DNA from: Desertimonas flava
GTDB taxonomy: Bacteria > Actinomycetota > Acidimicrobiia > Acidimicrobiales > Ilumatobacteraceae
Assembly (NCBI RefSeq): GCF_003426815.1
Contig: NZ_QKYK01000004.1
Location: 1 to 64,000, forward strand
DNA: 64,000 nt
Direction: 5' to 3'
The position numbers and the translations under genes are program-made. The first letter of the stretch is position 1. The number at the start of each line of letters is the position of its first letter. A model generated the notes under the pieces. The model searched no databases, had not been told where the DNA came from, and worked only from the letters and a program-made list of their open reading frames with translations. This document shows, in pieces, positions 1 through 64,000 of the stretch.

Positions 1-1
1 C

Positions 2-229
2 CAGCGCCAGCGCTGGGCGCAAGCCGCTGCGCCGCCCGCCGCCCCGGCCACCCCGCCGTCCGCTGCCCCGGCCACCCAGCCGGCGGCTGCGCCGCCGCCA
101 ACGCCGGCTCCGGCCGCGGACGTCGACGCCCAGCTGGCCCAGTTGACGCAGCTTGGCCAGCTTCGTGATGCCGGCGTGCTCACCGAGGCCGAGTTCGAGG
201 CCAAGAAAGCACTGATCCTGGGCGGCTAG
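2..229 (+). CDS. C-terminal part of a SHOCT-domain protein
   Basis: The gene enters from beyond the left edge, so only the last 75 residues are visible. They begin with an Ala/Pro-rich linker of about 40 residues and end in a SHOCT (short C-terminal) domain. Its signature is visible as QLGQLRDAGVLTEAEFEAKK followed by ALILGG and a TAG stop. SHOCT domains are short helical oligomerisation modules found at the ends of many bacterial membrane or stress proteins. Nothing visible tells what the N-terminal domain does. Confidence 0.85.
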   Translation, partial: QRQRWAQAAAPPAAPATPPSAAPATQPAAAPPPTPAPAADVDAQLAQLTQLGQLRDAGVLTEAEFEAKKALILGG

Positions 230-409
230 TGCCGTGACCACAAACGTTCCCACGCCACGACGGCCGGATGACGCCGCTGGCTGCGTTGCTGCTCCTCGTG
301 GTTGGGCAAGGCAGGCACGTCGTCGCCGCGCCTTGCCAGCGACGCCCCCGACTCGCCGTGGACGAGGCGACCGTTCATGGCCACGGCACTAGTCGGCGAT
401 GTGGTGTGG

Positions 410-616
410 TCAGACCCTGGGCACGGCCACGACGCCGGCGATCGCCAGGCCGAGAGCGTGGGCCCTGGCGATCACCGCGACGAGGGCCGCCTGGTCCACG
501 GTGCGCAACACGAGCGAGCCGGCGGTCTCCGCGCTGGACACGACACCCGAGACCGACGACAACGCCTCTCGCGTCGCCGTCCGCACGGAACCCGCGAGTT
601 CTAGATCGAACGGCAT
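410..616 (-). CDS. Small hypothetical protein (VDQAAL-type)
   Basis: This 68-residue frame has an acidic N-terminal half and a C-terminal half reading LRTVDQAALVAVIARAHALG. That half resembles a family of small actinobacterial proteins with DQAALHGLL...RDLGLPL motifs, usually called hypothetical. The resemblance is from memory of the family pattern. No strong ribosome binding site precedes the ATG. It is the only frame between 230 and 790 whose product looks like protein rather than Arg/Pro-rich shadow. If it is not real, the interval 230 to 790 holds no gene I can support. Confidence 0.5.
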   Translation of the reverse strand: MPFDLELAGSVRTATREALSSVSGVVSSAETAGSLVLRTVDQAALVAVIARAHALGLAIAGVVAVPRV

Positions 617-790
617 GGCTCACTCATTGCGCTCATATCCGTTCTCAAGTCAACACCGCGACGTCGATGACGCCGGATGCCGAGAATCTCGGTCTCGTGC
701 ACGGATCGCTCCTCCTCGCCTGGGCACGGCTCGCTCGTACCCGCAGACGGCCCGTCGGATTCGCATGACCGGGCGACCGCTGTGCTCCTA

Positions 791-3139
791 GTGTCGCGCC
801 ACGACGAGGCGGCGGTCGGTCCACCCGACGCGGTGACGGCGCGCTGGAAGGCGTTGGACCGGCTCGACGGAGCGTGGCGCGTAGCGCTCGTGGTGGCCCC
901 GCCCGGGTCGGGCAAGACGGCGTCGGTCATCGGCTGGGCCCGGTCGACACCGCTGGCGGTGGTGTGGCGGGACGTGTCCGCCGATCCCCAGGATCGCCAG
1001 GGCATCTGGGCCGAGGTGATCGGCCGCGCCCGAAGATTCGGCGACGACACACGGCGCCCGCTTCGAACGCGACATGACGGCGGTGCGGTCGACGACCTGC
1101 TGGCCGACTTCGCGGCCGAGCGACGCGACGCTGACCCGATCGTCCTCGCGTTCGACCGGGCCGACGAGGTGGAGGACCCGTCGTTCTGGATCGACCTCGA
1201 CACGCTCGTCGAGCGGGCCGGCGACGGACTGCGCACGATCGTGATCGCCCGCTCGGCCTCGTCGATCCCCGCCGGCCGTTGGCGGGCGAGCGGGGCGCTG
1301 CTCGACATCGGCCCCAACGACCTGCCGGCGCCTCCCGACGAGCCGCCCGGGGCGGGCGACGAGGCCGTCCAGGGTGCCGACCGCCTCGATGTGATCCTGC
1401 GGGGCGTCCACGCGGTCCACCGCCAGGTCGCCGCCCGCCTCGCCGTGCCCGATTGCTTCGACTCGGAACTGGCTGCGGCCGTCGCCGGCCCAGGCGCCGG
1501 CGACTCGGTCATCCAGCTCGCCCGGCGCGGCCTGCTGGAACGGACGGACGACGGCTCCGATCGGCGCCGCTTCGATCCTGCCCTCCGCCGTCTGTTGCTC
1601 GACGAGCTGCTCCGTGACGATCCCGCGCTCTACCGCTCGGTCCAGTTGGAGACGGCTCGGCACCTCGCCGCGACCGGAGAGCTGTCGGCGGCGTACCGCA
1701 CGCTCACCGCCGCCGGCGAGACCGAGGCCGAGAACCGGCTCGCCGTCCAGCCGGTGCTCGAGCTCGCCCGTGCCGGAGACCAGGCCGGCGTCGACCGCGT
1801 GTTCGGTGCGCTCCCGGACCCGGCGGCCGTCGACGAGCCCCGGCTGGTGGTCGCCGTCGCCTCGGCGTGCCTGTTGTGCGGACGCCTCGCCCTCGCCGAG
1901 TCGTGGGCGGCCCGCCTCGGCGAACTGGGCCATCCAGACGACGACCGGTTCCGCCGGCGACGGCACCTGATGGTCGCCCATCTCCGTCTGTTGCAGGCGG
2001 ACCTCGACGACGCCGAACGCGAGCTCGCCGGGCTCGGCGACGATCCACCGCTCTCCGGCCTCGAGCGCGCCGCCCTCGTCGGCGTCGGCACGCGCGTCGC
2101 CCTCGGCCGGCACCGGGTGAGCCAGGCCCGGCGCCTACTCAGCGATGCCCCCACCGATACGAGGCACCGCCGTCTCGAGCGCGAGGCGCTCACCGCCTGG
2201 GTCGAGCTCCTCGACGGCGACGTCGTCACGAGCCTCGGGCGGTTGGAGCCGCTGGTCGCCGGCCTCGAGCACCGACACGAGGTCCCCGACCAGGCGCTCC
2301 TCGACGCGACCATCACGGCGGCCTGGGCGGCGTACCTGGGCGGCGACCTGCCGGCGGCGAACCGACTGTCGGTCATCGCGCTCGGCGATGCCGACCGCCT
2401 GCGGTGCGACTGGAACCTGTTGCGGGCCGGAGCGGTGGCGGTCTGGACGCTGCTGCGCCTCAGCGGACCGGCGGCGGCCCGCAGCCTGCTCATCGAGACG
2501 CGGCTACGCCGGCGCAGCGAGCGCTCGCCGCTCGACGCCGCGCTCGACCTCGCCGAGGTGTCGATCCTGCGCGCCCAAGGCCGCGTCGATTCGGCGCGAG
2601 CGGTCCTCGACGGAATGGAGGACGGATCCTCGACCCGGCTGATGCTGGCGTCGTTGGAGATGGACAGCGGATCGCTCGCCAACGGCGAGCTCCTCGCCGA
2701 GCGCGACTCGTGGCCCGTTCCGCACCGCATCGCAGCCACCGTGCTCGCCTCGACCCGCGACCGCGACGGCCTCGTGCGAGCCGTGGAGGAAGCCTGCCAC
2801 CTCGGCCTGGTGATGCCGCTCACGGGACACGGCTCGGCAGTCGACGCCGCCCTCGCCGCCCTGCCACTCGAGCGCCTCCATCCGCGGCTGGCCCATCATC
2901 TCGCCGCGCCGCTGACCGCCATGCCGGCGATCACCCGCGGTCCGGTCGAAGCCCTCACCGCCCGCGAACGCACGGTGCTGGCCTTGCTTCCGAGCCACCT
3001 GACCTACGACCAGATCGCCGACCGCCTGTCGCTGTCGGTGAACACCGTGAAGTCCAACATCAAGTCGATCTATCGCAAGCTGTCCGTGGCGTCCCGCTCC
3101 GACGCCGTCGACACGGCCCGGGCTGCCGGACTGGTCTGA
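791..3139 (+). CDS. MalT-like LuxR-family transcriptional regulator
   Basis: A large ATPase-type regulator of about 782 residues. It has an N-terminal P-loop (APPGSGKT, about residues 36 to 43), a long helical middle like the TPR region of MalT/LAL proteins, and a C-terminal LuxR helix-turn-helix of about 60 residues (ALTARERTVLALL, then SVNTVKSNIKSIYRKL). Such proteins bind a small inducer and ATP and activate transcription. The start is uncertain. An ATG at 677 opens the frame, but the first 38 residues from there look non-coding, and GTG codons at 782 and 791 match where the paralogue at 17554 to 19989 begins. The two paralogues are near-identical in their HTH segments. The next gene begins one base after the stop. 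Confidence 0.85.
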   Translation: MSRHDEAAVGPPDAVTARWKALDRLDGAWRVALVVAPPGSGKTASVIGWARSTPLAVVWRDVSADPQDRQGIWAEVIGRARRFGDDTRRPLRTRHDGGAVDDLLADFAAERRDADPIVLAFDRADEVEDPSFWIDLDTLVERAGDGLRTIVIARSASSIPAGRWRASGALLDIGPNDLPAPPDEPPGAGDEAVQGADRLDVILRGVHAVHRQVAARLAVPDCFDSELAAAVAGPGAGDSVIQLARRGLLERTDDGSDRRRFDPALRRLLLDELLRDDPALYRSVQLETARHLAATGELSAAYRTLTAAGETEAENRLAVQPVLELARAGDQAGVDRVFGALPDPAAVDEPRLVVAVASACLLCGRLALAESWAARLGELGHPDDDRFRRRRHLMVAHLRLLQADLDDAERELAGLGDDPPLSGLERAALVGVGTRVALGRHRVSQARRLLSDAPTDTRHRRLEREALTAWVELLDGDVVTSLGRLEPLVAGLEHRHEVPDQALLDATITAAWAAYLGGDLPAANRLSVIALGDADRLRCDWNLLRAGAVAVWTLLRLSGPAAARSLLIETRLRRRSERSPLDAALDLAEVSILRAQGRVDSARAVLDGMEDGSSTRLMLASLEMDSGSLANGELLAERDSWPVPHRIAATVLASTRDRDGLVRAVEEACHLGLVMPLTGHGSAVDAALAALPLERLHPRLAHHLAAPLTAMPAITRGPVEALTARERTVLALLPSHLTYDQIADRLSLSVNTVKSNIKSIYRKLSVASRSDAVDTARAAGLV

Positions 3140-3140
3140 C

Positions 3141-5351
3141 GTGCCCCGGCGTCTCACGGTCGCGACGGCGCTGCTGGCGATCGTCCTCGGCCTCGGCGCG
3201 GTCTACGCCTGTTCGGCGCTGGTCGTCCGGCAGCGCATCCTCGCCCCGGCGACCTATACCTCGGCCCTCGCCGACAGCGACGCCACGCGGCGCGTGTACA
3301 CCGATGTCATCCCCGACCCCGAGCTGTCCGGTCTCGTGCAGCGACAGCTCGGCAACCTCGGCGTCGATTCCGCGCTCGTCCCGCAGGCGACGGCGTTGGC
3401 GACCAACATCATGCGCTTCGTGCTGCCCCCGGACCGGATCGACGCCGGCGCCGACATCATCCTCGACTCGGCCATCGCCTACATCCGCGGCGATTCCGAC
3501 GACCTGATCATCGAGATCGATCTCACCGAGGTCGTCGAGCGGTTCGACGAGGCCACGGTGATCTTCGCCCAGTCGCTGCTCGCCTCGGCGATCGAGGACA
3601 CGAGCACAACGGTCTCCGGCTACACGGCGGCGGTCAAGGACTTCGTCGACGAGCTGGTGGCCGGCCGGGTGCCGGACGTCGTCCCAGTGCTCGGCGGCAC
3701 CGAGTTCGATCCCGAGTCCGTGCTCGACGCCATCCTCGACGCGACCGGGGCGGGGGACGACCCCGACCTGCGTGAGCAGATCACGGCCAGCGTGCTCGTG
3801 CACGACGAGCGCAACGCGCTCATCGTCGCCGCCGCGGCGGCGGTGGAAGCCCGCGGCCTCGAGGCCGCCACCGAGCTCCGCAGGGCCAACGGCCAGGCGC
3901 TCGTCGACGTGATCGGCGAGATCGCCGACCGCGCCGGAATGTCGCGCGATCGGGTCACGTCGAGCCTCGACACCGCTCGCTCGGTCGCACGCTTCTTCGC
4001 TCCGGTCCCGGCCATCCTCGCTGCAGTGTTCGCCGTGCTCGCGGCGGTCGGTATCGCCGTCCTGCACCGGGACCGCTGGCGGGTGGCCGCCGCCTGGATC
4101 GCCGGGGCGCTCGGCGTGGCCACCACAGCGTTCCTCGTCCTCTGGCGCCTCGTCGGGTCGGCCCTCGACGCGCCGCTCGAGCGCCTGACCGGTAGCGGGC
4201 CTGGCACGTGGAACCTCCCCGCCGGCACCCGTGGCGTGCTCTCCGACGTCGCCCGCGACATCGGCGACGAGGTCGCCGGCCACGTGCTGTGGATCGCCGC
4301 CGTGCTCGGCGCACTCGCCTTCGCCGTGGCCGCCGTCGCAGCCATCGCGACCTGGAAGCCCCGCGTGCCCGCCGTGCGCGCCGGCGTGGCCGCCACCGCC
4401 GCCGCGCTGATCGTCGCCCTCCCGGTCGCCGGCCTGCGTGCCGAGCCGTCGCTCGCCGACCGGGCGTGCAACGGGGCGGCCGAGCTGTGCGACCGGCCCT
4501 ACGACGAGGTCGCCTACGCGGCCACCCACAACTCGATGTCGAGCCCCCACGTGGTCCCGGTCTGGCCCGAGCACGACAGCCACCTCCGCGCCCAGCTCGA
4601 CGCCGGCGTCCGCGCCCTGCTGATCGACACCAAGTACTGGGAACCCGTCGACGGGGCCGCCGCGCTGACCGGGCAGCTCGACCCCACGTCGCTGCCCATC
4701 CCGCGCTCGGTGGCCGACACGGTGGTCCGCCTCCTCGGCGACGCCATCGACGGGCGGCCCGGCACGTTCCTCTGCCACAACAGTTGCATGTTCGGCGCGC
4801 AGCCACTGGTCGACGGCCTGGCCGACGTCCGCGGGTTCCTCGAGGACAATCCCGACGAGGTGGTCAGCCTGATCATCCAGGACGAGATCAGCGTCGCCGA
4901 CACCGAGACGGCGTTCGAGGACGCCGGCCTGATGTCGTACGTCTACCGGCACGACGACCGCGACTGGCCGACCCTCGGTGAGCTGATCGACAGCGGCGAA
5001 CGTCTCGTGGTGTTCGCCGAGAACGAGGGACCGCCGCCCGACTGGTACGCCAACGCGTTCGAGTCGATGCAGGAGACGCCGTTCCTCGTGCTCGAACGCG
5101 ATGCCTTCACGTGCGACCCCGCACGAGGCGACCCCGACGCCACGCTCTTCCAGCTCAACCACTGGGTGCAGCGGGTGGCGCCCGATCCAGCCGATGCCGC
5201 CGTGGTGAACTCGTACGACTTCCTGCTGGCCCGGGCCCGCGAGTGCCAGGAGGCCCGTGGCCTCTTGCCGAACTTCGTCGCCGTCAACTTCTACAGCATC
5301 GGCGACCTCTTCGCCGTCGTCGACACCCTGAACGGCCTCGACGCTTCGTGA
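3141..5351 (+). CDS. Multi-pass membrane protein with PI-PLC-like catalytic domain
   Basis: A 736-residue protein starting at GTG one base after the LuxR stop, so the two are probably co-transcribed. Residues 5 to 27 form a signal-anchor. A long polar segment to about 280 is followed by four hydrophobic helices (roughly 287 to 425). The C-terminal 300 residues resemble a PI-PLC X / GDPD-like TIM barrel: YAATHNSM near residue 462, LIDTKYW, and FLCHNSCMF near 547 supply the two catalytic-type histidines. The family cleaves phosphodiester headgroups of lipids; the actual substrate is unknown. The topology would place the barrel outside the membrane (inference). Confidence 0.75.
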   Translation: MPRRLTVATALLAIVLGLGAVYACSALVVRQRILAPATYTSALADSDATRRVYTDVIPDPELSGLVQRQLGNLGVDSALVPQATALATNIMRFVLPPDRIDAGADIILDSAIAYIRGDSDDLIIEIDLTEVVERFDEATVIFAQSLLASAIEDTSTTVSGYTAAVKDFVDELVAGRVPDVVPVLGGTEFDPESVLDAILDATGAGDDPDLREQITASVLVHDERNALIVAAAAAVEARGLEAATELRRANGQALVDVIGEIADRAGMSRDRVTSSLDTARSVARFFAPVPAILAAVFAVLAAVGIAVLHRDRWRVAAAWIAGALGVATTAFLVLWRLVGSALDAPLERLTGSGPGTWNLPAGTRGVLSDVARDIGDEVAGHVLWIAAVLGALAFAVAAVAAIATWKPRVPAVRAGVAATAAALIVALPVAGLRAEPSLADRACNGAAELCDRPYDEVAYAATHNSMSSPHVVPVWPEHDSHLRAQLDAGVRALLIDTKYWEPVDGAAALTGQLDPTSLPIPRSVADTVVRLLGDAIDGRPGTFLCHNSCMFGAQPLVDGLADVRGFLEDNPDEVVSLIIQDEISVADTETAFEDAGLMSYVYRHDDRDWPTLGELIDSGERLVVFAENEGPPPDWYANAFESMQETPFLVLERDAFTCDPARGDPDATLFQLNHWVQRVAPDPADAAVVNSYDFLLARARECQEARGLLPNFVAVNFYSIGDLFAVVDTLNGLDAS

Positions 5352-5489
5352 GCGGCGGCCGGCCCCTGCCGCGGTGACCGGTGGGATCCCTCACCCGAAC
5401 AGGGTGTGGTGCCGCGGCAACAGCGCGGCGTACGACTGAGGTGACACCGCTGTCCGCGGTGGCACGTCGCGCCGCGGGAGGCAAATCGG

Positions 5490-7001
5490 ATGTCACGGAC
5501 TGGCTCGCTGATCACACCGTCGTTCGAATGGGTGTCGGATCTGCCGCTCACCGTCACCGACGACGCCGGCGTAGCGGCGACGGCCGTCGGCGTCCCCGTC
5601 GCGTCGAGCGGCCCGGTGCCGGAACGTCTCGGCGTCGGCCGTGACGCCCTCTCCGCCGCCGGGTTCACCGGGGCGGTGGGGACCACGGCAATCATCCCGA
5701 GCGACTCGGGGCCGGTCCTCGTGGCGCTCGGCACCGGCGAGCCGGCGGCGTTCGGCACCGACGCCGCACGTCTCGCTGCCGCCGGATTCGCCCGGGCCAC
5801 CCGGTCGCACGGGTCGCTCGCCCTGGCGGTCGACGACCTGCTCGGCGACGACGCGGCCACCGGGGTGCAGGCCGTGATCGAGGGGCTGTTGCTCGCCCGG
5901 TACTCGTTCGACGTGATGCGCAACGCCCGCCCGTCCACGCCGCTCACGGGCATCGAGCTCGTCACCGGCGGCGACGCCGCGTCGCTCGAAGGCGGCATCG
6001 CACGCGGTCGGGTGTACGCCCGAGCGACGCTGCTGGCCCGGGACCTGGCCAACTGCCCGCACAACTTCCTGAGCGCCTCGGACATGGCCGACGTCGCCGT
6101 CGGTCTCGCCGGCGACCCGCTCACCGTCGAGGTCTTCGACAAAGACGCCCTCGTCGAGATGGGCTGCGGCGGGTTGCTCGGCGTCAACGCCGGCAGCGCC
6201 GAGCCGCCGCGGATGGTCAAGCTGACGTACACGCCTGACGGCGAGCCGACGGGCCATCTCGCCCTGGTCGGCAAGGGCATCATGTACGACTCCGGCGGCA
6301 TCGCCCTCAAGCCTGGCGACACGAGCCACTCCCAGATGAAGAACGACATGTCGGGCGCGGCCGCCGTGCTGGCGTCGATGACCACGCTCGCCGAACTGGG
6401 CTGTCGCGCCAAGGTGACCGGGTACCTGATGTGCACCGACAACATGCCGTCGGGGACGGCCACCGCCCTCGGTGACGTCGTCACCATCCGCGGTGGTACC
6501 ACCGTCGAGGTCGTCAACACCGACGCCGAGGGGCGTCTGGTGATGTCGGACGCGCTCGTGCTCGCCACCGAGGACGGTGCCGACACGATCGTCGACATCG
6601 CCACCCTCACCGGGGCGTGCCTGCGAGCCCTCGGCACCCAGGTCGCCGGTGTGATGGGCAACGATCAGGGCGTCGTCGACCAGTTGCGCTCCGCGGCCGA
6701 AGCGACCGGTGAGTCGCTGTGGCAGCTCCCGCTCGAGCAGCGCTACCGGTCCGAGCTCGACACGCCGGTCGCCGACCTCAAGAACCTCGGCGGAGCGAAT
6801 GCCGGCGCGATCACCGCCGGTCTCTTCCTCGCCGAGTTCGTCGGCGAGACGCCGTGGGCGCACGTCGACATCGCCGGTACGGCCCAGGCGGACGGCGACT
6901 CAGGCGTCAACACCCCCGGCTGCACCGGCTTCGGCGCCCGCCTGCTCGCCCACTTCGCCCTCGACTTCGCACCCGGCGCCGAACGGAGCAACGATGTCTG
7001 A
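5490..7001 (+). CDS. pepA: Leucyl aminopeptidase (M17 family)
   Basis: A 503-residue M17 cytosol aminopeptidase that removes N-terminal residues from peptides using two metal ions. The metal and active-site region is clear: KGIMYDSGGIALKP (about 263 to 276), then NTDAEGRLVMSDAL (about 341 to 354). The N-terminal third is the more variable macro-like domain. A GGGAGG ribosome site lies eight bases before the ATG. The stop overlaps the start of the AbgT-type transporter by eight bases. This coupling suggests that the peptidase processes what the transporter brings in, for example dipeptides or aminoacyl-p-aminobenzoate (inference). Confidence 0.95.
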   Translation: MSRTGSLITPSFEWVSDLPLTVTDDAGVAATAVGVPVASSGPVPERLGVGRDALSAAGFTGAVGTTAIIPSDSGPVLVALGTGEPAAFGTDAARLAAAGFARATRSHGSLALAVDDLLGDDAATGVQAVIEGLLLARYSFDVMRNARPSTPLTGIELVTGGDAASLEGGIARGRVYARATLLARDLANCPHNFLSASDMADVAVGLAGDPLTVEVFDKDALVEMGCGGLLGVNAGSAEPPRMVKLTYTPDGEPTGHLALVGKGIMYDSGGIALKPGDTSHSQMKNDMSGAAAVLASMTTLAELGCRAKVTGYLMCTDNMPSGTATALGDVVTIRGGTTVEVVNTDAEGRLVMSDALVLATEDGADTIVDIATLTGACLRALGTQVAGVMGNDQGVVDQLRSAAEATGESLWQLPLEQRYRSELDTPVADLKNLGGANAGAITAGLFLAEFVGETPWAHVDIAGTAQADGDSGVNTPGCTGFGARLLAHFALDFAPGAERSNDV

Positions 7002-8694
7002 CGACACCCTCGACGAGCCCGCCACCAGCGACGAGACCGTCATCCCCGGCGAACCGAGCGGCGACGGCGCCGCCCCGTCGGGGGGCTTCGTCCAACGCCT
7101 GCTGAACGGCATCGAGACCGTCGGCAACAAGGTGCCCCACCCGGCGATCATCTTCCTCGGGCTCTGCGGCCTCGTCGTGCTCTTGTCGGTGATCCTGTCG
7201 GCGTTCGACGTGGGGGTGACCTACGACGTGATCGAACCGCCACCCATCGTCGTCGAGGAGCAGTACCAGACGGGATCGGTGGTGCCCGAGATCGCCCCGC
7301 AACTCGACGACTACCTCGGCGAGGACCTCGAGGTCCACCAGGAGACGACGTCGATCCGCAGCCTGCTCGGCGGCGACGGCATCCGCTTCATCTTCTCGTC
7401 GTTCGTCAACAACTTCGCCAACTTCAGCGTCGTCGCCGTGATCTTCGTGGCGATGATCGGCGTCGGGGTCGCCGAGGAGGCGGGCCTGATGGCGGCGCTG
7501 ATCCGCAAGCTCGTCAAGGTCTCACCGCCGAACATGCTGTGCTTCATCATCGTGTTCGTCGGCGGCCTGTCGAACATCGCCACCGACGCCGGCTACCTGA
7601 TCCTGATCCCCCTCGGCGCGGCCGCCTTCCTCAGCGTCGGGCGGCATCCGCTGGCCGGACTCGCCGCCGCCTACGCCGGCGTCAGTGCCGGCTTCGCCGT
7701 CAACGTGCTGATCACCCCGCTCGACGGCCTGTTGACCGAGGTGACCAACGAAGCGATCCACATCGCCGACCCCACCAAGTCGATCGACCTCACGGCCAAC
7801 CTGTGGTTCTCGATCGTGTCGACGTTCTTCGTGGCCATCGTCGTGACGCTGGTGGCCCAGTGGATCACCGAGCGCACGCTCGGGACGTATGTCCCTGACA
7901 CCGACGTCGAGGTGGTCGCCGAAGAGGGCCCGCCAGGCGAGGCCCGCGGGCTGCGGTTCGCCACGTTCGGCATGCTCGGCGTGCTGGCCGTGATCGTGCT
8001 GCTCACCGTGCTGCCCGATGCCCCGCTGCGCAACCCCGAGACGGGGGCGATCTTCAACGACTCGCCACTGATGGACAGCCTGATCTTCATCATCACGCTG
8101 ATCTTCCTGGCCGCCGGCATCTGCTACGGCGTCGGGGCCAAGACGATCACCGGGAGCGTCGACGTGATCAACGCCATCGTCAAAACGTTCGCCGGTCTCA
8201 GCGGACTGATCTTCCTGCTGTTGTTGATCAGCCAGTTCATCGCCTGGTTCAACTTCTCCAACCTGCCGACGGTGATCGCCGTGAAGATGGCCGACGTGCT
8301 CGAGAGCGCCGACATCGGACCGCTGTGGCTGCTCATCGGCTTCATCGTCGTGATCATGATCCTCGACCTGATCATCCCCGGGTCGTTGCCCAAGTGGGCC
8401 ATCTTCGCCCCGATCTTCGTGCCCCTGTTCCTGCGGCTCGACGTGGCGCCGCAGACCGTGCTCGCCGCCTACCGGCTGGGTGACTCGCCGGTGAACGTGA
8501 TCACGCCGCTCATGGTGTACCTGCCCTTCATCGTGCTGGTCGCCCAGCGCTACAAGAAGGACGTCGGGATCGGCACGATCATCTCGCTGATGATTCCCTA
8601 CACGATCATCGTCACCCTCACGTGGGGGGCGCTGTTCGTCATCTGGTACCTGATCGGCATCCCGCTCGGCCCCGGCTACCCCGTCCATCTCTGA
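6994..8694 (+). CDS. AbgT-family transporter
   Basis: A 566-residue polytopic protein of the AbgT family. Members import p-aminobenzoyl-glutamate or export sulfonamides. Family features are the start of TM1 (VPHPAIIFLGLCGLVVL), the inserted loop after it, SNIATDAGYLILIPLGAAAF, and the C-terminal SPVNVITPLMVYLPFIV. The open frame runs further upstream, but the correct start is the ATG at 6994, eight bases inside pepA and preceded by GGAG. About 35 acidic residues precede the first helix. With pepA it forms a plausible two-gene salvage unit for folate fragments or peptides. Confidence 0.92.
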   Translation: MSDDTLDEPATSDETVIPGEPSGDGAAPSGGFVQRLLNGIETVGNKVPHPAIIFLGLCGLVVLLSVILSAFDVGVTYDVIEPPPIVVEEQYQTGSVVPEIAPQLDDYLGEDLEVHQETTSIRSLLGGDGIRFIFSSFVNNFANFSVVAVIFVAMIGVGVAEEAGLMAALIRKLVKVSPPNMLCFIIVFVGGLSNIATDAGYLILIPLGAAAFLSVGRHPLAGLAAAYAGVSAGFAVNVLITPLDGLLTEVTNEAIHIADPTKSIDLTANLWFSIVSTFFVAIVVTLVAQWITERTLGTYVPDTDVEVVAEEGPPGEARGLRFATFGMLGVLAVIVLLTVLPDAPLRNPETGAIFNDSPLMDSLIFIITLIFLAAGICYGVGAKTITGSVDVINAIVKTFAGLSGLIFLLLLISQFIAWFNFSNLPTVIAVKMADVLESADIGPLWLLIGFIVVIMILDLIIPGSLPKWAIFAPIFVPLFLRLDVAPQTVLAAYRLGDSPVNVITPLMVYLPFIVLVAQRYKKDVGIGTIISLMIPYTIIVTLTWGALFVIWYLIGIPLGPGYPVHL

Positions 8695-8739
8695 TCCACC
8701 GGATCAGCCGAGCGACCCGACTCGAGAGGAACGGCCCGC

Positions 8740-10326
8740 ATGTCGGACATGACGATCAGCTTCTGCGTGCTCGCAGGAGTCGTCGTCCTGTTCGTCTCCA
8801 ACCTGATCCCGGTCGAACTGGTCGCCATCGGCGCCGCCCTGACGCTGTACGCCACGGACGTGCTCACGCTGGACGAGACGATCGGCGGGTTCGGCGACTC
8901 GTCCGTCGTGTTCATCGCAACGCTGTTCGTGGTCAGCGAGGGACTCGACGCCACCGGGGTGACGGCGTGGGCCGGCCAGCAGATGATGAACCGCGTCGGC
9001 GACAGCCGCACCCGGCTGATGGTCGTGATGATGCTGCTCGTCGCCGTGCTGACGGCCCTGATCAGCGTCAACGGGGCGGTTGCCGCACTGCTGCCGATGG
9101 TCGCCGTGCTGGCAGTCCGGCTCGGACGGGCGCCGTCGCAGCTCCTCATGCCGCTCGCCTTCGCCGCCCACGCCGGCTCGATGCTGGCACTCACCGGCAC
9201 GCCTGTGAGCGTCATCGTGTCGGAGGCGCTCGAGAACGCCGGGGCGGACGGTTTCGAGTACTTCGAGTTCGCCCTCGTGGGCGTCCCGCTCCTCGTCTGC
9301 ACGATCGCCGTCGTCGTCCTCTTCGGCGAGCGGCTGCTGCCGACCCGGACCCCGAAGTCGATCCCGCCCGACCTGAGCGAGCACGCCCGCCTCCTCGTGC
9401 AGCACTACACGATCGACGACCGTGTCATCGAAGATCACCTTCCCCCCACGCTGATCACCCGCGACTACGGCATCGCCGAAGTCGTCATCGCCCCGCGCTC
9501 CGCCGCCATCGGATCGCCGGTGTTCCCGGGCATGGTCACCGATGACGGCGACTTGGTCGTGCTCGCCATCGAACGCAAGGGCGAGGCGCTCCAGGCCAAG
9601 GAGGCGACACTCGCCGCCGGCGACACCTTGTTGCTGCAGGGCCGCTGGACGGCGCTCGACGCCCGCATCGAGACGGACCCCGAACTCCTCGCCGTCGACG
9701 CGCCGGCGGCGATCCGACGCCAGGCGATCCCGCTCGGCGTCGGAGCGAAGCGGGCGATCGTCATCCTCGTGGCGATGGTCGTCGCCCTGGCGACCGGCAT
9801 GATCCCTCCGGTCGTCGTGGGTCTGCTCGCCGCCGGCGCCCTCGTACTGTTCCGGGTCCTCTCCGTCGAGCAGGCCTACCGGAGCATCTCGTGGACCACG
9901 GTCGTACTCGTCGGCGCGATGATCTCGATGTCGGTGGCCATGCGGAACAGCGGCGCCGCCGAACGTGTCGCCGAGGAGCTGATCGGCGCCGTCGGTGACT
10001 CCAGCCCGTACGTGCTGGCGAGCGGGCTGTTCCTCATCACTGCGGTGCTCGGCCAGCTGATCAGCAACATGGCCACCGCTCTGATCGTGATACCGATCGC
10101 TCTTTCCGCGGCTGCCGAGACCGATGTGTCGGCCCGTCCGCTGCTGATGACCGTCAACGTCGCCGCCGCGGCGGCACTGCTCACGCCGGTCGCCACGCCG
10201 GTGAACCTGATGGTGATGGGTCCCGGCGGCTATCGCTTCGGCGACTACTGGAAGCTCGGGCTCCCGCTCCTCGTGGTGTTCTACGTCATCGCCGTCTTCC
10301 TCGTGCCCGTCTTCTGGCCCTACTGA
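8740..10326 (+). CDS. SLC13-family permease with central TrkA-C-like segment
   Basis: A 528-residue ion-transporter-superfamily permease. Two hydrophobic halves flank a soluble insertion (about 203 to 305) that resembles TrkA-C (RCK_C) repeats, ending DTLLLQGRW. Motifs such as LTGTPVSVIV (first half) and TPVATPVNLMVMGPGGYRFG (second half) match the DASS/SLC13 substrate-binding loops. Relatives carry dicarboxylates, sulfate or other anions; the substrate here cannot be read. It follows the AbgT gene by 45 bases on the same strand with AGAGGA upstream, so it may belong to the same transcript. Confidence 0.9.
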   Translation: MSDMTISFCVLAGVVVLFVSNLIPVELVAIGAALTLYATDVLTLDETIGGFGDSSVVFIATLFVVSEGLDATGVTAWAGQQMMNRVGDSRTRLMVVMMLLVAVLTALISVNGAVAALLPMVAVLAVRLGRAPSQLLMPLAFAAHAGSMLALTGTPVSVIVSEALENAGADGFEYFEFALVGVPLLVCTIAVVVLFGERLLPTRTPKSIPPDLSEHARLLVQHYTIDDRVIEDHLPPTLITRDYGIAEVVIAPRSAAIGSPVFPGMVTDDGDLVVLAIERKGEALQAKEATLAAGDTLLLQGRWTALDARIETDPELLAVDAPAAIRRQAIPLGVGAKRAIVILVAMVVALATGMIPPVVVGLLAAGALVLFRVLSVEQAYRSISWTTVVLVGAMISMSVAMRNSGAAERVAEELIGAVGDSSPYVLASGLFLITAVLGQLISNMATALIVIPIALSAAAETDVSARPLLMTVNVAAAAALLTPVATPVNLMVMGPGGYRFGDYWKLGLPLLVVFYVIAVFLVPVFWPY

Positions 10327-10382
10327 CCCCACCCGTCCCTCTCCTGACCCGCCTCCTGCACCGACCCAAAGCGAGACCCCAC

Positions 10383-11027
10383 GTGAACGACCTACTGATC
10401 GGACTGGCCGCCGTGGCGATCGGAGCGCTGTTCTGCCTCCGCGGCTACGTGGCGATGCGCACCATCATCCCGCTGTGGGCGCTGTTCGGCGGCTTCATGT
10501 TCGGCGCCGGGCTGGTGGCGAGCGTGGGCGATGACGGATTCCTCCGGTCGGCGGCGGCGTGGATCGTCGGGATCGCCGTCGGCCTGCTGTTCGCGTCGGT
10601 GGCCTACCTGTACTTCGAAGTGTCGGTCGTCGTCGCCATGGCGACCGCCGGGTTCGCCCTCGGCACCGGGCTGCTCACCGCCCTCGGCGTGCGGTGGTCC
10701 TGGCTGGTCGTCCTCGGTGGCCTGGCGGCCGGCGTCCTGCTCGCCCTGCTCGCCATCGCCAGCGACCTGCCGGCGTTCCTCCTCATCGCGCTGACCGTGC
10801 TCGGCGGGGCCACCACGATCGTCTTCGGGCTGATGCTGCTCGTCGGGACGCTGCAGACCGATGAGCTGGACGACGCGTCGACCACCGAGCTCGTCGACGC
10901 GTCGTGGTGGTGGTACGCCGTCTACCTCGCCGCCGTCATCGCCGGATTCATCGCCCAGTCACGCCTCACGGCGTCGCTGCGCACGTCACCCCGCGACCAG
11001 TGGGCGGGCGCGCGGCACGCCCGATGA
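10383..11027 (+). CDS. Small multi-pass membrane protein (DUF4203-like)
   Basis: A 214-residue protein with about seven hydrophobic helices separated by very short loops and rich in Gly, Ala and Leu. This resembles the TMEM198/DUF4203 type of membrane protein (family call by pattern). GTG start. Its TGA overlaps the ATG of the flippase-like gene by four bases, so it is the first member of the coupled membrane-lipid cassette. No catalytic residues are recognisable. Confidence 0.75.
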   Translation: MNDLLIGLAAVAIGALFCLRGYVAMRTIIPLWALFGGFMFGAGLVASVGDDGFLRSAAAWIVGIAVGLLFASVAYLYFEVSVVVAMATAGFALGTGLLTALGVRWSWLVVLGGLAAGVLLALLAIASDLPAFLLIALTVLGGATTIVFGLMLLVGTLQTDELDDASTTELVDASWWWYAVYLAAVIAGFIAQSRLTASLRTSPRDQWAGARHAR

Positions 11028-13459
11028 ACGTCTTCGCCGGAGACGGCGACGAGCCTCGCGCCCGCCGCCCCAGCGACCTCGTCGAGCTGGGAGCCGCCGG
11101 CCTCACTCTCGTGCTGACGAGCATCTCGGCGTCGCCGACCCCGGCGTTCATCCAGTCGCTGACCGACCTCGTCGCCAGCCTGCCGGGCTTCGTGGACGGC
11201 CTCGGCCAGATCCTCGCCGACCTCGTCGCCCTCACGTCGCTGGTGGTTCTCGCCGCGGCCGTGCTGCAGAAGCGCTGGACGGTCCTGCGCGACCTCGCCG
11301 TGGCGGTGATCGCCGCCAGTGCGCTCTGGCTCGTCCTCGGACGGCTCGTGGAGGGATCGTGGCCTGCGGTCTGGGGATCGCTCCGCGAGGCCGGTCCGCC
11401 CACCTGGTACCCCGCGCCGCGCGTGGCGGTGCCCTGCTCGATCCTGTTGACGGCGGTGCCGTACCTCATCGCCCCGCTCCGCCGGTTGACCTGGTGGATC
11501 GTTGCCGCAGGCGCGACGGCCGTCGCCACGACAGGGGCGGCCACCGCACTCGACGCCGTCGCCGGCGTGCTGGTGGCGGTGATCGCCTCGGCCGCGGTGC
11601 ACTTCGCCTTCGGGTCCAGCGCCGGACGCCCGAGCCTCGGCCAGGTGCGCGCAGCCCTCGAGCAGCTCGGGGTCGCCGTGGGTTCGCTCGGCGCCGCCGA
11701 CCGCCAGCCGTCGGGCTACTTCCTCGTCCACGGCACCGATGCCGACGGCGAGCCGCTCGTGGTGAAGGTCTACGGCCGCGACGCCCACGACTCTGCCCTG
11801 GCCACCACCCTGTGGCGCACCGTCTGGTACCGCGAGGCGGGGTCACCGTTGCGGTTCGGCCGCCTCCAACAGGTGGAGCACGAGGCCCTGCTCACGCTGC
11901 TGTCGGCGCAGGCCGGCGTGGCGACCGACCGGGTGGTCGTCGCCGGCCTCACCGCGTCGGACGACGCCCTGCTCGTGGTCCGGCGCGAGTCGGTGCCACT
12001 GGCCGAAGCAGCCATCGCCGACATCGCCGACCGCGAACTGATCAGTGCGGTGTGGGACCTCGTCGCCCGCCTCCACCGGTCGGGGATCGCCCACGGCCAG
12101 ATCGACGACCGGCACCTCACGATCCGGCCGGCCGACGGTGCCGTCGGCGCCGAGGCCGGCCTGCTCGACTTCCGCGGCGCGACCGTGGCGGCCACCGACA
12201 CCCGGCTGCGGACCGACCAGGCGCAGGCACTGGTGACCACCGCGGTGCTCACCGACCCTTCGCTCGCCGTGGCCGGAGCCCTCGAGGCGCTCGGCCCCGC
12301 CGGCCTGGCTGCGGTCGTGCCGTTCCTCCAGGCCCCGGCCCTGACGCCTGCGCTCGGCCGCCGGCTGCGCGGTCCGAAGTCGCCACTGGCGATCGCCGAC
12401 GAGGCAGAGGGGACCGCTCCCGAGCCGGTGGACGACGGTCGGCTCGACCTGACCGCACTCCGCGCGGCGAGCGCCGCCGCGGCGGGCATCGACGAGCCAG
12501 AGCTCCTCCAGCTGCGCCGCGCCAGCATCGGATCGATCCTGCGGCTCGCCCTGCCCGCCATCGCCGTCGTCGCCCTCGTGTCATCGTTGGCCGGGCTCGA
12601 CTTCTCCGAGTTCCTCGACGAGTTGGCCGAGGCGTCGTGGGTTCTGGTCGGCGTCGGCTTCGTCGTCGGCCAACTCCCCCGGCTCAGCCAATCGATGTCG
12701 ACCCTCGGTTCGTCTCCCGTCCCGTTGCCGCTCGGGCCGGTGTACGCCCTCCAGCTCGCCGTGTCGTACATCAACGTGGCGATCCCGGCGACCGCCGCGC
12801 GCGTCGCCGTGAACGTCCGCTTCTTCCAACGCCATGGCGTTCCGCCCGGGACGGCGATGGCCGCCGGAGCCCTCGACGCCTTCAGTGGCTTCCTCATGCA
12901 GATGGTCGCCCTGCTGGCCATCCTCGTCTTCTCGTCGGCATCACTCGACCTCGACCTCGGCAATGCCCTGGACTCGGCGACCGACCTCCTCGTGGTCGTC
13001 GGGGTCATCGTCGCCGTCGCCGCCGTGGTGCTCGTGTCGATCCGCCGGGTCCGGCGATTCGTCGTGTACTGGGTACGCCGCCTCGGGAGCGAGGCCGTCG
13101 GCGCGGTGCGCGGACTGCAGTCCCCGCGCCGGCTGGTGCTGCTGCTCGGCGGCAACCTGGCGACCGAGGTGCTCTTCGCCCTGTCGCTCGGCGTGTTCAC
13201 CCGCGCCCTCGGTTATCCGGTCGGTCTCGGCGAGTTGCTCCTGATCAGCATTTCCGTGTCGCTCCTGGCCGGAGTCATTCCGGTTCCCGGTGGCGTCGGC
13301 GTCGCCGAGGGCGGGCTCACGTTCGGTCTCGTCCAGGCGGGCATGCCCGAGAGCATCGCCTTCGCCTCGGTGATCATGTACCGGCTGGCGACGTTCTACC
13401 TCCCGCCGGTCTGGGGGTACTTCGCGATGCACTGGCTGGAACGGAACGAGCACCTGTGA
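11024..13459 (+). CDS. Flippase-like (LPG_synthase_TM) protein with kinase-like domain
   Basis: An 811-residue protein in three parts. Residues 1 to 200 are membrane helices. About 225 to 420 is a kinase-like domain with VVKVYG as a beta-3-like Lys strand, then HGQIDDRHL near 356 where kinases have HRDLKPEN, then LLDFRGA in place of DFG. About 505 to 800 is the UPF0104/LPG_synthase_TM bundle, ending in PVPGGVGVAEGGLTFGL. That family includes MprF-type lipid flippases. The catalytic Asp of the HRD motif is replaced by Gln, so the kinase domain may be inactive (inference). The start is the ATG at 11024, which overlaps the previous stop. Confidence 0.85.
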   Translation: MNVFAGDGDEPRARRPSDLVELGAAGLTLVLTSISASPTPAFIQSLTDLVASLPGFVDGLGQILADLVALTSLVVLAAAVLQKRWTVLRDLAVAVIAASALWLVLGRLVEGSWPAVWGSLREAGPPTWYPAPRVAVPCSILLTAVPYLIAPLRRLTWWIVAAGATAVATTGAATALDAVAGVLVAVIASAAVHFAFGSSAGRPSLGQVRAALEQLGVAVGSLGAADRQPSGYFLVHGTDADGEPLVVKVYGRDAHDSALATTLWRTVWYREAGSPLRFGRLQQVEHEALLTLLSAQAGVATDRVVVAGLTASDDALLVVRRESVPLAEAAIADIADRELISAVWDLVARLHRSGIAHGQIDDRHLTIRPADGAVGAEAGLLDFRGATVAATDTRLRTDQAQALVTTAVLTDPSLAVAGALEALGPAGLAAVVPFLQAPALTPALGRRLRGPKSPLAIADEAEGTAPEPVDDGRLDLTALRAASAAAAGIDEPELLQLRRASIGSILRLALPAIAVVALVSSLAGLDFSEFLDELAEASWVLVGVGFVVGQLPRLSQSMSTLGSSPVPLPLGPVYALQLAVSYINVAIPATAARVAVNVRFFQRHGVPPGTAMAAGALDAFSGFLMQMVALLAILVFSSASLDLDLGNALDSATDLLVVVGVIVAVAAVVLVSIRRVRRFVVYWVRRLGSEAVGAVRGLQSPRRLVLLLGGNLATEVLFALSLGVFTRALGYPVGLGELLLISISVSLLAGVIPVPGGVGVAEGGLTFGLVQAGMPESIAFASVIMYRLATFYLPPVWGYFAMHWLERNEHL

Positions 13460-15378
13460 TCGCCGGTCGGTTGCCCTCGGCCGACCCACCGAGCGACTGC
13501 GAGGCGATCGCGGGCGGGCTGTTCGAGCAGGGCGTCAACGCCTGGTCCTCGTTGGGCTACGTGGCGGTCGGGGCAGTCATCATCACGACGGCGGTCCGGC
13601 GCGGCATGCCACGCTCGTTCGTCCTCCTCGGCGTGGCCAGCGTCGCCGAAGGCATCGGCAGCCTGCTGTACCACGGCCGCTCGGGCGATGCCGCCCATGC
13701 GCTTCACGACGTGGCGCTGATCGCCACGCTCGGCTTCGTCGCCGGCTGGCAGATCGGGCGTCTGGCCGCCGCCAGTGCTGCGGCGAGCGTCATCGGCACG
13801 TCGATCGGTCTGGCAGGCGGGGCCGCTGCCTGGGCCACCGGGACCACGAACGTCGTCGTCGGCATCGGAGTCGCGGTCACCGTGGTGGGTGAGCTGCTCG
13901 CTCGTCACCGGCGCCTGCCTCCCGTCTGGACCACAGGGCTCGTCGTTGCCCTCGTCGTGGCCCTGGCGACGTGGGCCGCCGGATCGGCCGGCAGCCCGCT
14001 GTGCGCACCGGCGTCGCCGTGGCAGTGGCACGCGGTCTGGCACGTCGTGTCCGCCGTCGTGATCCTGTGGTGGGCCGACACCGCCGCCGGCACCGTCGTC
14101 TCACCTCCGCCCCGGCTGATGCGGCGGGGCCTCGATCGCGTGCTCGGTCTCACCGCCCGCCTGCTCGGGCACACGTTCTTCCGCTCCATCGAGATCGTCG
14201 ATCAGGCCAACCTCCCTCGCCGCCGGCCGGTCCTGCTCGTCGTCAACCATCCCAACGGCTTCGTCGACCCGGTCGTCGTCGCCGCCGCGCTCGGTCGCAT
14301 GCCCCGATTCCTGGCCAAGGCCGCGCTGTGGAAGGTCCTCCCGGCCCGCCCGCTGCTGGCCGCCGTCGGCGCCCTGCCCGTGTACCGCCGCGCCGACGGC
14401 GACACGCCGGATGCCAACGCCGACGTGTTCGCCGCGTGCCACCGAGCGCTCGCCGCCGGAAGCACGGTCGCCATCTTCCCGGAGGGGACCACGGCCGACC
14501 GGCCGACGCTCGACCGCATCAAGTCGGGGGCGGCCCGGATCGCCCTCGGTGCGGGCGAGGACGTCGTGATCGTTCCGGTCGGCGTGGCCTTCGAGAGCCG
14601 AACGGCCACCCGACCACGCGCCGTCCTCGTGGTCGGTGAGCCGATCGGCTTCGGCGACCTCGACCGTGCCGACCGGTCGGCCGTCGACGTGCTCACGTCC
14701 CGCATCACCTCGGCCCTGGCCGCCGTCTCACCGGAGTTCGAAACCGTCGAGCAGCGCGAGGTGCTACGTGCCGCGGCGGCGGTGGCGGGGTCCGACCGAC
14801 ACCGGCTCGGGCGCCCGTCGTTCGCCGAGGTCGAGTCGATCGCTCGACGCGTCGCCGCCGCCCCCGATGCGTCGCGCACCGCCGTCGACGTCGCCTTCCG
14901 TGACTACGCGACGCAGTTGCAGCTCGTCGGGCTCACCGAGGCGCAACTCGCCGGACGTCTCGACCGTCGATCGATCCTCGTCGCCGCCGTGGTCGCCGTG
15001 CTCGTCGGATCGGTCGTGGTCACCGCCACCGTGCTCCACCTCCCGGCGGTCGCCCTGATCCTCGTCGCCACGGCAGCCGTGCGGTCCACGGCGACCAAGG
15101 GCACGGTGCGCATTCTGGTCGGCCTGTCCGCGGGCGTCCTCACATGGGTGATCTTCGGCATGGTGACCGCCGACGGCTCGGCAGCCGTCGCCGCCGGCGT
15201 CGCTCTCGCTGTCGAGGGCCAGATCGCCCTGCTCATCTGGCCGGCCTTCGTCGCCCTCGTCGCCCGCTGCTGGGGATGGGCCCGAAGCCGCGACCGCGGC
15301 GAGTTGGTCGGTCCGGTCCTGGCCAGCCGAGCGGTGCTCGGTGCCGCCGTGCAGGACGCCGAACGGGCGGGCCGGTGA
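13456..15378 (+). CDS. Ceramidase-superfamily (CREST-like) / PlsC acyltransferase fusion
   Basis: A 640-residue protein. The N-terminal 200 residues are a seven-helix membrane domain with the CREST/ceramidase pattern: FEQGVNAWSSLGYVAVG, then GIGSLLYHGRSGDAAHALHD, then WQWHAVWHVVSA. These supply Ser, His, Asp and His-x-x-x-His in the family order. Residues 225 to 430 are a PlsC/LPLAT acyltransferase with NHPNGFVD (NHX4D, about 264) and FPEGTT (about 340). A C-terminal hydrophobic segment (about 505 to 600) follows. GTG start inside the previous stop (GTGA); the next gene starts the same way. PlsC enzymes acylate lysophospholipids or related acceptors. The domain pairing suggests lipid deacylation/reacylation (inference). 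Confidence 0.82.
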   Translation: MIAGRLPSADPPSDCEAIAGGLFEQGVNAWSSLGYVAVGAVIITTAVRRGMPRSFVLLGVASVAEGIGSLLYHGRSGDAAHALHDVALIATLGFVAGWQIGRLAAASAAASVIGTSIGLAGGAAAWATGTTNVVVGIGVAVTVVGELLARHRRLPPVWTTGLVVALVVALATWAAGSAGSPLCAPASPWQWHAVWHVVSAVVILWWADTAAGTVVSPPPRLMRRGLDRVLGLTARLLGHTFFRSIEIVDQANLPRRRPVLLVVNHPNGFVDPVVVAAALGRMPRFLAKAALWKVLPARPLLAAVGALPVYRRADGDTPDANADVFAACHRALAAGSTVAIFPEGTTADRPTLDRIKSGAARIALGAGEDVVIVPVGVAFESRTATRPRAVLVVGEPIGFGDLDRADRSAVDVLTSRITSALAAVSPEFETVEQREVLRAAAAVAGSDRHRLGRPSFAEVESIARRVAAAPDASRTAVDVAFRDYATQLQLVGLTEAQLAGRLDRRSILVAAVVAVLVGSVVVTATVLHLPAVALILVATAAVRSTATKGTVRILVGLSAGVLTWVIFGMVTADGSAAVAAGVALAVEGQIALLIWPAFVALVARCWGWARSRDRGELVGPVLASRAVLGAAVQDAERAGR

Positions 15379-16463
15379 CACTCCCCCTGACCGAGGCGGA
15401 GGAGCCGGTGGAACGGTCGGCCAAGGCCTCTCTGCTGTCGACCGTGCTGCGCATCGTCGCCATGGTCGGTGCGCTCGGGCTGTCGTTCTTCGTGCTGTTC
15501 AAGGCGTTCGACGACCTCGACGTGGACGCCATCGTCGACACGGTGACGTCGTTCGACGACGCCGAGATGGTCGGGCTGGCCAGCCTCTGGGTGATCTGGC
15601 TCGCCGCCCAGGGTCTGCAGACCGCGGCCCTCGTTCGTGACCTCCCGGTGCGCAGGGGTGTCCTCGCGTTCCTCGCCCCCGCCGCCATCGCCTCACTGAT
15701 CCCCGGACCGAGCGACCTGCCGGTCCGCCATCGCATGTTGCGTTCCTGGGGTCGGACCACCACCGAGTCGACCGTCGCGGTGGCCGCCGGAGGACTCTTC
15801 AGCATCGGCATCAAGCTCGTGCTGCCGATCGTCGCGGCGATCGGCCTCGTCGTGTCCGACTCGCCGGTCGAGGGCTCGCTCCGCACGATCGTGACGATCG
15901 CCATGATCGCCGGCCTGGGTCTGGCAGCGGCGGCGTTCGTGTTCAGCTCCCCGTCCCGGACGGCAGTCGTCGGCCGGATGCTGGCGCCGGTGTGGACGCT
16001 CGTCCTCCGCCTGCTCCGCCGCTCCACCGACCGCGATCTCGCCGCCCAGCTGGTGACGATGCGCGAGCGCGCCGTCGACGCCCTGCGGGGCCGTTGGCTG
16101 GTGGCCACCTGGGGAACCGTCGCGACCGCGACCACCCGCTTCGGGCTGCTCCTCATGGCCCTGCGCTTCGCCGGGGTGGAGACGGACGCGGTGGGCGCCA
16201 CACAGGTCTTCGTCGTCTACGCACTCGTGCAGGGGCTGACCGTCGTGCCGCTCACCGCGGGAGATGCCGGCATCAGCGAGCTCGCCTACATCTCGATGCT
16301 CACGGCGATCGCCGGGAGCGACCGCGTCAACGAGGTGACCGCCGGGGTGCTCGTGTTCCGCGTGCTCACGTGGCTGGCGATCATTCCCGCCGGACTCGTC
16401 GCCATGGCGGTGTGGCGCCTTTCGCTCCGCCGGCAGCGACGGGCTGACGCGACGCCGACATGA
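15375..16463 (+). CDS. Second flippase-like (LPG_synthase_TM / UPF0104) protein
   Basis: A 362-residue polytopic protein of the flippase-like UPF0104 family: a hydrophobic N-terminus, a central helix bundle, and the family C-terminal motif as VVPLTAGDAGISELAYISML. It lacks the kinase-like domain of the first copy. The GTG overlaps the preceding TGA by four bases, so it is translationally coupled to the acyltransferase fusion. Its last 83 bases overlap the 3' end of the convergent glutaminase gene. Confidence 0.85.
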   Translation: MTLPLTEAEEPVERSAKASLLSTVLRIVAMVGALGLSFFVLFKAFDDLDVDAIVDTVTSFDDAEMVGLASLWVIWLAAQGLQTAALVRDLPVRRGVLAFLAPAAIASLIPGPSDLPVRHRMLRSWGRTTTESTVAVAAGGLFSIGIKLVLPIVAAIGLVVSDSPVEGSLRTIVTIAMIAGLGLAAAAFVFSSPSRTAVVGRMLAPVWTLVLRLLRRSTDRDLAAQLVTMRERAVDALRGRWLVATWGTVATATTRFGLLLMALRFAGVETDAVGATQVFVVYALVQGLTVVPLTAGDAGISELAYISMLTAIAGSDRVNEVTAGVLVFRVLTWLAIIPAGLVAMAVWRLSLRRQRRADATPT

Positions 16464-17454
16464 ACACGTTGAGGCCGAGCCGTTCGGCCAGGAACTTCGT
16501 CAGCAGCTGACCGCGCACGCTGTTGCCGGCCAGGTCGAGCGGCGGGGCGAACGTCGCCAAGCCTCCCTTGCCTGGTGCCATTGTGACGATCCCGCCGCTC
16601 ACCCCGCTCTTGCCCGGCAGACCGACCTCGTACAGCCAGTCACCCGACCGTTCGTACAGACCGGCGGTCGCTTGGACGGCGAGCACGTGCTGGCACGTCT
16701 CGGCGTCGACGACGCGCTCACCGGTCACCGGGTTCACGCCGCCGTCGGCCAACGTCGCGGCCATCACCGACAGGTCGTGGCACGTGACCGAGAGGGAGCA
16801 CTGCTTCGTGTAGACGTCCGTGGCCTCGTCGGGGTCCCCTCCCAGCCGGCCGTAGCCGGCGAGGAGATGAGCGATCCCCTGGTTGCGCAGGTTGCTCGCC
16901 GCCTCGGACGCGTAGACGGCGAGATCGAGACTCAACGTCCGGCCGGCGAAGGCCGACAGCCCCGCCGAGATGCGCTCCCAGCGCTCGTCGGCGTTGGCCG
17001 CCGGTACGTAGCTGGTCGTGGCGATGGCACCCGGGTTGGCCATCGGATTGGTGAGCCGGTCCGGGTGCTGCTCGACGGCGATCACCGAGTCGAACGGCAG
17101 GCCGGTGTTGTTCACCCCGAGGCGCTCCCGCGCCGGCTCAACACCGAGCGCGTCGCAGACCAGAGCGAACACGAACACCTTCGAGATGCTCTGGATCGAG
17201 AAGGGCACCGCCGCATCGCCGACCGCGAACTGGTCGCCGGACACACTGGTGATGCACGCCCCGAACCAGCCCGGGTCGGCCGACGCCAGCGCCGGGATGT
17301 AGCTGGCCACCGAGCCCTCGCGCACCGACGCGTAGCGGGCGTGGGCTTCCTCGAGCACCGACCGGACGCGGTCCGCCGACGGAAGGTCGCCGGTCGACAC
17401 GACCGGCGTGGTCGAGGCGGCCGGTGGGAGGGCACGGAAGAGAGGCTCCAACAT
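16381..17454 (-). CDS. glsA: Glutaminase
   Basis: A 357-residue serine-dependent beta-lactamase-fold glutaminase converting glutamine to glutamate and ammonia. The catalytic S-x-x-K is seen at Ser89 and Lys92 in SIQSISKVF. Other family blocks are NPMANPGAI, NLRNQGIAHLL, and LPGKSGVSGGI near the end. The usual family end is about at NSVRGQ...LGLNVF. About 25 extra residues follow, and it is this tail that overlaps the convergent flippase-like gene. The ATG at 17454 follows a GAGTGAGCG stretch. Confidence 0.95.
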   Translation of the reverse strand: MLEPLFRALPPAASTTPVVSTGDLPSADRVRSVLEEAHARYASVREGSVASYIPALASADPGWFGACITSVSGDQFAVGDAAVPFSIQSISKVFVFALVCDALGVEPARERLGVNNTGLPFDSVIAVEQHPDRLTNPMANPGAIATTSYVPAANADERWERISAGLSAFAGRTLSLDLAVYASEAASNLRNQGIAHLLAGYGRLGGDPDEATDVYTKQCSLSVTCHDLSVMAATLADGGVNPVTGERVVDAETCQHVLAVQATAGLYERSGDWLYEVGLPGKSGVSGGIVTMAPGKGGLATFAPPLDLAGNSVRGQLLTKFLAERLGLNVFMSASRQPVAAGGAKGATPPWRRVRRE

Positions 17455-17553
17455 CGCTCACTCCAGCCGGACACGGCGACCGCGCCGGCGGTCCCGTCAT
17501 CATCGGTCGCCGGGCGGCGCCGCGCTACACCCTGTCCGGGTGATGACGCCGTC

Positions 17554-19989
17554 TCAGACGATTCCGGTGGCTCTGGCGACGTCGACGGCCTCGGCGCGCG
17601 CCGTGACCTCGAGCTTGCGATAGATCGACTTGAGGTTGCCCTTGACCGTGTTCACGGACAGGTCGAGTTGGAGGGCGATCTCGGCGTAGGTGAAGTGGCT
17701 CGGCAGGAGGTCGAGGATCGACCGCTCGCGCGCCGTGAGCGCAGCACAACGCCGACCGGGGACCGTGGTCTGATCGGGACGCCGGAGGTGGGCGATGAGC
17801 GCCGGGTGCACGGTCTCCAGCGAGAGCCGGAGGAGGGCGGCCTCCACGCGTTTCCCGCGCCGCAGGAAGGGCAGCATCAGCCCGGTCACGGACGAATCCT
17901 CCACCACAGCGGTGAGCCGTTCGTCGTCGCCGGTCGCCACGGCGAGCAACAGACCGGCCTCGATGCGGTCCGGCAGGAGCCACGTCTCGACGCCCTCGAG
18001 CAGTGCCAGAACGAGGTCGTCGTTGGACTCCTCGAGAGCCATCGACGCTCTGAGCAACCGGGCGTCCGGTCGGTCGGGACCGGCGTCGATCTGGGCGATC
18101 GCCGCCTCCCGCCGGCCCGACCGCCACATCGCCGCCGCCTCGACGACGAGTAGACCGGCCGCCAGCTCGGTCTCCGGGTCGGCGAGCCGCCGCCGGGCCA
18201 CGGCGACGGCCGCCAGCGCGTCGTCCGGGCGCCCGGCGGCCAGCTGTACGTGGGCCGTGACCTCGGACGACCGCACGATGTTCCAGTCGTACCCGAGGAG
18301 GACGGCATCCGCGGACGCCCGCTCGGCGAGCTGCTCGGCCTTCGCCAGCTTGCCCATCCTGAGGTTCGCCCACGCGGCGGCGACGGTCGCGTCGAAGGCG
18401 CCGTGGTGCGGCGCGCATCCGAGTGCGTCGGCGCGCTCGAGGGCTCCGGACGCGCGATCGAGTGCTCGCTGGGTGAGACCGACGAGGCTGTCGTGCCACG
18501 CCTGCAGCCCGGGAATGGTCACGTCCCGAACGACGTCGGGGTTGGACCGGGCAGCAACGCCGTCGATCCAGTGCTGCGCCGTCACGACGTCGAGGCGGAG
18601 CAGGGCGAGCCGGGCCACCACCAGCGCGAACCTCACCTCGAGCGGGCCGCCCGGCTCGGTGCGCGAGCGCACGGCGAGGAACTGCTCGGCCTCGCGCGTC
18701 GCATCGGTGAGTCGGCCGTCCATCATGGCGAGGATGGCGCGCGTGGAGTGCGCCCGGGCGATGAGAGCGTCGTCGAGGCCCACGGTCTCGGCGCGCTCCA
18801 CCCAGCGGAGGGCCAGGCGACGATCTCCGGCGAAGAACGACACGGTCGCCAGGTCGAGGGCGACCGCCGCGTCGTCGATCGAGCTGGTGCGGGGCAGCGC
18901 GGCGAGCATCCGTCCGAGGCCAGCACGATCGCCGCGATCGACGAGCGCCAGAGCCGGCTCGACGACCAGGTGGTGGACGGCATCGCGGTCCCGAAGCGAG
19001 CCGATGTGCCGGTAGGCCCGCTCCCAGTGTCCTCGCTGCAACCAGTGCTGCGCCGCCACTTGATGCAGTTCAGAGTGCAGACCTGGGTCGTGCCAACGGA
19101 GTTCGGCCTCCAGTAACTCTCGTACCAGGCGATGGAAGCGGACACCGGATTGCGACTCCGCCGACTCGACCAGGTGGTGCCGGCGAAGTGTGGCGATCAC
19201 GGGTCGGGCGTCGTAGCCGATGAGTGCGGTGGCGAGCGTGTCGTCGAACCACTCCAACACCGACAGGGCAAGCGCCGCCTGGCGCGCCTGCGGTCCGAGT
19301 TGGTCGACGGCTGCCGCGACGAGGGCGTCGACGAGCGCGCCGGGGCCGCCGTCCTCGGACGACGGCTCGTCGCCCAGAGCCATCAGGGCCAGGGTGAAGG
19401 CGAGCGGCCAGCCGTCGACGCGGCGGTTCAGCTCGGTGACGGCGTCGTCGGCGACGTGGCGGCCGAGCGCGTCGGCCGCGGATCGGGCCTCGTCGTCGTT
19501 GAACCGCAGGTCGCTCGCGCGGAGCACCCGGACGATCCCGCCGGCTCGCCAGCGGACGATCGGAAGGGGGGGATCGACCTGACACATCACGACGATCCGG
19601 AGGGCCGGGCTCCCGCAGTCGGCCAGCTCGGTGAGCAGCTCCCAGATCGGCGAGTCGCCGAGCGGATGAGGGCAATCGACCACCAAGGCGCGTTCGGGTC
19701 CCTCGCCGCCGAGCGCCACGAGTGCGGCGGCGAGGCGTCGACCATCGCGCCGAAACGGGGCAGCGAGCCCGGGAAACAGCGAGTGAGCGGCCTTCAGCAG
19801 GCGATCGCGCGCGTCGTCGTCGGTGTGGCGGTCGACGGTCAACTGTGCGATGGGCGTGCCGGTCCGTTCCCCCCACGCCCGGACCACCGTGGACTTGCCG
19901 TAACCCGGCGGGGCGACCAGCACGGCGACGCGCCAGTCGGCGTCGAGCAGCGCGTCGAGACGGGGACGGGCGACGTACGACTCGCTCAC
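17554..19989 (-). CDS. MalT-like LuxR-family transcriptional regulator (paralogue 2)
   Basis: An 811-residue ATPase regulator like the one at 791 to 3139. The P-loop APPGYGKST lies at about residues 26 to 34, a long helical repeat region follows, and the C-terminal LuxR HTH reads ALTARERSILDLL, then SVNTVKGNLKSIYRKL. The open frame extends upstream to 20376, but the first 129 residues of that extension are Arg/Pro-rich. The GTG at 19989 places the P-loop at a normal distance from the N-terminus. It lies 99 bases downstream of glsA on the same strand. The target genes and inducer are unknown. Confidence 0.85.
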   Translation of the reverse strand: MSESYVARPRLDALLDADWRVAVLVAPPGYGKSTVVRAWGERTGTPIAQLTVDRHTDDDARDRLLKAAHSLFPGLAAPFRRDGRRLAAALVALGGEGPERALVVDCPHPLGDSPIWELLTELADCGSPALRIVVMCQVDPPLPIVRWRAGGIVRVLRASDLRFNDDEARSAADALGRHVADDAVTELNRRVDGWPLAFTLALMALGDEPSSEDGGPGALVDALVAAAVDQLGPQARQAALALSVLEWFDDTLATALIGYDARPVIATLRRHHLVESAESQSGVRFHRLVRELLEAELRWHDPGLHSELHQVAAQHWLQRGHWERAYRHIGSLRDRDAVHHLVVEPALALVDRGDRAGLGRMLAALPRTSSIDDAAVALDLATVSFFAGDRRLALRWVERAETVGLDDALIARAHSTRAILAMMDGRLTDATREAEQFLAVRSRTEPGGPLEVRFALVVARLALLRLDVVTAQHWIDGVAARSNPDVVRDVTIPGLQAWHDSLVGLTQRALDRASGALERADALGCAPHHGAFDATVAAAWANLRMGKLAKAEQLAERASADAVLLGYDWNIVRSSEVTAHVQLAAGRPDDALAAVAVARRRLADPETELAAGLLVVEAAAMWRSGRREAAIAQIDAGPDRPDARLLRASMALEESNDDLVLALLEGVETWLLPDRIEAGLLLAVATGDDERLTAVVEDSSVTGLMLPFLRRGKRVEAALLRLSLETVHPALIAHLRRPDQTTVPGRRCAALTARERSILDLLPSHFTYAEIALQLDLSVNTVKGNLKSIYRKLEVTARAEAVDVARATGIV

Positions 19990-20233
19990 GGTGCTCTCGC
20001 AGCGCGTCGGGACGGGCGGTGTCCGGCGCGTGTGACGACGTCTCTCACCACGAACCCTCTCCATCTCCGGCGCCCACATCGTCCGGCGTGCGGACAGTGT
20101 CGCACACACCGGGCCGCCGCCGACGCTTCTCAGTCGGGCGAGGCGAGGCTCCGCGGCGCCGCGTTGCACCCGCCGAGACCTCGACGGGGGCACGTCGAGG
20201 TCTCGGCGAGTCCGCATGGCGCGCCGTGTCGAA

Positions 20234-20791
20234 TCACGTAGCGGCGGTGGTGGCGACCGCCTGCCGGAGCTCGTCCGACGACATCGACGAACGACCCTCC
20301 ACGTTCGCCTGCCGGGCGACCTCCAGCAGCTGCTCCTTGGTGAGCTGAGCCAGCTCGTCATCGAGCACATTGGCATCGCGCTTGGCGGTGAGGAGCCGGG
20401 TGGACAGCTCCCCCAGCCGGTCGCTCGAGACGTTGGCGCGGAGCTTCGGGAAGGCCTCCTCCTCCTCGTCGGAGACGTGGTGGGAGATGCCGCCCTTGAG
20501 CATGTCGACGGCGGCGGCGAACCCGGGCTCGGTCAGCAACTCGCGCAGCTTCGTCAGGCCGTCGCGGGCCAGCGTGTGTTCGTTCTCGGCCTCTTCCTCG
20601 GCTTCCGCATCGAGCCGCTGGAGCAGGGGGTAGAGCTCGCGCTCCTCGAACTGCATGTGGAGCTCCAGGGAGGATTCGAGCTTGGCGACGAGCTGCTCGC
20701 GCTCGGGACCCGGTTCCGACGCCGACAACTCCTCCAACAGCCGCTCGACCACCCGATGGTCCGTCTCCAGCATGGTCAGCACGTCGCCCAT
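20234..20791 (-). CDS. Hemerythrin-like HHE-domain protein with KGRSKM-type tail
   Basis: A 185-residue protein. Residues 5 to 130 are a hemerythrin HHE cation-binding domain: METDHR-type H at LETDHRVVERLLEEL, HMQFEERELYP, NEHTLARDG and GGISHHVSDEEEE supply the His/Glu ligands for a diiron site. The last 35 residues, TKEQLLEVARQANVEGRSSM onward, match a Rho-N/SAP-like module. The start at 20791 is fixed by GGAGGAG five bases upstream; the longer frame has no such site. HHE proteins sense or bind oxygen, NO or iron. Confidence 0.88.
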   Translation of the reverse strand: MGDVLTMLETDHRVVERLLEELSASEPGPEREQLVAKLESSLELHMQFEERELYPLLQRLDAEAEEEAENEHTLARDGLTKLRELLTEPGFAAAVDMLKGGISHHVSDEEEEAFPKLRANVSSDRLGELSTRLLTAKRDANVLDDELAQLTKEQLLEVARQANVEGRSSMSSDELRQAVATTAAT

Positions 20792-20947
20792 GTCGACTCC
20801 TCCGTGATCGCCCAGGTCGGACTCCGACGCCGACCGACTGGAGCGAGCCGTACCCCACTGGCGCATCCACCATTCCCGGACGGAACGGCCGGCGAGCTCT
20901 CGATGAGATCGGCATGAATCGGTCGACCGGGCGGGTACCGGAGCGCC

Positions 20948-21055
20948 ATGAGTTCATTTCTCGCCACGATCCTCGCCGACGGCATCTACATCGGCGGCGG
21001 CGTCGTCCTGCTCATCGTGATCATCCTGCTGGTCCTCCTCTTCCTGCGGCGCTGA
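20948..21055 (+). CDS. 35-residue single-pass membrane peptide
   Basis: This very short frame encodes a peptide starting MSSFLATILADGIYIGGG, followed by an unbroken aliphatic helix of about 15 residues and a closing LRR. GGAG lies about five bases before the ATG. Tiny one-helix proteins ending in basic residues are common in actinobacteria and other bacteria. It lies between the HHE gene (divergent) and the DUF4440 gene (three bases downstream, same strand), so it probably heads that transcript. No function is known. Confidence 0.6.
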   Translation: MSSFLATILADGIYIGGGVVLLIVIILLVLLFLRR

Positions 21056-21058
21056 CCG

Positions 21059-21436
21059 GTGGACGCCGACCTGACCGAGGAGCTGCTCGATCTCGAACGC
21101 GCGGGGTGGGACTCGTTGTGCGACGGCTCGGGTGACGAGTTCTACGGCGCGCTGATGGCGCCGGACGGCTTGATGATCCTGGCCAACGGCCAGATCATGA
21201 CGCGAGACGACGTCGTGGCCGCCCTCGCCGGCGCGCCGCCGTGGAGCTCGTACGAGATCACCAACGCGAGGACGATCGACCTCGGCGCTGGTGTCGCGGT
21301 GCTCGTCTACGTGGGGACCGGCCACCGGTCGGGCTCGAGCGATTTCGTCGGCGTGATGACCAGCGTCTATCGGCGTACGGCCGACGGCTGGCAGCTGGCG
21401 CTGTACCAGCAGACGGCGTCGGCAGTCGGCGGCTGA
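21059..21436 (+). CDS. DUF4440 / NTF2-like protein
   Basis: A 125-residue protein with the compact cone fold pattern of DUF4440/SnoaL-like proteins: LLDLERAGWDSLCDG at the start, FYGALMAPDGLMILANGQIM in the middle, then SVYRRTADGWQLALYQQT at the end. Relatives are small ligand-binding or isomerase-like proteins of mostly unknown role. GTG start three bases after the membrane peptide. Confidence 0.8.
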   Translation: MDADLTEELLDLERAGWDSLCDGSGDEFYGALMAPDGLMILANGQIMTRDDVVAALAGAPPWSSYEITNARTIDLGAGVAVLVYVGTGHRSGSSDFVGVMTSVYRRTADGWQLALYQQTASAVGG

Positions 21437-21495
21437 TCCCCCGAGATCCCCGCCCCACGCAGCCGGGGCACCTCTCAACCGAAGCGCCGCGCGCG

Positions 21496-22299
21496 TCACC
21501 CGAAGCGCGGTGCGCGGTGCTCCCGATGCGACGCCAGTCCCTCGCGGACCTCAGGCCCGCCGAAGCCGTAGAACTCCAGGGCGAGCGAGGCGTCGAAGAT
21601 CGAGCCCGCCACCTGGCGGTACCAGCCGTTGAGCGACATCTTCGTCCAGCGGATGGCGTTCGGGGCGCCTGCCGCCAGCTCGGCGGCGACCTCGCGTGCG
21701 GTGGCGAGGACCGCATCGTCGTCCACGCAGAGGGACACCAGCCCGATGCGTTCGGCCTCCTCGCCGTCGAGCGGCCGGCAGGTCATGAGGAAGTACTTGG
21801 CCTTCGCCATCCCGCACAGCAGCGGCCAGCAGATGGCGGCGTGGTCGCCGGCGGCGACCCCCAGTCGGGTGTGGCCGTCGATGATCTTGGCGTTCCGGCC
21901 GACGACCGAGACGTCGGCCAGGACACCGGCGACGAGGCCGGCGCCGACGGCTGGCCCGTGGATCGCCGAGACGATGGGTGTGGTGCAGTCGATCACGTTG
22001 TACACGAGGTCGCGCGCCTCCCGCATCGTCCGGGTGCGTGCCTCGAAGTCCGTCGACAGCTTCTCGATCAGGTCGAAGGAGCCACCGGCGGAGAACGCCC
22101 TCCCCTCGCCGCGAATGAGGATGCACCGCACGGCGGGGTCGGCGTCGAACTCTCGCCAGATGTCGGCGAGATCGGCGTGGGCGGCCTCCGACACGGCGTT
22201 CATCGGCGGCGCGTCGAAGACGAGCTCGATCACGCCGGCCTCGTCGGGCCCGTCCACACGGAGGGCGGCGAAGCGGGAATAGCGGGACGTGTCGGTCAC
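21496..22299 (-). CDS. Enoyl-CoA hydratase/isomerase (crotonase) family protein
   Basis: A 267-residue crotonase-fold protein. The acyl-CoA binding and oxyanion segments are visible: [17 protein letters not shown] and [20 protein letters not shown]. Members hydrate or isomerise enoyl-CoA thioesters; without the usual paired catalytic glutamates being assignable, the exact reaction is open. Two GTG starts are possible, at 22320 and 22299. I chose 22299 because AGGA lies seven bases before it. It is divergent from a small proline-rich frame. Confidence 0.88.
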
Positions 22300-22368
22300 C
22301 GCACCATCCTGCTCGGTCACGCCGAACGACGGGGCATCGGTCGTGCCGACGACGGGTACGTGACAGCC

Positions 22369-22503
22369 ATGTCGGATCCCATCGTTCCGCCTCCGCCGAT
22401 CGACCCCAACCCCGATCGGCCGATGCCCTCGCCGACGCCGATCGTTCCGCCGAACCCCGACGTCCCCGATCCGCCGATCCCCGAGCCACTGCCGCAGCGG
22501 TAG
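22369..22503 (+). CDS. Small proline-rich protein
   Basis: A 44-residue frame starting [18 protein letters not shown], with Pro at about every second or third position, Asp/Asn between, and no hydrophobic segment. Two near-repeats of PIVPPxPxxPxP are visible. It sits divergent to the crotonase gene and 54 bases before the next gene on the same strand. There is no clear ribosome site, so it may be leaderless or not real. Confidence 0.35.
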
Positions 22504-22557
22504 GCCCCCGGGTCACGGCGTTCAGACCCAGCAACCGCACATCGAGAGGAGACCGAC

Positions 22558-22884
22558 GTGCCACAGCGTGCATGGAGCGCCAAGCGTGAGCGCCAATACG
22601 AACACATCAAGGAGAGCGCCAAGGACCGCGGCGAGAGCGAAGACGTCGCCGAGGAGATCGCCGCGCGGACCGTCAACAAGGAGCGGGCCCGCTCCGGAGA
22701 GGCCAAGGAGTCGAGCCGCAGCTCGACCGACGACATCTCATCGGGCCGGCGGGGCGGTCTCCGGTCGCACCGGGGTGCCGGCGGGCGGACCAAGGACCAG
22801 CTCTACAACGAAGCCCGGCACAAGGGCGTGAAGGGCCGATCGAAGATGAACAAGGCCGAGCTCGAGCGGGCCGTCGGCCGCTGA
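22558..22884 (+). CDS. Plasmid-stabilisation-like / Rho-N motif small protein
   Basis: A 108-residue, highly charged protein. Its N-terminus (RAWSAKRERQYEHIKES, then EEIAARTVNKERA) is the conserved pattern of small actinobacterial proteins annotated as plasmid stabilisation proteins. The C-terminus, TKDQLYNEARHKGVKGRSKM onward, is a Rho-N/SAP-like nucleic-acid-binding module shared with the HHE protein at 20234 to 20791. GTG start with GAGAGGA about seven bases upstream. Function is not established; the name reflects annotation habit rather than plasmid biology. Confidence 0.82.
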   Translation: MPQRAWSAKRERQYEHIKESAKDRGESEDVAEEIAARTVNKERARSGEAKESSRSSTDDISSGRRGGLRSHRGAGGRTKDQLYNEARHKGVKGRSKMNKAELERAVGR

Positions 22885-22898
22885 CCGACCTCGGCCCC

Positions 22899-23750
22899 TC
22901 ACGCGGCGGGCGCCGACGCCCCGATGGTCGTTCGGTGCAGCAGCCGGTCGAAGCCGTCGTAGCCGCCCGTCGCCCGGTGCAGGACTGAGCGGTTGTCCCA
23001 CATGACGAGCATGTGGGGCTCCCACTCATGGCGGTAGACGAACTCGTCGCGCGTCTGCCACTGGTACATCTCGAACAGCAGCTCGCGAGCTTCGTCGTCG
23101 CCCATCCCGTCGATGCCGATGATGTAGCCGATGCACCCGAACAGCGCCAGGCGACCCGTCTCGGGATGGGGTCGGATCACCGGATGCAGCTGCGTCGCCA
23201 GCGCCTCGTCCGATGGGCGGATGTCCATGCTCCGCTGCGGCGCGTCGGCCTCGCCGTACATGCCGCTCGGGGCGTAGCCGCCACGAGCGGAGTGGACGGC
23301 CTGCCTGCCCTCGAGCCGCAGCCGCAGCCCGGCGGGCATGGCGTCGAGGGCGGTGTGCTGGTCTGCGTACAACGTGTCTCCCCCATGGGGCGGGATCGTC
23401 ACGCCGTACAGGCACGTCCCTGCCGGTGGCTTCGCCTGGAAGCTCCAGTCGGTGTGCCAGTTCTCGGCGAACAGCGGCGACGTCTCATCGGCGTCGCGAC
23501 GGATGGCGATCACGTGCTCGCGTCCGGGGATCGGGGCCACGAACGGGTCGTCGCCGAACGGGCCGAACGACAGCGTGAAGCGCTCGAGGTCGTCGTCGGA
23601 CAGGTCCTGGTCGGGGAAGGCCAGCACGTGGTGTTCGAGCCAGGCCGCGCGGATCTCGTGGACGGTGCCGGCGTCGAGCGGACCGGTCAGATCGACCCCG
23701 GTGACCCGCGCCCCACACACCTGACCCGACGGCTCGACCGAGATCCCCAT
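22899..23750 (-). CDS. TauD/TfdA-family Fe(II)/2-oxoglutarate dioxygenase
   Basis: A 283-residue dioxygenase. The HxD metal motif is WHTDWSF (about residue 100) and the distal His lies in LHRTTIG near the C-terminus, with a conserved Arg just before it. The N-terminal VTGVDLTGPL and AWLEHHVLAFPDQDLS blocks are typical of TauD relatives. Members hydroxylate taurine, alkylsulfates, 2,4-D and similar acids to release sulfite or aldehydes; the substrate is unknown here. The ATG at 23750 is the natural start; the longer open frame upstream is antisense to the transpeptidase gene. Confidence 0.9.
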   Translation of the reverse strand: MGISVEPSGQVCGARVTGVDLTGPLDAGTVHEIRAAWLEHHVLAFPDQDLSDDDLERFTLSFGPFGDDPFVAPIPGREHVIAIRRDADETSPLFAENWHTDWSFQAKPPAGTCLYGVTIPPHGGDTLYADQHTALDAMPAGLRLRLEGRQAVHSARGGYAPSGMYGEADAPQRSMDIRPSDEALATQLHPVIRPHPETGRLALFGCIGYIIGIDGMGDDEARELLFEMYQWQTRDEFVYRHEWEPHMLVMWDNRSVLHRATGGYDGFDRLLHRTTIGASAPAA

Positions 23751-23770
23751 GGCGCCAGGGTAGAGCGAAG

Positions 23771-25117
23771 TCAGGGGTCGGGCATGTAGCCGCCCTGCGT
23801 CGTGACGCGCAGGTTGATCGTGCTCTCGGCCCACACCACGTCGGTGGCCGAGTCGAGCCCCAGCCAGGCGAGCAGCTGGTCCTGGTGTTCGACGGTCAGG
23901 CGGACGCACCCCTTGCTCGCCGGCGACAGCGGCACGTTGTTGGCGCCGTGGATGGCCTGGCCGTTGCTGAAGTACAGCGGCTTGTACATGTTGCCGTTGA
24001 GCGGGTTGTCGTAGGCCACCGGGAACTCGCTGCTGTCGTGCCAGCCGCCGTTGTCGAGCGCTGGGTCGAACCGGAAGGCCCTGACGCGTCCGACCGATCG
24101 CGTCTCGAATCCCTCGCTGCCGGTGGAGACGGGGAAGACGAACTGGATGCCGCTGGTGCCGTTGCCGGCGATGAGCACCTGGCAGGTCATGTCGACGAGC
24201 GCCCAGTGCTCGGCGTCGGACGGGGCCACAGGCGGGATCGGCAGCGACGGCAGGGCGAGCAGCTTGGCCTCCTCCTCGCTGCCGGCCGCCATGTCGCTGC
24301 GACTGATCGGCACCCCGAGGAAGGCCCGTGCCGCGCACAGCTGCTGGCGGGTGAGCTGCCCGGATCGCCCGTCGACCTCCAGCGGGTTCATGCCGAGGCC
24401 GGCGAACAGCTCGTTGAGCTTCTGCTGCTGGACCCTGATCGCGTCCCGGTCGTTGTCGGGCAGCAGCGTGGTGGGCGGGCGCAGTCGGCTGGCGCCGCTC
24501 ACGTCGTCGACGTCGTTGCCGGGGCACACGTCGACGAGCTCGCCGGGACGGAGGATGAAGTCGTCGCCCAGCGCGTTCTCTTCGACGAGGGCGGTGATGC
24601 CGGCGCCGGTCCGGTCGGAGATCAGGCTGACCGAGTCGCCCTCCTGAACGATGCGCACGCACGCGGGGTTGTGCACCTCGCCGTCGAGCGGCACGTCGGG
24701 CGGCTGCCGGGGCTCGCCGGTGACGTCGTCGATCTCGTTGCCGGCGCAGATGTCGAGGAGGTCGCCGGGGCGGAGCACGTGCCCGTCGCCGATGCCGTTC
24801 TCCCTCTGGAGCACGCCGATCTCCACGCCGGTCTGATCGGAGATCAGGCTGATCGACTCGCCGGATTGCACCACCACGACACAGGCCGCATCGTGCACGG
24901 TGGCCGGCACGGTGAGCGGCGGTGCCGTCGTGGGCGCGGCAGTTGTCGGCACGGCGGTGGTCGGCGCCGGCGACGTGGGCGGGTCGGGAGGCGGCGCGCT
25001 CGCGTCGGACACCCCGCCGAACGACCCCATCACCGATCCCATCACGATCAACGGAACGGCAGCTCTCACGGCTGCGACGGTACCCCGCACCCCGCCGCGG
25101 GAGTCGTCGGCCGGCAC
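23771..25117 (-). CDS. Secreted LysM / peptidoglycan-binding L,D-transpeptidase
   Basis: A 448-residue cell-wall enzyme. An N-terminal hydrophobic stretch (about 17 to 33) is followed by a Thr/Pro/Ala linker and two LysM-like repeats (VVVQSGESISLISDQTGVEI and VRIVQEGDSVSLISDRTGAG). A peptidoglycan-binding-like segment (LNELFAGLGMNPLEVDGRSG) and a C-terminal YkuD catalytic domain complete it. The active site is IHGANNVPLSPASKGCVRL, with His and Cys in the family order and Lys where many members have His. The enzyme should make 3-3 crosslinks or attach proteins to peptidoglycan. Confidence 0.9.
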   Translation of the reverse strand: MPADDSRGGVRGTVAAVRAAVPLIVMGSVMGSFGGVSDASAPPPDPPTSPAPTTAVPTTAAPTTAPPLTVPATVHDAACVVVVQSGESISLISDQTGVEIGVLQRENGIGDGHVLRPGDLLDICAGNEIDDVTGEPRQPPDVPLDGEVHNPACVRIVQEGDSVSLISDRTGAGITALVEENALGDDFILRPGELVDVCPGNDVDDVSGASRLRPPTTLLPDNDRDAIRVQQQKLNELFAGLGMNPLEVDGRSGQLTRQQLCAARAFLGVPISRSDMAAGSEEEAKLLALPSLPIPPVAPSDAEHWALVDMTCQVLIAGNGTSGIQFVFPVSTGSEGFETRSVGRVRAFRFDPALDNGGWHDSSEFPVAYDNPLNGNMYKPLYFSNGQAIHGANNVPLSPASKGCVRLTVEHQDQLLAWLGLDSATDVVWAESTINLRVTTQGGYMPDP

Positions 25118-25144
25118 GACCCGTTGATGGACGGGCGCGAGCTC

Positions 25145-25414
25145 TCAGCACTCCATCCGTTCCCCTGGGGCGTAGAGCTTCGCCACGGTGACCGTGACCG
25201 GTGGGCAATCCTCACGATCCCGGAACTCCCTGCGCAGCGCCTCGGCGTCGGCGAGGGCCGACGTCGCCGTCGGGTAGGGCCCGAAGTAGGTCGCGACGCC
25301 GCTGGACGTGTCGGCGACGACCACGATGTGGGGGTCGTCGATCTGGTCGGTGCCGACCACCACGGCGAGCAGTTGGTCGTCGGCCTTCCGGCGTCGCCGG
25401 CCCTCCAAGTTCAT
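25145..25414 (-). CDS. Hypothetical 89-residue protein
   Basis: A small acidic protein of mixed alpha/beta pattern: a beta strand LLAVVVGTDQ, a second PHIVVVADTSSG, then FGPYPTATSALADAEALRRE and a last strand VTVTVAKLYAP. It looks like one compact domain of the kind used as ligand- or effector-binding modules; I do not recognise the family. The ATG at 25414 is preferred over the upstream extension to 25684, which would read through the palindromic region and into the DyP gene on the other strand. Confidence 0.6.
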   Translation of the reverse strand: MNLEGRRRRKADDQLLAVVVGTDQIDDPHIVVVADTSSGVATYFGPYPTATSALADAEALRREFRDREDCPPVTVTVAKLYAPGERMEC

Positions 25415-25423
25415 GCCTGACAG

Positions 25424-25544
25424 AAGTGCCGAGTGCCCCGGGACTGTCGCGGTCGGGGAAAAAGGCCTCGTGACCCTTTCGTGGGAGCAGAACGGTAAGA
25501 GTGCCGACAGGACGGGCTTGTCGAAGCCCGCTGGGTCGGCACTT
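25424..25544. repeat. Nested inverted repeats upstream of the DyP-encapsulin operon
   Basis: A nine-base arm AGTGCCGAC (25500 to 25508) pairs perfectly with GTCGGCACT (25535 to 25543). Inside it CGGGCTT (25513 to 25519), loop GTCG, and AAGCCCG (25524 to 25530) form a second perfect stem. A further copy, AAGTGCCGA at 25424 to 25432, could pair with the same right arm at 25536 to 25544, so two left arms compete for one partner. There is no T-tract, so it is a poor intrinsic terminator. It lies upstream of the likely DyP promoter. It could be an operator, a 3'-end structure or a REP-like palindrome. Confidence 0.6.
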
Positions 25545-25593
25545 CCTCCACAGCCACGCTTCCTCGCCACCTCCGCACGAGCGAGCCCGGCCG

Positions 25594-25599
25594 TATACG
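25594..25599 (+). promoter_or_regulatory. Candidate -10 element of the DyP-encapsulin operon
   Basis: TATACG stands out in this GC-rich stretch, ten bases before the ATG of the DyP gene. Transcription starting about seven bases downstream would give a leaderless or nearly leaderless mRNA, which agrees with the absence of a ribosome site there. No -35 consensus is clear. This is inference from spacing and composition only. Confidence 0.35.
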
Positions 25600-25608
25600 T
25601 TGTCGGCG

Positions 25609-26706
25609 ATGACTCCGCCGACCCCTTCCGCGGCCATCGCGAGCGTGCAGAATCCGCAGGCCGTGCTGACCCCGCTGACGGCATCGGCCATCTTCCTCGT
25701 CGCCACGATCGCGGCGGGACGGGAGGACGACGTCCGCGCCGTGCTCGCCGACCTGAGCGGACTGCAGCGCACGGTCGCCTTCCGCGAGCAGAACGAGGGC
25801 CTCGCGCTCGTCACCGGGATCGGATCGGACGCATGGGACCGCCTCTTCAGTGGGCCCCGGCCCGCCGAATTGCACCCGTTCGTCGAGCTGCGGGGCGACC
25901 GCCACCACGCCGCGTCCACCCCGGGCGACCTGCTGTTCCACATCCGGGCCGAGCGCGCCGACCTCTGCTTCGAGCTCGCCACGCTGATCACCGATGCCCT
26001 CGGCGACGCGATCACCGTCGTCGACGAGGTCCACGGATTCAAGTACTTCGACGCCCGCGACCTGCTCGGCTTCGTCGACGGGACGGAGAATCCCGAGGGG
26101 GCCGCTGCTGAGGCTGCCGTCAGCATCGGTGACGAGGACCCCGACTTCGCCGGGTCGAGCTACGTCATCGTGCAGAAGTACCTCCACGACATGACGGCGT
26201 GGAACTCCATCAGCGTCGAGGAGCAAGAGCGCGTCATCGGCCGCCGGAAGCTGTCCAACGTCGAGCTGTCCGACGACGTCAAACCGGCCAATTCCCACGT
26301 GGCGCTCAACGTGATCACCGACGACGACGGCACGCAACGGCAGATCCTGCGCGAGAACATGCCGTTCGGCTCGGTCGGGGCGAAGGAGTTCGGCACCTAC
26401 TTCATCGGCTACGCGTCGACGCCGAGCGTCATCGAACGGATGCTGCGGAACATGTTCCTCGGCGACCCGCCCGGCAACACCGACCGCATCTTGGACTTCT
26501 CCACGGCGATCACCGGCTCCCTCTTCTTCGTCCCGTGCGCCGACTTCCTCGACGACCCGCCCGGGCCCCCGGCGCCGGCCGCCGCGCCCGAGCCCGCCGC
26601 CTCCACCCGCAGCGGCGGTGACGGGTCGCTCGGCATCGGCAGCCTCCGCCCCACCACCGCGTCCACCACGAGCTCGACCAGCACCGTCAAGGAGAACCCT
26701 TCGTGA
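25609..26706 (+). CDS. DyP-type peroxidase with encapsulin cargo-loading peptide
   Basis: A 365-residue dye-decolourising heme peroxidase. The family GxxDG motif is GFVDGTENP. The proximal heme His is in ANSHVALNV, and the distal-side Arg is in QILRENMPFG. After the catalytic domain a Pro/Ala-rich linker leads to DGSLGIGSLR, the consensus cargo-loading peptide for family 1 encapsulins, followed by a Ser/Thr-rich tail of 18 residues. The gene directly precedes the encapsulin shell gene with a four-base overlap. The enzyme is therefore expected to be packed inside the shell and to act in oxidative-stress or peroxide chemistry. Confidence 0.96.
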   Translation: MTPPTPSAAIASVQNPQAVLTPLTASAIFLVATIAAGREDDVRAVLADLSGLQRTVAFREQNEGLALVTGIGSDAWDRLFSGPRPAELHPFVELRGDRHHAASTPGDLLFHIRAERADLCFELATLITDALGDAITVVDEVHGFKYFDARDLLGFVDGTENPEGAAAEAAVSIGDEDPDFAGSSYVIVQKYLHDMTAWNSISVEEQERVIGRRKLSNVELSDDVKPANSHVALNVITDDDGTQRQILRENMPFGSVGAKEFGTYFIGYASTPSVIERMLRNMFLGDPPGNTDRILDFSTAITGSLFFVPCADFLDDPPGPPAPAAAPEPAASTRSGGDGSLGIGSLRPTTASTTSSTSTVKENPS

Positions 26707-27506
26707 ACAACCTGCACCGCAGCCTCGCCCCGATCTCTGACGTGGCGTGGGACCAGATCGAAGACGAGGCCCGCCGCACGTTCACGCGCAACCTCGCCGG
26801 CCGGCGCGTGGTCGACGTCGAGGGACCGTCAGGCGACACCCTCTCGGCCGTCGGCACGGGCCACCTCCGTGCGCTCGCCGAGACGTCCGACGGCGTGATC
26901 GCCCACGCGCACGAGGTCCAGCAGGTCGTGCGTCTGCGGGCGCCCTTCACCGTCACACGCGAAGCCGTCGACGCCGTGGAGCGGGGCGCCCAGGACTCCG
27001 ACTGGCAGCCCGTCAAGGACGCTGCGCGCCAGATCGCCTTCGCCGAGGACCGGATGATCTTCAACGGATCCCCGGCGGCGGGCATCGAGGGACTGATCCC
27101 CTCCAGCTCGAACGCGCCGGTGGCCCTGCCGGGGAACGCCGCCGACGTACCCGACGCCGTCGCCAAGGCCATCAGCGAGCTGCGTTTGGCGGGCGTCGAC
27201 GGCCCATACAGCCTGTTGCTGTCGGCCGACGCCTACACGGCGATCGCCGAAGCGACGGCGCACGGCTACCCGATCCTCAACCACGTCTCCCGCCTCCTCG
27301 GTGACGGCGAGACGGTGTGGGCCCCGGCCCTCGAGGGGGCCCTGCTCGTGTCCCGCCGCGGCGGCGACTATCAGCTGCACCTCGGTCAGGACCTCTCGAT
27401 CGGCTACCTGTCGCACGACGCCGAGACGATCCAGCTCTACCTCCAGGAGTCGCTGACGTTCCTCGCCTTCACGGCCGAAGCGAGCGTTCCCCTGCCCACC
27501 GCCTGA
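26703..27506 (+). CDS. Encapsulin shell protein (family 1)
   Basis: A 267-residue HK97-fold nanocompartment protein, the usual length for T=1 encapsulins. It begins NNLHRSLAPISDVAWDQIED with ARRTFTRNLAGRRVVDVEGP, the conserved N-terminal helix that binds cargo peptides. Later blocks include EDRMIFNG, GIEGLIP and the E-loop region LRAPFTVTREAVD. GTG start inside the DyP stop, with AAGGAG ten bases upstream. It assembles a protein shell that holds the DyP peroxidase. The 3' end overlaps the convergent ATP-grasp gene by 70 bases. Confidence 0.96.
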   Translation: MNNLHRSLAPISDVAWDQIEDEARRTFTRNLAGRRVVDVEGPSGDTLSAVGTGHLRALAETSDGVIAHAHEVQQVVRLRAPFTVTREAVDAVERGAQDSDWQPVKDAARQIAFAEDRMIFNGSPAAGIEGLIPSSSNAPVALPGNAADVPDAVAKAISELRLAGVDGPYSLLLSADAYTAIAEATAHGYPILNHVSRLLGDGETVWAPALEGALLVSRRGGDYQLHLGQDLSIGYLSHDAETIQLYLQESLTFLAFTAEASVPLPTA

Positions 27507-28441
27507 TCGGCAGCACGGGACTCGGCGCCCATCAGATGGCGCGCCACCGCCCGGGCGATCGGCTGACCGGTGTGGGCCTCGTAGTAGCTGTAGGCCGGGC
27601 TGGGATTGACCTCGAAGCAGAACGTGTCGCCATCGGGCGTGAACCGGAGATCGATCCCGGCGAACGCCAGGCCCAGGTCGGCGGCGAGCCGGCGGCAGCG
27701 CCCGGCCAGGTCGTCGCCGATGTCGTACGCCCGGAGAAGGGCGTCGTGACCGCGTTGTGACGCGTACCGGTAGTCGGTGTCCGGGGAGTCGATGCGCGTG
27801 GCGAACACCTCGTCACCGATCGTGTGGACGCGCACGTCGAACCCGGCGACGTGCTCCTGGAACTGGACGGGGCACGCCCCGAGGGCGTCGGCGCGCTCCA
27901 GGTCGTCGGCCGTCACGTCGGTCACGATCGACCGCACACCACTGATCGACTTGTACACCACCCGTCCGTGACGCGAGCAGAAGTCGCGAACCTGCGCCGC
28001 GTCGTTGCAGATCAGCGTGGCGGGCACGCGGAAGCCGTGGCGGGCGATCAGCTGTGCCTGGTAGGGCTTGGACCCGTTCGATCCCATGACCCGGACGCGG
28101 TTGACGACGCGCGCGTCGGCGACGTCCATCCACGCCACCAGCTGGTCGTGCAGCCGGCGACATCGGCGGCGGCGTGGCGAGTCGGCCGGATCGTCGTCGA
28201 GCTCGGGCAACAGGCGATCGTCCATCAGCCGGGCGTAGACGCCGGTGAACGCCTCCAGCTCGTAGCGGTGTCCGGAGACGCAGAGCCAGCCGGTGATCCG
28301 ACCGCCGGCGACCGCCCAGACGAGCCGCGACGTCTCGAACTGCCGCTGGTTGAACACCACGGTGGGGGCGCCGAGGTCCTCCAGCTGATCGACGACGCGA
28401 GCCACCGGCGGCTCGGTCGGGATGCCACAGACGAGGATCAC
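27437..28441 (-). CDS. RimK/MvdD-like ATP-grasp ligase
   Basis: A 334-residue ATP-grasp protein. It has a Rossmann-like N-terminal domain (VILVCGIPTEPPVARVVDQL), central VYKSISG as the ATP-binding Lys strand, and a C-terminal metal-binding FEVNPSPAYSYYE. The pattern resembles RimK and the MvdC/MvdD RiPP maturases, which couple a carboxylate to an amine using ATP. It starts at GTG inside the stop of the 28438 gene (GTGA) and is the last gene of a three-gene operon. About 35 extra C-terminal residues lie in the overlap with the encapsulin gene. Substrate is unknown; the upstream protease-fold protein is the obvious candidate (inference). Confidence 0.82.
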   Translation of the reverse strand: MILVCGIPTEPPVARVVDQLEDLGAPTVVFNQRQFETSRLVWAVAGGRITGWLCVSGHRYELEAFTGVYARLMDDRLLPELDDDPADSPRRRRCRRLHDQLVAWMDVADARVVNRVRVMGSNGSKPYQAQLIARHGFRVPATLICNDAAQVRDFCSRHGRVVYKSISGVRSIVTDVTADDLERADALGACPVQFQEHVAGFDVRVHTIGDEVFATRIDSPDTDYRYASQRGHDALLRAYDIGDDLAGRCRRLAADLGLAFAGIDLRFTPDGDTFCFEVNPSPAYSYYEAHTGQPIARAVARHLMGAESRAADQAVGRGTLASAVKARNVSDSWR

Positions 28442-29187
28442 GACCCCGCCCGCCTCGCGCCCAACGTGTCGGCCAGGGCGGCGACGGTCTCGTCGCCCCC
28501 CGCGCGCAGATCGGGCAACGGCGTGACACCGTCCACGGCGTGGGTCCCGTCGGCGAACGCCACGCCGAGCAGCGGGCAGCCCGACAGCCGCGCCAACCGG
28601 CGGAAGGCGGCGACCTCCTCGGGGTCGAGGTCGTCACGGCAGAACACGGCGTCGCCGACGACGATCACGTCCTCGAGCAATGGGGCGTGGGGGCCGGCGG
28701 GCAGCCATCCACCGTCCCTTGTCACGTGGTCGGCATCGGAATCGACGTACACCGGCGCGCACGGCACGCCGGCCTCGGCGGCGAGTGACGCCCACTCCGC
28801 CGGCGAACGCCACGCACCACCGAGTCCCCTGGGGTCGGGAGGGTTCACGACGGCACCGGGGAGCGACGCCAGCCAGCTCATCACCAGGGCGGACATCTCC
28901 TGGAGGCCGTACAGGCGGTCGTCCGAGACGAGCGGCTCCACGATGGCCGGAGACAGGAAGCTGAGACGGTTGAGCGTCCCCCGGAGCTCGGCGCTGTCGA
29001 TCGTGCGGCCGTCGACGAGCTCGAGGAGCGTCGTGACGCCATCGTCGTCGATGCGATGGGTCCACCGGGCGCCGACGAGGTCGACGTCCACCACGACCTG
29101 CAACGGCTCGAGCCCGAGGCCGACGAGACCCGCCGCGGCCCACCGGGCCGCCTCGTCGGCCTCGGGCGCGATCACCAACCACGCCAT
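28438..29187 (-). CDS. Unrecognised protein resembling a partial ATP-grasp (pre-ATP-grasp) domain
   Basis: A 249-residue soluble protein. It starts MAWLVIAPEADEAARWAAAG and continues LRGTLNRLSFLSPAIVEPL, then GLQEMSALVMSWLASLPGAV, then VNPPDPRGLGGAWRSPAEW and LAAEAGVPCAPV. The order (Rossmann-like start, an Arg strand, a conserved NPP before an AEAGVP helix) is like the front half of an ATP-grasp enzyme, but I see no ATP-binding Lys strand or metal-binding acidic motif. It lies eight bases after the protease-fold gene and overlaps the full ATP-grasp gene by four, so the three are co-translated. It may be a partner or docking subunit (inference). Confidence 0.75.
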   Translation of the reverse strand: MAWLVIAPEADEAARWAAAGLVGLGLEPLQVVVDVDLVGARWTHRIDDDGVTTLLELVDGRTIDSAELRGTLNRLSFLSPAIVEPLVSDDRLYGLQEMSALVMSWLASLPGAVVNPPDPRGLGGAWRSPAEWASLAAEAGVPCAPVYVDSDADHVTRDGGWLPAGPHAPLLEDVIVVGDAVFCRDDLDPEEVAAFRRLARLSGCPLLGVAFADGTHAVDGVTPLPDLRAGGDETVAALADTLGARRAGS

Positions 29188-29195
29188 GGGCGCCG

Positions 29196-31112
29196 TCAGC
29201 CCGGGGCGCGATACATCGGGCGCCGGCCGCGGTTGCGGTCGGCCTCGCGGCCGAGGGGGCCACGACCGAGGTCGGGCCGCAGCGTTCGCGGGATGAAGTG
29301 CTCCGAGCCCGACTTGGCCGCCCGGTCGTCGCAGCCGCACCCGCCGCCACCGCCGCAGCCGCACTCGACGTCGGTGCAGCAACACAGCCCGAGCAGGATC
29401 GTCTCGTCCTGGGGGCAGACGATGCGCACGTAGGCGATGTCGGTCCCCTCGATCGTGAGCGTCTGCTCCACCATCTGCGTCGGTGTCATCGTCGCGGTGC
29501 CGGCGAGCGTGCCGTCGCTGTTGTAGGCCTCCATCGTGGCCGGCTGGGAGAAGTGCACGAGGGTCGCCTGCACGGTGGGACATCCGCGATCGAGCTTGAT
29601 GTCGGTGGTCCAACCGGCGTTGAGGCCGGTGAACGGACCCCAGTTGACGATCTCGGTCGCCGGCAGCGAGGCGCCGTTGTAGTCCGACACGTGCACGGAG
29701 AAGGGCGGCGCCACCACCGGGTTGGCCCCCGGGCCCGGCATCAACGCCGTGAACTCCACGCACGGAGGGCGCCGGCGACGGCGGGCCCCAGCGCGCGCCG
29801 CGGCGGCACCGGCCCGCGTCCCGATCGGTCCCCGGGTGACGGGCGGCTGCCCGCCGAACACCGGCGGCTGTCCACCCCCGGCCACGGGTGGCTGCCCGCC
29901 GAACACCGGCGGTCCACCGCGCTCCCACGGATTGCGTTCCCACGGGTCGTAGCCCTCGAACTGGCCGAACTTCTCGTACGCCCACTCCTTCCACTCCTTG
30001 ATGTACTCCTTCAGCCGCTCCTTGACCTCGAACTCCTTGGTCTCGAGCTTCTCGATCTTGAAGTGCTTCTCGTCGAGGAACTCCTTGACGATCTCCTTCT
30101 CCCACTTCTTGATGCCCGTGCAGATCGACACGTCGAGGGCGGACAGCACGGCGGCGATCTGGTTGGCCACGCCGACGGTGCCCGACGAGTTGCCGGCGAA
30201 GTAGAGGCCGACGACGTTGTTCGACGCGTCGACGACGACCGAGCCCGAGTCGCCCTTCTTGCCGAAGAAGGCGCTCTGTGCGGAGTCGTTGACGATGCGG
30301 ATCTGGTCGGTGAAGGTGACCACGCCCAGGCCGTCGCCGTAGTCGACGTTCGTCGTGTAGTCCACGGCGGTGACGGTTCCGTGGGTGAGCTCGGTGGTCC
30401 GCCCTCGCTTCCGGACGGCCATCGAGTTGGTCGCCACGGCGGTCCCGTTGACGTCGCCGATCTCGAGGATCTCGCAGACGTGGGGACGGCCGGCGATCGA
30501 CGAGACGGCCGCGTCGACGCTGGACGTGAGCTGGGCCCGGACCAACGCGCCCACCTGGTCGCCGGGGCAGCTCCCGCCATCCACCCTGCTCGGTTGCGCC
30601 ATCGTGTTGCCGACCGCCCACGAGTCGTCGACGCACATCACGTGGAAGTTGCTGAGCATCATCGGATCGTTCGTCGCGTTGTCGCGGACGATGCACCCGA
30701 GCGTCCCGACGAACACGTAGTTGCCCGCCTCAGGCACATCGGGTGGCTCGAGGTGGATCGAGCGGCACGGGCCGATGCTCATCCCTCCCTCCAGCGTGGC
30801 GTACGTGGTGGCGTCGACGAGGGGGGCGATGTCTTCGAGTCGGATCGCGCCCATCAGCTGCATCGGCTCGATGACCTCTTCGATGACGTCGGTCGGGATG
30901 CCGTTGATATCGGCCGGGATCCGCTGCTTGGCCGGTACGTCCTTCTTCTCGCTGACGGTCACGACGATCGCGATCGTCCCCGTGTCGACGCCATCGGTGA
31001 CCTTCGTGCCGGTGAAGACACCGGTGACGTTGGCCAGACCGAGCAGGTCCTGCTCGTTCTCCGCCTTGACCCGGCTGACTTCCTGGCGGCGCCGGTTCTG
31101 GTCCTCTGCCAT
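29196..31112 (-). CDS. Trypsin-like protease-fold protein with coiled linker and Cys-rich C-terminal domain
   Basis: A 638-residue protein without a signal peptide. Residues 1 to about 85 hold the prodomain-like pattern ANVTGVFTGTKVTDGVDTG to IPADINGIPTDVIEE. Residues 100 to 330 are a chymotrypsin-fold domain with a triad in order: NFHVM (His), SSVDAAVSS (Asp) and KKGDSGSVVVD (Ser). Then come a Lys/Glu-rich helix of about 60 residues, a Gly/Pro linker with repeated QPPVFGG/QPPVAGG units, a run of Arg, and a beta-rich domain of 130 residues ending LLGLCCCTDVECGC and a Gly/Cys stretch. The start at 31112 is supported by GGGAGGGAG upstream. The operon with two ATP-grasp-like genes suggests it is modified or acts as partner (inference). 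Confidence 0.8.
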   Translation of the reverse strand: MAEDQNRRRQEVSRVKAENEQDLLGLANVTGVFTGTKVTDGVDTGTIAIVVTVSEKKDVPAKQRIPADINGIPTDVIEEVIEPMQLMGAIRLEDIAPLVDATTYATLEGGMSIGPCRSIHLEPPDVPEAGNYVFVGTLGCIVRDNATNDPMMLSNFHVMCVDDSWAVGNTMAQPSRVDGGSCPGDQVGALVRAQLTSSVDAAVSSIAGRPHVCEILEIGDVNGTAVATNSMAVRKRGRTTELTHGTVTAVDYTTNVDYGDGLGVVTFTDQIRIVNDSAQSAFFGKKGDSGSVVVDASNNVVGLYFAGNSSGTVGVANQIAAVLSALDVSICTGIKKWEKEIVKEFLDEKHFKIEKLETKEFEVKERLKEYIKEWKEWAYEKFGQFEGYDPWERNPWERGGPPVFGGQPPVAGGGQPPVFGGQPPVTRGPIGTRAGAAAARAGARRRRRPPCVEFTALMPGPGANPVVAPPFSVHVSDYNGASLPATEIVNWGPFTGLNAGWTTDIKLDRGCPTVQATLVHFSQPATMEAYNSDGTLAGTATMTPTQMVEQTLTIEGTDIAYVRIVCPQDETILLGLCCCTDVECGCGGGGGCGCDDRAAKSGSEHFIPRTLRPDLGRGPLGREADRNRGRRPMYRAPG

Positions 31113-31157
31113 GTGGGGCTCCCTCCCTCTCGAAGACGCCATCGTCCCCGGGTCGCG

Positions 31158-31412
31158 TCACCGGTGCGTCACGGCTCCTGGGTCACCGAGCGTCGCCAGC
31201 CACCGCTCGACGACGTCCAGGGCGGCCGCGGCACCGACGACGTTGACGGTCCGGCGCCGGCGCCGAGCGACGTCGGGTTGGAACTCGACCCGGATGCGGG
31301 CCGTCGCCGGATCGCCGGATCGATCGTCGGACCGCTCGAACGTGACGCTGAGGCAGCACACGGCAACGAGCGGCTCGCCGCCCCCCGCCGCAGGTGCATC
31401 GGCCGCGTTCAC
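31158..31412 (-). CDS. Hypothetical 84-residue protein
   Basis: A small frame starting at GTG, reading VAVCCLSVTFERSDD, then ARIRVEFQPDVARRRRR and VVERWLATLGDPG. It sits 45 bases upstream of the protease-fold gene on the same strand and may be part of that operon. The beta-rich first half and helical end look protein-like, but there is no ribosome site and no known family. It could also be a chance frame in GC-rich DNA. Confidence 0.45.
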   Translation of the reverse strand: MNAADAPAAGGGEPLVAVCCLSVTFERSDDRSGDPATARIRVEFQPDVARRRRRTVNVVGAAAALDVVERWLATLGDPGAVTHR

Positions 31413-31438
31413 GCCCGCTCACCGTACGTCCGGGCGCG

Positions 31439-32179
31439 TCACCGTGGCGTCAAGCACCCCTCCATCAACCGCTGCAGCTCGGCACCAGGCGCCAGACCCA
31501 GTTCGGTCTCGATCAACCGCGAGTAGCGCCGATACTGGCGGATCGCCGTGGCGTGATCGCCACCGGCCAGGCTCGCCCGGACCAGCAGGGCGTTCGAGGA
31601 CTCGCGCAGCGGGTCGCACTCGACGGCCGCCAGGGCGGCCATCACGGCGAGGTGGTGATCGCCCCGTTGCAGGGCGCCGGCGGCGAGGCGTCCGTAGAGG
31701 AGGACCAGTTCGGCGCGCACCCGCTCGCGCTCGAACACAAGCCACGAGTCCCAGCATCCTGGGAGCAGTTCGCCGCGGATGGTCTCGACCATCAGCGGGT
31801 CGGGCTCCTCACCGCTGTGGCGCAGGCGGCGGGCGGCGAGCTCGACCGAACGGACGTCGACGCCGACGTGGTCGTGCACGCCGAGGTGACCATGGACGAT
31901 CTCGACCACGTCGTGTCCGGCGACGTGGAGCCGCCACAGCGCCGTTCGCAGGTTGGCCGCAGCCCGCTCGTCGGTGGTGTCGGGCCACAACGTCTCGGCG
32001 ACGTACGAGCGCAAGAGGCGTCTGTCGTGCAGGGCGAGGAACGCGATCACCCGCTGGCTCGACGGAGCGACGTCGATCGTCTCGCCGCCGCGGCGCAGGT
32101 CGAAGCCTCCGAGCAATCGGACTTCGTACGCATCAGAGCACCGCGCCTGCGCCGCGCTCTGGACCGACAACGTCGCCAT
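31439..32179 (-). CDS. SARP/BTAD-family transcriptional regulator
   Basis: A 246-residue regulator. The N-terminal winged helix (EVRLLGGFDLRRGGE, LARDR-type FLALHDRRLLRSYVAETLWP, then ANLRTALWRL) is the OmpR-like DNA-binding domain of SARPs. The C-terminal half is the bacterial transcriptional activation domain (BTAD), with CDPLRESSNALLVRASLAGG and YRRYSRLIETELGLAPG. It lacks the NB-ARC and TPR regions of long SARPs. It follows the decarboxylase gene by 71 bases on the same strand; its targets are unknown. Confidence 0.9.
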   Translation of the reverse strand: MATLSVQSAAQARCSDAYEVRLLGGFDLRRGGETIDVAPSSQRVIAFLALHDRRLLRSYVAETLWPDTTDERAAANLRTALWRLHVAGHDVVEIVHGHLGVHDHVGVDVRSVELAARRLRHSGEEPDPLMVETIRGELLPGCWDSWLVFERERVRAELVLLYGRLAAGALQRGDHHLAVMAALAAVECDPLRESSNALLVRASLAGGDHATAIRQYRRYSRLIETELGLAPGAELQRLMEGCLTPR

Positions 32180-32250
32180 GACAGCCCCGTGCTCTCTTCG
32201 GACCCTCCTACGAGTCAGGAGTCGTCGCCGGGACCGCTGATACGCGCCCG

Positions 32251-33396
32251 TCAGATGTAGTGCTCGGCGAGCGGGGCGAAGCCGTTGAAGCCGACCGAGC
32301 TGTACGTCGTGGTGTACGCGCCGGCCGACATGATGTCGACCATATCGCCCTCGGCCAGTTCGAGCGGGAGCTGGTAGTCGGCCTTCTCGTAGAGTACGTC
32401 GGCCGAGTCGCACGTGGGACCGGCGATGGCCACCGGACCGACTGGGCCGCCGTCGCGATTCGTGCGCAGGCGATAGCGGATGGCCTCGTCCATCGTCTCG
32501 GCGAGACCGTGGAACTTGCCACAGTCGAGGTAGACCCAGCGCGGCTCGTCCGGCGCTCGCCGGGCGACCAGCACGACCTCGCTGCGCAGCACGCCGGCAT
32601 CGGCGACGAGGTAGCGGCCCGGCTCGACCATCAGGTCGGGCAGCTGATCCCCGAACGCGCCGTCCAGCGCCTTGCCGATGGCCGTGCCGTACTCGCCGAG
32701 CGACGGCGCCGCTTCCCGGTAGGAGCCGGGGAGCCCACCGCCGAGGTTCACGAACGACGGTGCCGCGCCGCCATCACGCGCCCGGTCGAAGACGCCGGCG
32801 ACCACGCCGAGCGGCTCGTCCCAGGCGGCGGCGTTGCGCTGCTGCGACCCGACGTGGAACGAGATGCCGCACTCCGAGCCGGCGTTCGTGGCGTCCACGA
32901 GCAGGCGGGCCGCCTCGTCAGGCGTGCAGCCGAACTTGCGAGTCAGCGGCCAGTCGGCCGTCGCCCCGTCGTACCGCACGCGGACGCAGACGGAACTGCC
33001 GGGGGCGACCGACAGCACCTTGTCGAGCTCCTCGGCGGCGTCGACGGTGTATCGGGTGACCCCCACCGACGCGGCGTAGGCGACGTCGCGCCGCTTCTTC
33101 ACCGTGTTGCCGTAGGACAGGGACCCGGCGACGGCCCCGGCCTCGAGGCACAGGTCGATCTCGGCGGGGCTGGCGACGTCGAAGGACGACCCGACGGCGA
33201 CGAGCCTGCGGAGCACGGCCGGCGCCGGGTTGGCCTTGACGGCGTAGTAGACGACGGCGGCCGGCAGGGCGGTGACGAGCTCGTGGTAGCGATCGGCCAC
33301 GACGTCCACGTCGACCACGACGAACGGGGTCGGTGGGCGTTGCTCGTGGAGGAACTGGTCGAGCTTGGTCGTGGGCTTCACCACCTGGGTCGTCAA
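32251..33396 (-). CDS. Ornithine/lysine-type PLP decarboxylase (group IV, alanine racemase fold)
   Basis: A 381-residue decarboxylase of the eukaryotic-ornithine/DAP family. The PLP Lys is in YYAVKANP (about residue 53), the glycine loop is NLGGGLPGSY, and the active-site Cys/Asp pair is in GPTCDSADVLYE. This points to polyamine synthesis (putrescine or cadaverine), though specificity between ornithine, lysine and other basic amino acids cannot be set from sequence alone. The start is TTG at 33396, fixed by GGAGG six bases upstream. Confidence 0.92.
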   Translation of the reverse strand: MTTQVVKPTTKLDQFLHEQRPPTPFVVVDVDVVADRYHELVTALPAAVVYYAVKANPAPAVLRRLVAVGSSFDVASPAEIDLCLEAGAVAGSLSYGNTVKKRRDVAYAASVGVTRYTVDAAEELDKVLSVAPGSSVCVRVRYDGATADWPLTRKFGCTPDEAARLLVDATNAGSECGISFHVGSQQRNAAAWDEPLGVVAGVFDRARDGGAAPSFVNLGGGLPGSYREAAPSLGEYGTAIGKALDGAFGDQLPDLMVEPGRYLVADAGVLRSEVVLVARRAPDEPRWVYLDCGKFHGLAETMDEAIRYRLRTNRDGGPVGPVAIAGPTCDSADVLYEKADYQLPLELAEGDMVDIMSAGAYTTTYSSVGFNGFAPLAEHYI

Positions 33397-33665
33397 CGGT
33401 CACCTCCCTGCACGGACGTGCGCGCGCCGTTCGCGCCCACGCTGCTCCATCGAGCGCGGCGACGGTATCGCCGCATCGGCGCGAAGTCGCGATGACCCCG
33501 CGAACCGGCGAGTCTGCCGTGGCCGCCCGTGCGGCGCGGCGAATTGTCCGGCGGCCTCGGCGTGCCGCCGGCCTCTCGTCACGAGCGACCGCTACCCGGC
33601 GCCGGAGATGGGTACCCCACTGCCATGACACATGCCAACTCACGGGCAACCAGGCGGTGGGGACG

Positions 33666-33947
33666 ATGACCACCGCCGTGATCGTGGTGGCGATCGCCGT
33701 GACGATCGCCGTCGTCGCCTGGTTCCTGCTCAACCGCCAGCATCCCGAGACCGCGGCCGGTCACGACGAACCGGACCGCCACGGCTCGGCACAGTTCTTC
33801 GGCGACGTCAACGACCGTCCCGGTGATCCCGGCGCGGAAGCCGATGGCGTGGCCGGACCCGGCCAGCCCGCTCCTGGCGCCTCGGCGTCGGCCGTGGACT
33901 CCCCGCAGGGCACGGATCGGGCAGGAGGGCCTGTCGACCGGCGGTGA
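33666..33947 (+). CDS. Small membrane-anchored hypothetical protein
   Basis: A 93-residue protein with one N-terminal helix (AVIVVAIAVTIAVVAWFLL, residues 4 to 22) followed by a polar, Pro/Gly/Asp-rich tail of 70 residues with no predicted fold. It is probably anchored in the membrane with the tail exposed. The frame extends upstream to 33333 but that part is Arg-rich. ATG chosen at 33666. No family recognised. Confidence 0.5.
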   Translation: MTTAVIVVAIAVTIAVVAWFLLNRQHPETAAGHDEPDRHGSAQFFGDVNDRPGDPGAEADGVAGPGQPAPGASASAVDSPQGTDRAGGPVDRR

Positions 33948-34073
33948 TCCGTCGTAGAGGTCGTCGAGATCGTCGCGTGTCGACCGACGGCGACGGACCG
34001 CTCGAGTACGGCGGCGGATCGGTCCCGACCGGCGCCTTCGACGACCGCGATCGAACGGTGGGGCCGGGCCAGC

Positions 34074-34232
34074 TCAGCCGGGAAGTCCCGATCCCTCGCC
34101 CGGGTCGAGGTCCACGCTGGTGTCCTCGATGTCCACGTCGAGATCGCCGTCGCCGTCATCGTCATCTCCGCAGGCGGCGAACGCGAGCGGGGCGACAGCG
34201 ATCGCGGCGAGGATGGTCAGTTGCTTGCGCAT
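34074..34232 (-). CDS. Small Asp-rich putative lipoprotein
   Basis: A 52-residue frame with GGAGG four bases before the ATG. It starts MRKQLTILAAIAVAPLAFAA, then Cys21, a lipoprotein-type signal with AAC at the lipobox. The mature part is an acidic tail with repeated Asp (CGDDDDGDGDLDVDIED). It would be a very small acidic lipoprotein, perhaps binding cations. No homologue recognised, and the -3 position of the lipobox (Phe) is not ideal. Confidence 0.6.
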   Translation of the reverse strand: MRKQLTILAAIAVAPLAFAACGDDDDGDGDLDVDIEDTSVDLDPGEGSGLPG

Positions 34233-34363
34233 GAGGCCTCCGAGATGTGACGGCGCCGGCTCGTTCGCCGGCGTTGTGCATCCCGGGTACCCGGCGGAGC
34301 GACCACGCAGTCGTCTCCACCCCGGCCACCCACGCCCACGTCGTGGTCACATAACATGCTCCC

Positions 34364-34687
34364 GTGGCGTCCGAGCACTACCACGTCGAGGTGGAGCCGG
34401 CCGACGCGGCCGGGTCACCGGTGGTCACGGTGTCGGGGGAGCTCGACATCGCCTCGGCCGCCACGCTGCTCGGCACGTTCGAAGCGATGCGGCCGTTCCG
34501 GCATCCGGTGGTCCTCGACGTCTCCGGAGTGTCGTTCATCGACTCGTTCGGGCTGCGCACGCTCTTGGCGATCCGCGACGCGGGGGCCGAGGACGGCTAC
34601 ACCGTCACGCTGCGTGGGGCGGGGGCCGATTTCCGGTCCGTCCTGACGCTCGCCGGGCTCGTCGACGCCTTCGACCTCGGCGACTAG
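34364..34687 (+). CDS. STAS-domain anti-sigma factor antagonist
   Basis: A 107-residue single STAS domain, as in SpoIIAA/RsbV. The key segment is DVSGVSFIDSFGLRTLL, with the Ser that is normally phosphorylated at DSFGLR (more often DSSGLR). It should bind an anti-sigma kinase and free a sigma factor in its dephosphorylated state. GTG start without a ribosome site; TAACAT at 34352 to 34357 would make a good -10 for a leaderless message. Its stop codon is shared in a CTAG palindrome with the convergent anti-sigma gene, its likely partner. Confidence 0.9.
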   Translation: MASEHYHVEVEPADAAGSPVVTVSGELDIASAATLLGTFEAMRPFRHPVVLDVSGVSFIDSFGLRTLLAIRDAGAEDGYTVTLRGAGADFRSVLTLAGLVDAFDLGD

Positions 34688-35124
34688 TGGTCTGTCGCCG
34701 GACGCCGAGACGGCGGTCCGAGCCGGCGCCGATGCTCGTCAAGACTGATTCGAGCCCAGACGCGCTTGCCGCGGCCGGTCGGGGTCCATCCCCAGTGCTC
34801 GGCCAGCTGCGCAACGATGCCCAGCCCGTAGCCACCCTCCGGACCTCCCCGGCGGCGGCGAGGCGGCGTCGAGTCGTCGTCGTCCACCCCTACGACCACG
34901 GCGTCCCCGTCGAGGCCGAGCGAGAGCGTCGGTGCGCTGACGGCATGAGTCACCGCATTGGCGACCAGCTCGGAGACGACGAGCACCACGTTCTGGCGCG
35001 ACTCGCGAGCCACCTGCACGCCGTCGAGCCAACGCTCGACGTGGCGGCGGGCCCGGCCGCACGAGTTGGCCGCCAGCGGAAGGTCGGCAGTGCGGCGAGG
35101 GAACGTGATCATGGACTGCGGCAT
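34684..35124 (-). CDS. Anti-sigma regulatory factor (HATPase, RsbW-like)
   Basis: A 146-residue GHKL-type ATPase. The N box is LVVSELVANAVTHA, and the G1 region is VDDDDSTPP; the G2 box follows as GGPEGGYGLGIVAQLAEHWG. The family phosphorylates STAS antagonists and binds sigma factors. The C-terminal tail is Arg-rich. Start at 35124 is fixed by GGAGG five bases upstream. It converges with the STAS gene and overlaps it by the four bases CTAG, which serve as stop on both strands. Confidence 0.9.
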   Translation of the reverse strand: MPQSMITFPRRTADLPLAANSCGRARRHVERWLDGVQVARESRQNVVLVVSELVANAVTHAVSAPTLSLGLDGDAVVVGVDDDDSTPPRRRRGGPEGGYGLGIVAQLAEHWGWTPTGRGKRVWARISLDEHRRRLGPPSRRPATDH

Positions 35125-35260
35125 GTGAACCTCCGAGCGGCACGTACCCACCAGGCGCGTCAAGCGTGCGCGTTCAGCACGGGACAACTGTCTCGTCCTG
35201 ACGGCGTTGGTGCGACCCGAGCTGGGACGGCCTTCCGAACGTGGCCAGACAGCCGTCGCG

Positions 35261-36481
35261 TCAGTTGGCGGTTGGCTCGTAGGTCGAGAGGAACCGGCCG
35301 AGCCGGTTGATCGACTCGGTGAGATCCTCGGCCCAGGGCAGCGTGACGATGCGGAGATGATCGGGACGGTGCCAGTTGAATCCCGTGCCCTGGACGACCA
35401 GGACGTGCTCGGCGCGAAGGAAGTCGAGCACGAGGCGACGGTCGTCGGTGATCGGGTAGACCTCCGGGTCGAGCCGTGGGAAGACGTAGAGGGCGCCCTT
35501 GGGCTCGACACACGAGACGCCGGGGATGGCACGCAGGGCGGCGATCGCCGCGTCGCGCTGAGCGCGCAGCCGCCCGCCCGGCAGCACCAGGTCGTTGATG
35601 CTCTGGCGACCGCCGACGGCCGTCTGGATTGCGTGCTGCGCCGGCACGTTGGCACACAGCCGCATGTTGGCGAGCAGGCTGATCCCCTCGAGATAGCTCT
35701 GGGCATGCGTCCGCGGACCCGTCACGACCATCCAGCCGGAACGGAACCCAGCGAGCCGGTAGGCCTTCGACAGCCCGTTGAACGTGAGCACGAGGACGTC
35801 GGGCGCGACGGCGGCCATGATCGTGTGCTGCGCGTCGTCGTAGAGGATGCGGTCGTAGATCTCGTCGGCCATCACCACGATCCGGTGGCGGGTGGCGATC
35901 TCGGCGATGCCGCGGAGCACCTCGGGCGAGTACACGGCGCCGGTGGGATTGTTCGGATTGATCACGACGATCGCCTTGGTGCGGGACGTCACCTTGGCCT
36001 CGATGTCGTCGAGGTCGGGCTGCCACCCCTCGCTCTCGTCGCAGAGGTAGTGCACCGCGCGGCCTCCGGCGAGCGTCGTCGCCGCAGTCCAGAGCGGATA
36101 GTCCGGCGCCGGGATCAGCACCTCGTCGCCGTCGTTGAGCAGCGCCTGCAGGGCGACCTGGATCAACTCGCTGACCCCGTTGCCCAGCCACACGTCGTCG
36201 GGGTCGGAGATGTCGAGGCCACGCGTCTGGTAGCTCTGCACGATGGCCGTGCGGGCCGACAGCAGCCCCTGCGAGTCGGCGTAACCCTGGGACTCGGGCA
36301 GCGTGCGCACGACGTCGACGAGGATCTCCTCGGGCGCCTCGAAGCCGAACGCCGCCGGGTTGCCGATGTTCAGCTTGGTGATGCGGTGTCCGAGACCCTC
36401 GAGCCGGCGTGCCTCGTCGAGCACCGGGCCGCGGATGTCGTACAGGACGTTCGCCAGCTTCTGCGACTGCTCGATCTCCAT
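35261..36481 (-). CDS. alaA: Alanine/aspartate-type aminotransferase (AlaA-like)
   Basis: A 406-residue fold-type I PLP aminotransferase. It starts with the AlaA signature QSQKLANVLYDIRGPVLDEA, and contains INPNNPTGAVYS, MADEIYDRILYD, and the PLP Lys in FNGLSKAYRLAGFRSGWM. The family transfers amino groups between glutamate and pyruvate or similar acids. GGAGGA lies 12 bases before the ATG, a long but usable spacing. It stands alone; the 268 bases upstream hold no gene I can support. Confidence 0.92.
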   Translation of the reverse strand: MEIEQSQKLANVLYDIRGPVLDEARRLEGLGHRITKLNIGNPAAFGFEAPEEILVDVVRTLPESQGYADSQGLLSARTAIVQSYQTRGLDISDPDDVWLGNGVSELIQVALQALLNDGDEVLIPAPDYPLWTAATTLAGGRAVHYLCDESEGWQPDLDDIEAKVTSRTKAIVVINPNNPTGAVYSPEVLRGIAEIATRHRIVVMADEIYDRILYDDAQHTIMAAVAPDVLVLTFNGLSKAYRLAGFRSGWMVVTGPRTHAQSYLEGISLLANMRLCANVPAQHAIQTAVGGRQSINDLVLPGGRLRAQRDAAIAALRAIPGVSCVEPKGALYVFPRLDPEVYPITDDRRLVLDFLRAEHVLVVQGTGFNWHRPDHLRIVTLPWAEDLTESINRLGRFLSTYEPTAN

Positions 36482-36749
36482 GACGCTTCAGTTTCCTCCG
36501 GCCCCGCATCAGGCAACGGGCGAGGCCGTTGCGACGCTACTGGCGCCACGTGCCGGCAGCCCACTCGCCTGGAGTTGACGGTCGCCTCGCAACCGACGGA
36601 GAACGCCAGATCGTCGGGGGCGTCAGCCGTCGCCGGGGCGGCGGGCCTCCGCGTCGCCGGCGTGGCGTTGTGGCTCGTCGCCCGAACGCGGCAGTGAGCT
36701 CTCCGAGAATTCGGCCGCGCCGCTGACGCCCGGTCGCCAGAATGCGGAG

Positions 36750-37106
36750 GTGGGACGGCGAGCACGACTGATCGAACAACTGCAGCCCTTGCTCGAGCCC
36801 GGCGAACGGATCTCGCATCTCTTCGTGGCGAACCACGGAGTGGCGCGGGCGAGCCGGGTGGCGATGATGGCGATCGCCGTCACCGACCGCAACATCGTGT
36901 CGATCCCCGTCAAACACATGTGGCGTTGGAAGCTGTCGGGAACGCACGTGACCCGGTGGCCTCGGGTCGCCTTCGACGACGTCCCCGACGCGCTCGTCGG
37001 GTTCGACCGGTGGAGCTGGAACGGCCTCGATCTGTGGCTCGATCGCCCCGGGCGCAACGAGGTCAAGGACGCCAACACCGCGTTGGCCGGCGCGCCCGCG
37101 GGCTGA
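36750..37106 (+). CDS. Small PH-like domain hypothetical protein
   Basis: A 118-residue protein with the pattern of bacterial PH-like domains: LLEPGERISHLFVANHG, then MAIAVTDRNIVSIPVKHMWR, then DVPDALVGFDRWSWNGLDLW. It starts at GTG with GCGGAG directly adjacent, so the initiation site is not certain. Role unknown; such proteins are often cytosolic or membrane-associated binding modules. Confidence 0.7.
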   Translation: MGRRARLIEQLQPLLEPGERISHLFVANHGVARASRVAMMAIAVTDRNIVSIPVKHMWRWKLSGTHVTRWPRVAFDDVPDALVGFDRWSWNGLDLWLDRPGRNEVKDANTALAGAPAG

Positions 37107-37120
37107 CCCGGCCGCAACCC

Positions 37121-37145
37121 CGGCCCGGCCCGGCCCGGCCCGGCT
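37121..37145. repeat. CGGCC tandem repeat between convergent genes
   Basis: Four exact copies of CGGCC plus a partial fifth (CGGCT) lie in the 37-base gap between the PH-like gene and the convergent dockerin-like gene, ending inside the stop codon of the latter. Each unit contains the GGCC palindrome, so the stretch could fold in several registers and could slip during replication. Whether it ends transcription is not shown. Confidence 0.7.
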
Positions 37146-37629
37146 ACATCGTGTCGTAGTAGATCTGCAGCTGCTGCATGGTCACGATGTGGGTGACCAT
37201 GATGTCGTTGAGCACCTGGGCGTTCGACTGCGGCGTCACCGCCGGACCCTGGAGCTGGTCGAGCATCCCGTTCTCGTCGACGTCGGTGAACACGGTGTCC
37301 CACACCATGTCGCCGTCGGTGTCGACGGCGATGATGTCCACCACCCCGTTCCCTGACGAATCGGACGCGGTGGTCTCGAACGTCCCGTTGCGGTCGAAGT
37401 CGGCGATGAACCCTTCGAAGTAGCCGTTCTCGTCGATGTCGGCGCCGATCACGTCCGTGACCCCGTCGCCCGACGAATCGATGTGGTACTGGTCGCCGAC
37501 ACCGTTGCCGTCCTCGTCGTACCAGCCGTCGGCCGCGGCGGGCATCGCCGCGAGACTCAGCGCCGCGAACGTTGCGGCGATCGCCGTGACGCCTCCGGCG
37601 ACCCCGAGCTGTGCCTTCCGTCTCTTCAT
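37144..37629 (-). CDS. Secreted calcium-binding-type (dockerin-like repeat) protein
   Basis: A 161-residue exported protein. It has a Sec signal peptide with KRRK, a hydrophobic core and AMPAAA before the mature end. The mature part is five or six EF-hand-like loops of DxDxDG type (DEDGNGVGDQ, DSSGDGVTDV, DIDENGYFEG, DFDRNGTFET, DTDGDMVWDT, DVDENGMLDQ) and a short helical tail. Such repeats bind calcium and occur in dockerins and thrombospondin type 3 domains. The start has GAGGGG five bases upstream. No anchoring signal is visible. Confidence 0.82.
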   Translation of the reverse strand: MKRRKAQLGVAGGVTAIAATFAALSLAAMPAAADGWYDEDGNGVGDQYHIDSSGDGVTDVIGADIDENGYFEGFIADFDRNGTFETTASDSSGNGVVDIIAVDTDGDMVWDTVFTDVDENGMLDQLQGPAVTPQSNAQVLNDIMVTHIVTMQQLQIYYDTM

Positions 37630-37827
37630 GTCATCCCCCTCGTCGTGATCTGACGGCGGATGAGACGGAGCGAGGCGTCCATCGGTTCCGCCGCTGATCG
37701 ACACCGTCGGCGCGATCCCCGCCGACCGGCTGACCGAAGCCGTCGAACGAGCCACGAACGAAAGGCTCGTGCGCCACCCCGCAACCGTCGACGACCCCGT
37801 CACCGCCACGCCCACCACACCGAGCGA

Positions 37828-38760
37828 TCAGCTCCCCGAGCGCAGGATCTCCTGCAACGGCGGCCCGCTGCTCGCGCTGGCGGGAGTGTCGGCGATGAAC
37901 GAGAGCAGCACGTCGACGAACCGATCCGGCGCCTCGGTGTGGGGGAAGTGCCCGACGCGACGGAGGATCTCCAGCCGGCTGCCGGCGATCGCCTCATGAG
38001 CTGTGTGGGCATGGGCGACCGGGATGATGCGGTCGTCCTCGCCCCACACGATCAACGTCGGCACGTGGGCTGCCATGTACAGACGGTCGAGGGCGCTGAC
38101 CGTCTGACCGCCCGTGTCGATGACGGTCCGGATGGTGCGGACGAACGCCTTGCGGTCCTCGGCGCCGGCCAGCGAGCTGTAGGTACGCCACAGCTCACCG
38201 AGGCGGGGAGACCGCAGCCCGCGCCGGTTGAGGAAGCGGCTCACGTCGGTGCCCCTGTCGGCCACCCAGCGCGAAAACACCAAGGGCATCGCATACTCGG
38301 CGAACGGCAGCGTGCCGAGGCGGAGCAGCCAGCTCACGTCCCGGCCGAGCCCGCCGCTGTCGACGAGGACCAACCGGTCGCACACCTCGGGGTGCTGGTA
38401 GGCGACCTGCATCGCCACGCCACCGCCGAACGAGTGGCCCACGAGGGTGGCCGACTCGATGCCCAGCGTCACCAGCAGGTCGCGCAGGCCGCTCGCGTGG
38501 GCTCCCAGGGAGTAGTCGCCCATCGGCTTGGCGGAATTGCCGTGGCCGAGGAGGTCGGGCGCGATCACGTCGTGTGTCCGCGCCAGCCCCGGCATCACGT
38601 CCTTCCACGTTCGGGAACTGCCCGCGAGCCCGTGGATCAGGACCACCGCTTCTCCGGAACCGCCCCGTCGGTACACCACGTCGTGGCCGTGGATGGTCAC
38701 GTGCTGCCGAGCGAAATCGCTCACGGTCTCGCCGGCCGGCCGTGCCGGATCCGCCGTCAC
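37828..38760 (-). CDS. Alpha/beta hydrolase
   Basis: A 310-residue alpha/beta hydrolase. HGLAGSSRTW is the oxyanion region, the nucleophile elbow is VGHSFGGG, the acid is in VWGEDDRIIP, and the His is in GHFPHTEAPDRF. Substrate is unknown; relatives hydrolyse esters, haloalkanes or C-C bonds. GTG start at 38760 shares GTGA with the stop of the aldo/keto reductase gene, so it is translationally coupled and the last gene of the glycan locus. A second GTG (VSDFARQH) is an alternative start. Confidence 0.88.
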   Translation of the reverse strand: MTADPARPAGETVSDFARQHVTIHGHDVVYRRGGSGEAVVLIHGLAGSSRTWKDVMPGLARTHDVIAPDLLGHGNSAKPMGDYSLGAHASGLRDLLVTLGIESATLVGHSFGGGVAMQVAYQHPEVCDRLVLVDSGGLGRDVSWLLRLGTLPFAEYAMPLVFSRWVADRGTDVSRFLNRRGLRSPRLGELWRTYSSLAGAEDRKAFVRTIRTVIDTGGQTVSALDRLYMAAHVPTLIVWGEDDRIIPVAHAHTAHEAIAGSRLEILRRVGHFPHTEAPDRFVDVLLSFIADTPASASSGPPLQEILRSGS

Positions 38761-39737
38761 ACGGGCCCCCGGATGTGGTGGCGGACGTCGCTGGCGTAGT
38801 AGTCGGCGAGCCGGCGGTGCAGCTCGGCGGGGAGCGGGGCGAGGTCGCTGCTCGACGCGTTCTCGACCACCTGTTGCGGGCGGGTCGCGCCGGCGATGAT
38901 CGTGGACACCGCCGGCTGGTCGAGGATCCAGCGCAGCGCCATCTGCGCCGGCGTGAGGCCCGCCGGCGTCATCGTGACCAGATCGTCGGCGATCGCCACC
39001 GCTCGCTCGAACGGCAGTCCCGAGAACGTCTCGCCGACGTTGAACGCAGCGCCGTCGCGATTGAAGTTCCGGTGATCGCTCGCGGCGAACTGCTGCGACG
39101 CGGTCATCTTCCCCGAAAGCACCCCCGACGCCAGAGGCAGCCGGACGATCACTCCCACGTCGTTGGCTGCCGCGGCCGGCAGCACGGCGTCGATCGCATC
39201 CTGGCGGACCAGGTTGAAGATGATCTGGATCGAGGTCAGCGCCGGGTGCTCCACGGCGAACAGTGCCTCGTCGACCGTCTCGACGCTGACGCCGAACTCG
39301 CGCAGCAGACCGGCGTCGCGGAACTCCTCGAGCCACGACAGCAGATCGCCTGCGTGCAAGACGTCGGCCGGCACGCAGTGCAGCTGGACGAGATCGAGCA
39401 CCTCCACGCCCAGCCGTTGCAACGACCCTTCGAGGCAGCTGCGGACCTTGTCCTTCGTGTAGCCGTCCGGATACACCGATCCGTCACGCCCGACCTTGGT
39501 GGCGACGATCCGCTCCCCCGGGTAGGCGGCAACGTGGCGACCGATGCGGGTCTCGCTGAGTCCGCCGCCGTAGACGTCGGCGGTGTCCCAGAACGTGATC
39601 CCCTGGCTGTCGGCGGCGGCCAACACCGCGTCCGCCGTCTCGTCGCTCACGGGACCGAAGTCGTTGCCGAGCTGCCAGCAGCCCAAGCCGATCTCGGACA
39701 CCCGATAGCCGCTCTTACCCAACGTCCGATAGTGCAT
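38757..39737 (-). CDS. Aldo/keto reductase
   Basis: A 326-residue aldo/keto reductase of the NADPH-dependent barrel family. It shows MHYRTLGKSGYRVSEIGLGC, ITFWDTADVYGGGLSE (catalytic Asp and Tyr), ATKVGRDG (Lys), LVQLHCVP (His) and a C-terminal IIAGATRPQQVVEN NADPH loop. It would reduce sugars or aldehydes, which fits its place after the glycosidase genes. A GAGAGG site lies seven bases before the ATG. A gap of 53 bases separates it from the GH1-like gene. Confidence 0.92.
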   Translation of the reverse strand: MHYRTLGKSGYRVSEIGLGCWQLGNDFGPVSDETADAVLAAADSQGITFWDTADVYGGGLSETRIGRHVAAYPGERIVATKVGRDGSVYPDGYTKDKVRSCLEGSLQRLGVEVLDLVQLHCVPADVLHAGDLLSWLEEFRDAGLLREFGVSVETVDEALFAVEHPALTSIQIIFNLVRQDAIDAVLPAAAANDVGVIVRLPLASGVLSGKMTASQQFAASDHRNFNRDGAAFNVGETFSGLPFERAVAIADDLVTMTPAGLTPAQMALRWILDQPAVSTIIAGATRPQQVVENASSSDLAPLPAELHRRLADYYASDVRHHIRGPV

Positions 39738-39790
39738 CGTTCGACCTCTCTGGTGCACTCCCAATCCTACGGGCGCCGCCCGGCGGCGGA

Positions 39791-41041
39791 TCAGGCGATC
39801 ACGGTGACAGCGCGCGACCGCCCCCGGCGCCCGAGTCGGGGTTCGACCCCCTGTTCGGACAGCTCGGCGAGACGCCGGTACAGCTCGCCGACCGGGTGCG
39901 GTCGACGATCGAGTCCGACCAGCCCGCACGGGTTGACGATGCCGCGATCGCGGGTGAGCGCGCTGTCCCAGTCGACGTGGTCGATGAACCCGTACCAGCA
40001 GAAGCCGCGGATCGGGAGACCTCGCTCCTTCAGCGCCATCGCGTCGTTCCACACCTCCGCCAGCCATCCCGGCGCCAGCCGCCCCGCGATGTTGGTCTCG
40101 GAGAGCATGAACGGCAGTCGATAGCGGTCGTAGAAGTCGAGAGCGAGCGCCTGGAAACCGCGCCGGCGATCACCAGCCCGCGTGACCCGGCCGGCCGCAT
40201 CGACCACTCGTTCGTTGCCCTTGTAGTAGTCGTGACCGATGATGCACCCTTGACTGCTGCCGTTCGCAGCGAACCAGTCGAGGCGCTCACCCGATATGCC
40301 GTTGGATCGCAACCAGTCGACGACGCGGCGGGTCGGCTCCCGCCCGTAGGAGAGGTCGTAGGCCACCCAGCTCCGTTCGGTGAGCAGCCGCGCCAGCTCG
40401 ACGTTGTCCCTGTCGGAGGGGTCGGCCGGCGCGTAGGTGTCGCACGCATCGCTCTGGATGAAGATCGCATCCGGCCGTCGCTCGCTGATGAGGTGCATCC
40501 CGCGGACCGCGCAGTGAGCGACGTTGTCGATCGCCGCGACGAACGACACGTCGTCGCGGCGACGCTCGTTCCACAGGCCTTCCCTGGCCGAGAACCATGC
40601 CGTGACGTAGGGCTCGTTCACCGGTGTGTAGTAGCGGACCCACGGGTAGCGCTCGACCACCGCCTCCACGAAGCGCTCGTACCGCGGGATCAGTGCCGGG
40701 TCCCCCACCGCGCAGATGTCGTCGGGGAGGCCGAAGTGCAGCAGGTCGAGGATCGGCTCGATGCCTGCCGTCCGCAGTGCGCCCAGCGCCCGGTCGGTCC
40801 AGTCCCAGTCGAAGCGGGTGGGGTCGGGATCGTTGGCGACGACGTGGAACGGCACGCCGTATCGCAGGTAGCGGATCCCGAACGAGGCGACCAGCTCGAG
40901 GTCCTCGCGGTAGCGCTCCCAGTGGCCGGTCTTGCGCAACTCGTCCTGACGGATGCCGCCCGCGATCACAGGCGCGGAGCACTCGATCCCCGCGGCGACG
41001 ACGAATCCCTCGTCGACCTCCAACACTGGCGGCGGCGTCAT
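39791..41041 (-). CDS. Glycoside hydrolase family 1-like protein
   Basis: A 416-residue (beta/alpha)8 protein. The acid/base motif is YTPVNEPYVTAWFS (Glu142) and the likely nucleophile is Glu315 in MLSETNIAGRL, in GH1 order. The first block, IECSAPVIAGGIRQDEL, and RYLRYGVPFHVV are also GH1-like. It is shorter than typical beta-glucosidases and lacks the classic TENG, so it may be a divergent clan-A branch. There is no signal peptide. ATG overlaps the GH43 stop by four bases, so it should act on imported products. Confidence 0.75.
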   Translation of the reverse strand: MTPPPVLEVDEGFVVAAGIECSAPVIAGGIRQDELRKTGHWERYREDLELVASFGIRYLRYGVPFHVVANDPDPTRFDWDWTDRALGALRTAGIEPILDLLHFGLPDDICAVGDPALIPRYERFVEAVVERYPWVRYYTPVNEPYVTAWFSAREGLWNERRRDDVSFVAAIDNVAHCAVRGMHLISERRPDAIFIQSDACDTYAPADPSDRDNVELARLLTERSWVAYDLSYGREPTRRVVDWLRSNGISGERLDWFAANGSSQGCIIGHDYYKGNERVVDAAGRVTRAGDRRRGFQALALDFYDRYRLPFMLSETNIAGRLAPGWLAEVWNDAMALKERGLPIRGFCWYGFIDHVDWDSALTRDRGIVNPCGLVGLDRRPHPVGELYRRLAELSEQGVEPRLGRRGRSRAVTVIA

Positions 41042-42060
41042 CGCCGCGGCTCGCCCGGCGCCGGTTGCGGGTCGGACGTCGGCCCGGCGATGATCGGCCG
41101 GCCAGCACGGAACTCGACACGGTCGATCCGCAAGGCGCGTACACCCGCGGGATAGCCGACGTCGGGACCGGTCCACGCGTGATAGGCCATCCACGGATCG
41201 CCGTCGGGACCCTCGACGATCATCTGGCCGCCGGGTCCCATGACTTCGGCGGTGAACTCGAGGATCGGTCCCTCCCCCGGCTTGCGGCACGGACCGGTCG
41301 CCGTGTCGCAGGTGGCGTAGCCGACGGCGTAGTCGACACTGTCCCACCGGTTCGCCGAGTAGAACAGGTAGTACTCGCCGTCGACCTCGACCATCGCCGG
41401 GTTCTCGATCAGCGGGATCTCCCACGGTTGGTCGCGCTCGATCAGTGCCACCGGTTCGCCGGAGAGCGTCAGCCCGTCGTCGGCGAGTCGCTGTGTCCAC
41501 AGTTGGACAGGCTGCGCGCAACAGTTCCCGTCGTTCTTCCAGTAGAGGTAGAGCTGCCCGTCGACGTCCCGGTACGGATACGGGTCGATCGAGCCCCCGA
41601 GCGGCACCTGGCACACCAACGGCTCCTCGCTCTGATGGTCGAACGGGCCGTTCGGGGCGGCCGCGGTGGCGACACCGATGCATTGACGACCGGATTCGTC
41701 GTGCCGCGAGACGTAGTACAGCAGGAACCGGCCGGCGTGCTCGATGACGCCCGGCGCCCACGTGTCTCCGAACCCGAGGCGCGCCCACGCCGGCAGCGCC
41801 GGCAGGGCATCGCCCACCCGCTCCCACTCGACCATGTCGGTCGAGCGGATGACGGGGACGTTCGACGTCCCGGTGTTCGTGGAGTACGCGTAGTAGACGT
41901 CCTCGACACGCACGACGTGCGGGTCGGGAAAATCTCGCGGGTACACCGGGTTGGTGTACGTCGCTCCGCCAGGCTCCGACGTGGCGTCGGCTGCCGCCGT
42001 ACCTGTCGGCGCCGGCACCGCCGCCGTCAGCAACACGAGTACCGCCGTGGCCGCCCTCAT
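41038..42060 (-). CDS. Secreted glycoside hydrolase family 43 enzyme
   Basis: A 340-residue five-bladed beta-propeller glycosidase. A signal peptide ends around TAAA (residue 24). The first blade has YPRDFPDPHVV with the catalytic Asp46, later SIDPYPYRD supplies the pKa-tuning Asp, and LIENPAMVEVDGEYYLFYS the general acid Glu. GH43 enzymes cleave arabinofuranosyl or xylosyl linkages, in line with the GH51 gene nearby. The ATG overlaps the permease stop by four bases (ATGA), and its own stop overlaps the GH1-like start. Confidence 0.88.
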   Translation of the reverse strand: MRAATAVLVLLTAAVPAPTGTAAADATSEPGGATYTNPVYPRDFPDPHVVRVEDVYYAYSTNTGTSNVPVIRSTDMVEWERVGDALPALPAWARLGFGDTWAPGVIEHAGRFLLYYVSRHDESGRQCIGVATAAAPNGPFDHQSEEPLVCQVPLGGSIDPYPYRDVDGQLYLYWKNDGNCCAQPVQLWTQRLADDGLTLSGEPVALIERDQPWEIPLIENPAMVEVDGEYYLFYSANRWDSVDYAVGYATCDTATGPCRKPGEGPILEFTAEVMGPGGQMIVEGPDGDPWMAYHAWTGPDVGYPAGVRALRIDRVEFRAGRPIIAGPTSDPQPAPGEPRR

Positions 42061-42884
42061 CCTTTCAACCCCGTGGTCGAGATGCTCCGCACGATGAACC
42101 GTTGGGCGCTGACGAAGAGGACCAACACGGGCAGCGTCAGCACCAGCGCGCCGGCCATCAGCTTGCCGTAGTCGAACGTGTACTGGCCCTGGAGCGTCGC
42201 CAAACCGACCGGAAGCGTCTGCATCTCGCGGTTGCCGCCGGTGACCAGCAGCGGCCAGAGGAAGTTGTTCCACGACTCGAGGAACGTGATCACCCCGAGC
42301 GTGGCGAGAGCACCATGTGAGAGCGGGAGCACGACCCGGATGAACGTCTGCCAGGTGTTGGCACCGTCGACGACGGCCGCTTCCTCCAGCTCGCGCGGCA
42401 GGCTGAGGAAGAACTGACGGAGGAAGAACACGCCGAACACTCCCGATAGGCCCGGGGCGATCACACCCTGATAGGTGCCCAGCCAGCCGAGGTTGGCGAT
42501 CGTGATGTAGTTGGGGATCAAGAACATGATCTGGGGCATCACGAGCGTGGCGAGGAGCAGACCGAACAGCACCTTGCGGCCGCGGAACTCCATGCGGGCG
42601 TAGGCATAGGCCGCCATCGAGTCGAGGATCAGGGTCAGCAGCGTGAAAACGGTGGCGATGAGGAAGCTGTTGAGGAACCAGCGCCGTACCGGCAGCGTCG
42701 GGTCGCGGAAGATCGACGTGAAGTTCTCCCACGTGGGCGCATGGGGAATCCAGTTCGGATCGAGCCACTCGGCGGACGGTTTGAAGGCAGTGACCCCCAT
42801 CCACAGCAGCGGCAGGACGAAGAACAGCCCGAACACCGACAGCAGGAGGTAGCGCAGCACCCCGTAGACGCGTCCGGCGTTCAT
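42057..42884 (-). CDS. Carbohydrate ABC transporter permease (MalG-like)
   Basis: A 275-residue inner-membrane permease with six helices. The cytoplasmic EAA loop is seen as LEEAAVVDGANTWQTFIRVV followed by LP, and the N-terminal helix with FKPSAEW is typical of MalG-type subunits of sugar importers. The C-terminus ends RFIVRSISTTGLKG. ATGA overlap with the MalF-like gene. No ATPase gene lies nearby, so a shared MsmK/MsiK-type ATPase elsewhere is likely (inference). Confidence 0.93.
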   Translation of the reverse strand: MNAGRVYGVLRYLLLSVFGLFFVLPLLWMGVTAFKPSAEWLDPNWIPHAPTWENFTSIFRDPTLPVRRWFLNSFLIATVFTLLTLILDSMAAYAYARMEFRGRKVLFGLLLATLVMPQIMFLIPNYITIANLGWLGTYQGVIAPGLSGVFGVFFLRQFFLSLPRELEEAAVVDGANTWQTFIRVVLPLSHGALATLGVITFLESWNNFLWPLLVTGGNREMQTLPVGLATLQGQYTFDYGKLMAGALVLTLPVLVLFVSAQRFIVRSISTTGLKG

Positions 42885-43810
42885 GCGCCCTCCTTCCGTC
42901 CGAACACGCGGAAGTTGATCGAGGTGAGCACCAGGAGGGCGGCGGCCACGACCACGGACATGGCGGCGGCGCTGCCCATCTGATTGCGCTGGATCCCTTC
43001 GATGTAGATCCGGTAGATCATCGACTCCGTCCGCTGCAACGGACCACCGGCGGTCATGATGAACGGCTGGGCGAAGAGGTTGGCCGAGGCGATGAGCGTG
43101 ATGGTGAGCACCAGCACCATGACCGGCCGCAGCATCGGCAGGGTGATCCGCGTGAACTGTTGGATCGGCGATGCCCCGTCGATCGATGCCGCCTCGTAGA
43201 GCACCGCTGGGATGTCCTGCAGGGCGGCGAGGAAGATGATCGTGTTGAAGCCGATCGTCCACCACACGGTGGCGATGGTGATCGCCGCCCAGGTCTCGGG
43301 CATGCTCGACAACCAGCTCGGCCCGTCGACACCGATGATCGACAGGATGTGGTTGAGCAGGCCACCGGTCGGTTGGAAGATCCACCACCAGAGCACGGCG
43401 GCAGCCGTCGCCGACAGCGCGTAGGGGGCGAAGAAGAGCGTGCGGAACACGTTGCGGCCCGGGTAGCGGCCGTTGAGCAGCACGGCCAGGAACAAGGCGA
43501 CGATCACGAGCGGCGGCACGCTCCACAGCAGGAACTCGCCCGTGTTACGCATCGACCGCCAGAAGTCGTCGTACTGGACGCTGTTCGGGTCGATCAGGTT
43601 GTGGTAGTTGTCGAGCCCCACGAACGGCCGCCGCTCCGGTCGGAGGAAGTCGTACTCGAAGAGGCTGGTGTAGATCCCGCGGGCGAACGGCCACAGGAGG
43701 AACGCCGCGAAGAAGACGAAGTGCGGGAGGATGAACAGGTACGGCGTCGCCCTCGACCGAGGCCGGAAGACGGCGCCGTTCGCCGTCGTCCGGCCTGAAC
43801 CGCGAGTCAT
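42881..43810 (-). CDS. Carbohydrate ABC transporter permease (MalF-like)
   Basis: A 309-residue permease, partner of the MalG-like subunit. A cytoplasmic N-terminus of about 25 residues precedes the first helix (YLFILPHFVFFAAFLLWPF). The EAA motif is LYEAASIDGASPIQQFTRI. The ATG overlaps the binding-protein stop by four bases. The gene order (binding protein, MalF, MalG) is the common CUT1 arrangement. Confidence 0.93.
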   Translation of the reverse strand: MTRGSGRTTANGAVFRPRSRATPYLFILPHFVFFAAFLLWPFARGIYTSLFEYDFLRPERRPFVGLDNYHNLIDPNSVQYDDFWRSMRNTGEFLLWSVPPLVIVALFLAVLLNGRYPGRNVFRTLFFAPYALSATAAAVLWWWIFQPTGGLLNHILSIIGVDGPSWLSSMPETWAAITIATVWWTIGFNTIIFLAALQDIPAVLYEAASIDGASPIQQFTRITLPMLRPVMVLVLTITLIASANLFAQPFIMTAGGPLQRTESMIYRIYIEGIQRNQMGSAAAMSVVVAAALLVLTSINFRVFGRKEGA

Positions 43811-45147
43811 TCGGCCGCGTACCGCTCGATGTTCTCGTCGATCACTTGCTGCGATTGGGCCTGCGCCTGCTCGAGCGCGGCCGCGACGTCGTCGGTCTCA
43901 CCCATCAGGACCGCATCGACCACGGGCCCGAACTGGTTCCAGAGCGCGCCCTCGAGCTCGGGCACCTGCGGCAGGATGATCGCCCGGTCGACCACCGACG
44001 CGATCCGCGAGATCGGTGCCGCCACCTCGGCCAGCATGTCGCTCTCGCGAGCCGTGGTGCGCGCCGGGACCTGACCGGCGGCGGCCCACTCGACGGAGTT
44101 GTCGGACAGCCACTTGATCCAGCAGGCGGCGGCCGCCTGCTCGGCGGGATCCTCCGTCGTGAGGCCGAGCTGGTGCGAACCGGCCCAGACCGCGTACTCA
44201 TCGCCGACCTGCGGCATCGGGGCGAAGCCGACGTAGTCGAGTTGCGACAGGTCGGCGATGTGCCATGGACCGTGCATCACGATCGCCGCCTGCTCCTGCT
44301 TGAAGAACGCCACCTCGGGGTCGTTGGCACCGGCGATGTCCGGCGAGTACTGCTGCTTGAGCTCGTTGACGTACTCGAGTGCCTGCACTCCGGCCTCGCT
44401 CGCATAGGTGGCTTCGGTACCCTCGTCGTTCGACACCGCACCGCCGAACTGGGCGATGAACGTCTGGAAGAGAGTGGCGCCCTGGAAGCCGGTGCCGATG
44501 GCGATCGGCTGCACGCCGGACGCTTCGAGGTCGGCGAGCATCGCTTCGAACGCCTCGCGGCTGAGCGGTTCGGCACCCGGCTCCTCCACGCCGGCCGCAG
44601 CCAGCATGTCCTTGTTGTAGTACATGACCAGGGTGTGGATGTCGAGTGGGATCGAGTATCGCTCACCCCCGTACTCGCCCCGCACCCAGACGTTCTCGGG
44701 GAAGTCCGCTCCGAAGTCCTCGCCGAGGATCGCCTGCGTCTCGTCGGTGAACGGTTGGAGCACGTGACGCGCCGCGAGCTCTCCCACGTTGATCACCCGT
44801 ACCACGGTCATGGCCGGTAGCTGGCCGGCCGCGGCCGCGGCGTTGAGCTTCTGCACGTACTCGGGTTGCGCGACGTGTTCGACGGAGATGCCGAGACCGT
44901 TCTCGCTGCTGAAGCGCTCGGCCAGCGTGGTCATCGTCTCGCCGTCCGGCCCGGTCAACGGGCTCCACATCTCGATCGACTGACCCTCGGCGGACGCCGG
45001 GCACGACGACTCTGCCGACTCTGCCGGAACGGTGGTCGCGGCGGCTGCGGTCGGCACCGTCACCAGGGCCAGCATCGCGGCGAGCGGAACACCCGCCGAT
45101 CGCCCTGCGAAGAACCGGCGGCGGGCGGAACGTGAATGTGATGTCAT
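43807..45147 (-). CDS. Extracellular sugar-binding protein (CUT1 family)
   Basis: A 446-residue periplasm-type solute-binding protein exported through a signal with RRRFFAGRSAGVPLAAML, an RRxF twin-arginine-like start, and a cleavage near TAAAAT. The family 1 fold shows as IEMWSPLTGPDGETM, MYYNKDMLAAAG, and AVWAGSHQLGL. It probably binds an oligosaccharide released by the GH43. Two ATGs are in frame; the one at 45147 has AGGAG seven bases upstream, whereas the first lies before that site. A 13-bp tandem repeat lies just upstream. Confidence 0.93.
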   Translation of the reverse strand: MTSHSRSARRRFFAGRSAGVPLAAMLALVTVPTAAAATTVPAESAESSCPASAEGQSIEMWSPLTGPDGETMTTLAERFSSENGLGISVEHVAQPEYVQKLNAAAAAGQLPAMTVVRVINVGELAARHVLQPFTDETQAILGEDFGADFPENVWVRGEYGGERYSIPLDIHTLVMYYNKDMLAAAGVEEPGAEPLSREAFEAMLADLEASGVQPIAIGTGFQGATLFQTFIAQFGGAVSNDEGTEATYASEAGVQALEYVNELKQQYSPDIAGANDPEVAFFKQEQAAIVMHGPWHIADLSQLDYVGFAPMPQVGDEYAVWAGSHQLGLTTEDPAEQAAAACWIKWLSDNSVEWAAAGQVPARTTARESDMLAEVAAPISRIASVVDRAIILPQVPELEGALWNQFGPVVDAVLMGETDDVAAALEQAQAQSQQVIDENIERYAAE

Positions 45148-45167
45148 TGGTCGTCTCCTCATCGGTG

Positions 45168-45215
45168 GACTCGGTCGATTGGCTCGGTCGATTGGCTCGG
45201 TCGATCAGCTCGGTG
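45168..45215. repeat. 13-bp direct repeats ahead of the sugar ABC transporter genes
   Basis: Three tandem 13-base units, GACTCGGTCGATT, GGCTCGGTCGATT and GGCTCGGTCGATC (plus strand), followed by a partial AGCTCGGTG. They fill most of the gap between the GH51 stop and the binding-protein ribosome site. They are not inverted, so they do not form a hairpin. They could be binding sites for a regulator or a slippage-generated expansion. Confidence 0.8.
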
Positions 45216-45235
45216 TTCGTCGTGTTGGTCGGGGT

Positions 45236-46744
45236 TCAGGTGGCTCGATGGGTGAACCGCAGGAGGTGCCACGACGCCGGGGGGACGACGACGGTCAGTT
45301 GACCCTCCTGCGGTTCGGGGGCTGTCGTGGTGCAGGCCCGCACGGCATCGGGCTGCGCGGCCGAGTTGACGACGGCCGACGTGCCCGCCTCCACGACGAA
45401 GTGGGCGCCGGCACGCCACGAGCCCTTCGGCAGCGTGACCGCCGCGGCGACCGGCTCCGCCGGCGAACGATTGACGAGGATGACCGTGCACTCGCCCGCG
45501 TCGTCGTCGATCGTGGCCACCGCGTCCAGCGTCTCCACGTCGCCGAAGCGTGCTGTGTCGTGGCGCGGCGAGGTGATGGCCGGACGGAGAACATCGCCCG
45601 AGGCGTAGCGGGCGGTGAGCGCGAACGGGTCGAAGATCGCCTGCCGCCATGCGGGCCCGGAGGGTTCGGTCCGGATCGGGGCGATGACGTTGACGAGCTG
45701 GGCCAGGCAGGCGATCGTCACCCGGTCGCCATGGCGCAGCAGGCAGGCCAGCAGGCCACCGACGACCACCGCGTCGAGCGCCGAGTAGTCGTCCTCGATC
45801 AGGTGGCGCTGCTCGGCGAACTCGAGCTCCGCCTCACCAGGGAACCTCGACTGGTACCACACGTTCCACTCGTCGAACGACAGCTGGATTCGCCGGCGGC
45901 TCCGCAGCCGTGCGCCGACGGCGTCGGCGGTCGCCGCCACGCTGGTGATCATGTGGTCCATGTCGACCGCGCTCGCCAGGAAGCTGGCCACGTCGCCGCC
46001 GGCCGGCTCGTAGTAGGCGTGCAGCGAGACGAAATCGACGTGCTCGTAGGCGTGCCCGAGGACGGTGCGCTCCCACTCGCCGAACGTCGCCATGCCCGAG
46101 TTCGAGCTCCCGCAGGCCACCAGCTCGATGTCCGGGTCGATGCGCCGCATCGCGTGAGCGGTCTGGCGGGCCAGCCGACCGTACTCGTCCGCCGTCTTGT
46201 GACCGAGCTGCCACGGCCCGTCGAGCTCATTGCCGAGACACCACAGCCGTACGCCGTAGGGCTCGGCGTGGCCGTGCTCGGCCCGCAGGTCCGAAAGCGC
46301 CGTCCCACCCGCGATGTTGGTGTACTCGAGCAGATCGCAGGCGGCTTCGATCCCCCGCGTGCCCAGGTTGACCGCCAGCATCGGCTCGGCGCCGAGACGC
46401 CCGACCCACGCCAGGAAGTCGTCGGTGCCGACCCGGTTGCGCTCGATCGCCCGCCAGGCGAGATCGAGCCGGACCGGCCGTTCGCCGGGCGGTCCCACGC
46501 CGTCCTCCCAGCGGTAGCCGGACACGAAGTTGCCACCGGGGTACCGCACCACGGTGACCCCGAGCTCGGCGGCCAGCTCGACCACATCGCCACGGAAGCC
46601 GGTCGCGTCGGCTGTCGGGTGCCCGGGCTCGTGGATGCCGCCGTACACGCACCGACCCATGTGCTCGACGAACGAGCCGAACAGACGGCGCGGCACAGGG
46701 GCGACCGTGAAGCTGCGATGGAACGTGATCTGCGCCTCGAGCAT
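45236..46744 (-). CDS. Alpha-L-arabinofuranosidase (GH51)
   Basis: A 502-residue GH51 enzyme removing arabinofuranosyl groups from arabinoxylan or arabinan fragments. Diagnostic blocks are RRLFGSFVEHMGRCVYGGI, VRYPGGNFVSGYRWEDGVG, LWCLGNELDGPWQLGHK (acid/base Glu) and SFDEWNVWY (nucleophile Glu). There is no signal peptide, so it works inside the cell on imported oligosaccharides. The ATG at 46744 follows GGGGAAGGGA. It is divergent from the LacI gene across an operator palindrome, and the sugar importer genes follow on the same strand. Confidence 0.96.
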   Translation of the reverse strand: MLEAQITFHRSFTVAPVPRRLFGSFVEHMGRCVYGGIHEPGHPTADATGFRGDVVELAAELGVTVVRYPGGNFVSGYRWEDGVGPPGERPVRLDLAWRAIERNRVGTDDFLAWVGRLGAEPMLAVNLGTRGIEAACDLLEYTNIAGGTALSDLRAEHGHAEPYGVRLWCLGNELDGPWQLGHKTADEYGRLARQTAHAMRRIDPDIELVACGSSNSGMATFGEWERTVLGHAYEHVDFVSLHAYYEPAGGDVASFLASAVDMDHMITSVAATADAVGARLRSRRRIQLSFDEWNVWYQSRFPGEAELEFAEQRHLIEDDYSALDAVVVGGLLACLLRHGDRVTIACLAQLVNVIAPIRTEPSGPAWRQAIFDPFALTARYASGDVLRPAITSPRHDTARFGDVETLDAVATIDDDAGECTVILVNRSPAEPVAAAVTLPKGSWRAGAHFVVEAGTSAVVNSAAQPDAVRACTTTAPEPQEGQLTVVVPPASWHLLRFTHRAT

Positions 46745-46786
46745 GCGTCCCTTCCCCCTGGCGGTCAACGATGCGGCCCTGTCAGT

Positions 46787-46812
46787 TCTACAGCGTTGTA
46801 GATCACGCTGTA
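46787..46812. promoter_or_regulatory. Palindromic LacI-family operator between GH51 and lacI-type genes
   Basis: TCTACA (46787 to 46792), GCGT, TGTAGA (46797 to 46802) is a perfect dyad. An overlapping one pairs TACAGCG (46789 to 46795) with CGCTGTA (46806 to 46812). The CTACAGCGTTGTAG core is centred on CG, as LacI-family sites usually are. The position, between two divergent genes and 28 bases before the regulator start, fits autoregulation and control of the GH51 and importer operon. Binding is not shown. Confidence 0.65.
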
Positions 46813-46839
46813 AAGACCTGATTGCGCGAGACTGCGACC

Positions 46840-47895
46840 GTGCCGGCGAGGACGCGCCCAGTGACGATGCGGGAGGTCGCCGAGGCGGCGGGCGTCTCGA
46901 TGAAGACCGTGTCGAACGTCGTCAACGACTACCCGTTCATCAGACCCGAGACGCGCAGCCGCGTGCTGAAGGCGATCGACGCGCTCGGCTACCGCCCGAA
47001 TCTCTCGGCCCGCAACCTCTCGCGCGGGCGCACGGGGCTGATCGCCCTCGCGCTGCCCGAGTTGGACGCCCCGTACTTCGCCGAGATGGCGCGCCTCGTC
47101 ACCGCCGCCGCAGCAGCGCATTCGTGGACCGTTCTCATCGAACAGACCGATGGCCTTCGATCACGCGAGATGATGGCGCTCCAGGGTGTGCGCACCCACC
47201 TCGTCGACGGCGTGATCCTCAGCCCGCTGGCGCTCGGTCCCGAGGAACTGGGCGCCAGCGGGACGGCGCCGGTGGTCCTGCTCGGTGAACGGGTCTCGGG
47301 CATCCAGCTCGACCATGTCGCCATCGACAACGTCGCCGCCTCGTTCGAAGCGGTGCAACACCTCGCGGCAAGCGGTCGGCGGCGCATCGCGGCGGTCGGC
47401 GCCCAGGCCCGGGAGTCGGCCCAGACGGCGCACCAGCGGTTCACCGGGTACCGCGGCGCGCTGGAAGCGGCAGGCCTGCCCTATCGGCCCGAGCTCGTTC
47501 GCCCCGCCGGGGAATGGCACCGCGAGGCCGGCGCCGCCGCAGCCCACGAGCTCTTGCGCCTCCCCGAGCCGCCGGACGCGATCTTCTGCTTCAACGATCT
47601 CCTCGCTCTCGGCGCGCTGCGGGCGCTCTACGAGCATCGCGTCGACGTACCGGGCGAGATCGCCGTCGTCGGGTTCGACGACATCGAAGACGGGCGGTTC
47701 GGCAGGCCGTCGCTGACCACCGTCGCCCCCGACAAGCCCTACATCGCCACGACGAGTGTCGAGCTGCTCGCCACGCGCCTGCGTCGACACCCGCCTCCCC
47801 CACCGCCACAGGAGGTCACGGCGGGTCATCGACTCATCGTCCGGGAGAGCTCGTCGTCCGAGCACGTCTACGCGCCTCGCGAATTGCCGAGCTGA
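46840..47895 (+). CDS. LacI-family transcriptional regulator
   Basis: A 351-residue repressor. The N-terminal HTH is VTMREVAEAAGVSMKTVSNV with the hinge PNLSARNLSRGRTGLIALAL. The periplasmic-binding-like effector domain follows, ending VGFDDIEDGRFGRPSLTTV. It probably senses an arabinose-containing sugar and controls the divergent GH51 gene and the importer behind it. The frame extends to a TTG at 46822; GTG at 46840 gives the usual N-terminal length. Confidence 0.93.
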   Translation: MPARTRPVTMREVAEAAGVSMKTVSNVVNDYPFIRPETRSRVLKAIDALGYRPNLSARNLSRGRTGLIALALPELDAPYFAEMARLVTAAAAAHSWTVLIEQTDGLRSREMMALQGVRTHLVDGVILSPLALGPEELGASGTAPVVLLGERVSGIQLDHVAIDNVAASFEAVQHLAASGRRRIAAVGAQARESAQTAHQRFTGYRGALEAAGLPYRPELVRPAGEWHREAGAAAAHELLRLPEPPDAIFCFNDLLALGALRALYEHRVDVPGEIAVVGFDDIEDGRFGRPSLTTVAPDKPYIATTSVELLATRLRRHPPPPPPQEVTAGHRLIVRESSSSEHVYAPRELPS

Positions 47896-47923
47896 ACGTC
47901 GGTCCTCGACGGGCGGTGACGCG

Positions 47924-49039
47924 TCAAGCTCGCTCGGGCGTGGCACCTGGGGGCACCGGCGCCGGCCGCTCGCAGCTGCTGGTGACGTCGACCGTGCCGC
48001 CGCTTCGCGTGGCTTCGAGGACACGGGCCATCACCTCGTTGACATGGAAGGCGAGCTCGGCGCTCTGGCGGTGCGGCTCGCCGGTGCGCAACGCGCGGGC
48101 GAGGTCGGCAACGCCGACGCCCCGGCCGGCGTTGCGGTACCCGGCGAGCTCGCCGACATCCTCGAACGCACCGTGTGGCACGCGGGCGATCCCGACCGTC
48201 CCGGCGAACCGGTTGGGATCCGCAACGGAGAGGCTGGCCTTCGTGCCGTACACCTCGATCGGTGGAAGCGCGGTGGAAACAGTGTCGAAGCTGACGACGA
48301 GCGTGGTGAGCGCGCCGGACGCATGGCGGAGCAGCGTCGAGACGAAGGTGTCGACCTCGACGTCGAGTTGTTCGCCGGCCCGCGGCGCCCCGTCCGGCAC
48401 GAGCCGCGTCGCCCGAGCCCGCGAGCCCATCGCGGCGACGGCGGTGATCGGACCGAGCAGGGTGACGAGCGCCGTGAGGTAGTACACGCCCATGTCCAGC
48501 AGCGGCCCGCCGCCGGGCTGGTAGTAGAAGCCTGGGTTCGGGTGCCACAACTCGTGCCCCGGACTCAGCATGAAGGCGGTGGCCCCGATGGGAGCGCCGA
48601 TCTCGCCATCGTCGACGAGCCGCCGGGCGGTCTGGACGGACGTGCCCAACACCGTGTCCGGCGCGCAGCCGATCCGCCGTCCGGCGGCCGCGGCGTCCTC
48701 CAGCATCGCCGCCGCCTCGTCGGCGCCGAGCGCGAACGGCTTCTCCTGGTACACGTGCTTGCCCGCGCGCAACGCCGCGATCGACACCGGCGCGTGCGCC
48801 TGCGGCGTGGTCAGGTTGACGACCACCTCGATCCCGGGGTCGGCGAGAACGTCCGCCAGCGGGCGGGCCGGCACGTCATGCTCGGCCGCGACCCGCGCAG
48901 CCGCCGCCTCCACCTCGTCGCAGACGGCGACCAGTCGCAGGTTGGGCAGTCTGCCGAACGAGTCGAGGTACTGGCCGGAGATGTTTCCGCACCCGACCAT
49001 CGCGACCGTCACCGGCTCGCCGGTGACACCAGCGCTCAC
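47924..49039 (-). CDS. Gfo/Idh/MocA-family oxidoreductase
   Basis: A 371-residue NAD(P)-dependent oxidoreductase. The Rossmann start is VAMVGCGNISGQYLDSFG, then the family motif HVYQEKPFALG (catalytic Lys), and WHPNPGFYYQPGGGPLLDMG, the second conserved active-site block with GGGPLLDMG. Members oxidise sugars, inositols or sugar acids at a secondary alcohol. GTG at 49039 overlaps the ThuA-like stop by four bases. Together they look like the final oxidative steps of the operon; ThuA/MocA pairs are common in sugar-oxidation loci. Confidence 0.92.
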   Translation of the reverse strand: MSAGVTGEPVTVAMVGCGNISGQYLDSFGRLPNLRLVAVCDEVEAAAARVAAEHDVPARPLADVLADPGIEVVVNLTTPQAHAPVSIAALRAGKHVYQEKPFALGADEAAAMLEDAAAAGRRIGCAPDTVLGTSVQTARRLVDDGEIGAPIGATAFMLSPGHELWHPNPGFYYQPGGGPLLDMGVYYLTALVTLLGPITAVAAMGSRARATRLVPDGAPRAGEQLDVEVDTFVSTLLRHASGALTTLVVSFDTVSTALPPIEVYGTKASLSVADPNRFAGTVGIARVPHGAFEDVGELAGYRNAGRGVGVADLARALRTGEPHRQSAELAFHVNEVMARVLEATRSGGTVDVTSSCERPAPVPPGATPERA

Positions 49040-49764
49040 CGGCTCGCCCACAGCAGCCCTCGTCGGACGATCAGCTCGACGTTCGGATCGCGCAGGACGT
49101 CCACATCGTGCCCCGGCGTCGCCACGAACACCCGCCCGGCACCCCAACGCCTCGTCCACACCACCGGCGAGACGACCTCGCCGTGCCACGGATCGCCGGG
49201 TCGTCGGCGCTGCGTCGTCGTCGCCAGCACGTCGTTGTAGCCGTCGACGAACATCCAGTACTGCTCGGTCACCAGCTCGAAGTCGGGCACGCCCGACGTG
49301 ATCGGGTGGGCGCGGTCGCTGATCGTGACGGTGTGGGCCACGAAGTTGTCGCCGGGCCCACCGGTCCACTCCTCGGGCGGTCGCCCAGGATGGGCGCCGA
49401 ACTGCCCGCCCACGAGCTGCAGGTAGCTGGGCTCGTTGCGGAAGGAGTCGACGATCCCGCCGTGCCAACCGGCCAGACCCGTGCCCGCCTCCACCGCGGC
49501 CCGCAGCCCGGCGATCTCATCAGACCCGATCGATCCCATCGTCACGCACTGCACGACGAGGTCCACTCCGGCCATCAAGGCTCGGTCGGCGTAGCACGCG
49601 GGATCCTCATGCACATCGACGGCGAAGCCGTTCTCGATGAGGAACGGGATGAACAGCTCGGTCGTCTCCACCGGCTGATGTCCGTCCCAACCGCCGCGCA
49701 CCACCAGCGCCCGTCTCGGCTGCGCCGCGTCGAAGTCCGGGAGGCTCGTCACAGTGGACGACAT
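49036..49764 (-). CDS. ThuA-like protein
   Basis: A 242-residue protein of the ThuA (trehalose-utilisation) family with a class I glutamine amidotransferase-like fold. It shows LVVRGGWDGHQPVETTELF, VVQCVTMGSIGSDEIAGL, and LAGWHGGIVDSFRNEP, with His in the place of the amidotransferase Cys. It ends with GAGRVFVATPGHD. ThuA proteins occur next to Gfo/Idh/MocA enzymes that make 3-keto sugars. The ATG at 49764 follows a 70-base gap after the GMC gene. Confidence 0.9.
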   Translation of the reverse strand: MSSTVTSLPDFDAAQPRRALVVRGGWDGHQPVETTELFIPFLIENGFAVDVHEDPACYADRALMAGVDLVVQCVTMGSIGSDEIAGLRAAVEAGTGLAGWHGGIVDSFRNEPSYLQLVGGQFGAHPGRPPEEWTGGPGDNFVAHTVTISDRAHPITSGVPDFELVTEQYWMFVDGYNDVLATTTQRRRPGDPWHGEVVSPVVWTRRWGAGRVFVATPGHDVDVLRDPNVELIVRRGLLWASR

Positions 49765-49834
49765 CCTGGCGCAGGGAGAGCCCGTTGCTCAAGAGCCTCC
49801 GGCGATCCCATGGCGATTCCGCTTCGACAAGAGA

Positions 49835-51472
49835 TCAGCGGCCCGGAGAGCCGACCCTGTTGCCGTTGCGGATCATGTCGGCGGCCTTCTCGGCGATCAT
49901 CACCACGGGCGATGCCGTGTTGCCCGACACGATCTTCGGCATGATCGACGCGTCGACCACTCGGAGCCGTTCCAGCCCGTGGACCCGGAGGTCGGGGCCG
50001 ACGACCGCCCCCTCGTCGTTACCCATCCTGCAGGTGCCGACCGGATGGAAGATCGTCGTGCCGAGGTTGCCCGCCTCGCGCGCCAGGTCCTCGTCGGACT
50101 GCACGTCCACGCCGGGCCGCAGTTCCTCGGGGTGATACCGCTGCAGCGCTCTCGCCGCCATGATGCGACGGCCGAGGCGGACCGACGCCACCGCCACATG
50201 CCGGTCACGCTCGGCCGTCAGATAGTTCAACCGGATCTCGGGCTGGGTGGACAGGTCGCGGCTCGCGAGATGGGTCGAACCGACGCTGTCGGGGCGTAGG
50301 TTGACCGCCGAGACGGTGATCGCCGAGAAGCGGTGCAACGGATCGCCGAGCTTGTCGGTCGACAGCGGCTGCACGTGGTACTCGAGATCCGGTGTGGGCA
50401 TCGACGGGTCCGACCGGGCGAACATCCCGAACTGGCTCGGCGCCATCGACATCGGCCCGGTGCGCGACCACGCGTACCGCAAACCGATGCGTGCCTTGCC
50501 GAACGGCGAGTTGACGATCGTGTTGAGGGTCTGGGCGCCGGTCACCTTGAACACCGTGCGGATCTGCAGATGGTCCTGGAGGTTCTCGCCGACCGCCGCG
50601 TTGCCGTGCACCACCGGGACACCGCGTTCGGCGAGGATCGCGGGCGACCCGACACCCGAGAGCTCGAGCAGCCGCGGCGAGTTGATCGATCCGGCGGCGA
50701 CCAGCACCTCGGCGTCGGCACAGGCCGAACGCACGGCGTTGCCCTGTCGGTACCGCACGCCCGTGGCGCGCTTGCCGTCGAACAGGATCGCCTCGGTCGG
50801 CGCGTCCGTGAGCACCCGCAGGTTGGGGCGCTTCATCGCCGGCCGCAGGAAACCCTTGGCGGTGTTCCAGCGCCAGCCGTTGTGCTGGTTCACGTCGAAG
50901 AAGCCCGTCCCGTCGTTGTCACCCTGGTTGAAGTCGTCGCGGGGCATGATGCCGAGCTCAGCCGCCCCGGCCTGGACGGCACGGAGGATGTCCCAGGTCA
51001 AGCGTTGGCGCGCGACCTTCCACTCGCCGCCTGCGCCGTGGAACTCGGATGCGCCGCCGTGGTAATCCTCGGACTTCACGAAGTAGGGCAGGACGTCGTC
51101 CCACCCCCATCCGCAGTTCCCCAGCGCGCGCCAGTGGTCGTAGTCGTTCGCCTGGCCGCGCATGTAGATCATGCCGTTCACCGACGTGCAGCCGCCGAGC
51201 AGCTTGCCCAGCGGGTACGACAACGATCGCCCGTTGAGTCCCGGTTCGGCGCCCGTCGTCATCCGCCAGTCGGTGCGGGGGTTGCCGATGCAGTAGAGGT
51301 AGCCGACGGGGATGTGGACCCAGCGGTAGCGGTCGTCGCCGCCCGCCTCGAGCAGCAGCACCCGCGTGTCTGGGTCCTCCGTCAGGCGGTTGGCCAGCAC
51401 GCAGCCGGCCGTGCCGGCCCCGACGATGATGTAGTCGTAGCGGCCTTCGAGCGCTGCGGCTCTGTTGCTCAT
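49835..51472 (-). CDS. GMC-family FAD oxidoreductase
   Basis: A 545-residue GMC oxidoreductase. The FAD-binding Rossmann motif is YIIVGAGTAGCVLANRL, followed by GKLLGGCTSVNGMIYMRG, and at the end HPVGTCRMGNDEG and VVDASIMPKIVSGNTASPVV. Family members oxidise choline, alcohols, polyols or sugars. The ATG at 51472 overlaps the kinase stop by four bases. In this operon it may oxidise an alcohol or polyol (inference); choline is an alternative but no betaine aldehyde dehydrogenase gene is near. Confidence 0.93.
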   Translation of the reverse strand: MSNRAAALEGRYDYIIVGAGTAGCVLANRLTEDPDTRVLLLEAGGDDRYRWVHIPVGYLYCIGNPRTDWRMTTGAEPGLNGRSLSYPLGKLLGGCTSVNGMIYMRGQANDYDHWRALGNCGWGWDDVLPYFVKSEDYHGGASEFHGAGGEWKVARQRLTWDILRAVQAGAAELGIMPRDDFNQGDNDGTGFFDVNQHNGWRWNTAKGFLRPAMKRPNLRVLTDAPTEAILFDGKRATGVRYRQGNAVRSACADAEVLVAAGSINSPRLLELSGVGSPAILAERGVPVVHGNAAVGENLQDHLQIRTVFKVTGAQTLNTIVNSPFGKARIGLRYAWSRTGPMSMAPSQFGMFARSDPSMPTPDLEYHVQPLSTDKLGDPLHRFSAITVSAVNLRPDSVGSTHLASRDLSTQPEIRLNYLTAERDRHVAVASVRLGRRIMAARALQRYHPEELRPGVDVQSDEDLAREAGNLGTTIFHPVGTCRMGNDEGAVVGPDLRVHGLERLRVVDASIMPKIVSGNTASPVVMIAEKAADMIRNGNRVGSPGR

Positions 51473-53010
51473 TCCTTCCCCCGTCCTTCGTTTGTTCCTC
51501 GGGTGCCCCGTTGCTGCTGTTCGCTCCAGAAGTCGTGCAGCGCGTCGGCGAGGCGGCGGTAGGTCGCATACCGCTGGTCGTAGTGCGATGTCATCGCGGC
51601 GGTGGGCTCGAAGCGCCGGTGCGCTCGGGTCATCCGGCTGACGGCGCGTTCGTAGGTGTCGAAGATGCCCACGCCGACTCCGGCACCGAGCGCGGCACCG
51701 AGGGCACCGGTCTCTTCTGCCTCGGCGACATCGATCGGGACGCCCAGACAGTCCGCGAACATCTGCGGCCACAGGGCACTGCGGGCCCCGCCGCCGGACA
51801 ACGTGGCCTCGCCGAACGTGGCACCCGCGGCACGCAGCACCTCCACGTGGCGCCGGTGCTCGAACACCACCCCTTCCATGAGCGCCCGCAGCAGATGGCC
51901 TTCGCCGTGCCATCCGGCGAGGCCGTAGAAGCCCGCGCGGGCGTGCGGGCCGCGGCCCGACCCGTAGAGAAACGGATGGAAGTACGGATCGTCGAGCCGA
52001 GGTTCGACGTCGGCCACGCGCTGCTGGCACCAACCGAACGGATCGTCATGATGCCCGCCGCGCTCGACGAACTCGCGGACGTACCACTCCAGATGCGCCG
52101 CCGAGGTGGCGCTGTTGTCCATGTTCACGAAGCGACCGCGCCCGAACCCCGACACCATGAAGAGCGAGCGATCCACGACCGGTTCGCGCGAGATGAACTG
52201 GTTGATCGACCACGTGCCGACGATGACCGACGCCGCTCCGGGCGCGACCACGCCGGAGCCCAGCGCACTGGCGACGACGTCGAAGAACCCGCCGATCACG
52301 GGCAGGCCCTCGGCCAGCCCCGTCTGCGCAGCGGCCGACGCGCTGATCCCCCCAACGATGTCGACAGGGTCGATGAGCGGAGGCAGGAGTCGATCGAGCC
52401 CGTCCAGGCCGTAGAGGGCGAGGAGCTCGTGGTCGTAGCGGCATTCGGGCATCCGCAGCAGCCCCGCCCCCGACATGTCGGACACGTCGCTCACCTTGCG
52501 CCCGGTCAACTTGAACGTGAGGTAGTCCTTGCACATCAGCAGCGTCTCGGCCTGCTCCAACGCCGCCGGCCGGTGACGGCGCAACCACGCCAGGAGCACC
52601 GGGGTCTGCGACGGCCAGGGTCGTTGGAGACACACGGCGTGGAGCGCGTCGCCGCGCTCGGCGGCCAGCTCCTCGGCCAGCGCAGCAGCGCGCGTGTCGA
52701 TCGACTGGATGCCGATCAGAGGTCGATCGTCCCCGTCGAGCAGATACAGACCGTTGCCGTGTCCGGAGCAGCCGACCGCTCCGATGTGCCGGGGGTCCAC
52801 GCCGGCATCGGCGAGGCAGCGGCCGATCGCTTCGCTCCCGTTGCGCCACAGCTCATCGAGGTCCCGTTCCACGTGCCCTGGTTCTGGCGTCGCCGAGTGC
52901 CCGTCGACCGCGTTGGCCGCGACGGCGCGACCGTCGAGGTCGAACAGCACGGACTTGATGACGGTGTTGCCGACATCGAGACCGAGCAGGTAGCGAATCG
53001 GCTCACCCAC
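51469..53010 (-). CDS. FGGY-family carbohydrate kinase (LyxK/EryA-like)
   Basis: A 513-residue sugar or polyol kinase. The ATP-binding FGGY pattern is GLDVGNTVIKSVLFD at the start, GTWSINQF in the middle, and SGGGARSALWPQMFADCLGV with EAEETGALGAALGAGVG near the end. Best remembered resemblance is to L-xylulokinase LyxK (PVIGGFFDVVASALGSGV and FLYGSGRGPHARAGFYG blocks) and to erythritol kinase EryA. GTG start at 53010 overlaps the aldolase stop by eight bases. It should phosphorylate the imported substrate. Confidence 0.92.
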   Translation of the reverse strand: MGEPIRYLLGLDVGNTVIKSVLFDLDGRAVAANAVDGHSATPEPGHVERDLDELWRNGSEAIGRCLADAGVDPRHIGAVGCSGHGNGLYLLDGDDRPLIGIQSIDTRAAALAEELAAERGDALHAVCLQRPWPSQTPVLLAWLRRHRPAALEQAETLLMCKDYLTFKLTGRKVSDVSDMSGAGLLRMPECRYDHELLALYGLDGLDRLLPPLIDPVDIVGGISASAAAQTGLAEGLPVIGGFFDVVASALGSGVVAPGAASVIVGTWSINQFISREPVVDRSLFMVSGFGRGRFVNMDNSATSAAHLEWYVREFVERGGHHDDPFGWCQQRVADVEPRLDDPYFHPFLYGSGRGPHARAGFYGLAGWHGEGHLLRALMEGVVFEHRRHVEVLRAAGATFGEATLSGGGARSALWPQMFADCLGVPIDVAEAEETGALGAALGAGVGVGIFDTYERAVSRMTRAHRRFEPTAAMTSHYDQRYATYRRLADALHDFWSEQQQRGTRGTNEGRGKE

Positions 53011-53845
53011 GCTGGTAGATCTCCCACGCCTCGTCACCCGATGCCCCATGGTGGATCATCGCCATCAACGCGTTGACGACCGCTGCCGGATTGTCGTGCT
53101 GGTACACGTTGCGGCCGTACACCAGGCCCCGGGCGCCCTGGGCCAGCAACGCCGCCGACCTGATCAGTACCGACCGCAGATCCTCCCTGCCGCCGCCGCG
53201 TACGAGGACGGGCACCCGGGCCGCCTCGACGACCCGGTGGAAGTCGTCGGGATCGTCGGTCGGGTCGGCCTTGATGATGTCGGCGCCCAGCTCGCTGGCG
53301 ACCCGGACCAGGGTGACGATCTTGTCGGCGTCGCCATCCACCTGGTAACCGCCTCGCTCGTCGTTGGGCAACATCACGAGTGGTTCGATCATGAGCGGCA
53401 TCCCGTAGAGGCTGCACGACGCCCGGACGCGGCTGATGTTCTCGACGCACTGCCGGAACAGGTCGGGCTCGTCGGGCAACATGAAGAGGTTGACGACCAC
53501 ACACGCCGCGTCCAGCTCGAGCGCGCCGATGATCGGCTCTCCGTGGTTCTGCAGCGTCGCCCACATCACCCGGTGCCGTTGGCTGTTGTACGGGTTGCCC
53601 AGGTCGATGCGCATCACGAGGGCGGGCTTGTCCCTGCCCGGTCGGCGCTGCAGGAGATCGGCCTGCCCATAGGCCAGTTGGATGGCGTCAGGCTTGGCGT
53701 CGACCAGCGTCCCCACCACCCGCTCCATGTCCTCCAGACCGGCAAGGAAGCTCGGTTCGTTGCACACACCGTGATCCACGGCGACATCGAGACAGCCCCC
53801 CTCCCCGAACAGGCGGTTGAGGCGGGCGAGGGTGTTCATCCGCAC
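53003..53845 (-). CDS. DhnA/LsrF-type class I aldolase
   Basis: A 280-residue class I aldolase of the DhnA/LsrF/FbaB group. It contains DVAVDHGVCNEPSF, MPLMIEPLVML, the Schiff-base Lys in GADIIKADPTDD, and GLVYGRNVYQHDNPA, the family C-terminal phosphate-binding block. It would cleave or transfer a phosphorylated sugar made by the kinase and dehydrogenase around it. GTG at 53845 has AAGGA seven bases upstream; the ATG at 53839 is the alternative. It overlaps the dehydrogenase by ten bases. Confidence 0.9.
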   Translation of the reverse strand: MRMNTLARLNRLFGEGGCLDVAVDHGVCNEPSFLAGLEDMERVVGTLVDAKPDAIQLAYGQADLLQRRPGRDKPALVMRIDLGNPYNSQRHRVMWATLQNHGEPIIGALELDAACVVVNLFMLPDEPDLFRQCVENISRVRASCSLYGMPLMIEPLVMLPNDERGGYQVDGDADKIVTLVRVASELGADIIKADPTDDPDDFHRVVEAARVPVLVRGGGREDLRSVLIRSAALLAQGARGLVYGRNVYQHDNPAAVVNALMAMIHHGASGDEAWEIYQRG

Positions 53846-55563
53846 GTTGCGTTCCTTTCGTTCAGACGGCGGTCGAGCGTGTCCCTCCCGACGCCGTGAT
53901 ACCGCTCCAGATCCGCGACCAGTTGCTCGATCTCGGCTCGGACGCGTGACTCGTCCCAGCCGAGCTCGTCGCCGGCGACCGAGGCGACGGCCTCGATCAG
54001 TCCCGTATCGACGGTGCCGGTGATCGCCAGTGAGGTGCGGCGCAGGATCAGGTCGTCGAGCCGGACCGTGAGCTCGCTCCGGGCGAGGAAGCCGACCTCG
54101 GCCGCCGTCAGCTCGATACCGTCACCGAGCGGCTGGTCGTCGGGGCGCGCACCGCAAAAGGCCATCACCTCGGCGGCGCGCGTGCCGTAGACGCCGACGA
54201 GGTAGGCAGCTCGCTGCGCCGTCACGCCAAAGCTCCTGACGAGTTCGCTCTCCATGAGCGCTGCTCCGGCGTAGCCCTTCCCGCCGCCGATGGCGAGGTC
54301 CATCGTCCCGGTCGTGCGCGGCCTTCCGAGCTCCGCGAGCACTTCGTCGGCGGTGTGTTCGGCGAAGGAACGGAACGTCGTCCACTTGCCCCCGACCATG
54401 CAGAAGTGCGGGACGGCGGCATCGATCCGCCGCACGAAGTGGCCCCGGGTGATGCGACCGGGGAGGTGATGGTCGCTGGTCGGGAGGGGTCGGATCCCGC
54501 TGTACGAGAACACGACGTGGTCGGCGGACACCTCGATGGCGGGGTAGATCAGCCGGAGCGACTCGAGGATGTACGCGCACTCGTCGGCGTCGCATCGGAC
54601 GCGCTCGGCTCGGTCCACCTTGATGTCCGTCGAGCCGGCAAGCACCTTGCCCAGGTAGCCGAAGACGATGCACACCCGTCCGTCCGAGTTCCCGAAGTAC
54701 AGCATGTGCCCGTCGAGCGCATCGTGTAGCTGGCGGCTGTCGATGACCAGGTGAGAACCCTTGGTGCCCGACACGAGGCGTTCCGGTGCCTCGACCCGAT
54801 CGACGAGCCCGGCCAGCGAGTCATCCACCCAGGCTCCGGTGGCGTTGACGACCGCTCGGGTCGTCAACGGATACCGGTTCCCCGTTTCGCGATCGGTCAC
54901 CACGAAACCTGAGCCGTCCGGCGAGATCTCCGCGTAGTTCAGGGCGACGGCGCGGTCGGCCAGGCGATGGGTGTCGAGGATGAGCTCGAGGCCGAGCCGT
55001 TCAGGATGGCTGATCCACGCGTCGTGGTACACCGCCGAGAACCGCACCTGGGGGTTCAGCTCGGGCCAGCGCCGGAACGTCTCGCGGGCGCCGAGGAAGC
55101 GATGCTTGGGGAGGGCCCGATGCTTGCGGCTGACCCAGTCGTAGATGCTCAGACCGACCTTCACCGTGACCGCTCCGCGGTCGGCCGGCCTGCTCGCGCG
55201 GCCCAGGAAGTTGCCGACCCCGTTCAGCAGCCCCGACCACACCGACGTGATCGGAATCGTCGTCGCGAGGGGATGCACCAGATGCGGCGCGTTGCGGAGC
55301 AGCGCATCGCGCTCCCTGAGGGACTCGCGCACCAGGTCGAACTCGCCGTTCTCCAGATAGCGCAACCCACCGTGGATCATCCGTGACGGTGCTGCGCTGC
55401 AGCCGGAGCAGAAGTCCTGGCGCTCGACCAGCAGGACTCGTAGGCCCTGGAGCGCGAGGTCGCGGAACACGCCGATCCCGTTGATCCCACCGCCCACCAC
55501 GACGACGTCGAACCCACCGTCTCGACGAAGCGTCTCGAAGAGACCGGCTCGGGTCTCAGGCAT
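53836..55563 (-). CDS. GlpD-like FAD-dependent polyol-phosphate dehydrogenase
   Basis: A 575-residue flavoprotein like glycerol-3-phosphate dehydrogenase. It opens with DVVVVGGGINGIGVFRDLAL (FAD site) and SCS-type SGCSAAPSRMIHGGLRYLE. The substrate block is SGTKGSHLVI, and the C-terminal helical domain (FGVTAQRAAYLVGVYG) is that of GlpD. Beside the FGGY kinase and SorC regulator the arrangement recalls erythritol-4-phosphate dehydrogenase EryB; glycerol 3-phosphate remains possible. Electrons should go to quinone. It overlaps both flanking genes. Confidence 0.9.
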   Translation of the reverse strand: MPETRAGLFETLRRDGGFDVVVVGGGINGIGVFRDLALQGLRVLLVERQDFCSGCSAAPSRMIHGGLRYLENGEFDLVRESLRERDALLRNAPHLVHPLATTIPITSVWSGLLNGVGNFLGRASRPADRGAVTVKVGLSIYDWVSRKHRALPKHRFLGARETFRRWPELNPQVRFSAVYHDAWISHPERLGLELILDTHRLADRAVALNYAEISPDGSGFVVTDRETGNRYPLTTRAVVNATGAWVDDSLAGLVDRVEAPERLVSGTKGSHLVIDSRQLHDALDGHMLYFGNSDGRVCIVFGYLGKVLAGSTDIKVDRAERVRCDADECAYILESLRLIYPAIEVSADHVVFSYSGIRPLPTSDHHLPGRITRGHFVRRIDAAVPHFCMVGGKWTTFRSFAEHTADEVLAELGRPRTTGTMDLAIGGGKGYAGAALMESELVRSFGVTAQRAAYLVGVYGTRAAEVMAFCGARPDDQPLGDGIELTAAEVGFLARSELTVRLDDLILRRTSLAITGTVDTGLIEAVASVAGDELGWDESRVRAEIEQLVADLERYHGVGRDTLDRRLNERNATCG

Positions 55564-56548
55564 CGAGGTCCGTCAGGTTCGTCGCCACGGCCTCGCTGAT
55601 CGCCGCCTCGTCGTCGGTCGACAGCTCGATCCGCCCGGCCCCGGCGTTCTCACGCGCTTGCGCGGCGGTGCGCGCGCCGCACAGGGCAAAGGTGATGCCG
55701 GGTTGCGCCAGCGTCCACGCGATCACCACCTGGGCCTTGGTCGCGTCGTGCGCGTCGGCGATCGGAGCGATCGCCTCCATGAGGCGGGCCACCTTCTCCC
55801 GATTGGCGATGGAGAAGCGGGGATTGTCCTGTCGCTGGTCGTCGCCGGAGAACGTCCGCTCCGGCCCTGTCGTGCCGGCGAGCAGGCCGAGCGCCAAGGA
55901 CGAGTAGCTGAGTGTCGAGATGCCGTGAGTGGTGGCGATGGGCAAGAGCGTGGTCTCGATGTCACGCGCGACCATCGAGTACTCCTCTTGGATCGCGTCG
56001 AGCGCGCCGGTCGCCGCGTAGGTGCGCAGCTCGTCGGCCGACACGTTGCTCGCCCCGATCGACAGGATCTTGCCCTGATCCTTGAGGGCGAGCAACGTCT
56101 CCATCGTGTGCTCGATGGGAGTCGTCGGATCCTGCCAGTGCGTGAAGTAGAGGTCGATGTGATCGGTGCCGAGACGCCGGAGACTCTGTTCGAGCTCGTA
56201 GGCGATCGACTCACGGCCCAGGTACCGATGGGCCGGCCCGCTCTCGTAGTCGAAGAAGTGGTCGCCCTGCTGCGTGTGCCAGACGACGCCACACTTGGTG
56301 GCGAGCACCACGTCGTCACGACGCCCCTTGATCGCCCGGCCCACGATCTCCTCCGCCAGCCCTTGGCCGTAGGCCGGTGCGGTGTCGATCAGCGATACGC
56401 CCTCGTCGATCGAGGAGCGGATCGCCGCGACGGAGTCCGCCTCGTCGGTTCCGCCCCACATCCATCCGCCGATGGCCCAGGTACCCAGGCCGACGACCGA
56501 CGCTTCGATCGTCGAGGAACCGATACAGCGAGTGTGCATCTCACCCAT
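55556..56548 (-). CDS. Aldo/keto reductase (second copy)
   Basis: A 330-residue aldo/keto reductase of the IolS/YajO-like type. It shows ASVVGLGTWAIGGWMWGG, LIDTAPAYGQGLAEEIV (Asp and Tyr), ATKCGVVW (Lys), IDLYFTHWQDP (His), and ALCGARTAAQARENAGA. It is not the same subgroup as the copy at 38757 to 39737. It may reduce or oxidise the imported sugar or its aldehyde. ATG at 56548 lies eight bases inside the SorC gene end; the in-frame ATG at 56539 is possible. Confidence 0.92.
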   Translation of the reverse strand: MGEMHTRCIGSSTIEASVVGLGTWAIGGWMWGGTDEADSVAAIRSSIDEGVSLIDTAPAYGQGLAEEIVGRAIKGRRDDVVLATKCGVVWHTQQGDHFFDYESGPAHRYLGRESIAYELEQSLRRLGTDHIDLYFTHWQDPTTPIEHTMETLLALKDQGKILSIGASNVSADELRTYAATGALDAIQEEYSMVARDIETTLLPIATTHGISTLSYSSLALGLLAGTTGPERTFSGDDQRQDNPRFSIANREKVARLMEAIAPIADAHDATKAQVVIAWTLAQPGITFALCGARTAAQARENAGAGRIELSTDDEAAISEAVATNLTDLDA

Positions 56549-57521
56549 CCTTTCCGCCCGCTTCGAGCGACGCGAGCACCGACGACGCCGTCTCCTCGTC
56601 GACGATCAGGGAACTGACGAGACCCCCGGCGAGGGCGGCCCGGATCGGCTGCACCTTCTCTGGTCCGGCCGACACTCCGATCGTGCTCGGACAGTTCGAC
56701 AGCTCGGCCGGGCTGAGCGCCACCAGCCGCGAGTTGAGCGGTAGGTCGGCCACCGAGCCGTCGTCGCGGATGAGGTGAGCGAGGAACTCACCCGTGGCAC
56801 CGCCGGCGATCAACTGCTCGGGTTCGGCACCGGTCTCGGGGACCAGGTCGTAGTAGCTGGATTCGGGCGCGAGGATCGACCCGATGCCGACGAGCGCGAC
56901 CTGGGCGCGGCGGGCGAGGTCGAACACCTTGCGGATCGAGCCGACTTCCATGAGCGTGTCCCGCTGCGCACGGCTCTCGGCGAACAACGGTGCATGCAGC
57001 ATCATCGACGTGCCTCCGAGCCGAGTCGCGAGCTGCGTGGCGAGGTGGTTGACGTCCGTGTAGTACTTGCCCTGCACACCGCCCGTCAGCGGCACGACCG
57101 TGACGTCGAACGTCCGGTCCTGGGGAAGGCTGGCGACGACGGCACTCACCGCCTTGCCCCCGGTGATCGCGATGACGTCGCCGTCACGAATGGTGGCGAG
57201 CAGCTCGTCGGCGGCGGCGCGACCCACCTGCTGCAGGTTGGTGTCGGGGTTTCCCGCCACGGTCGGTGTCACCACCACCCTGCGCAGGCCGGCGGTGTCG
57301 GCCAGCCGGCGCTCGACGTCGACGATCCGCTGCAGCGGACTCTCGATGGCGATCTTGACCATCCCCAGTTCGCGGCCTTGCCTGATCAGCCGGTTGACCT
57401 TGGAGGTCGACAGGCCGAGCCGCTTGGCGATCTCCGATTGCGTCATCTCTTCGAGGAAGTGGAGCGTCAAGACCGTGTGGATCTGACGGATCGCCTCGTA
57501 GCCAAGTCTGTCGTCGGTCAT
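56541..57521 (-). CDS. SorC-family sugar-responsive regulator
   Basis: A 326-residue regulator of the SorC/DeoR-type group that includes LsrR and EryD. The HTH is SEIAKRLGLSTSKVNRL (about residues 29 to 45). The effector domain has VAITGGKAVSAVV-type IAITGGKAV and DVTVVPLTGGVQG, with AQVALVGIGSILAPES. It lies inside the operon it likely controls, 11 bases after the permease stop. A phosphorylated intermediate made by the kinase is the expected effector (inference from the family). Its operator may be the palindrome at 61354 to 61386. Confidence 0.93.
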   Translation of the reverse strand: MTDDRLGYEAIRQIHTVLTLHFLEEMTQSEIAKRLGLSTSKVNRLIRQGRELGMVKIAIESPLQRIVDVERRLADTAGLRRVVVTPTVAGNPDTNLQQVGRAAADELLATIRDGDVIAITGGKAVSAVVASLPQDRTFDVTVVPLTGGVQGKYYTDVNHLATQLATRLGGTSMMLHAPLFAESRAQRDTLMEVGSIRKVFDLARRAQVALVGIGSILAPESSYYDLVPETGAEPEQLIAGGATGEFLAHLIRDDGSVADLPLNSRLVALSPAELSNCPSTIGVSAGPEKVQPIRAALAGGLVSSLIVDEETASSVLASLEAGGKDG

Positions 57522-57532
57522 CGTCGACCTGC

Positions 57533-58555
57533 CTATCTGACTCGACGCCTGGTCAGGTAGTGGTCGACGACCACGGCGGCGAGCAGGATCGACCCCCGGA
57601 TGATGTCCTGCCAGTACACGGACACGTCGAGCAGCGCCAGCGAGCTCGAGACGACCGACAACAAGATCGTGCCGAGGATCGCACCGAGGATCGTGCCCGA
57701 GCCTCCCGAGAGGCTGGCCCCGCCGATGACGGCGGCCGCGATCACGTTGAGTTCCATGCCGACGCCGAACGTCGGTTGGGCCGAACCGAAGCGCGCCATG
57801 TAGAGGATGCCGGCGACGCCGCACAGGGCCGCGCACAAGGTGGTGGTGGCGAAGACGACGCGCTTGGTACGGATGCCGGAGTACGCAGCGGCCCGCTCGT
57901 TGCTTCCGGTGTAGAACACCTTCCGGCCCGCCGTCGTCCGCCGCAGCATGAAGTCGAACGCCGCCACGACCGCGACGAACGCGATGATGACGACGGGGAT
58001 GGGACCGACCGAGCCCTGCCCGACAGCCTTGAAGCTCGCCGGCAGGGTGTAGAGGCCGAGGGGCCGGCCTCCGGTGGCGAGCAGGCACAGGCCGCGCGCG
58101 ATCACCATGACCGACAGCGACACGATGAAGTGGTGGAGCCCCACCCGCGTGACGAGGAGCCCCATGATGGCCCCGATCGCCACCGTGGCCGCGATGGCGA
58201 TGACCGACGCCACCCAGGGATCGACGCCGCGCAGGAAGAGCCACCCGGAGACCACCATGGCCAGCGCGGTGACCGAGCCGACCGACAAGTCGATACCCCC
58301 CGAGATCAGCAGGATCGTCATCCCGACGACGACGATCCCTTCGACGGCGAAGGCCATCGCCATCACCCTCATGTTCGTCCACGTCATGAAGTGCGGTGAG
58401 GCGAACGTCATCGCGATCACCAGCACGAGCAGGATCGACAGGAGCCCGGTCTCGCGCATCTTGATGAATCGGCCGGTGTAGTGGGCGGGCCCGCGTCGCC
58501 GGTCGGCGGTCCAACCGACGGGAGCCGACGGTTCGGTCAGTACCTCGTGGCTCAT
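57533..58555 (-). CDS. Ribose-type ABC transporter permease (RbsC-like)
   Basis: A 340-residue inner-membrane permease of the CUT2/ribose family with 8 to 10 helices: GIVVVGMTILLISGGIDLSVGSV is the diagnostic segment (first 20 residues: GIVVVGMTILLISGGIDLSV), and GASLSGGSGTILGAILG another. A cytosolic N-terminus of about 30 residues precedes the first helix. The start codon and the RbsA stop share one base (TGATG on the coding strand), so the two are coupled. Confidence 0.94.
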   Translation of the reverse strand: MSHEVLTEPSAPVGWTADRRRGPAHYTGRFIKMRETGLLSILLVLVIAMTFASPHFMTWTNMRVMAMAFAVEGIVVVGMTILLISGGIDLSVGSVTALAMVVSGWLFLRGVDPWVASVIAIAATVAIGAIMGLLVTRVGLHHFIVSLSVMVIARGLCLLATGGRPLGLYTLPASFKAVGQGSVGPIPVVIIAFVAVVAAFDFMLRRTTAGRKVFYTGSNERAAAYSGIRTKRVVFATTTLCAALCGVAGILYMARFGSAQPTFGVGMELNVIAAAVIGGASLSGGSGTILGAILGTILLSVVSSSLALLDVSVYWQDIIRGSILLAAVVVDHYLTRRRVR

Positions 58556-60081
58556 CAGACCGCCTCCTGCTGAAGTCCGCTGATCGACGCGCTGATCGAC
58601 GCGAGGTGCATGATCTGCTCTTCGGTCATGTCGTCGCCGGTGACCTCCCCGCTGATCTCGCCGTCTCGGATCACCAGGACGCGATCGCACACGCCGATGA
58701 GCTCGGGCAGCTCCGACGAGATGACGACGAGCCCGATTCCGTCGCGCGCGAGCTGGCGCAAGATGCCGTGAATCTCGGCCTTGGCGCCGACGTCGACGCC
58801 GCGTGTCGGCTCGTCCAGGAAGATCATCTTCGGATCGACCGACAGGAGCTTGGTGAGCGCGACCTTCTGCTGGTTGCCTCCCGACAGCGTGGACACGTCG
58901 TCGCTGAGATGCCCGTACTTGAGCCGTAGCTCACGTCCGGTCCGCTCGGCGAGCTGCCGCTCGAGACGGTGGTTGATGAGGCCCCGGCGCGACACCTTGC
59001 CCAGCGACATCGCCGACACGTTGGCGGCGATCGACATGTCGAGGAACACGCCATCGCCCTTGCGGTCCTCCGAGAGGTAGACGATCCCTTCGGCGATCGA
59101 GTCCTGGTAGTGGCGGAGCTTGACGCGTCGCCCGTTGAGGTGAACCTCTCCGGTCACGTCGCCCTCCAGGCGGCAGATCGCCTTGGCGATCTCGCTGCGA
59201 CCGGCTCCGATGAGCCCGGCCAGGCCGAGGATCTCGCCGCTTCTCACCTCGAACGAGATGTTGCGGAACCGCCGTCGCTCGGTGAGGTCGCGGACCGACA
59301 GGATCACCGCGGAGCCGTCCTCGTCGCCCTGCTTGTCCGGGTACTGGGAGTCGAGCACGCGGCCGACCATCGAGTTGACGAGCTCGGTCGGCGTGGTCTC
59401 GGCCACGTCGTGGGTGACGATGTGCTTGCCGTCGCGGAACACCGTGACGCGATCGCAGTGGCCGAAGATCTCGGCGAGGCGGTGCGAGATGTAGATGATG
59501 GAGATGCCCTGCGCTGCGAGGCTGCGCATGATGACGAAGAGCGCCTGGGCCTCGCGCTCGGTGAGCGCGGCGGTCGGTTCGTCGAGGATCATCACTCGGC
59601 AGTCGAGCGTCAATGCCTTGGCGATCTCGACCAGCTGTTGGTGGGAGATCGGCAGCCCACGGACCAGCGCCCCGGGGTCGACGTCACCGAGCTGACGCAG
59701 GACGTCGCGGGCGCGCCGCTCCAGTGCGGCGTAGTCCATCAGCCACTTCCGACTGGAGTTGGTGGCGGCCATGAAGATGTTCTCGGCAACGGTGACATCG
59801 GGACACAGCTCGATCTCCTGGTGCACGAATCCGATGCCCAGCCGCTGCGCCACGGCCGGCGACGTGATGTGGGCCGGCTCGCCGTCGATGAGGATCTCAC
59901 CGCTGTCAGGCCGCACGATCCCGTCGATGATGTTCATCAACGTCGACTTGCCGGCACCGTTCTCGCCGACGATGGCATGGATCTCACCCCGGCGGAGGTC
60001 GAAGTCGACACCGTTCAGCGCCTGGACCGGCCCGAACGACTTGCTGATGTTCTTGAGCTCGAGGATGGTGTCGAATTCCAT
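58555..60081 (-). CDS. Ribose-type ABC transporter ATPase with duplicated nucleotide-binding domains
   Basis: A 508-residue double ATPase like RbsA/MglA. The first domain has Walker A GENGAGKST, ABC signature at LPISHQQLVEIAKAL, and Walker B MILDEPTAAL. The second has a degenerate P-loop GLIGAGRSE, the signature LSGGNQQKV, and Walker B IFLDEPTRG. It powers uptake of the sugar or polyol bound by the 60243 to 61298 protein. Between that gene and this one are 161 bases containing a hairpin. Confidence 0.95.
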   Translation of the reverse strand: MEFDTILELKNISKSFGPVQALNGVDFDLRRGEIHAIVGENGAGKSTLMNIIDGIVRPDSGEILIDGEPAHITSPAVAQRLGIGFVHQEIELCPDVTVAENIFMAATNSSRKWLMDYAALERRARDVLRQLGDVDPGALVRGLPISHQQLVEIAKALTLDCRVMILDEPTAALTEREAQALFVIMRSLAAQGISIIYISHRLAEIFGHCDRVTVFRDGKHIVTHDVAETTPTELVNSMVGRVLDSQYPDKQGDEDGSAVILSVRDLTERRRFRNISFEVRSGEILGLAGLIGAGRSEIAKAICRLEGDVTGEVHLNGRRVKLRHYQDSIAEGIVYLSEDRKGDGVFLDMSIAANVSAMSLGKVSRRGLINHRLERQLAERTGRELRLKYGHLSDDVSTLSGGNQQKVALTKLLSVDPKMIFLDEPTRGVDVGAKAEIHGILRQLARDGIGLVVISSELPELIGVCDRVLVIRDGEISGEVTGDDMTEEQIMHLASISASISGLQQEAV

Positions 60082-60139
60082 GGTGGTCTCGATGGGTCGC
60101 CGATCGGTGGCGTCTGCGCCGGGCGGTGCGTCCGCTCGC

Positions 60140-60161
60140 GTCGGCCTGCGGCGCAGGCGAC
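60140..60161. repeat. Intergenic hairpin between binding-protein and ATPase genes
   Basis: GCCTGC (60144 to 60149), loop GGC, GCAGGC (60153 to 60158) is a perfect six-base stem. With one bulged base the outer bases at 60140 to 60142 and 60159 to 60161 extend it to nine pairs. It lies in the 161-base gap after the binding-protein stop. Such stems often protect or attenuate the message so that the binding protein is made in excess over the membrane parts (inference). There is no T-tract. Confidence 0.5.
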
Positions 60162-60242
60162 GACGTGGGGTACGTCATCACCTGCCCGCGAGCCGGCACG
60201 CGAGGAACGGCGCACGTGCGCTCGATCCGGCGTGCGACGACG

Positions 60243-61298
60243 TCAGTCCGTGTCGCGTCCGTCCATGTAGGCGTCGAGGTCGAACGAGTCCGCGTTCTCG
60301 GCCGTGATCACGGAGAACCCGTTGTCGATGAAGGGCACCTGAGCCGGGTTGAACCCGGACGTCTGCCAGTCGTTGAACGGATCGATCAGATCGGAGTGGA
60401 CCGCCATGAACAGCGTGAGGAAGCCCATGAAGCCCTGGATTCCCTGGTTCGGGTTGAGCGACATGTGAATGTTGCCGGCCTTGATGTGCTCGAGCGTCGT
60501 GGGGGTCACGTCGGCATGGATGATCAGCACGTCGGCACCGGCCTCGAGCACGGCCGCGACCGCCCCCTCGGCCGACCCCGCTTCGGGGATCCACATCGCG
60601 TCGAGGTCAGGGTTGGCCTGGAGAATCGAACCCGTGGCCTCGTAGGCCACGGTGGTGTCCTGGTTCGTGGCCTGGCGCCCGACCAGCTCCATCCCCGGGT
60701 AGTTCTCCTCCATGTACGAGATCAACGCCGTGACGCGCAGGTCGTGGTTGCTCTGGCCCGGGTTCTCGAGCACGGCGTAGGTGCCCTCCTCGCCCACCTG
60801 GGCGACGATCTCCTCGGCCGCGTACACGGCTTCGGCCACGTTGTCCGAGGTGACGTAGGAGGTGCGATTCGATTCGGGTGAGTCGGCGGCGAACGTGACC
60901 ACCTCGACGCCACCGTCGATCGCGGCGTTGATGGGCTCGATGAACGGGTCCGACTGCATCGGATGCAGCAGGATGCCGGCCGGCTGCGTGACGAGATCCT
61001 GCTCGAACGAGGCGATCTGCTTGGTGATGTCGTAGTCGGGCGTTCCCGAGAAGGCGGTCTCGCACCCCATCGCCTCGGCGGCCTGCTTGAAGCCTTGGTA
61101 CACCGGCACCCAGTACGGATGGGCGGAGACCATCACGTTCATGACGTAGGTCTCGCCCTCCTCGCACTGGAACCCGGTGCCGCTGGCCGGTGGCGAGCTC
61201 TGCGGCCCGTTCGCCGCCGATCCCGACATCGCCGGTAGCGCTACCGCCCCCGCCAGGGTCGCCGTCGCCAGCGCCGCGCCCAATCGATACGTCTTCAT
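60243..61298 (-). CDS. Sugar-binding protein of the ribose-type ABC transporter
   Basis: A 351-residue exported binding protein of the RbsB/periplasmic-binding 4 fold. The signal peptide ends near GSAANG. The fold shows as YVMNVMVSAHPYWVPVYQGF, ITKQIASFEQDL, and ADVLIIHADVTP. It ends DLDAYMDGRDTD. The start at 61298 has GGAGG six bases before it. It is the first gene of the operon and lies 56 to 88 bases from the 33-bp palindrome. Confidence 0.94.
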   Translation of the reverse strand: MKTYRLGAALATATLAGAVALPAMSGSAANGPQSSPPASGTGFQCEEGETYVMNVMVSAHPYWVPVYQGFKQAAEAMGCETAFSGTPDYDITKQIASFEQDLVTQPAGILLHPMQSDPFIEPINAAIDGGVEVVTFAADSPESNRTSYVTSDNVAEAVYAAEEIVAQVGEEGTYAVLENPGQSNHDLRVTALISYMEENYPGMELVGRQATNQDTTVAYEATGSILQANPDLDAMWIPEAGSAEGAVAAVLEAGADVLIIHADVTPTTLEHIKAGNIHMSLNPNQGIQGFMGFLTLFMAVHSDLIDPFNDWQTSGFNPAQVPFIDNGFSVITAENADSFDLDAYMDGRDTD

Positions 61299-61353
61299 CA
61301 GTGTCCTCCCCCAGGTGGATGTTGCCGCGACTATGACACGAGGCCATGCCGTG

Positions 61354-61386
61354 TGCAACAGATTTCACGTGATGAAATTTATTGCA
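61354..61386. promoter_or_regulatory. 33-bp nested palindrome, candidate SorC operator
   Basis: Two nested perfect dyads share one centre at 61370: TGCAA (61354 to 61358) with TTGCA (61382 to 61386), and ATTTCA (61362 to 61367) with TGAAAT (61373 to 61378). It is AT-rich in GC-rich DNA and sits 56 bases upstream of the binding-protein start. SorC-family regulators such as B. subtilis DeoR bind long palindromes with TTCA/TGAA half-sites (family knowledge). Ownership by the regulator at 56541 to 57521 is inference. Confidence 0.7.
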
Positions 61387-61521
61387 GTGCCCTGTTGTGG
61401 CAGGTGCCGGGGCGCGACAGACGTCTGTGCGTGTCAGGCGAGAGCGTCGCCGCCTTGGTCGCTGGAGTGGTGACTATCTAGTGTTAGGACTACTGAACAG
61501 TTCTCATTCGGAGGTCTAGGC

Positions 61522-62556
61522 ATGAAACTCTTGAAAGCTCGCGCGATCGCGCTGGCGGTGGTCACCGCGGCCGGCGTCGCCGCACCCGCACTGTCGTCGG
61601 CGGCCGCATCGCAATCACCGGAGACGGATGCGGCCCAGTACCCGATCGTGATCGAGCACGCGCTCGGCACGACCACCATCGAGTCGAAGCCCGAGCGCGT
61701 GGCCACGGTGAACTGGGCCAATCACGAGGTGCCCCTCGCCCTCGGGGTCGTGCCGGTCGGCTTCGCCGCGGCGAACTTCGGCGACGACGACGGCGACGGG
61801 TTGCTGCCGTGGGTGTCCGAGCGGCTCGAGGAGCTCGGCGCCGAGGTCCCGGTGCTGTTCGACGAGACCGACGGCATCGACTTCGAGGCCGTCGCCGATA
61901 CCGAGCCGGACGTCATCCTCGCCGCCTACTCGGGCCTGACCGAAGAGGACTACGAGACGTTGTCGGAGATCGCCCCGACCGTCGCCTACCCCGAAGCCGC
62001 GTGGGCGACGGGCTGGCGCGACATGATCGAGCTCAACAGCACGGCGATGGGCATGGCCGCCGAAGGCGCCGAACTGATCGCGTCGATCGAGGACGAGATC
62101 GCCGAGACCGTCGGCGCCTACCCCGAGCTCGAGGGGCGCACGACGATGTTCATGACCCACATCGACCCGACCGACCTCAGCGAGATCGGCTTCTACACCA
62201 CCCACGACACTCGCGTGCAGTTCTTTACCGACCTCGGCCTGGCGATGCCGCCGAGCATCGACGAGCTCTCGGCCGGCACCGACCGCTTCGCGCTGTCGCA
62301 GAGCTCCGAGCAGATGGACGTGTTCGACGACGTCGACATCATCGTCACCTACGGCGACGAGAACGACGAGACGCTCGCCGAGGTCGCACACGATCCGCTG
62401 CTGTCGCAGATCCCCGCCATCGAGCGTGGCTCGGTCGTGACGCTGCCGGGTTCGTCGCCGCTCGGCACCGCGGCCAACCCCACGCCCCTGGCGATCTCAT
62501 GGGTGCTCGAGGACTACGTCGCGCTCCTCGCCGAGGCGGCCGCCAAGGTCGGGTGA
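61522..62556 (+). CDS. Siderophore-iron ABC transporter binding protein
   Basis: A 344-residue class III binding protein (FepB/FhuD/BtuF fold). The signal peptide ends near SSAAAS. The pattern is that of iron-siderophore binders: VVIEHALGTTTIESKPERVATV-type PERVATVNWANHEVPLALG, and EPDVILAAYSGLTEEDYETL, ISEIAPTVAYP. The start has GGAGG seven bases upstream, in an AT-rich leader. It lies divergent from the sugar-binding gene. GTG of the permease overlaps its stop by four bases. Confidence 0.93.
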   Translation: MKLLKARAIALAVVTAAGVAAPALSSAAASQSPETDAAQYPIVIEHALGTTTIESKPERVATVNWANHEVPLALGVVPVGFAAANFGDDDGDGLLPWVSERLEELGAEVPVLFDETDGIDFEAVADTEPDVILAAYSGLTEEDYETLSEIAPTVAYPEAAWATGWRDMIELNSTAMGMAAEGAELIASIEDEIAETVGAYPELEGRTTMFMTHIDPTDLSEIGFYTTHDTRVQFFTDLGLAMPPSIDELSAGTDRFALSQSSEQMDVFDDVDIIVTYGDENDETLAEVAHDPLLSQIPAIERGSVVTLPGSSPLGTAANPTPLAISWVLEDYVALLAEAAAKVG

Positions 62557-63593
62557 CCACTCAGTCCGACACAGCTGCGGCGGGCGTCCGGATGCGACGC
62601 CCGCCGCGATGGCGCGCGGTGTGGCTGCTGGCCGTCGCCGTCGTCTTGTTGCTCCTGCTCATCGCCTCGGTGCGGATCGGCTCCCGCTCGGTCGGGTGGC
62701 ACGACATCGTCGCCGCCCTCGGCGGCAGCACCGACACGCTCGAAGAGGCCGCCGTCGCCAAGCGCATCCCCCGCACCCTGCTGGCGGCGATCAGCGGCGC
62801 CGGGCTCGCCGTCGCCGGCGTGGTGATGCAGGGCGTGACGCGCAACCCGCTCGCCGATCCGGGCATCCTCGGCGTCAACATCGGCGCGTCACTCGCCGTC
62901 CTCGTGGGCATCGTGTGGCTGCAACTCGTGTCGGCCGATCAGTTCGTCTGGGTCGCCATCATCGGCGCCGGCTGCGCCGCAGTCTTCGTCTATGCCGTCG
63001 GGTCGCTCGGGCGCGGCGGGGCGACCCCGATGAAGGTGGCCCTCGCCGGCGCCGCTGTGTCGGCCGCCCTCGCGTCGTTCACCACCGCGGTGCTGCTCCC
63101 CCGCGCCGACATCGCCGGCACGTTCCAGTCGTGGCAGATCGGCGGCGTCGGCGGCGCCACCTACGACGCCCTGCGCCACGTGGGGCCGTTCGTCGCGGTG
63201 GGGTTCGCCGTGTCGATGCTGTCGGCGCGTGGGCTCAACTCGCTCGCACTGGGTGACGAGGTGGCGGCCGGACTCGGCCAGCGCGTCGCGCTGACCCGGG
63301 CCCTGGCTGCGCTCGGCGGCGTCGTGCTCTGCGGCGCCGTCACGGCCGTGACCGGACCGATCTCGTTCGTCGGTCTCGTGGTGCCGCACGCCTGCCGGCT
63401 GGTCATCGGCGTCGACCACCGGTGGCTCATCCCGCTGTCGGCGCTCGTCGGCGCCGCCCTGCTCACGGGTTCCGACGTGATCGGACGGGTCGTCGCTCGT
63501 CCCGAGGAGATCGACGTTGGCATCGTGACGGCGCTGATCGGAGCGCCGTTCTTCATCTACTTGGTGCGGCGCCAGAAGGTGCGCGACCTGTGA
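62553..63593 (+). CDS. FecCD-family siderophore permease
   Basis: A 346-residue permease of the FecCD/BtuC family. Diagnostic segments are RIPRTLLAAISGAGLAVAGV, GVTRNPLADPGILGVNIGAS, and FVGLVVPHACRLVIGVDHRW, with about ten helices. It forms a heterodimer with the product of the next gene. GTG start at 62553 shares GTGA with the stop of the binding-protein gene. It moves ferric siderophore (or heme/B12-like) substrates across the membrane. Confidence 0.94.
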   Translation: MTTQSDTAAAGVRMRRPPRWRAVWLLAVAVVLLLLLIASVRIGSRSVGWHDIVAALGGSTDTLEEAAVAKRIPRTLLAAISGAGLAVAGVVMQGVTRNPLADPGILGVNIGASLAVLVGIVWLQLVSADQFVWVAIIGAGCAAVFVYAVGSLGRGGATPMKVALAGAAVSAALASFTTAVLLPRADIAGTFQSWQIGGVGGATYDALRHVGPFVAVGFAVSMLSARGLNSLALGDEVAAGLGQRVALTRALAALGGVVLCGAVTAVTGPISFVGLVVPHACRLVIGVDHRWLIPLSALVGAALLTGSDVIGRVVARPEEIDVGIVTALIGAPFFIYLVRRQKVRDL

Positions 63594-64000
63594 CCGCGGC
63601 AGCCCTCACACCGAGCACGCTCGAGGTCGTGGTGCGCGGTCGACGGCGGCGCACGATCCGCCGGCGCCTCGTCGGCGCGGTGTTGGTGCTCGGCATCGTG
63701 GCGATAGCGGCGGTGAACATCATGATGGGGCACACCTCCTACGGGCCCGGCGTCGTGTGGCGGGTGATCCTCGGCGAGGACGTCCCCAAGGCCTCGTTCA
63801 CCGTCGGGCGCCTGCGCCTGCCTCGAACCGCGTTGGCGTTCCTGTCGGGGGTCTGCTTCGGCATGGGCGGCGCGACGTTCCAGACCATGCTGCGCAACCC
63901 GCTGGCGAGCCCGGACGTGATCGGCATCAGCTCGGGCGCCAGTGCCGCGGCGGCGTTCGCCATCGTCGTGGCGTCGTGGTCGGGAGCGGCGGTGTCCGCC
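63590..64000 (+). CDS. Second FecCD-family permease, cut by the window edge
   Basis: The first 137 residues of a second FecCD permease. It starts at GTG overlapping the previous TGA. After a basic N-terminus (VRGRRRRTIRRR) come the first helices and RLRLPRTALAFLSGVCFGMG, then MLRNPLASPDVIGISSGASA, the same motif order as in its partner. An ATPase gene is expected just beyond the edge. Confidence 0.93.
   Translation, partial: MTAAALTPSTLEVVVRGRRRRTIRRRLVGAVLVLGIVAIAAVNIMMGHTSYGPGVVWRVILGEDVPKASFTVGRLRLPRTALAFLSGVCFGMGGATFQTMLRNPLASPDVIGISSGASAAAAFAIVVASWSGAAVSA

Follow-up and report, generated by a model that had tools for sequence, protein, structure and literature searches.

A putative portable C-terminal tag may direct a live/dead pair of graspetide-type synthetases to Lys/Glu/Asp repeat arms in bacteria and archaea

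Introduction

The available text of Makarova et al. (2022; PMC8939145) describes a branch of ATP-grasp enzymes, branch 8, in which the neighbors of a graspetide-related ATP-grasp are a second ATP-grasp, truncated and inactive, and peptidases that belong to several unrelated families. No precursor is predicted for branch 8 in that text, and the peptidases are proposed to cut other proteins. Among graspetide systems, the corallotide synthetase CorB links the Lys and the Asp of KxxxD motifs within a large precursor, and synthetases that need a partner protein are already known (PMC13097080, available excerpts). An engineered C-terminal leader works with another synthetase, ThfB (PMC13003496), which also crosslinks whole proteins and thereby cyclises them (PMC12291112), as far as the accessible parts of these papers go.

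Here we examine an operon of three genes, A, B and C, in the window, which is the entire 64,000-nucleotide stretch of Desertimonas flava DNA analysed. At a probability of roughly 0.57, and from sequence comparison, we propose that the operon encodes a protein-modifying system of the graspetide type, in which A would be the substrate of B and C, reached through a C-terminal tag, and would receive lactam staples in a repeat segment.

Results and Discussion

Layout of the operon

29196-31112, minus strand: gene A, 638 aa, ATG start; NAL1-like S1 serine protease head, charged segment, beta domain and C-terminal tag
28438-29187, minus strand: gene B, 249 aa; degenerate, shortened graspetide-synthetase homologue (predicted pseudoenzyme partner)
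27437-28441, minus strand: gene C, 334 aa, GTG start; active-looking graspetide-synthetase-like ATP-grasp ligase (predicted), with a GIDLR motif and EVNPSP

All three genes lie on the minus strand, A and B being separated by 8 bases and B and C sharing 4 (GTGA); the coordinates confirm this close packing, which an earlier, sequence-only reading had described. That reading had also extended the large protein to 31412, but gene A begins near 31112 (alternatives at 31142 or 31157), and the bases at 31158-31412 belong to an ORF of their own (84 aa), for which no family match was found. Its further statement that no described system has this layout must be withdrawn, as branch 8 has it (PMC8939145, available text). 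The loci studied here were matched to branch 8 by its published description, and they go beyond it in that the neighboring protein has a conserved tag at its C-terminus as well as a Lys/Glu/Asp repeat, and in that non-peptidase and head-less partners also occur.

Other nearby genes were considered and set aside. A separate short precursor in the locus was rejected, since neither the 84-aa ORF nor the BTAD gene at 31439-32179 has a match in 80 related loci at E ≤ 0.001, and the neighbouring encapsulin and DyP peroxidase do not recur in these 80 loci, so that their proximity was treated as chance.

Genes C and B as a probable synthetase pair

When the profile of C is compared with the PDB, the nearest match is the graspetide synthetase PsnB (7drm, 6e-44), and CdnC, MdnC, MdnB, AMdnB and PruB all rank above RimK (4e-12); by this comparison C is homologous over its full length to the solved graspetide synthetases. 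It scores 138.7 bits against TIGR04187 (cut-off 350), 85.6 against MvdC (cut-off 425) and 82.5 against MvdD (cut-off 475), and is therefore not filed under those named families. Against NCBIfam PRK10446, the equivalog for the RimK S6 glutamate ligase, it reaches 25.6 bits, below the cut-off of 331, and it exceeds the Pfam RimK cut-off (32.4 vs 21 bits). Residues K125, K164, G262, D264, L265, E277, N279 and P280 are kept in 62 of 62 aligned rows, the Lys, Glu and Asn among them being presumably the ATP-grasp residues known from the family. At the DxR motif, Asp is invariant in the 62 rows, and the third position is Arg in 36, Leu in 1, Met in 1 and, in a departure from graspetide synthetases, Lys in 24. 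The window's C has DLR (within GIDLR) and so retains the Arg that is called critical in graspetide synthetases (PMC13097080, available excerpts).

Searches of Pfam and NCBIfam assign B to no family at E ≤ 0.1. Profile comparison identifies it as a degenerate homologue of C (99.4%), and the best structural matches to its model are graspetide macrocyclases (VIA Z 19.4-16.2), followed by RimK-type ligases; B is thus, by prediction, a catalytically dead, shortened relative of graspetide synthetases. These results agree with the initial descriptions of B as resembling half of an ATP-grasp enzyme and of C as a full ligase; C looks intact, with its conserved residues present. The gene-neighborhood check suggested at that time also gave a positive answer, since the adjacency recurs: a B-like frame accompanies C in 74 of the 80 loci with a three-row profile, or 76 of 80 with a wider one, and directly precedes C in at least 73. 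Given the 74 of 80, the pairing in gene order is more than chance. A 4-nt overlap joins 58 of 78 upstream-frame/C pairs, a count affected by frame and start picking that preferred exact overlaps. We suggest that B and C work together, with C as the catalytic ATP-grasp ligase and B as its dead, shortened paralogue, which probably binds C and/or the substrate; a partner that is itself a degenerate synthetase sets the pair apart from the graspetide synthetases named above.

The neighboring protein A

30123..31112, minus strand: protease head of A, residues 1-330 (alignment and Foldseek)
29934..30146, minus strand: Lys/Glu-rich segment of A, residues 323-393; proposed crosslinking region
29379..29765, minus strand: extra C-terminal beta domain of A, about residues 450-578 (alignment; low-to-moderate confidence model)
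29331..29384, minus strand: Cys/Gly-rich stretch of A, CCCTDVECGCGGGGGCGC (alignment)
29238..29300, minus strand: C-terminal tag of A, HFIPRTLRPDLGRGPLGREAD; proposed leader or recognition signal for B/C

The predicted structure of the head has rice NAL1 (NARROW LEAF 1) as its top Foldseek matches (E 7.3e-17), and the triad His157, Asp200 and Ser289 is the same in all 11 aligned rows. The Pfam Trypsin_2 score of A is under the cut-off (22.2 vs 27.6), and AlphaFold modeled A poorly except for the head (mean pLDDT 64.5). On the modeled fold, the head is a NAL1-like S1 protease with an intact His-Asp-Ser triad. Signal peptides or membrane anchors on A-type partners were considered and rejected: a crude hydropathy scan gave 10 matches among 73, all but one (L084) internal, with N-termini uncertain because the frames run from stop to stop.

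The GDSGS, charged helix and CCCTDVECGC noted earlier in the large protein are all present in A. The QPPVFGG repeats hold in part, with PPVFGG twice and QPPV three times in the stretch and the exact QPPVFGG only once. Neither QPPVFGG nor the Cys cluster is kept in ten aligned relatives, of which only one (L019) has the beta domain; at the place of the Cys/Gly-rich stretch, this relative carries a Lys/Glu repeat. Conserved in the ten is HFIPRTLRPDL near the very end of A, a motif on which the first description was silent.

The C-terminal tag

The tag has the consensus F-I-x4-R-P-D-L and lies near the C-terminus. One gene encoding a tagged protein is present in 72 of the 80 loci, and it lies upstream of C in 70 of the 71 in which the profile found the tag; many of the 80 supplied rows of that profile, so that their matches are not independent. 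A profile built without the window's row finds A at 1.4e-6, and among 11,970 frames none other than the tagged partners falls below 0.1. The exceptions include L086, whose Lys/Asp-repeat protein lacks the FI..RP tag, and two loci with neither tag nor long repeat partner (L058 and L088). In a set of 5 fresh loci, B, tag and repeat occur together in 4, and at a fresh C locus (G412, L097) B is present as a remnant and a tagged partner is missing. Similarity of the tag correlates with that of C (r = 0.61), as simple co-inheritance would also give.

Substrates encoded elsewhere were looked for and rejected, as neither D. flava nor 22 named genomes have a tag away from the cluster at E ≤ 0.001. In the window's own genome the next matches are at 0.35-0.81; 20 of the 22 named genomes hold 21 tags at that threshold, every one inside its cluster by coordinates, and those of L043 and L057 hold none, with just 150 of the first-look candidates scored in five of the 22. 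In open-licence papers, LRPDL and two tag strings matched unrelated papers only, and none of the matches listed describes a tagged-protein substrate.

Homologues of the head provide a comparison. Of 18, the 2 beside B have both tag and repeat, whereas the other 16, whose fetched flanks contain no B, lack the tag, and their heads are not followed by a repeat; A, with both, thus differs from its NAL1-like relatives.

The Lys/Glu/Asp repeat

A Lys/Glu/Asp segment of at least 30 aa occurs in 73 of 73 tagged proteins examined, every time upstream of the tag and whatever the front domain. Segments of at least 60 aa occur in 62 of the 73, versus 0 of 478 neighboring ORFs, controls that may include spurious frames. 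With the tag in 72 of 80 loci and donor and acceptor residues in all 73 repeats, these proteins have the make-up of a graspetide-type precursor. In the window's A the repeat is short and lies about 210 residues from the tag, versus a median of 30 elsewhere.

Lys is followed by Glu or Asp at i+4 in 705 cases against 397 expected. The i+1, i+5 and i+8 spacings are also in excess, as part of a KEx period of three residues, so that spacing alone is no proof of lactams. Ser and Thr make up 5.8% of the segment versus 14.4% of the sequence ahead of it, a depletion that favors lactams over esters.

Based on these patterns, we propose that the product of the neighboring gene A is the substrate of B/C and that its F-I-x4-R-P-D-L tag is a natural C-terminal leader that recruits them, the repeat between folded head and tag being the modified segment. 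C would use ATP to activate the side chains of Glu/Asp and bond these with Lys amines; the resulting isopeptide (lactam) crosslinks, most likely from K(i) to E/D(i+4), would staple the segment. The corallotides, with i,i+4 Lys-to-Asp isopeptides in a large repeat precursor, are a known parallel (PMC13097080, available excerpts). Usual graspetide precursors are short; here the putative substrates are full-size proteins, often with folded heads, and the leader-like motif is C-terminal and natural. Both ThfB cases were engineered (PMC13003496 and PMC12291112, accessible parts), while the arrangement here seems natural.

Distribution and partner heads

Relatives of C are rare, and their distribution over bacterial phyla and archaea is patchy. 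Peptidases are the commonest of the heads that are exchanged in front of repeat and tag, with 29 M6, 10 trypsin/NAL1, 5 subtilase and 1 M64 among 73; the others are tyrosinase, DUF6519, kelch, or none, the last being the case at locus L018 of Methylocapsa palsarum. The tyrosinase label of one partner (P0007, L006) was given by eye, the single tyrosinase member of the Pfam scan being L083. Enzymatic heads, whether protease, oxidase or other, may be interchangeable cargo. A defence system was considered and dismissed, A, B, C and two other partners having no PADLOC match at E ≤ 0.01. So was carriage by mobile elements: B has no relatives in viral contigs, nor in plasmids at E ≤ 0.001; for C, plasmids hold no relatives at E ≤ 1e-30, and one phage record holds a partial relative (E ≤ 1e-10).

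Alternative explanations

A somewhat unlikely alternative keeps substrate and tag and changes the chemistry: B/C would add amino acids or a small molecule to side chains in the repeat or to the C-terminus, as in RimK-like polyglutamylation or peptide ligation. It accords with the score of C above the Pfam RimK cut-off, the RimK-type ligases as next structural neighbors, the Lys that replaces the DxR Arg in 24 of 62 rows, and Glu-rich substrates suited to side-chain addition. However, C is much closer to graspetide synthetases in both the PDB comparison (PsnB vs RimK) and the family scores (TIGR04187 vs PRK10446), and a Ser/Thr-depleted repeat of paired Lys and Glu/Asp offers both partners of a lactam. 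Less probable still, the tag may be a docking site only, with B/C modifying something else or the complex assembling without modification of A. The partners are indeed often folded enzymes, and by eye a coiled-coil-like stretch precedes many tags. Yet in partners with no recognizable head, made up of repeat and tag, hardly any other conserved part is left that could act, both elements are absent from head homologues without B nearby, and clustering of the other ORFs, with A and B class labels that are rough because frames overlap in GC-rich DNA, found no family common to more than 6 loci.

The published proposal, in which B/C act on peptides that the peptidase sets free from other cellular proteins (PMC8939145, available text), fits the prevalence of peptidase heads, but we regard it as very improbable: nine uncut partners have fewer than 60 residues ahead of the repeat, tyrosinase, kelch and DUF6519 partners exist, and tag and repeat sit on the neighbor itself. 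In our preferred reading, A as tagged substrate of B/C, the neighboring "peptidase" is itself likely the substrate, which is new relative to the branch 8 interpretation. The sequence-only reading had envisaged a self-contained modification module with the large protein as substrate or processing protease; the former is well supported, as tag and repeat travel with the ATP-grasp pair, and the latter is disfavored, several partners having no recognizable peptidase domain.

Implications

We consider it marginally better than an even bet that a natural, short C-terminal tag, portable between unrelated enzymes, directs a heterodimer of live and dead synthetases to staple repeat arms of full-size proteins with arrays of Lys-Glu/Asp isopeptide bonds across bacteria and archaea. 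This provides a testable answer to a question left open in print, namely what the peptidase-linked, precursor-less ATP-grasps modify (PMC8939145, available text). If it is correct, graspetide chemistry would reach beyond short peptides to folded enzymes via a natural C-terminal leader, and sequence alone would suffice, through the tag, to predict what each B/C pair modifies. Directing a lactam-forming enzyme to a protein of choice by means of a short tag would also be useful as a tool, as engineered leaders hint (PMC13003496, accessible parts). RiPP chemistry would, in that case, build armoured arms on enzymes rather than small molecules.

A three-gene locus related to graspetide synthetases

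The tight packing of three minus-strand genes described by the sequence-only reading was borne out, with an 8-base gap between A and B followed by a 4-base GTGA overlap of B with C:

29196-31112, minus strand: gene A, NAL1-like serine protease
28438-29187, minus strand: gene B, in all likelihood an inactive, truncated relative of graspetide synthetases
27437-28441, minus strand: gene C, ATP-grasp ligase

By sequence, C is an ATP-grasp ligase akin to graspetide synthetases. It matches NCBIfam TIGR04187 at 2.4e-40, yet its 138.7 bits fall below the cut-off of 350. When a profile of 62 relatives was compared with solved structures, PsnB ranked first (6e-44), followed by CdnC, the macrocyclases of microviridin type and PruB; RimK ranked far lower (4e-12). 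Residues K125, K164, D264, E277 and N279 are invariant in all 62 rows. The last position of the DxR motif is occupied by Arg in 36 rows (including the window), by Lys in 24 and by another residue in two.

The product of gene B has no match in Pfam or NCBIfam at E <= 0.1. By profile comparison it aligns with C along its full length (99.4%), the Lys-containing ATP-grasp segment being absent and EVNP replaced, and its predicted structure (pLDDT 90.9) is nearest to AMdnB, MdnC, MdnB, CdnC, PruB and PsnB (VIA Z 19.4 to 16.2), with RimK next after these graspetide enzymes (VIA Z 14.7). The alignment and the model together indicate that B is very probably a dead, shortened homologue of the graspetide synthetases.

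The front domain, or head, of A is a serine protease of NAL1-like type whose His157, Asp200 and Ser289 are intact. After it come a Lys/Glu-rich segment, a beta domain in common with a related locus (L019), a Cys/Gly-rich stretch and, near the end, HFIPRTLRPDLGRGPL.

Directly upstream of A on the same strand (31158-32179, minus) lie an 84-aa ORF with no family assignment and a gene for a BTAD (AfsR/SARP-like) regulator, neither with a match in the 80 related loci; this region could be a local regulator. On the other side, a DyP-type peroxidase gene and a family-1 encapsulin shell gene share a 4-base overlap (25501-27506, plus strand), and the 3' end of the encapsulin gene overlaps that of C by 70 bases in convergent orientation. 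The peroxidase carries GSLGIGSLR near its end, which we take to resemble an encapsulin targeting peptide.

Distribution and pairing of B and C

Scanning GTDB genomes with C yielded 98 relatives, and the top 80 were retained (L009-L088). According to record titles, their hosts include Acidobacteria, Gemmatimonadetes, Proteobacteria, Bacteroidetes, Actinobacteria, Planctomycetes, Chloroflexi, Nitrospira, Myxococcus, Synechococcus and archaea. Relatives of C are nonetheless rare: own genome aside, at least 3 of 396 genomes of the window's phylum have one at E <= 1e-40 (one a distant ATP-grasp), as do at least 2 of 297, 0 of 378 and at least 1 of 296 genomes in three further sets at E <= 1e-60, all minimum values because no more than 5 to 7 first-look candidates were scored per genome. 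Relatives of B occur in 2 other genomes among 198 of the window's order. A human-faeces record named Bacteriophage sp. (MT835913.1, 9193-9771) holds a partial ATP-grasp relative of C (36% over 54%).

A B-like frame distinct from that of C was found in 74 of the 80 loci with a three-row profile and in 76 with a 60-row profile that contains many of these loci's own B-like frames. It lies directly ahead of C in 71 and 73 loci, respectively, by a strict frame test that misses L038, L041 and L070, where the open frame of C extends past its start. No such frame was recovered by either profile at L044 and L065, which sit at contig edges, or at L082 and L086. Upstream frame and C overlap by 4 nt in 58 of 78 pairs, exact overlaps having been favoured when frames and starts were chosen. 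At L086, the protein in B's position is matched by the C profile (74 bits) and is perhaps an intermediate form.

A shared C-terminal tag

At the position of A, the first two relatives (L005 and L006) encode unrelated proteins, an M6-like metalloprotease and, by eye, a tyrosinase-like protein, and the C-terminal ends of these proteins and A are alike despite this. At 72 of the 80 loci (70 by pattern, L021 by profile, L082 recognised later), one gene product bears F-I-x4-R-P-(D/E/P and others)-L close to the C-terminus, hereafter the tag. Among the 71 found by profile, 70 are upstream of C and one (L057) downstream; in L021 the tag lies 127 residues before the frame end. The eight tagless loci are L044, L055, L056 and L065, where C is near a contig end, L085, whose Lys/Glu-rich partner frame is cut by one, and L058, L086 and L088.

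With the window's row removed, the tag profile recovered A at 1.4e-6. Only tagged partners score below 0.1 among 11,970 frames from the 80 loci and the window, a result independent only for the window and unused rows, as the 36 profile rows come mostly from these loci. Shuffling the last 130 residues gave 8 pattern matches vs 74 in the same real frames. In the 6.2-Mb genome carrying the window, A scores 1e-9 (its own row being in the profile) and the next match 0.35. The tag occurs in 20 of 22 named genomes, once in each except for two in Pseudonocardia, and all 21 tags lie inside known clusters by coordinate comparison. In Pseudonocardia endophytica (L040, 3913-5282), two tandem tagged repeat proteins precede the ATP-grasp pair.

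Among 73 tagged proteins, F-I is preceded by Pro in 28 and by His in 20, and R-P by Leu in 44; the P-F-I-x3-L of the tag is reminiscent of the microviridin leader PFFARFL as quoted in PMC8939145. A second, loose element about 15-25 residues past the tag was seen by eye in M6 and some trypsin partners (AK-x3-D, e.g., DAKRAFDT); this element may belong to the recognition site or be a further site of crosslinking.

A Lys/Glu/Asp-rich repeat ahead of the tag

Alignment A3, in which repeats were examined, comprises 73 tagged proteins. They represent 72 loci, namely the window, L006 and 70 of the 80, without the later-recognised L021 and L082. A Lys/Glu/Asp-rich segment 30 residues or longer (median 86) is present in all 73, vs 14 of 478 neighbouring ORFs, and one 60 residues or longer in 62, vs none of the 478, the length threshold having been chosen after data inspection; 63 of 73 pass a stricter criterion of at least 15 Lys+Glu per 40 residues. 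The segment precedes the tag in every case, by a median of 30 residues. The window's A may be an atypical member, because its charged segment is short and lies a long way from the tag.

The pattern is chiefly K-E-x. Lys is followed by Glu or Asp at i+4 705 times (397 expected), with other multiples of the repeat likewise in excess, and Ser+Thr make up 5.8% of the repeat vs 14.4% of the preceding sequence. Downstream of its ATP-grasp gene, L086 encodes a Lys/Asp-repeat protein (5102-7510; KDHKDQKEHKD) without the FI..RP tag.

Exchange of heads

The heads of the 73 proteins, classed from BLAST clusters, family counts and ten single scans, comprise 29 M6, 10 trypsin/NAL1, 5 subtilase and 1 M64 peptidases, a cluster of 6 taken as DUF6519 (6 members match that family), an archaeal tyrosinase (L083), a kelch protein and 8 without class; the remaining 12 have fewer than 60 residues ahead of the repeat, three of them (L029, L062, L068) starting at a contig end. 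At the 13 loci examined, the two longest frames listed upstream of the head-less genes suggested no peptidase by eye. In Variovorax (L047, L049, L052, L053, L061) the tagged partner is a large DUF6519-cluster protein.

In a quick tree built from C, the M6 loci fall into a single group (SH-aLRT 95), and eight head classes require 11 changes (minimum possible 7, shuffled mean 29.1), some KE-only labels and the L006 tyrosinase having been assigned by inspection. Judged from these classes and their changes, heads are swapped while tag, repeat and enzyme pair persist.

The protease head of A provides a natural control, with at least 18 homologues in at least 17 of 396 genomes examined in the phylum, the window's own among them (at most 5 candidates scored per genome). 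Tag and repeat are present in the two beside B (window and L123). The other 16, including L122 at 49% identity, have no B in the ~1.5 kb of fetched flanks and no tag or repeat after the head, and three of them have a charged stretch of 30-40 aa within the head.

Five close C loci came from searches run after the tag profile was built. L145, L146 and L147 have B, C and a tagged partner (E 8.7e-14, 2.1e-4 and 8.9e-13) with charged segments of 98, 45 and 170 residues, and L098 agrees (tag 2.4e-14, segment 69); L097 has C and a B remnant and no tagged partner. A sixth locus, L099, is a distant ATP-grasp without B-like gene or tag.

Proposed mechanism

Branch 8 of the ATP-grasp groups of Makarova et al. 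(2022) is described in PMC8939145 as combining a truncated inactive ATP-grasp with peptidases of several unrelated families; no precursor was predictable there, candidates being limited to 150 residues, and the peptidases were proposed to cut other proteins. In contrast, the present data point to the product of the neighbouring gene itself, and sequence strongly supports, at a probability that we put at roughly 0.85, the tagged protein as the substrate of B/C. Related work describes isopeptide bonds between Lys and Asp within KxxxD motifs of a large precursor, synthetases that require a partner, and one group whose neighbouring proteases are diverse and whose identity with that of C is uncertain (PMC13097080). 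For ThfB, it is reported that a C-terminal leader can be engineered (PMC13003496) and that whole proteins can be crosslinked (PMC12291112).

In the full proposal, the tag would act as a leader that recruits B/C, and C would form Lys-Glu/Asp lactams within the repeat, with B as its non-catalytic partner. We infer the lactam chemistry from the family of C and the composition of the repeat, and favour the scheme as a whole by a modest margin over even odds, slightly lowered because the DxR Arg is replaced by Lys in many C relatives. As for its purpose, our guess is that the modification would yield a stiff, protease-resistant arm holding or clustering an enzyme.
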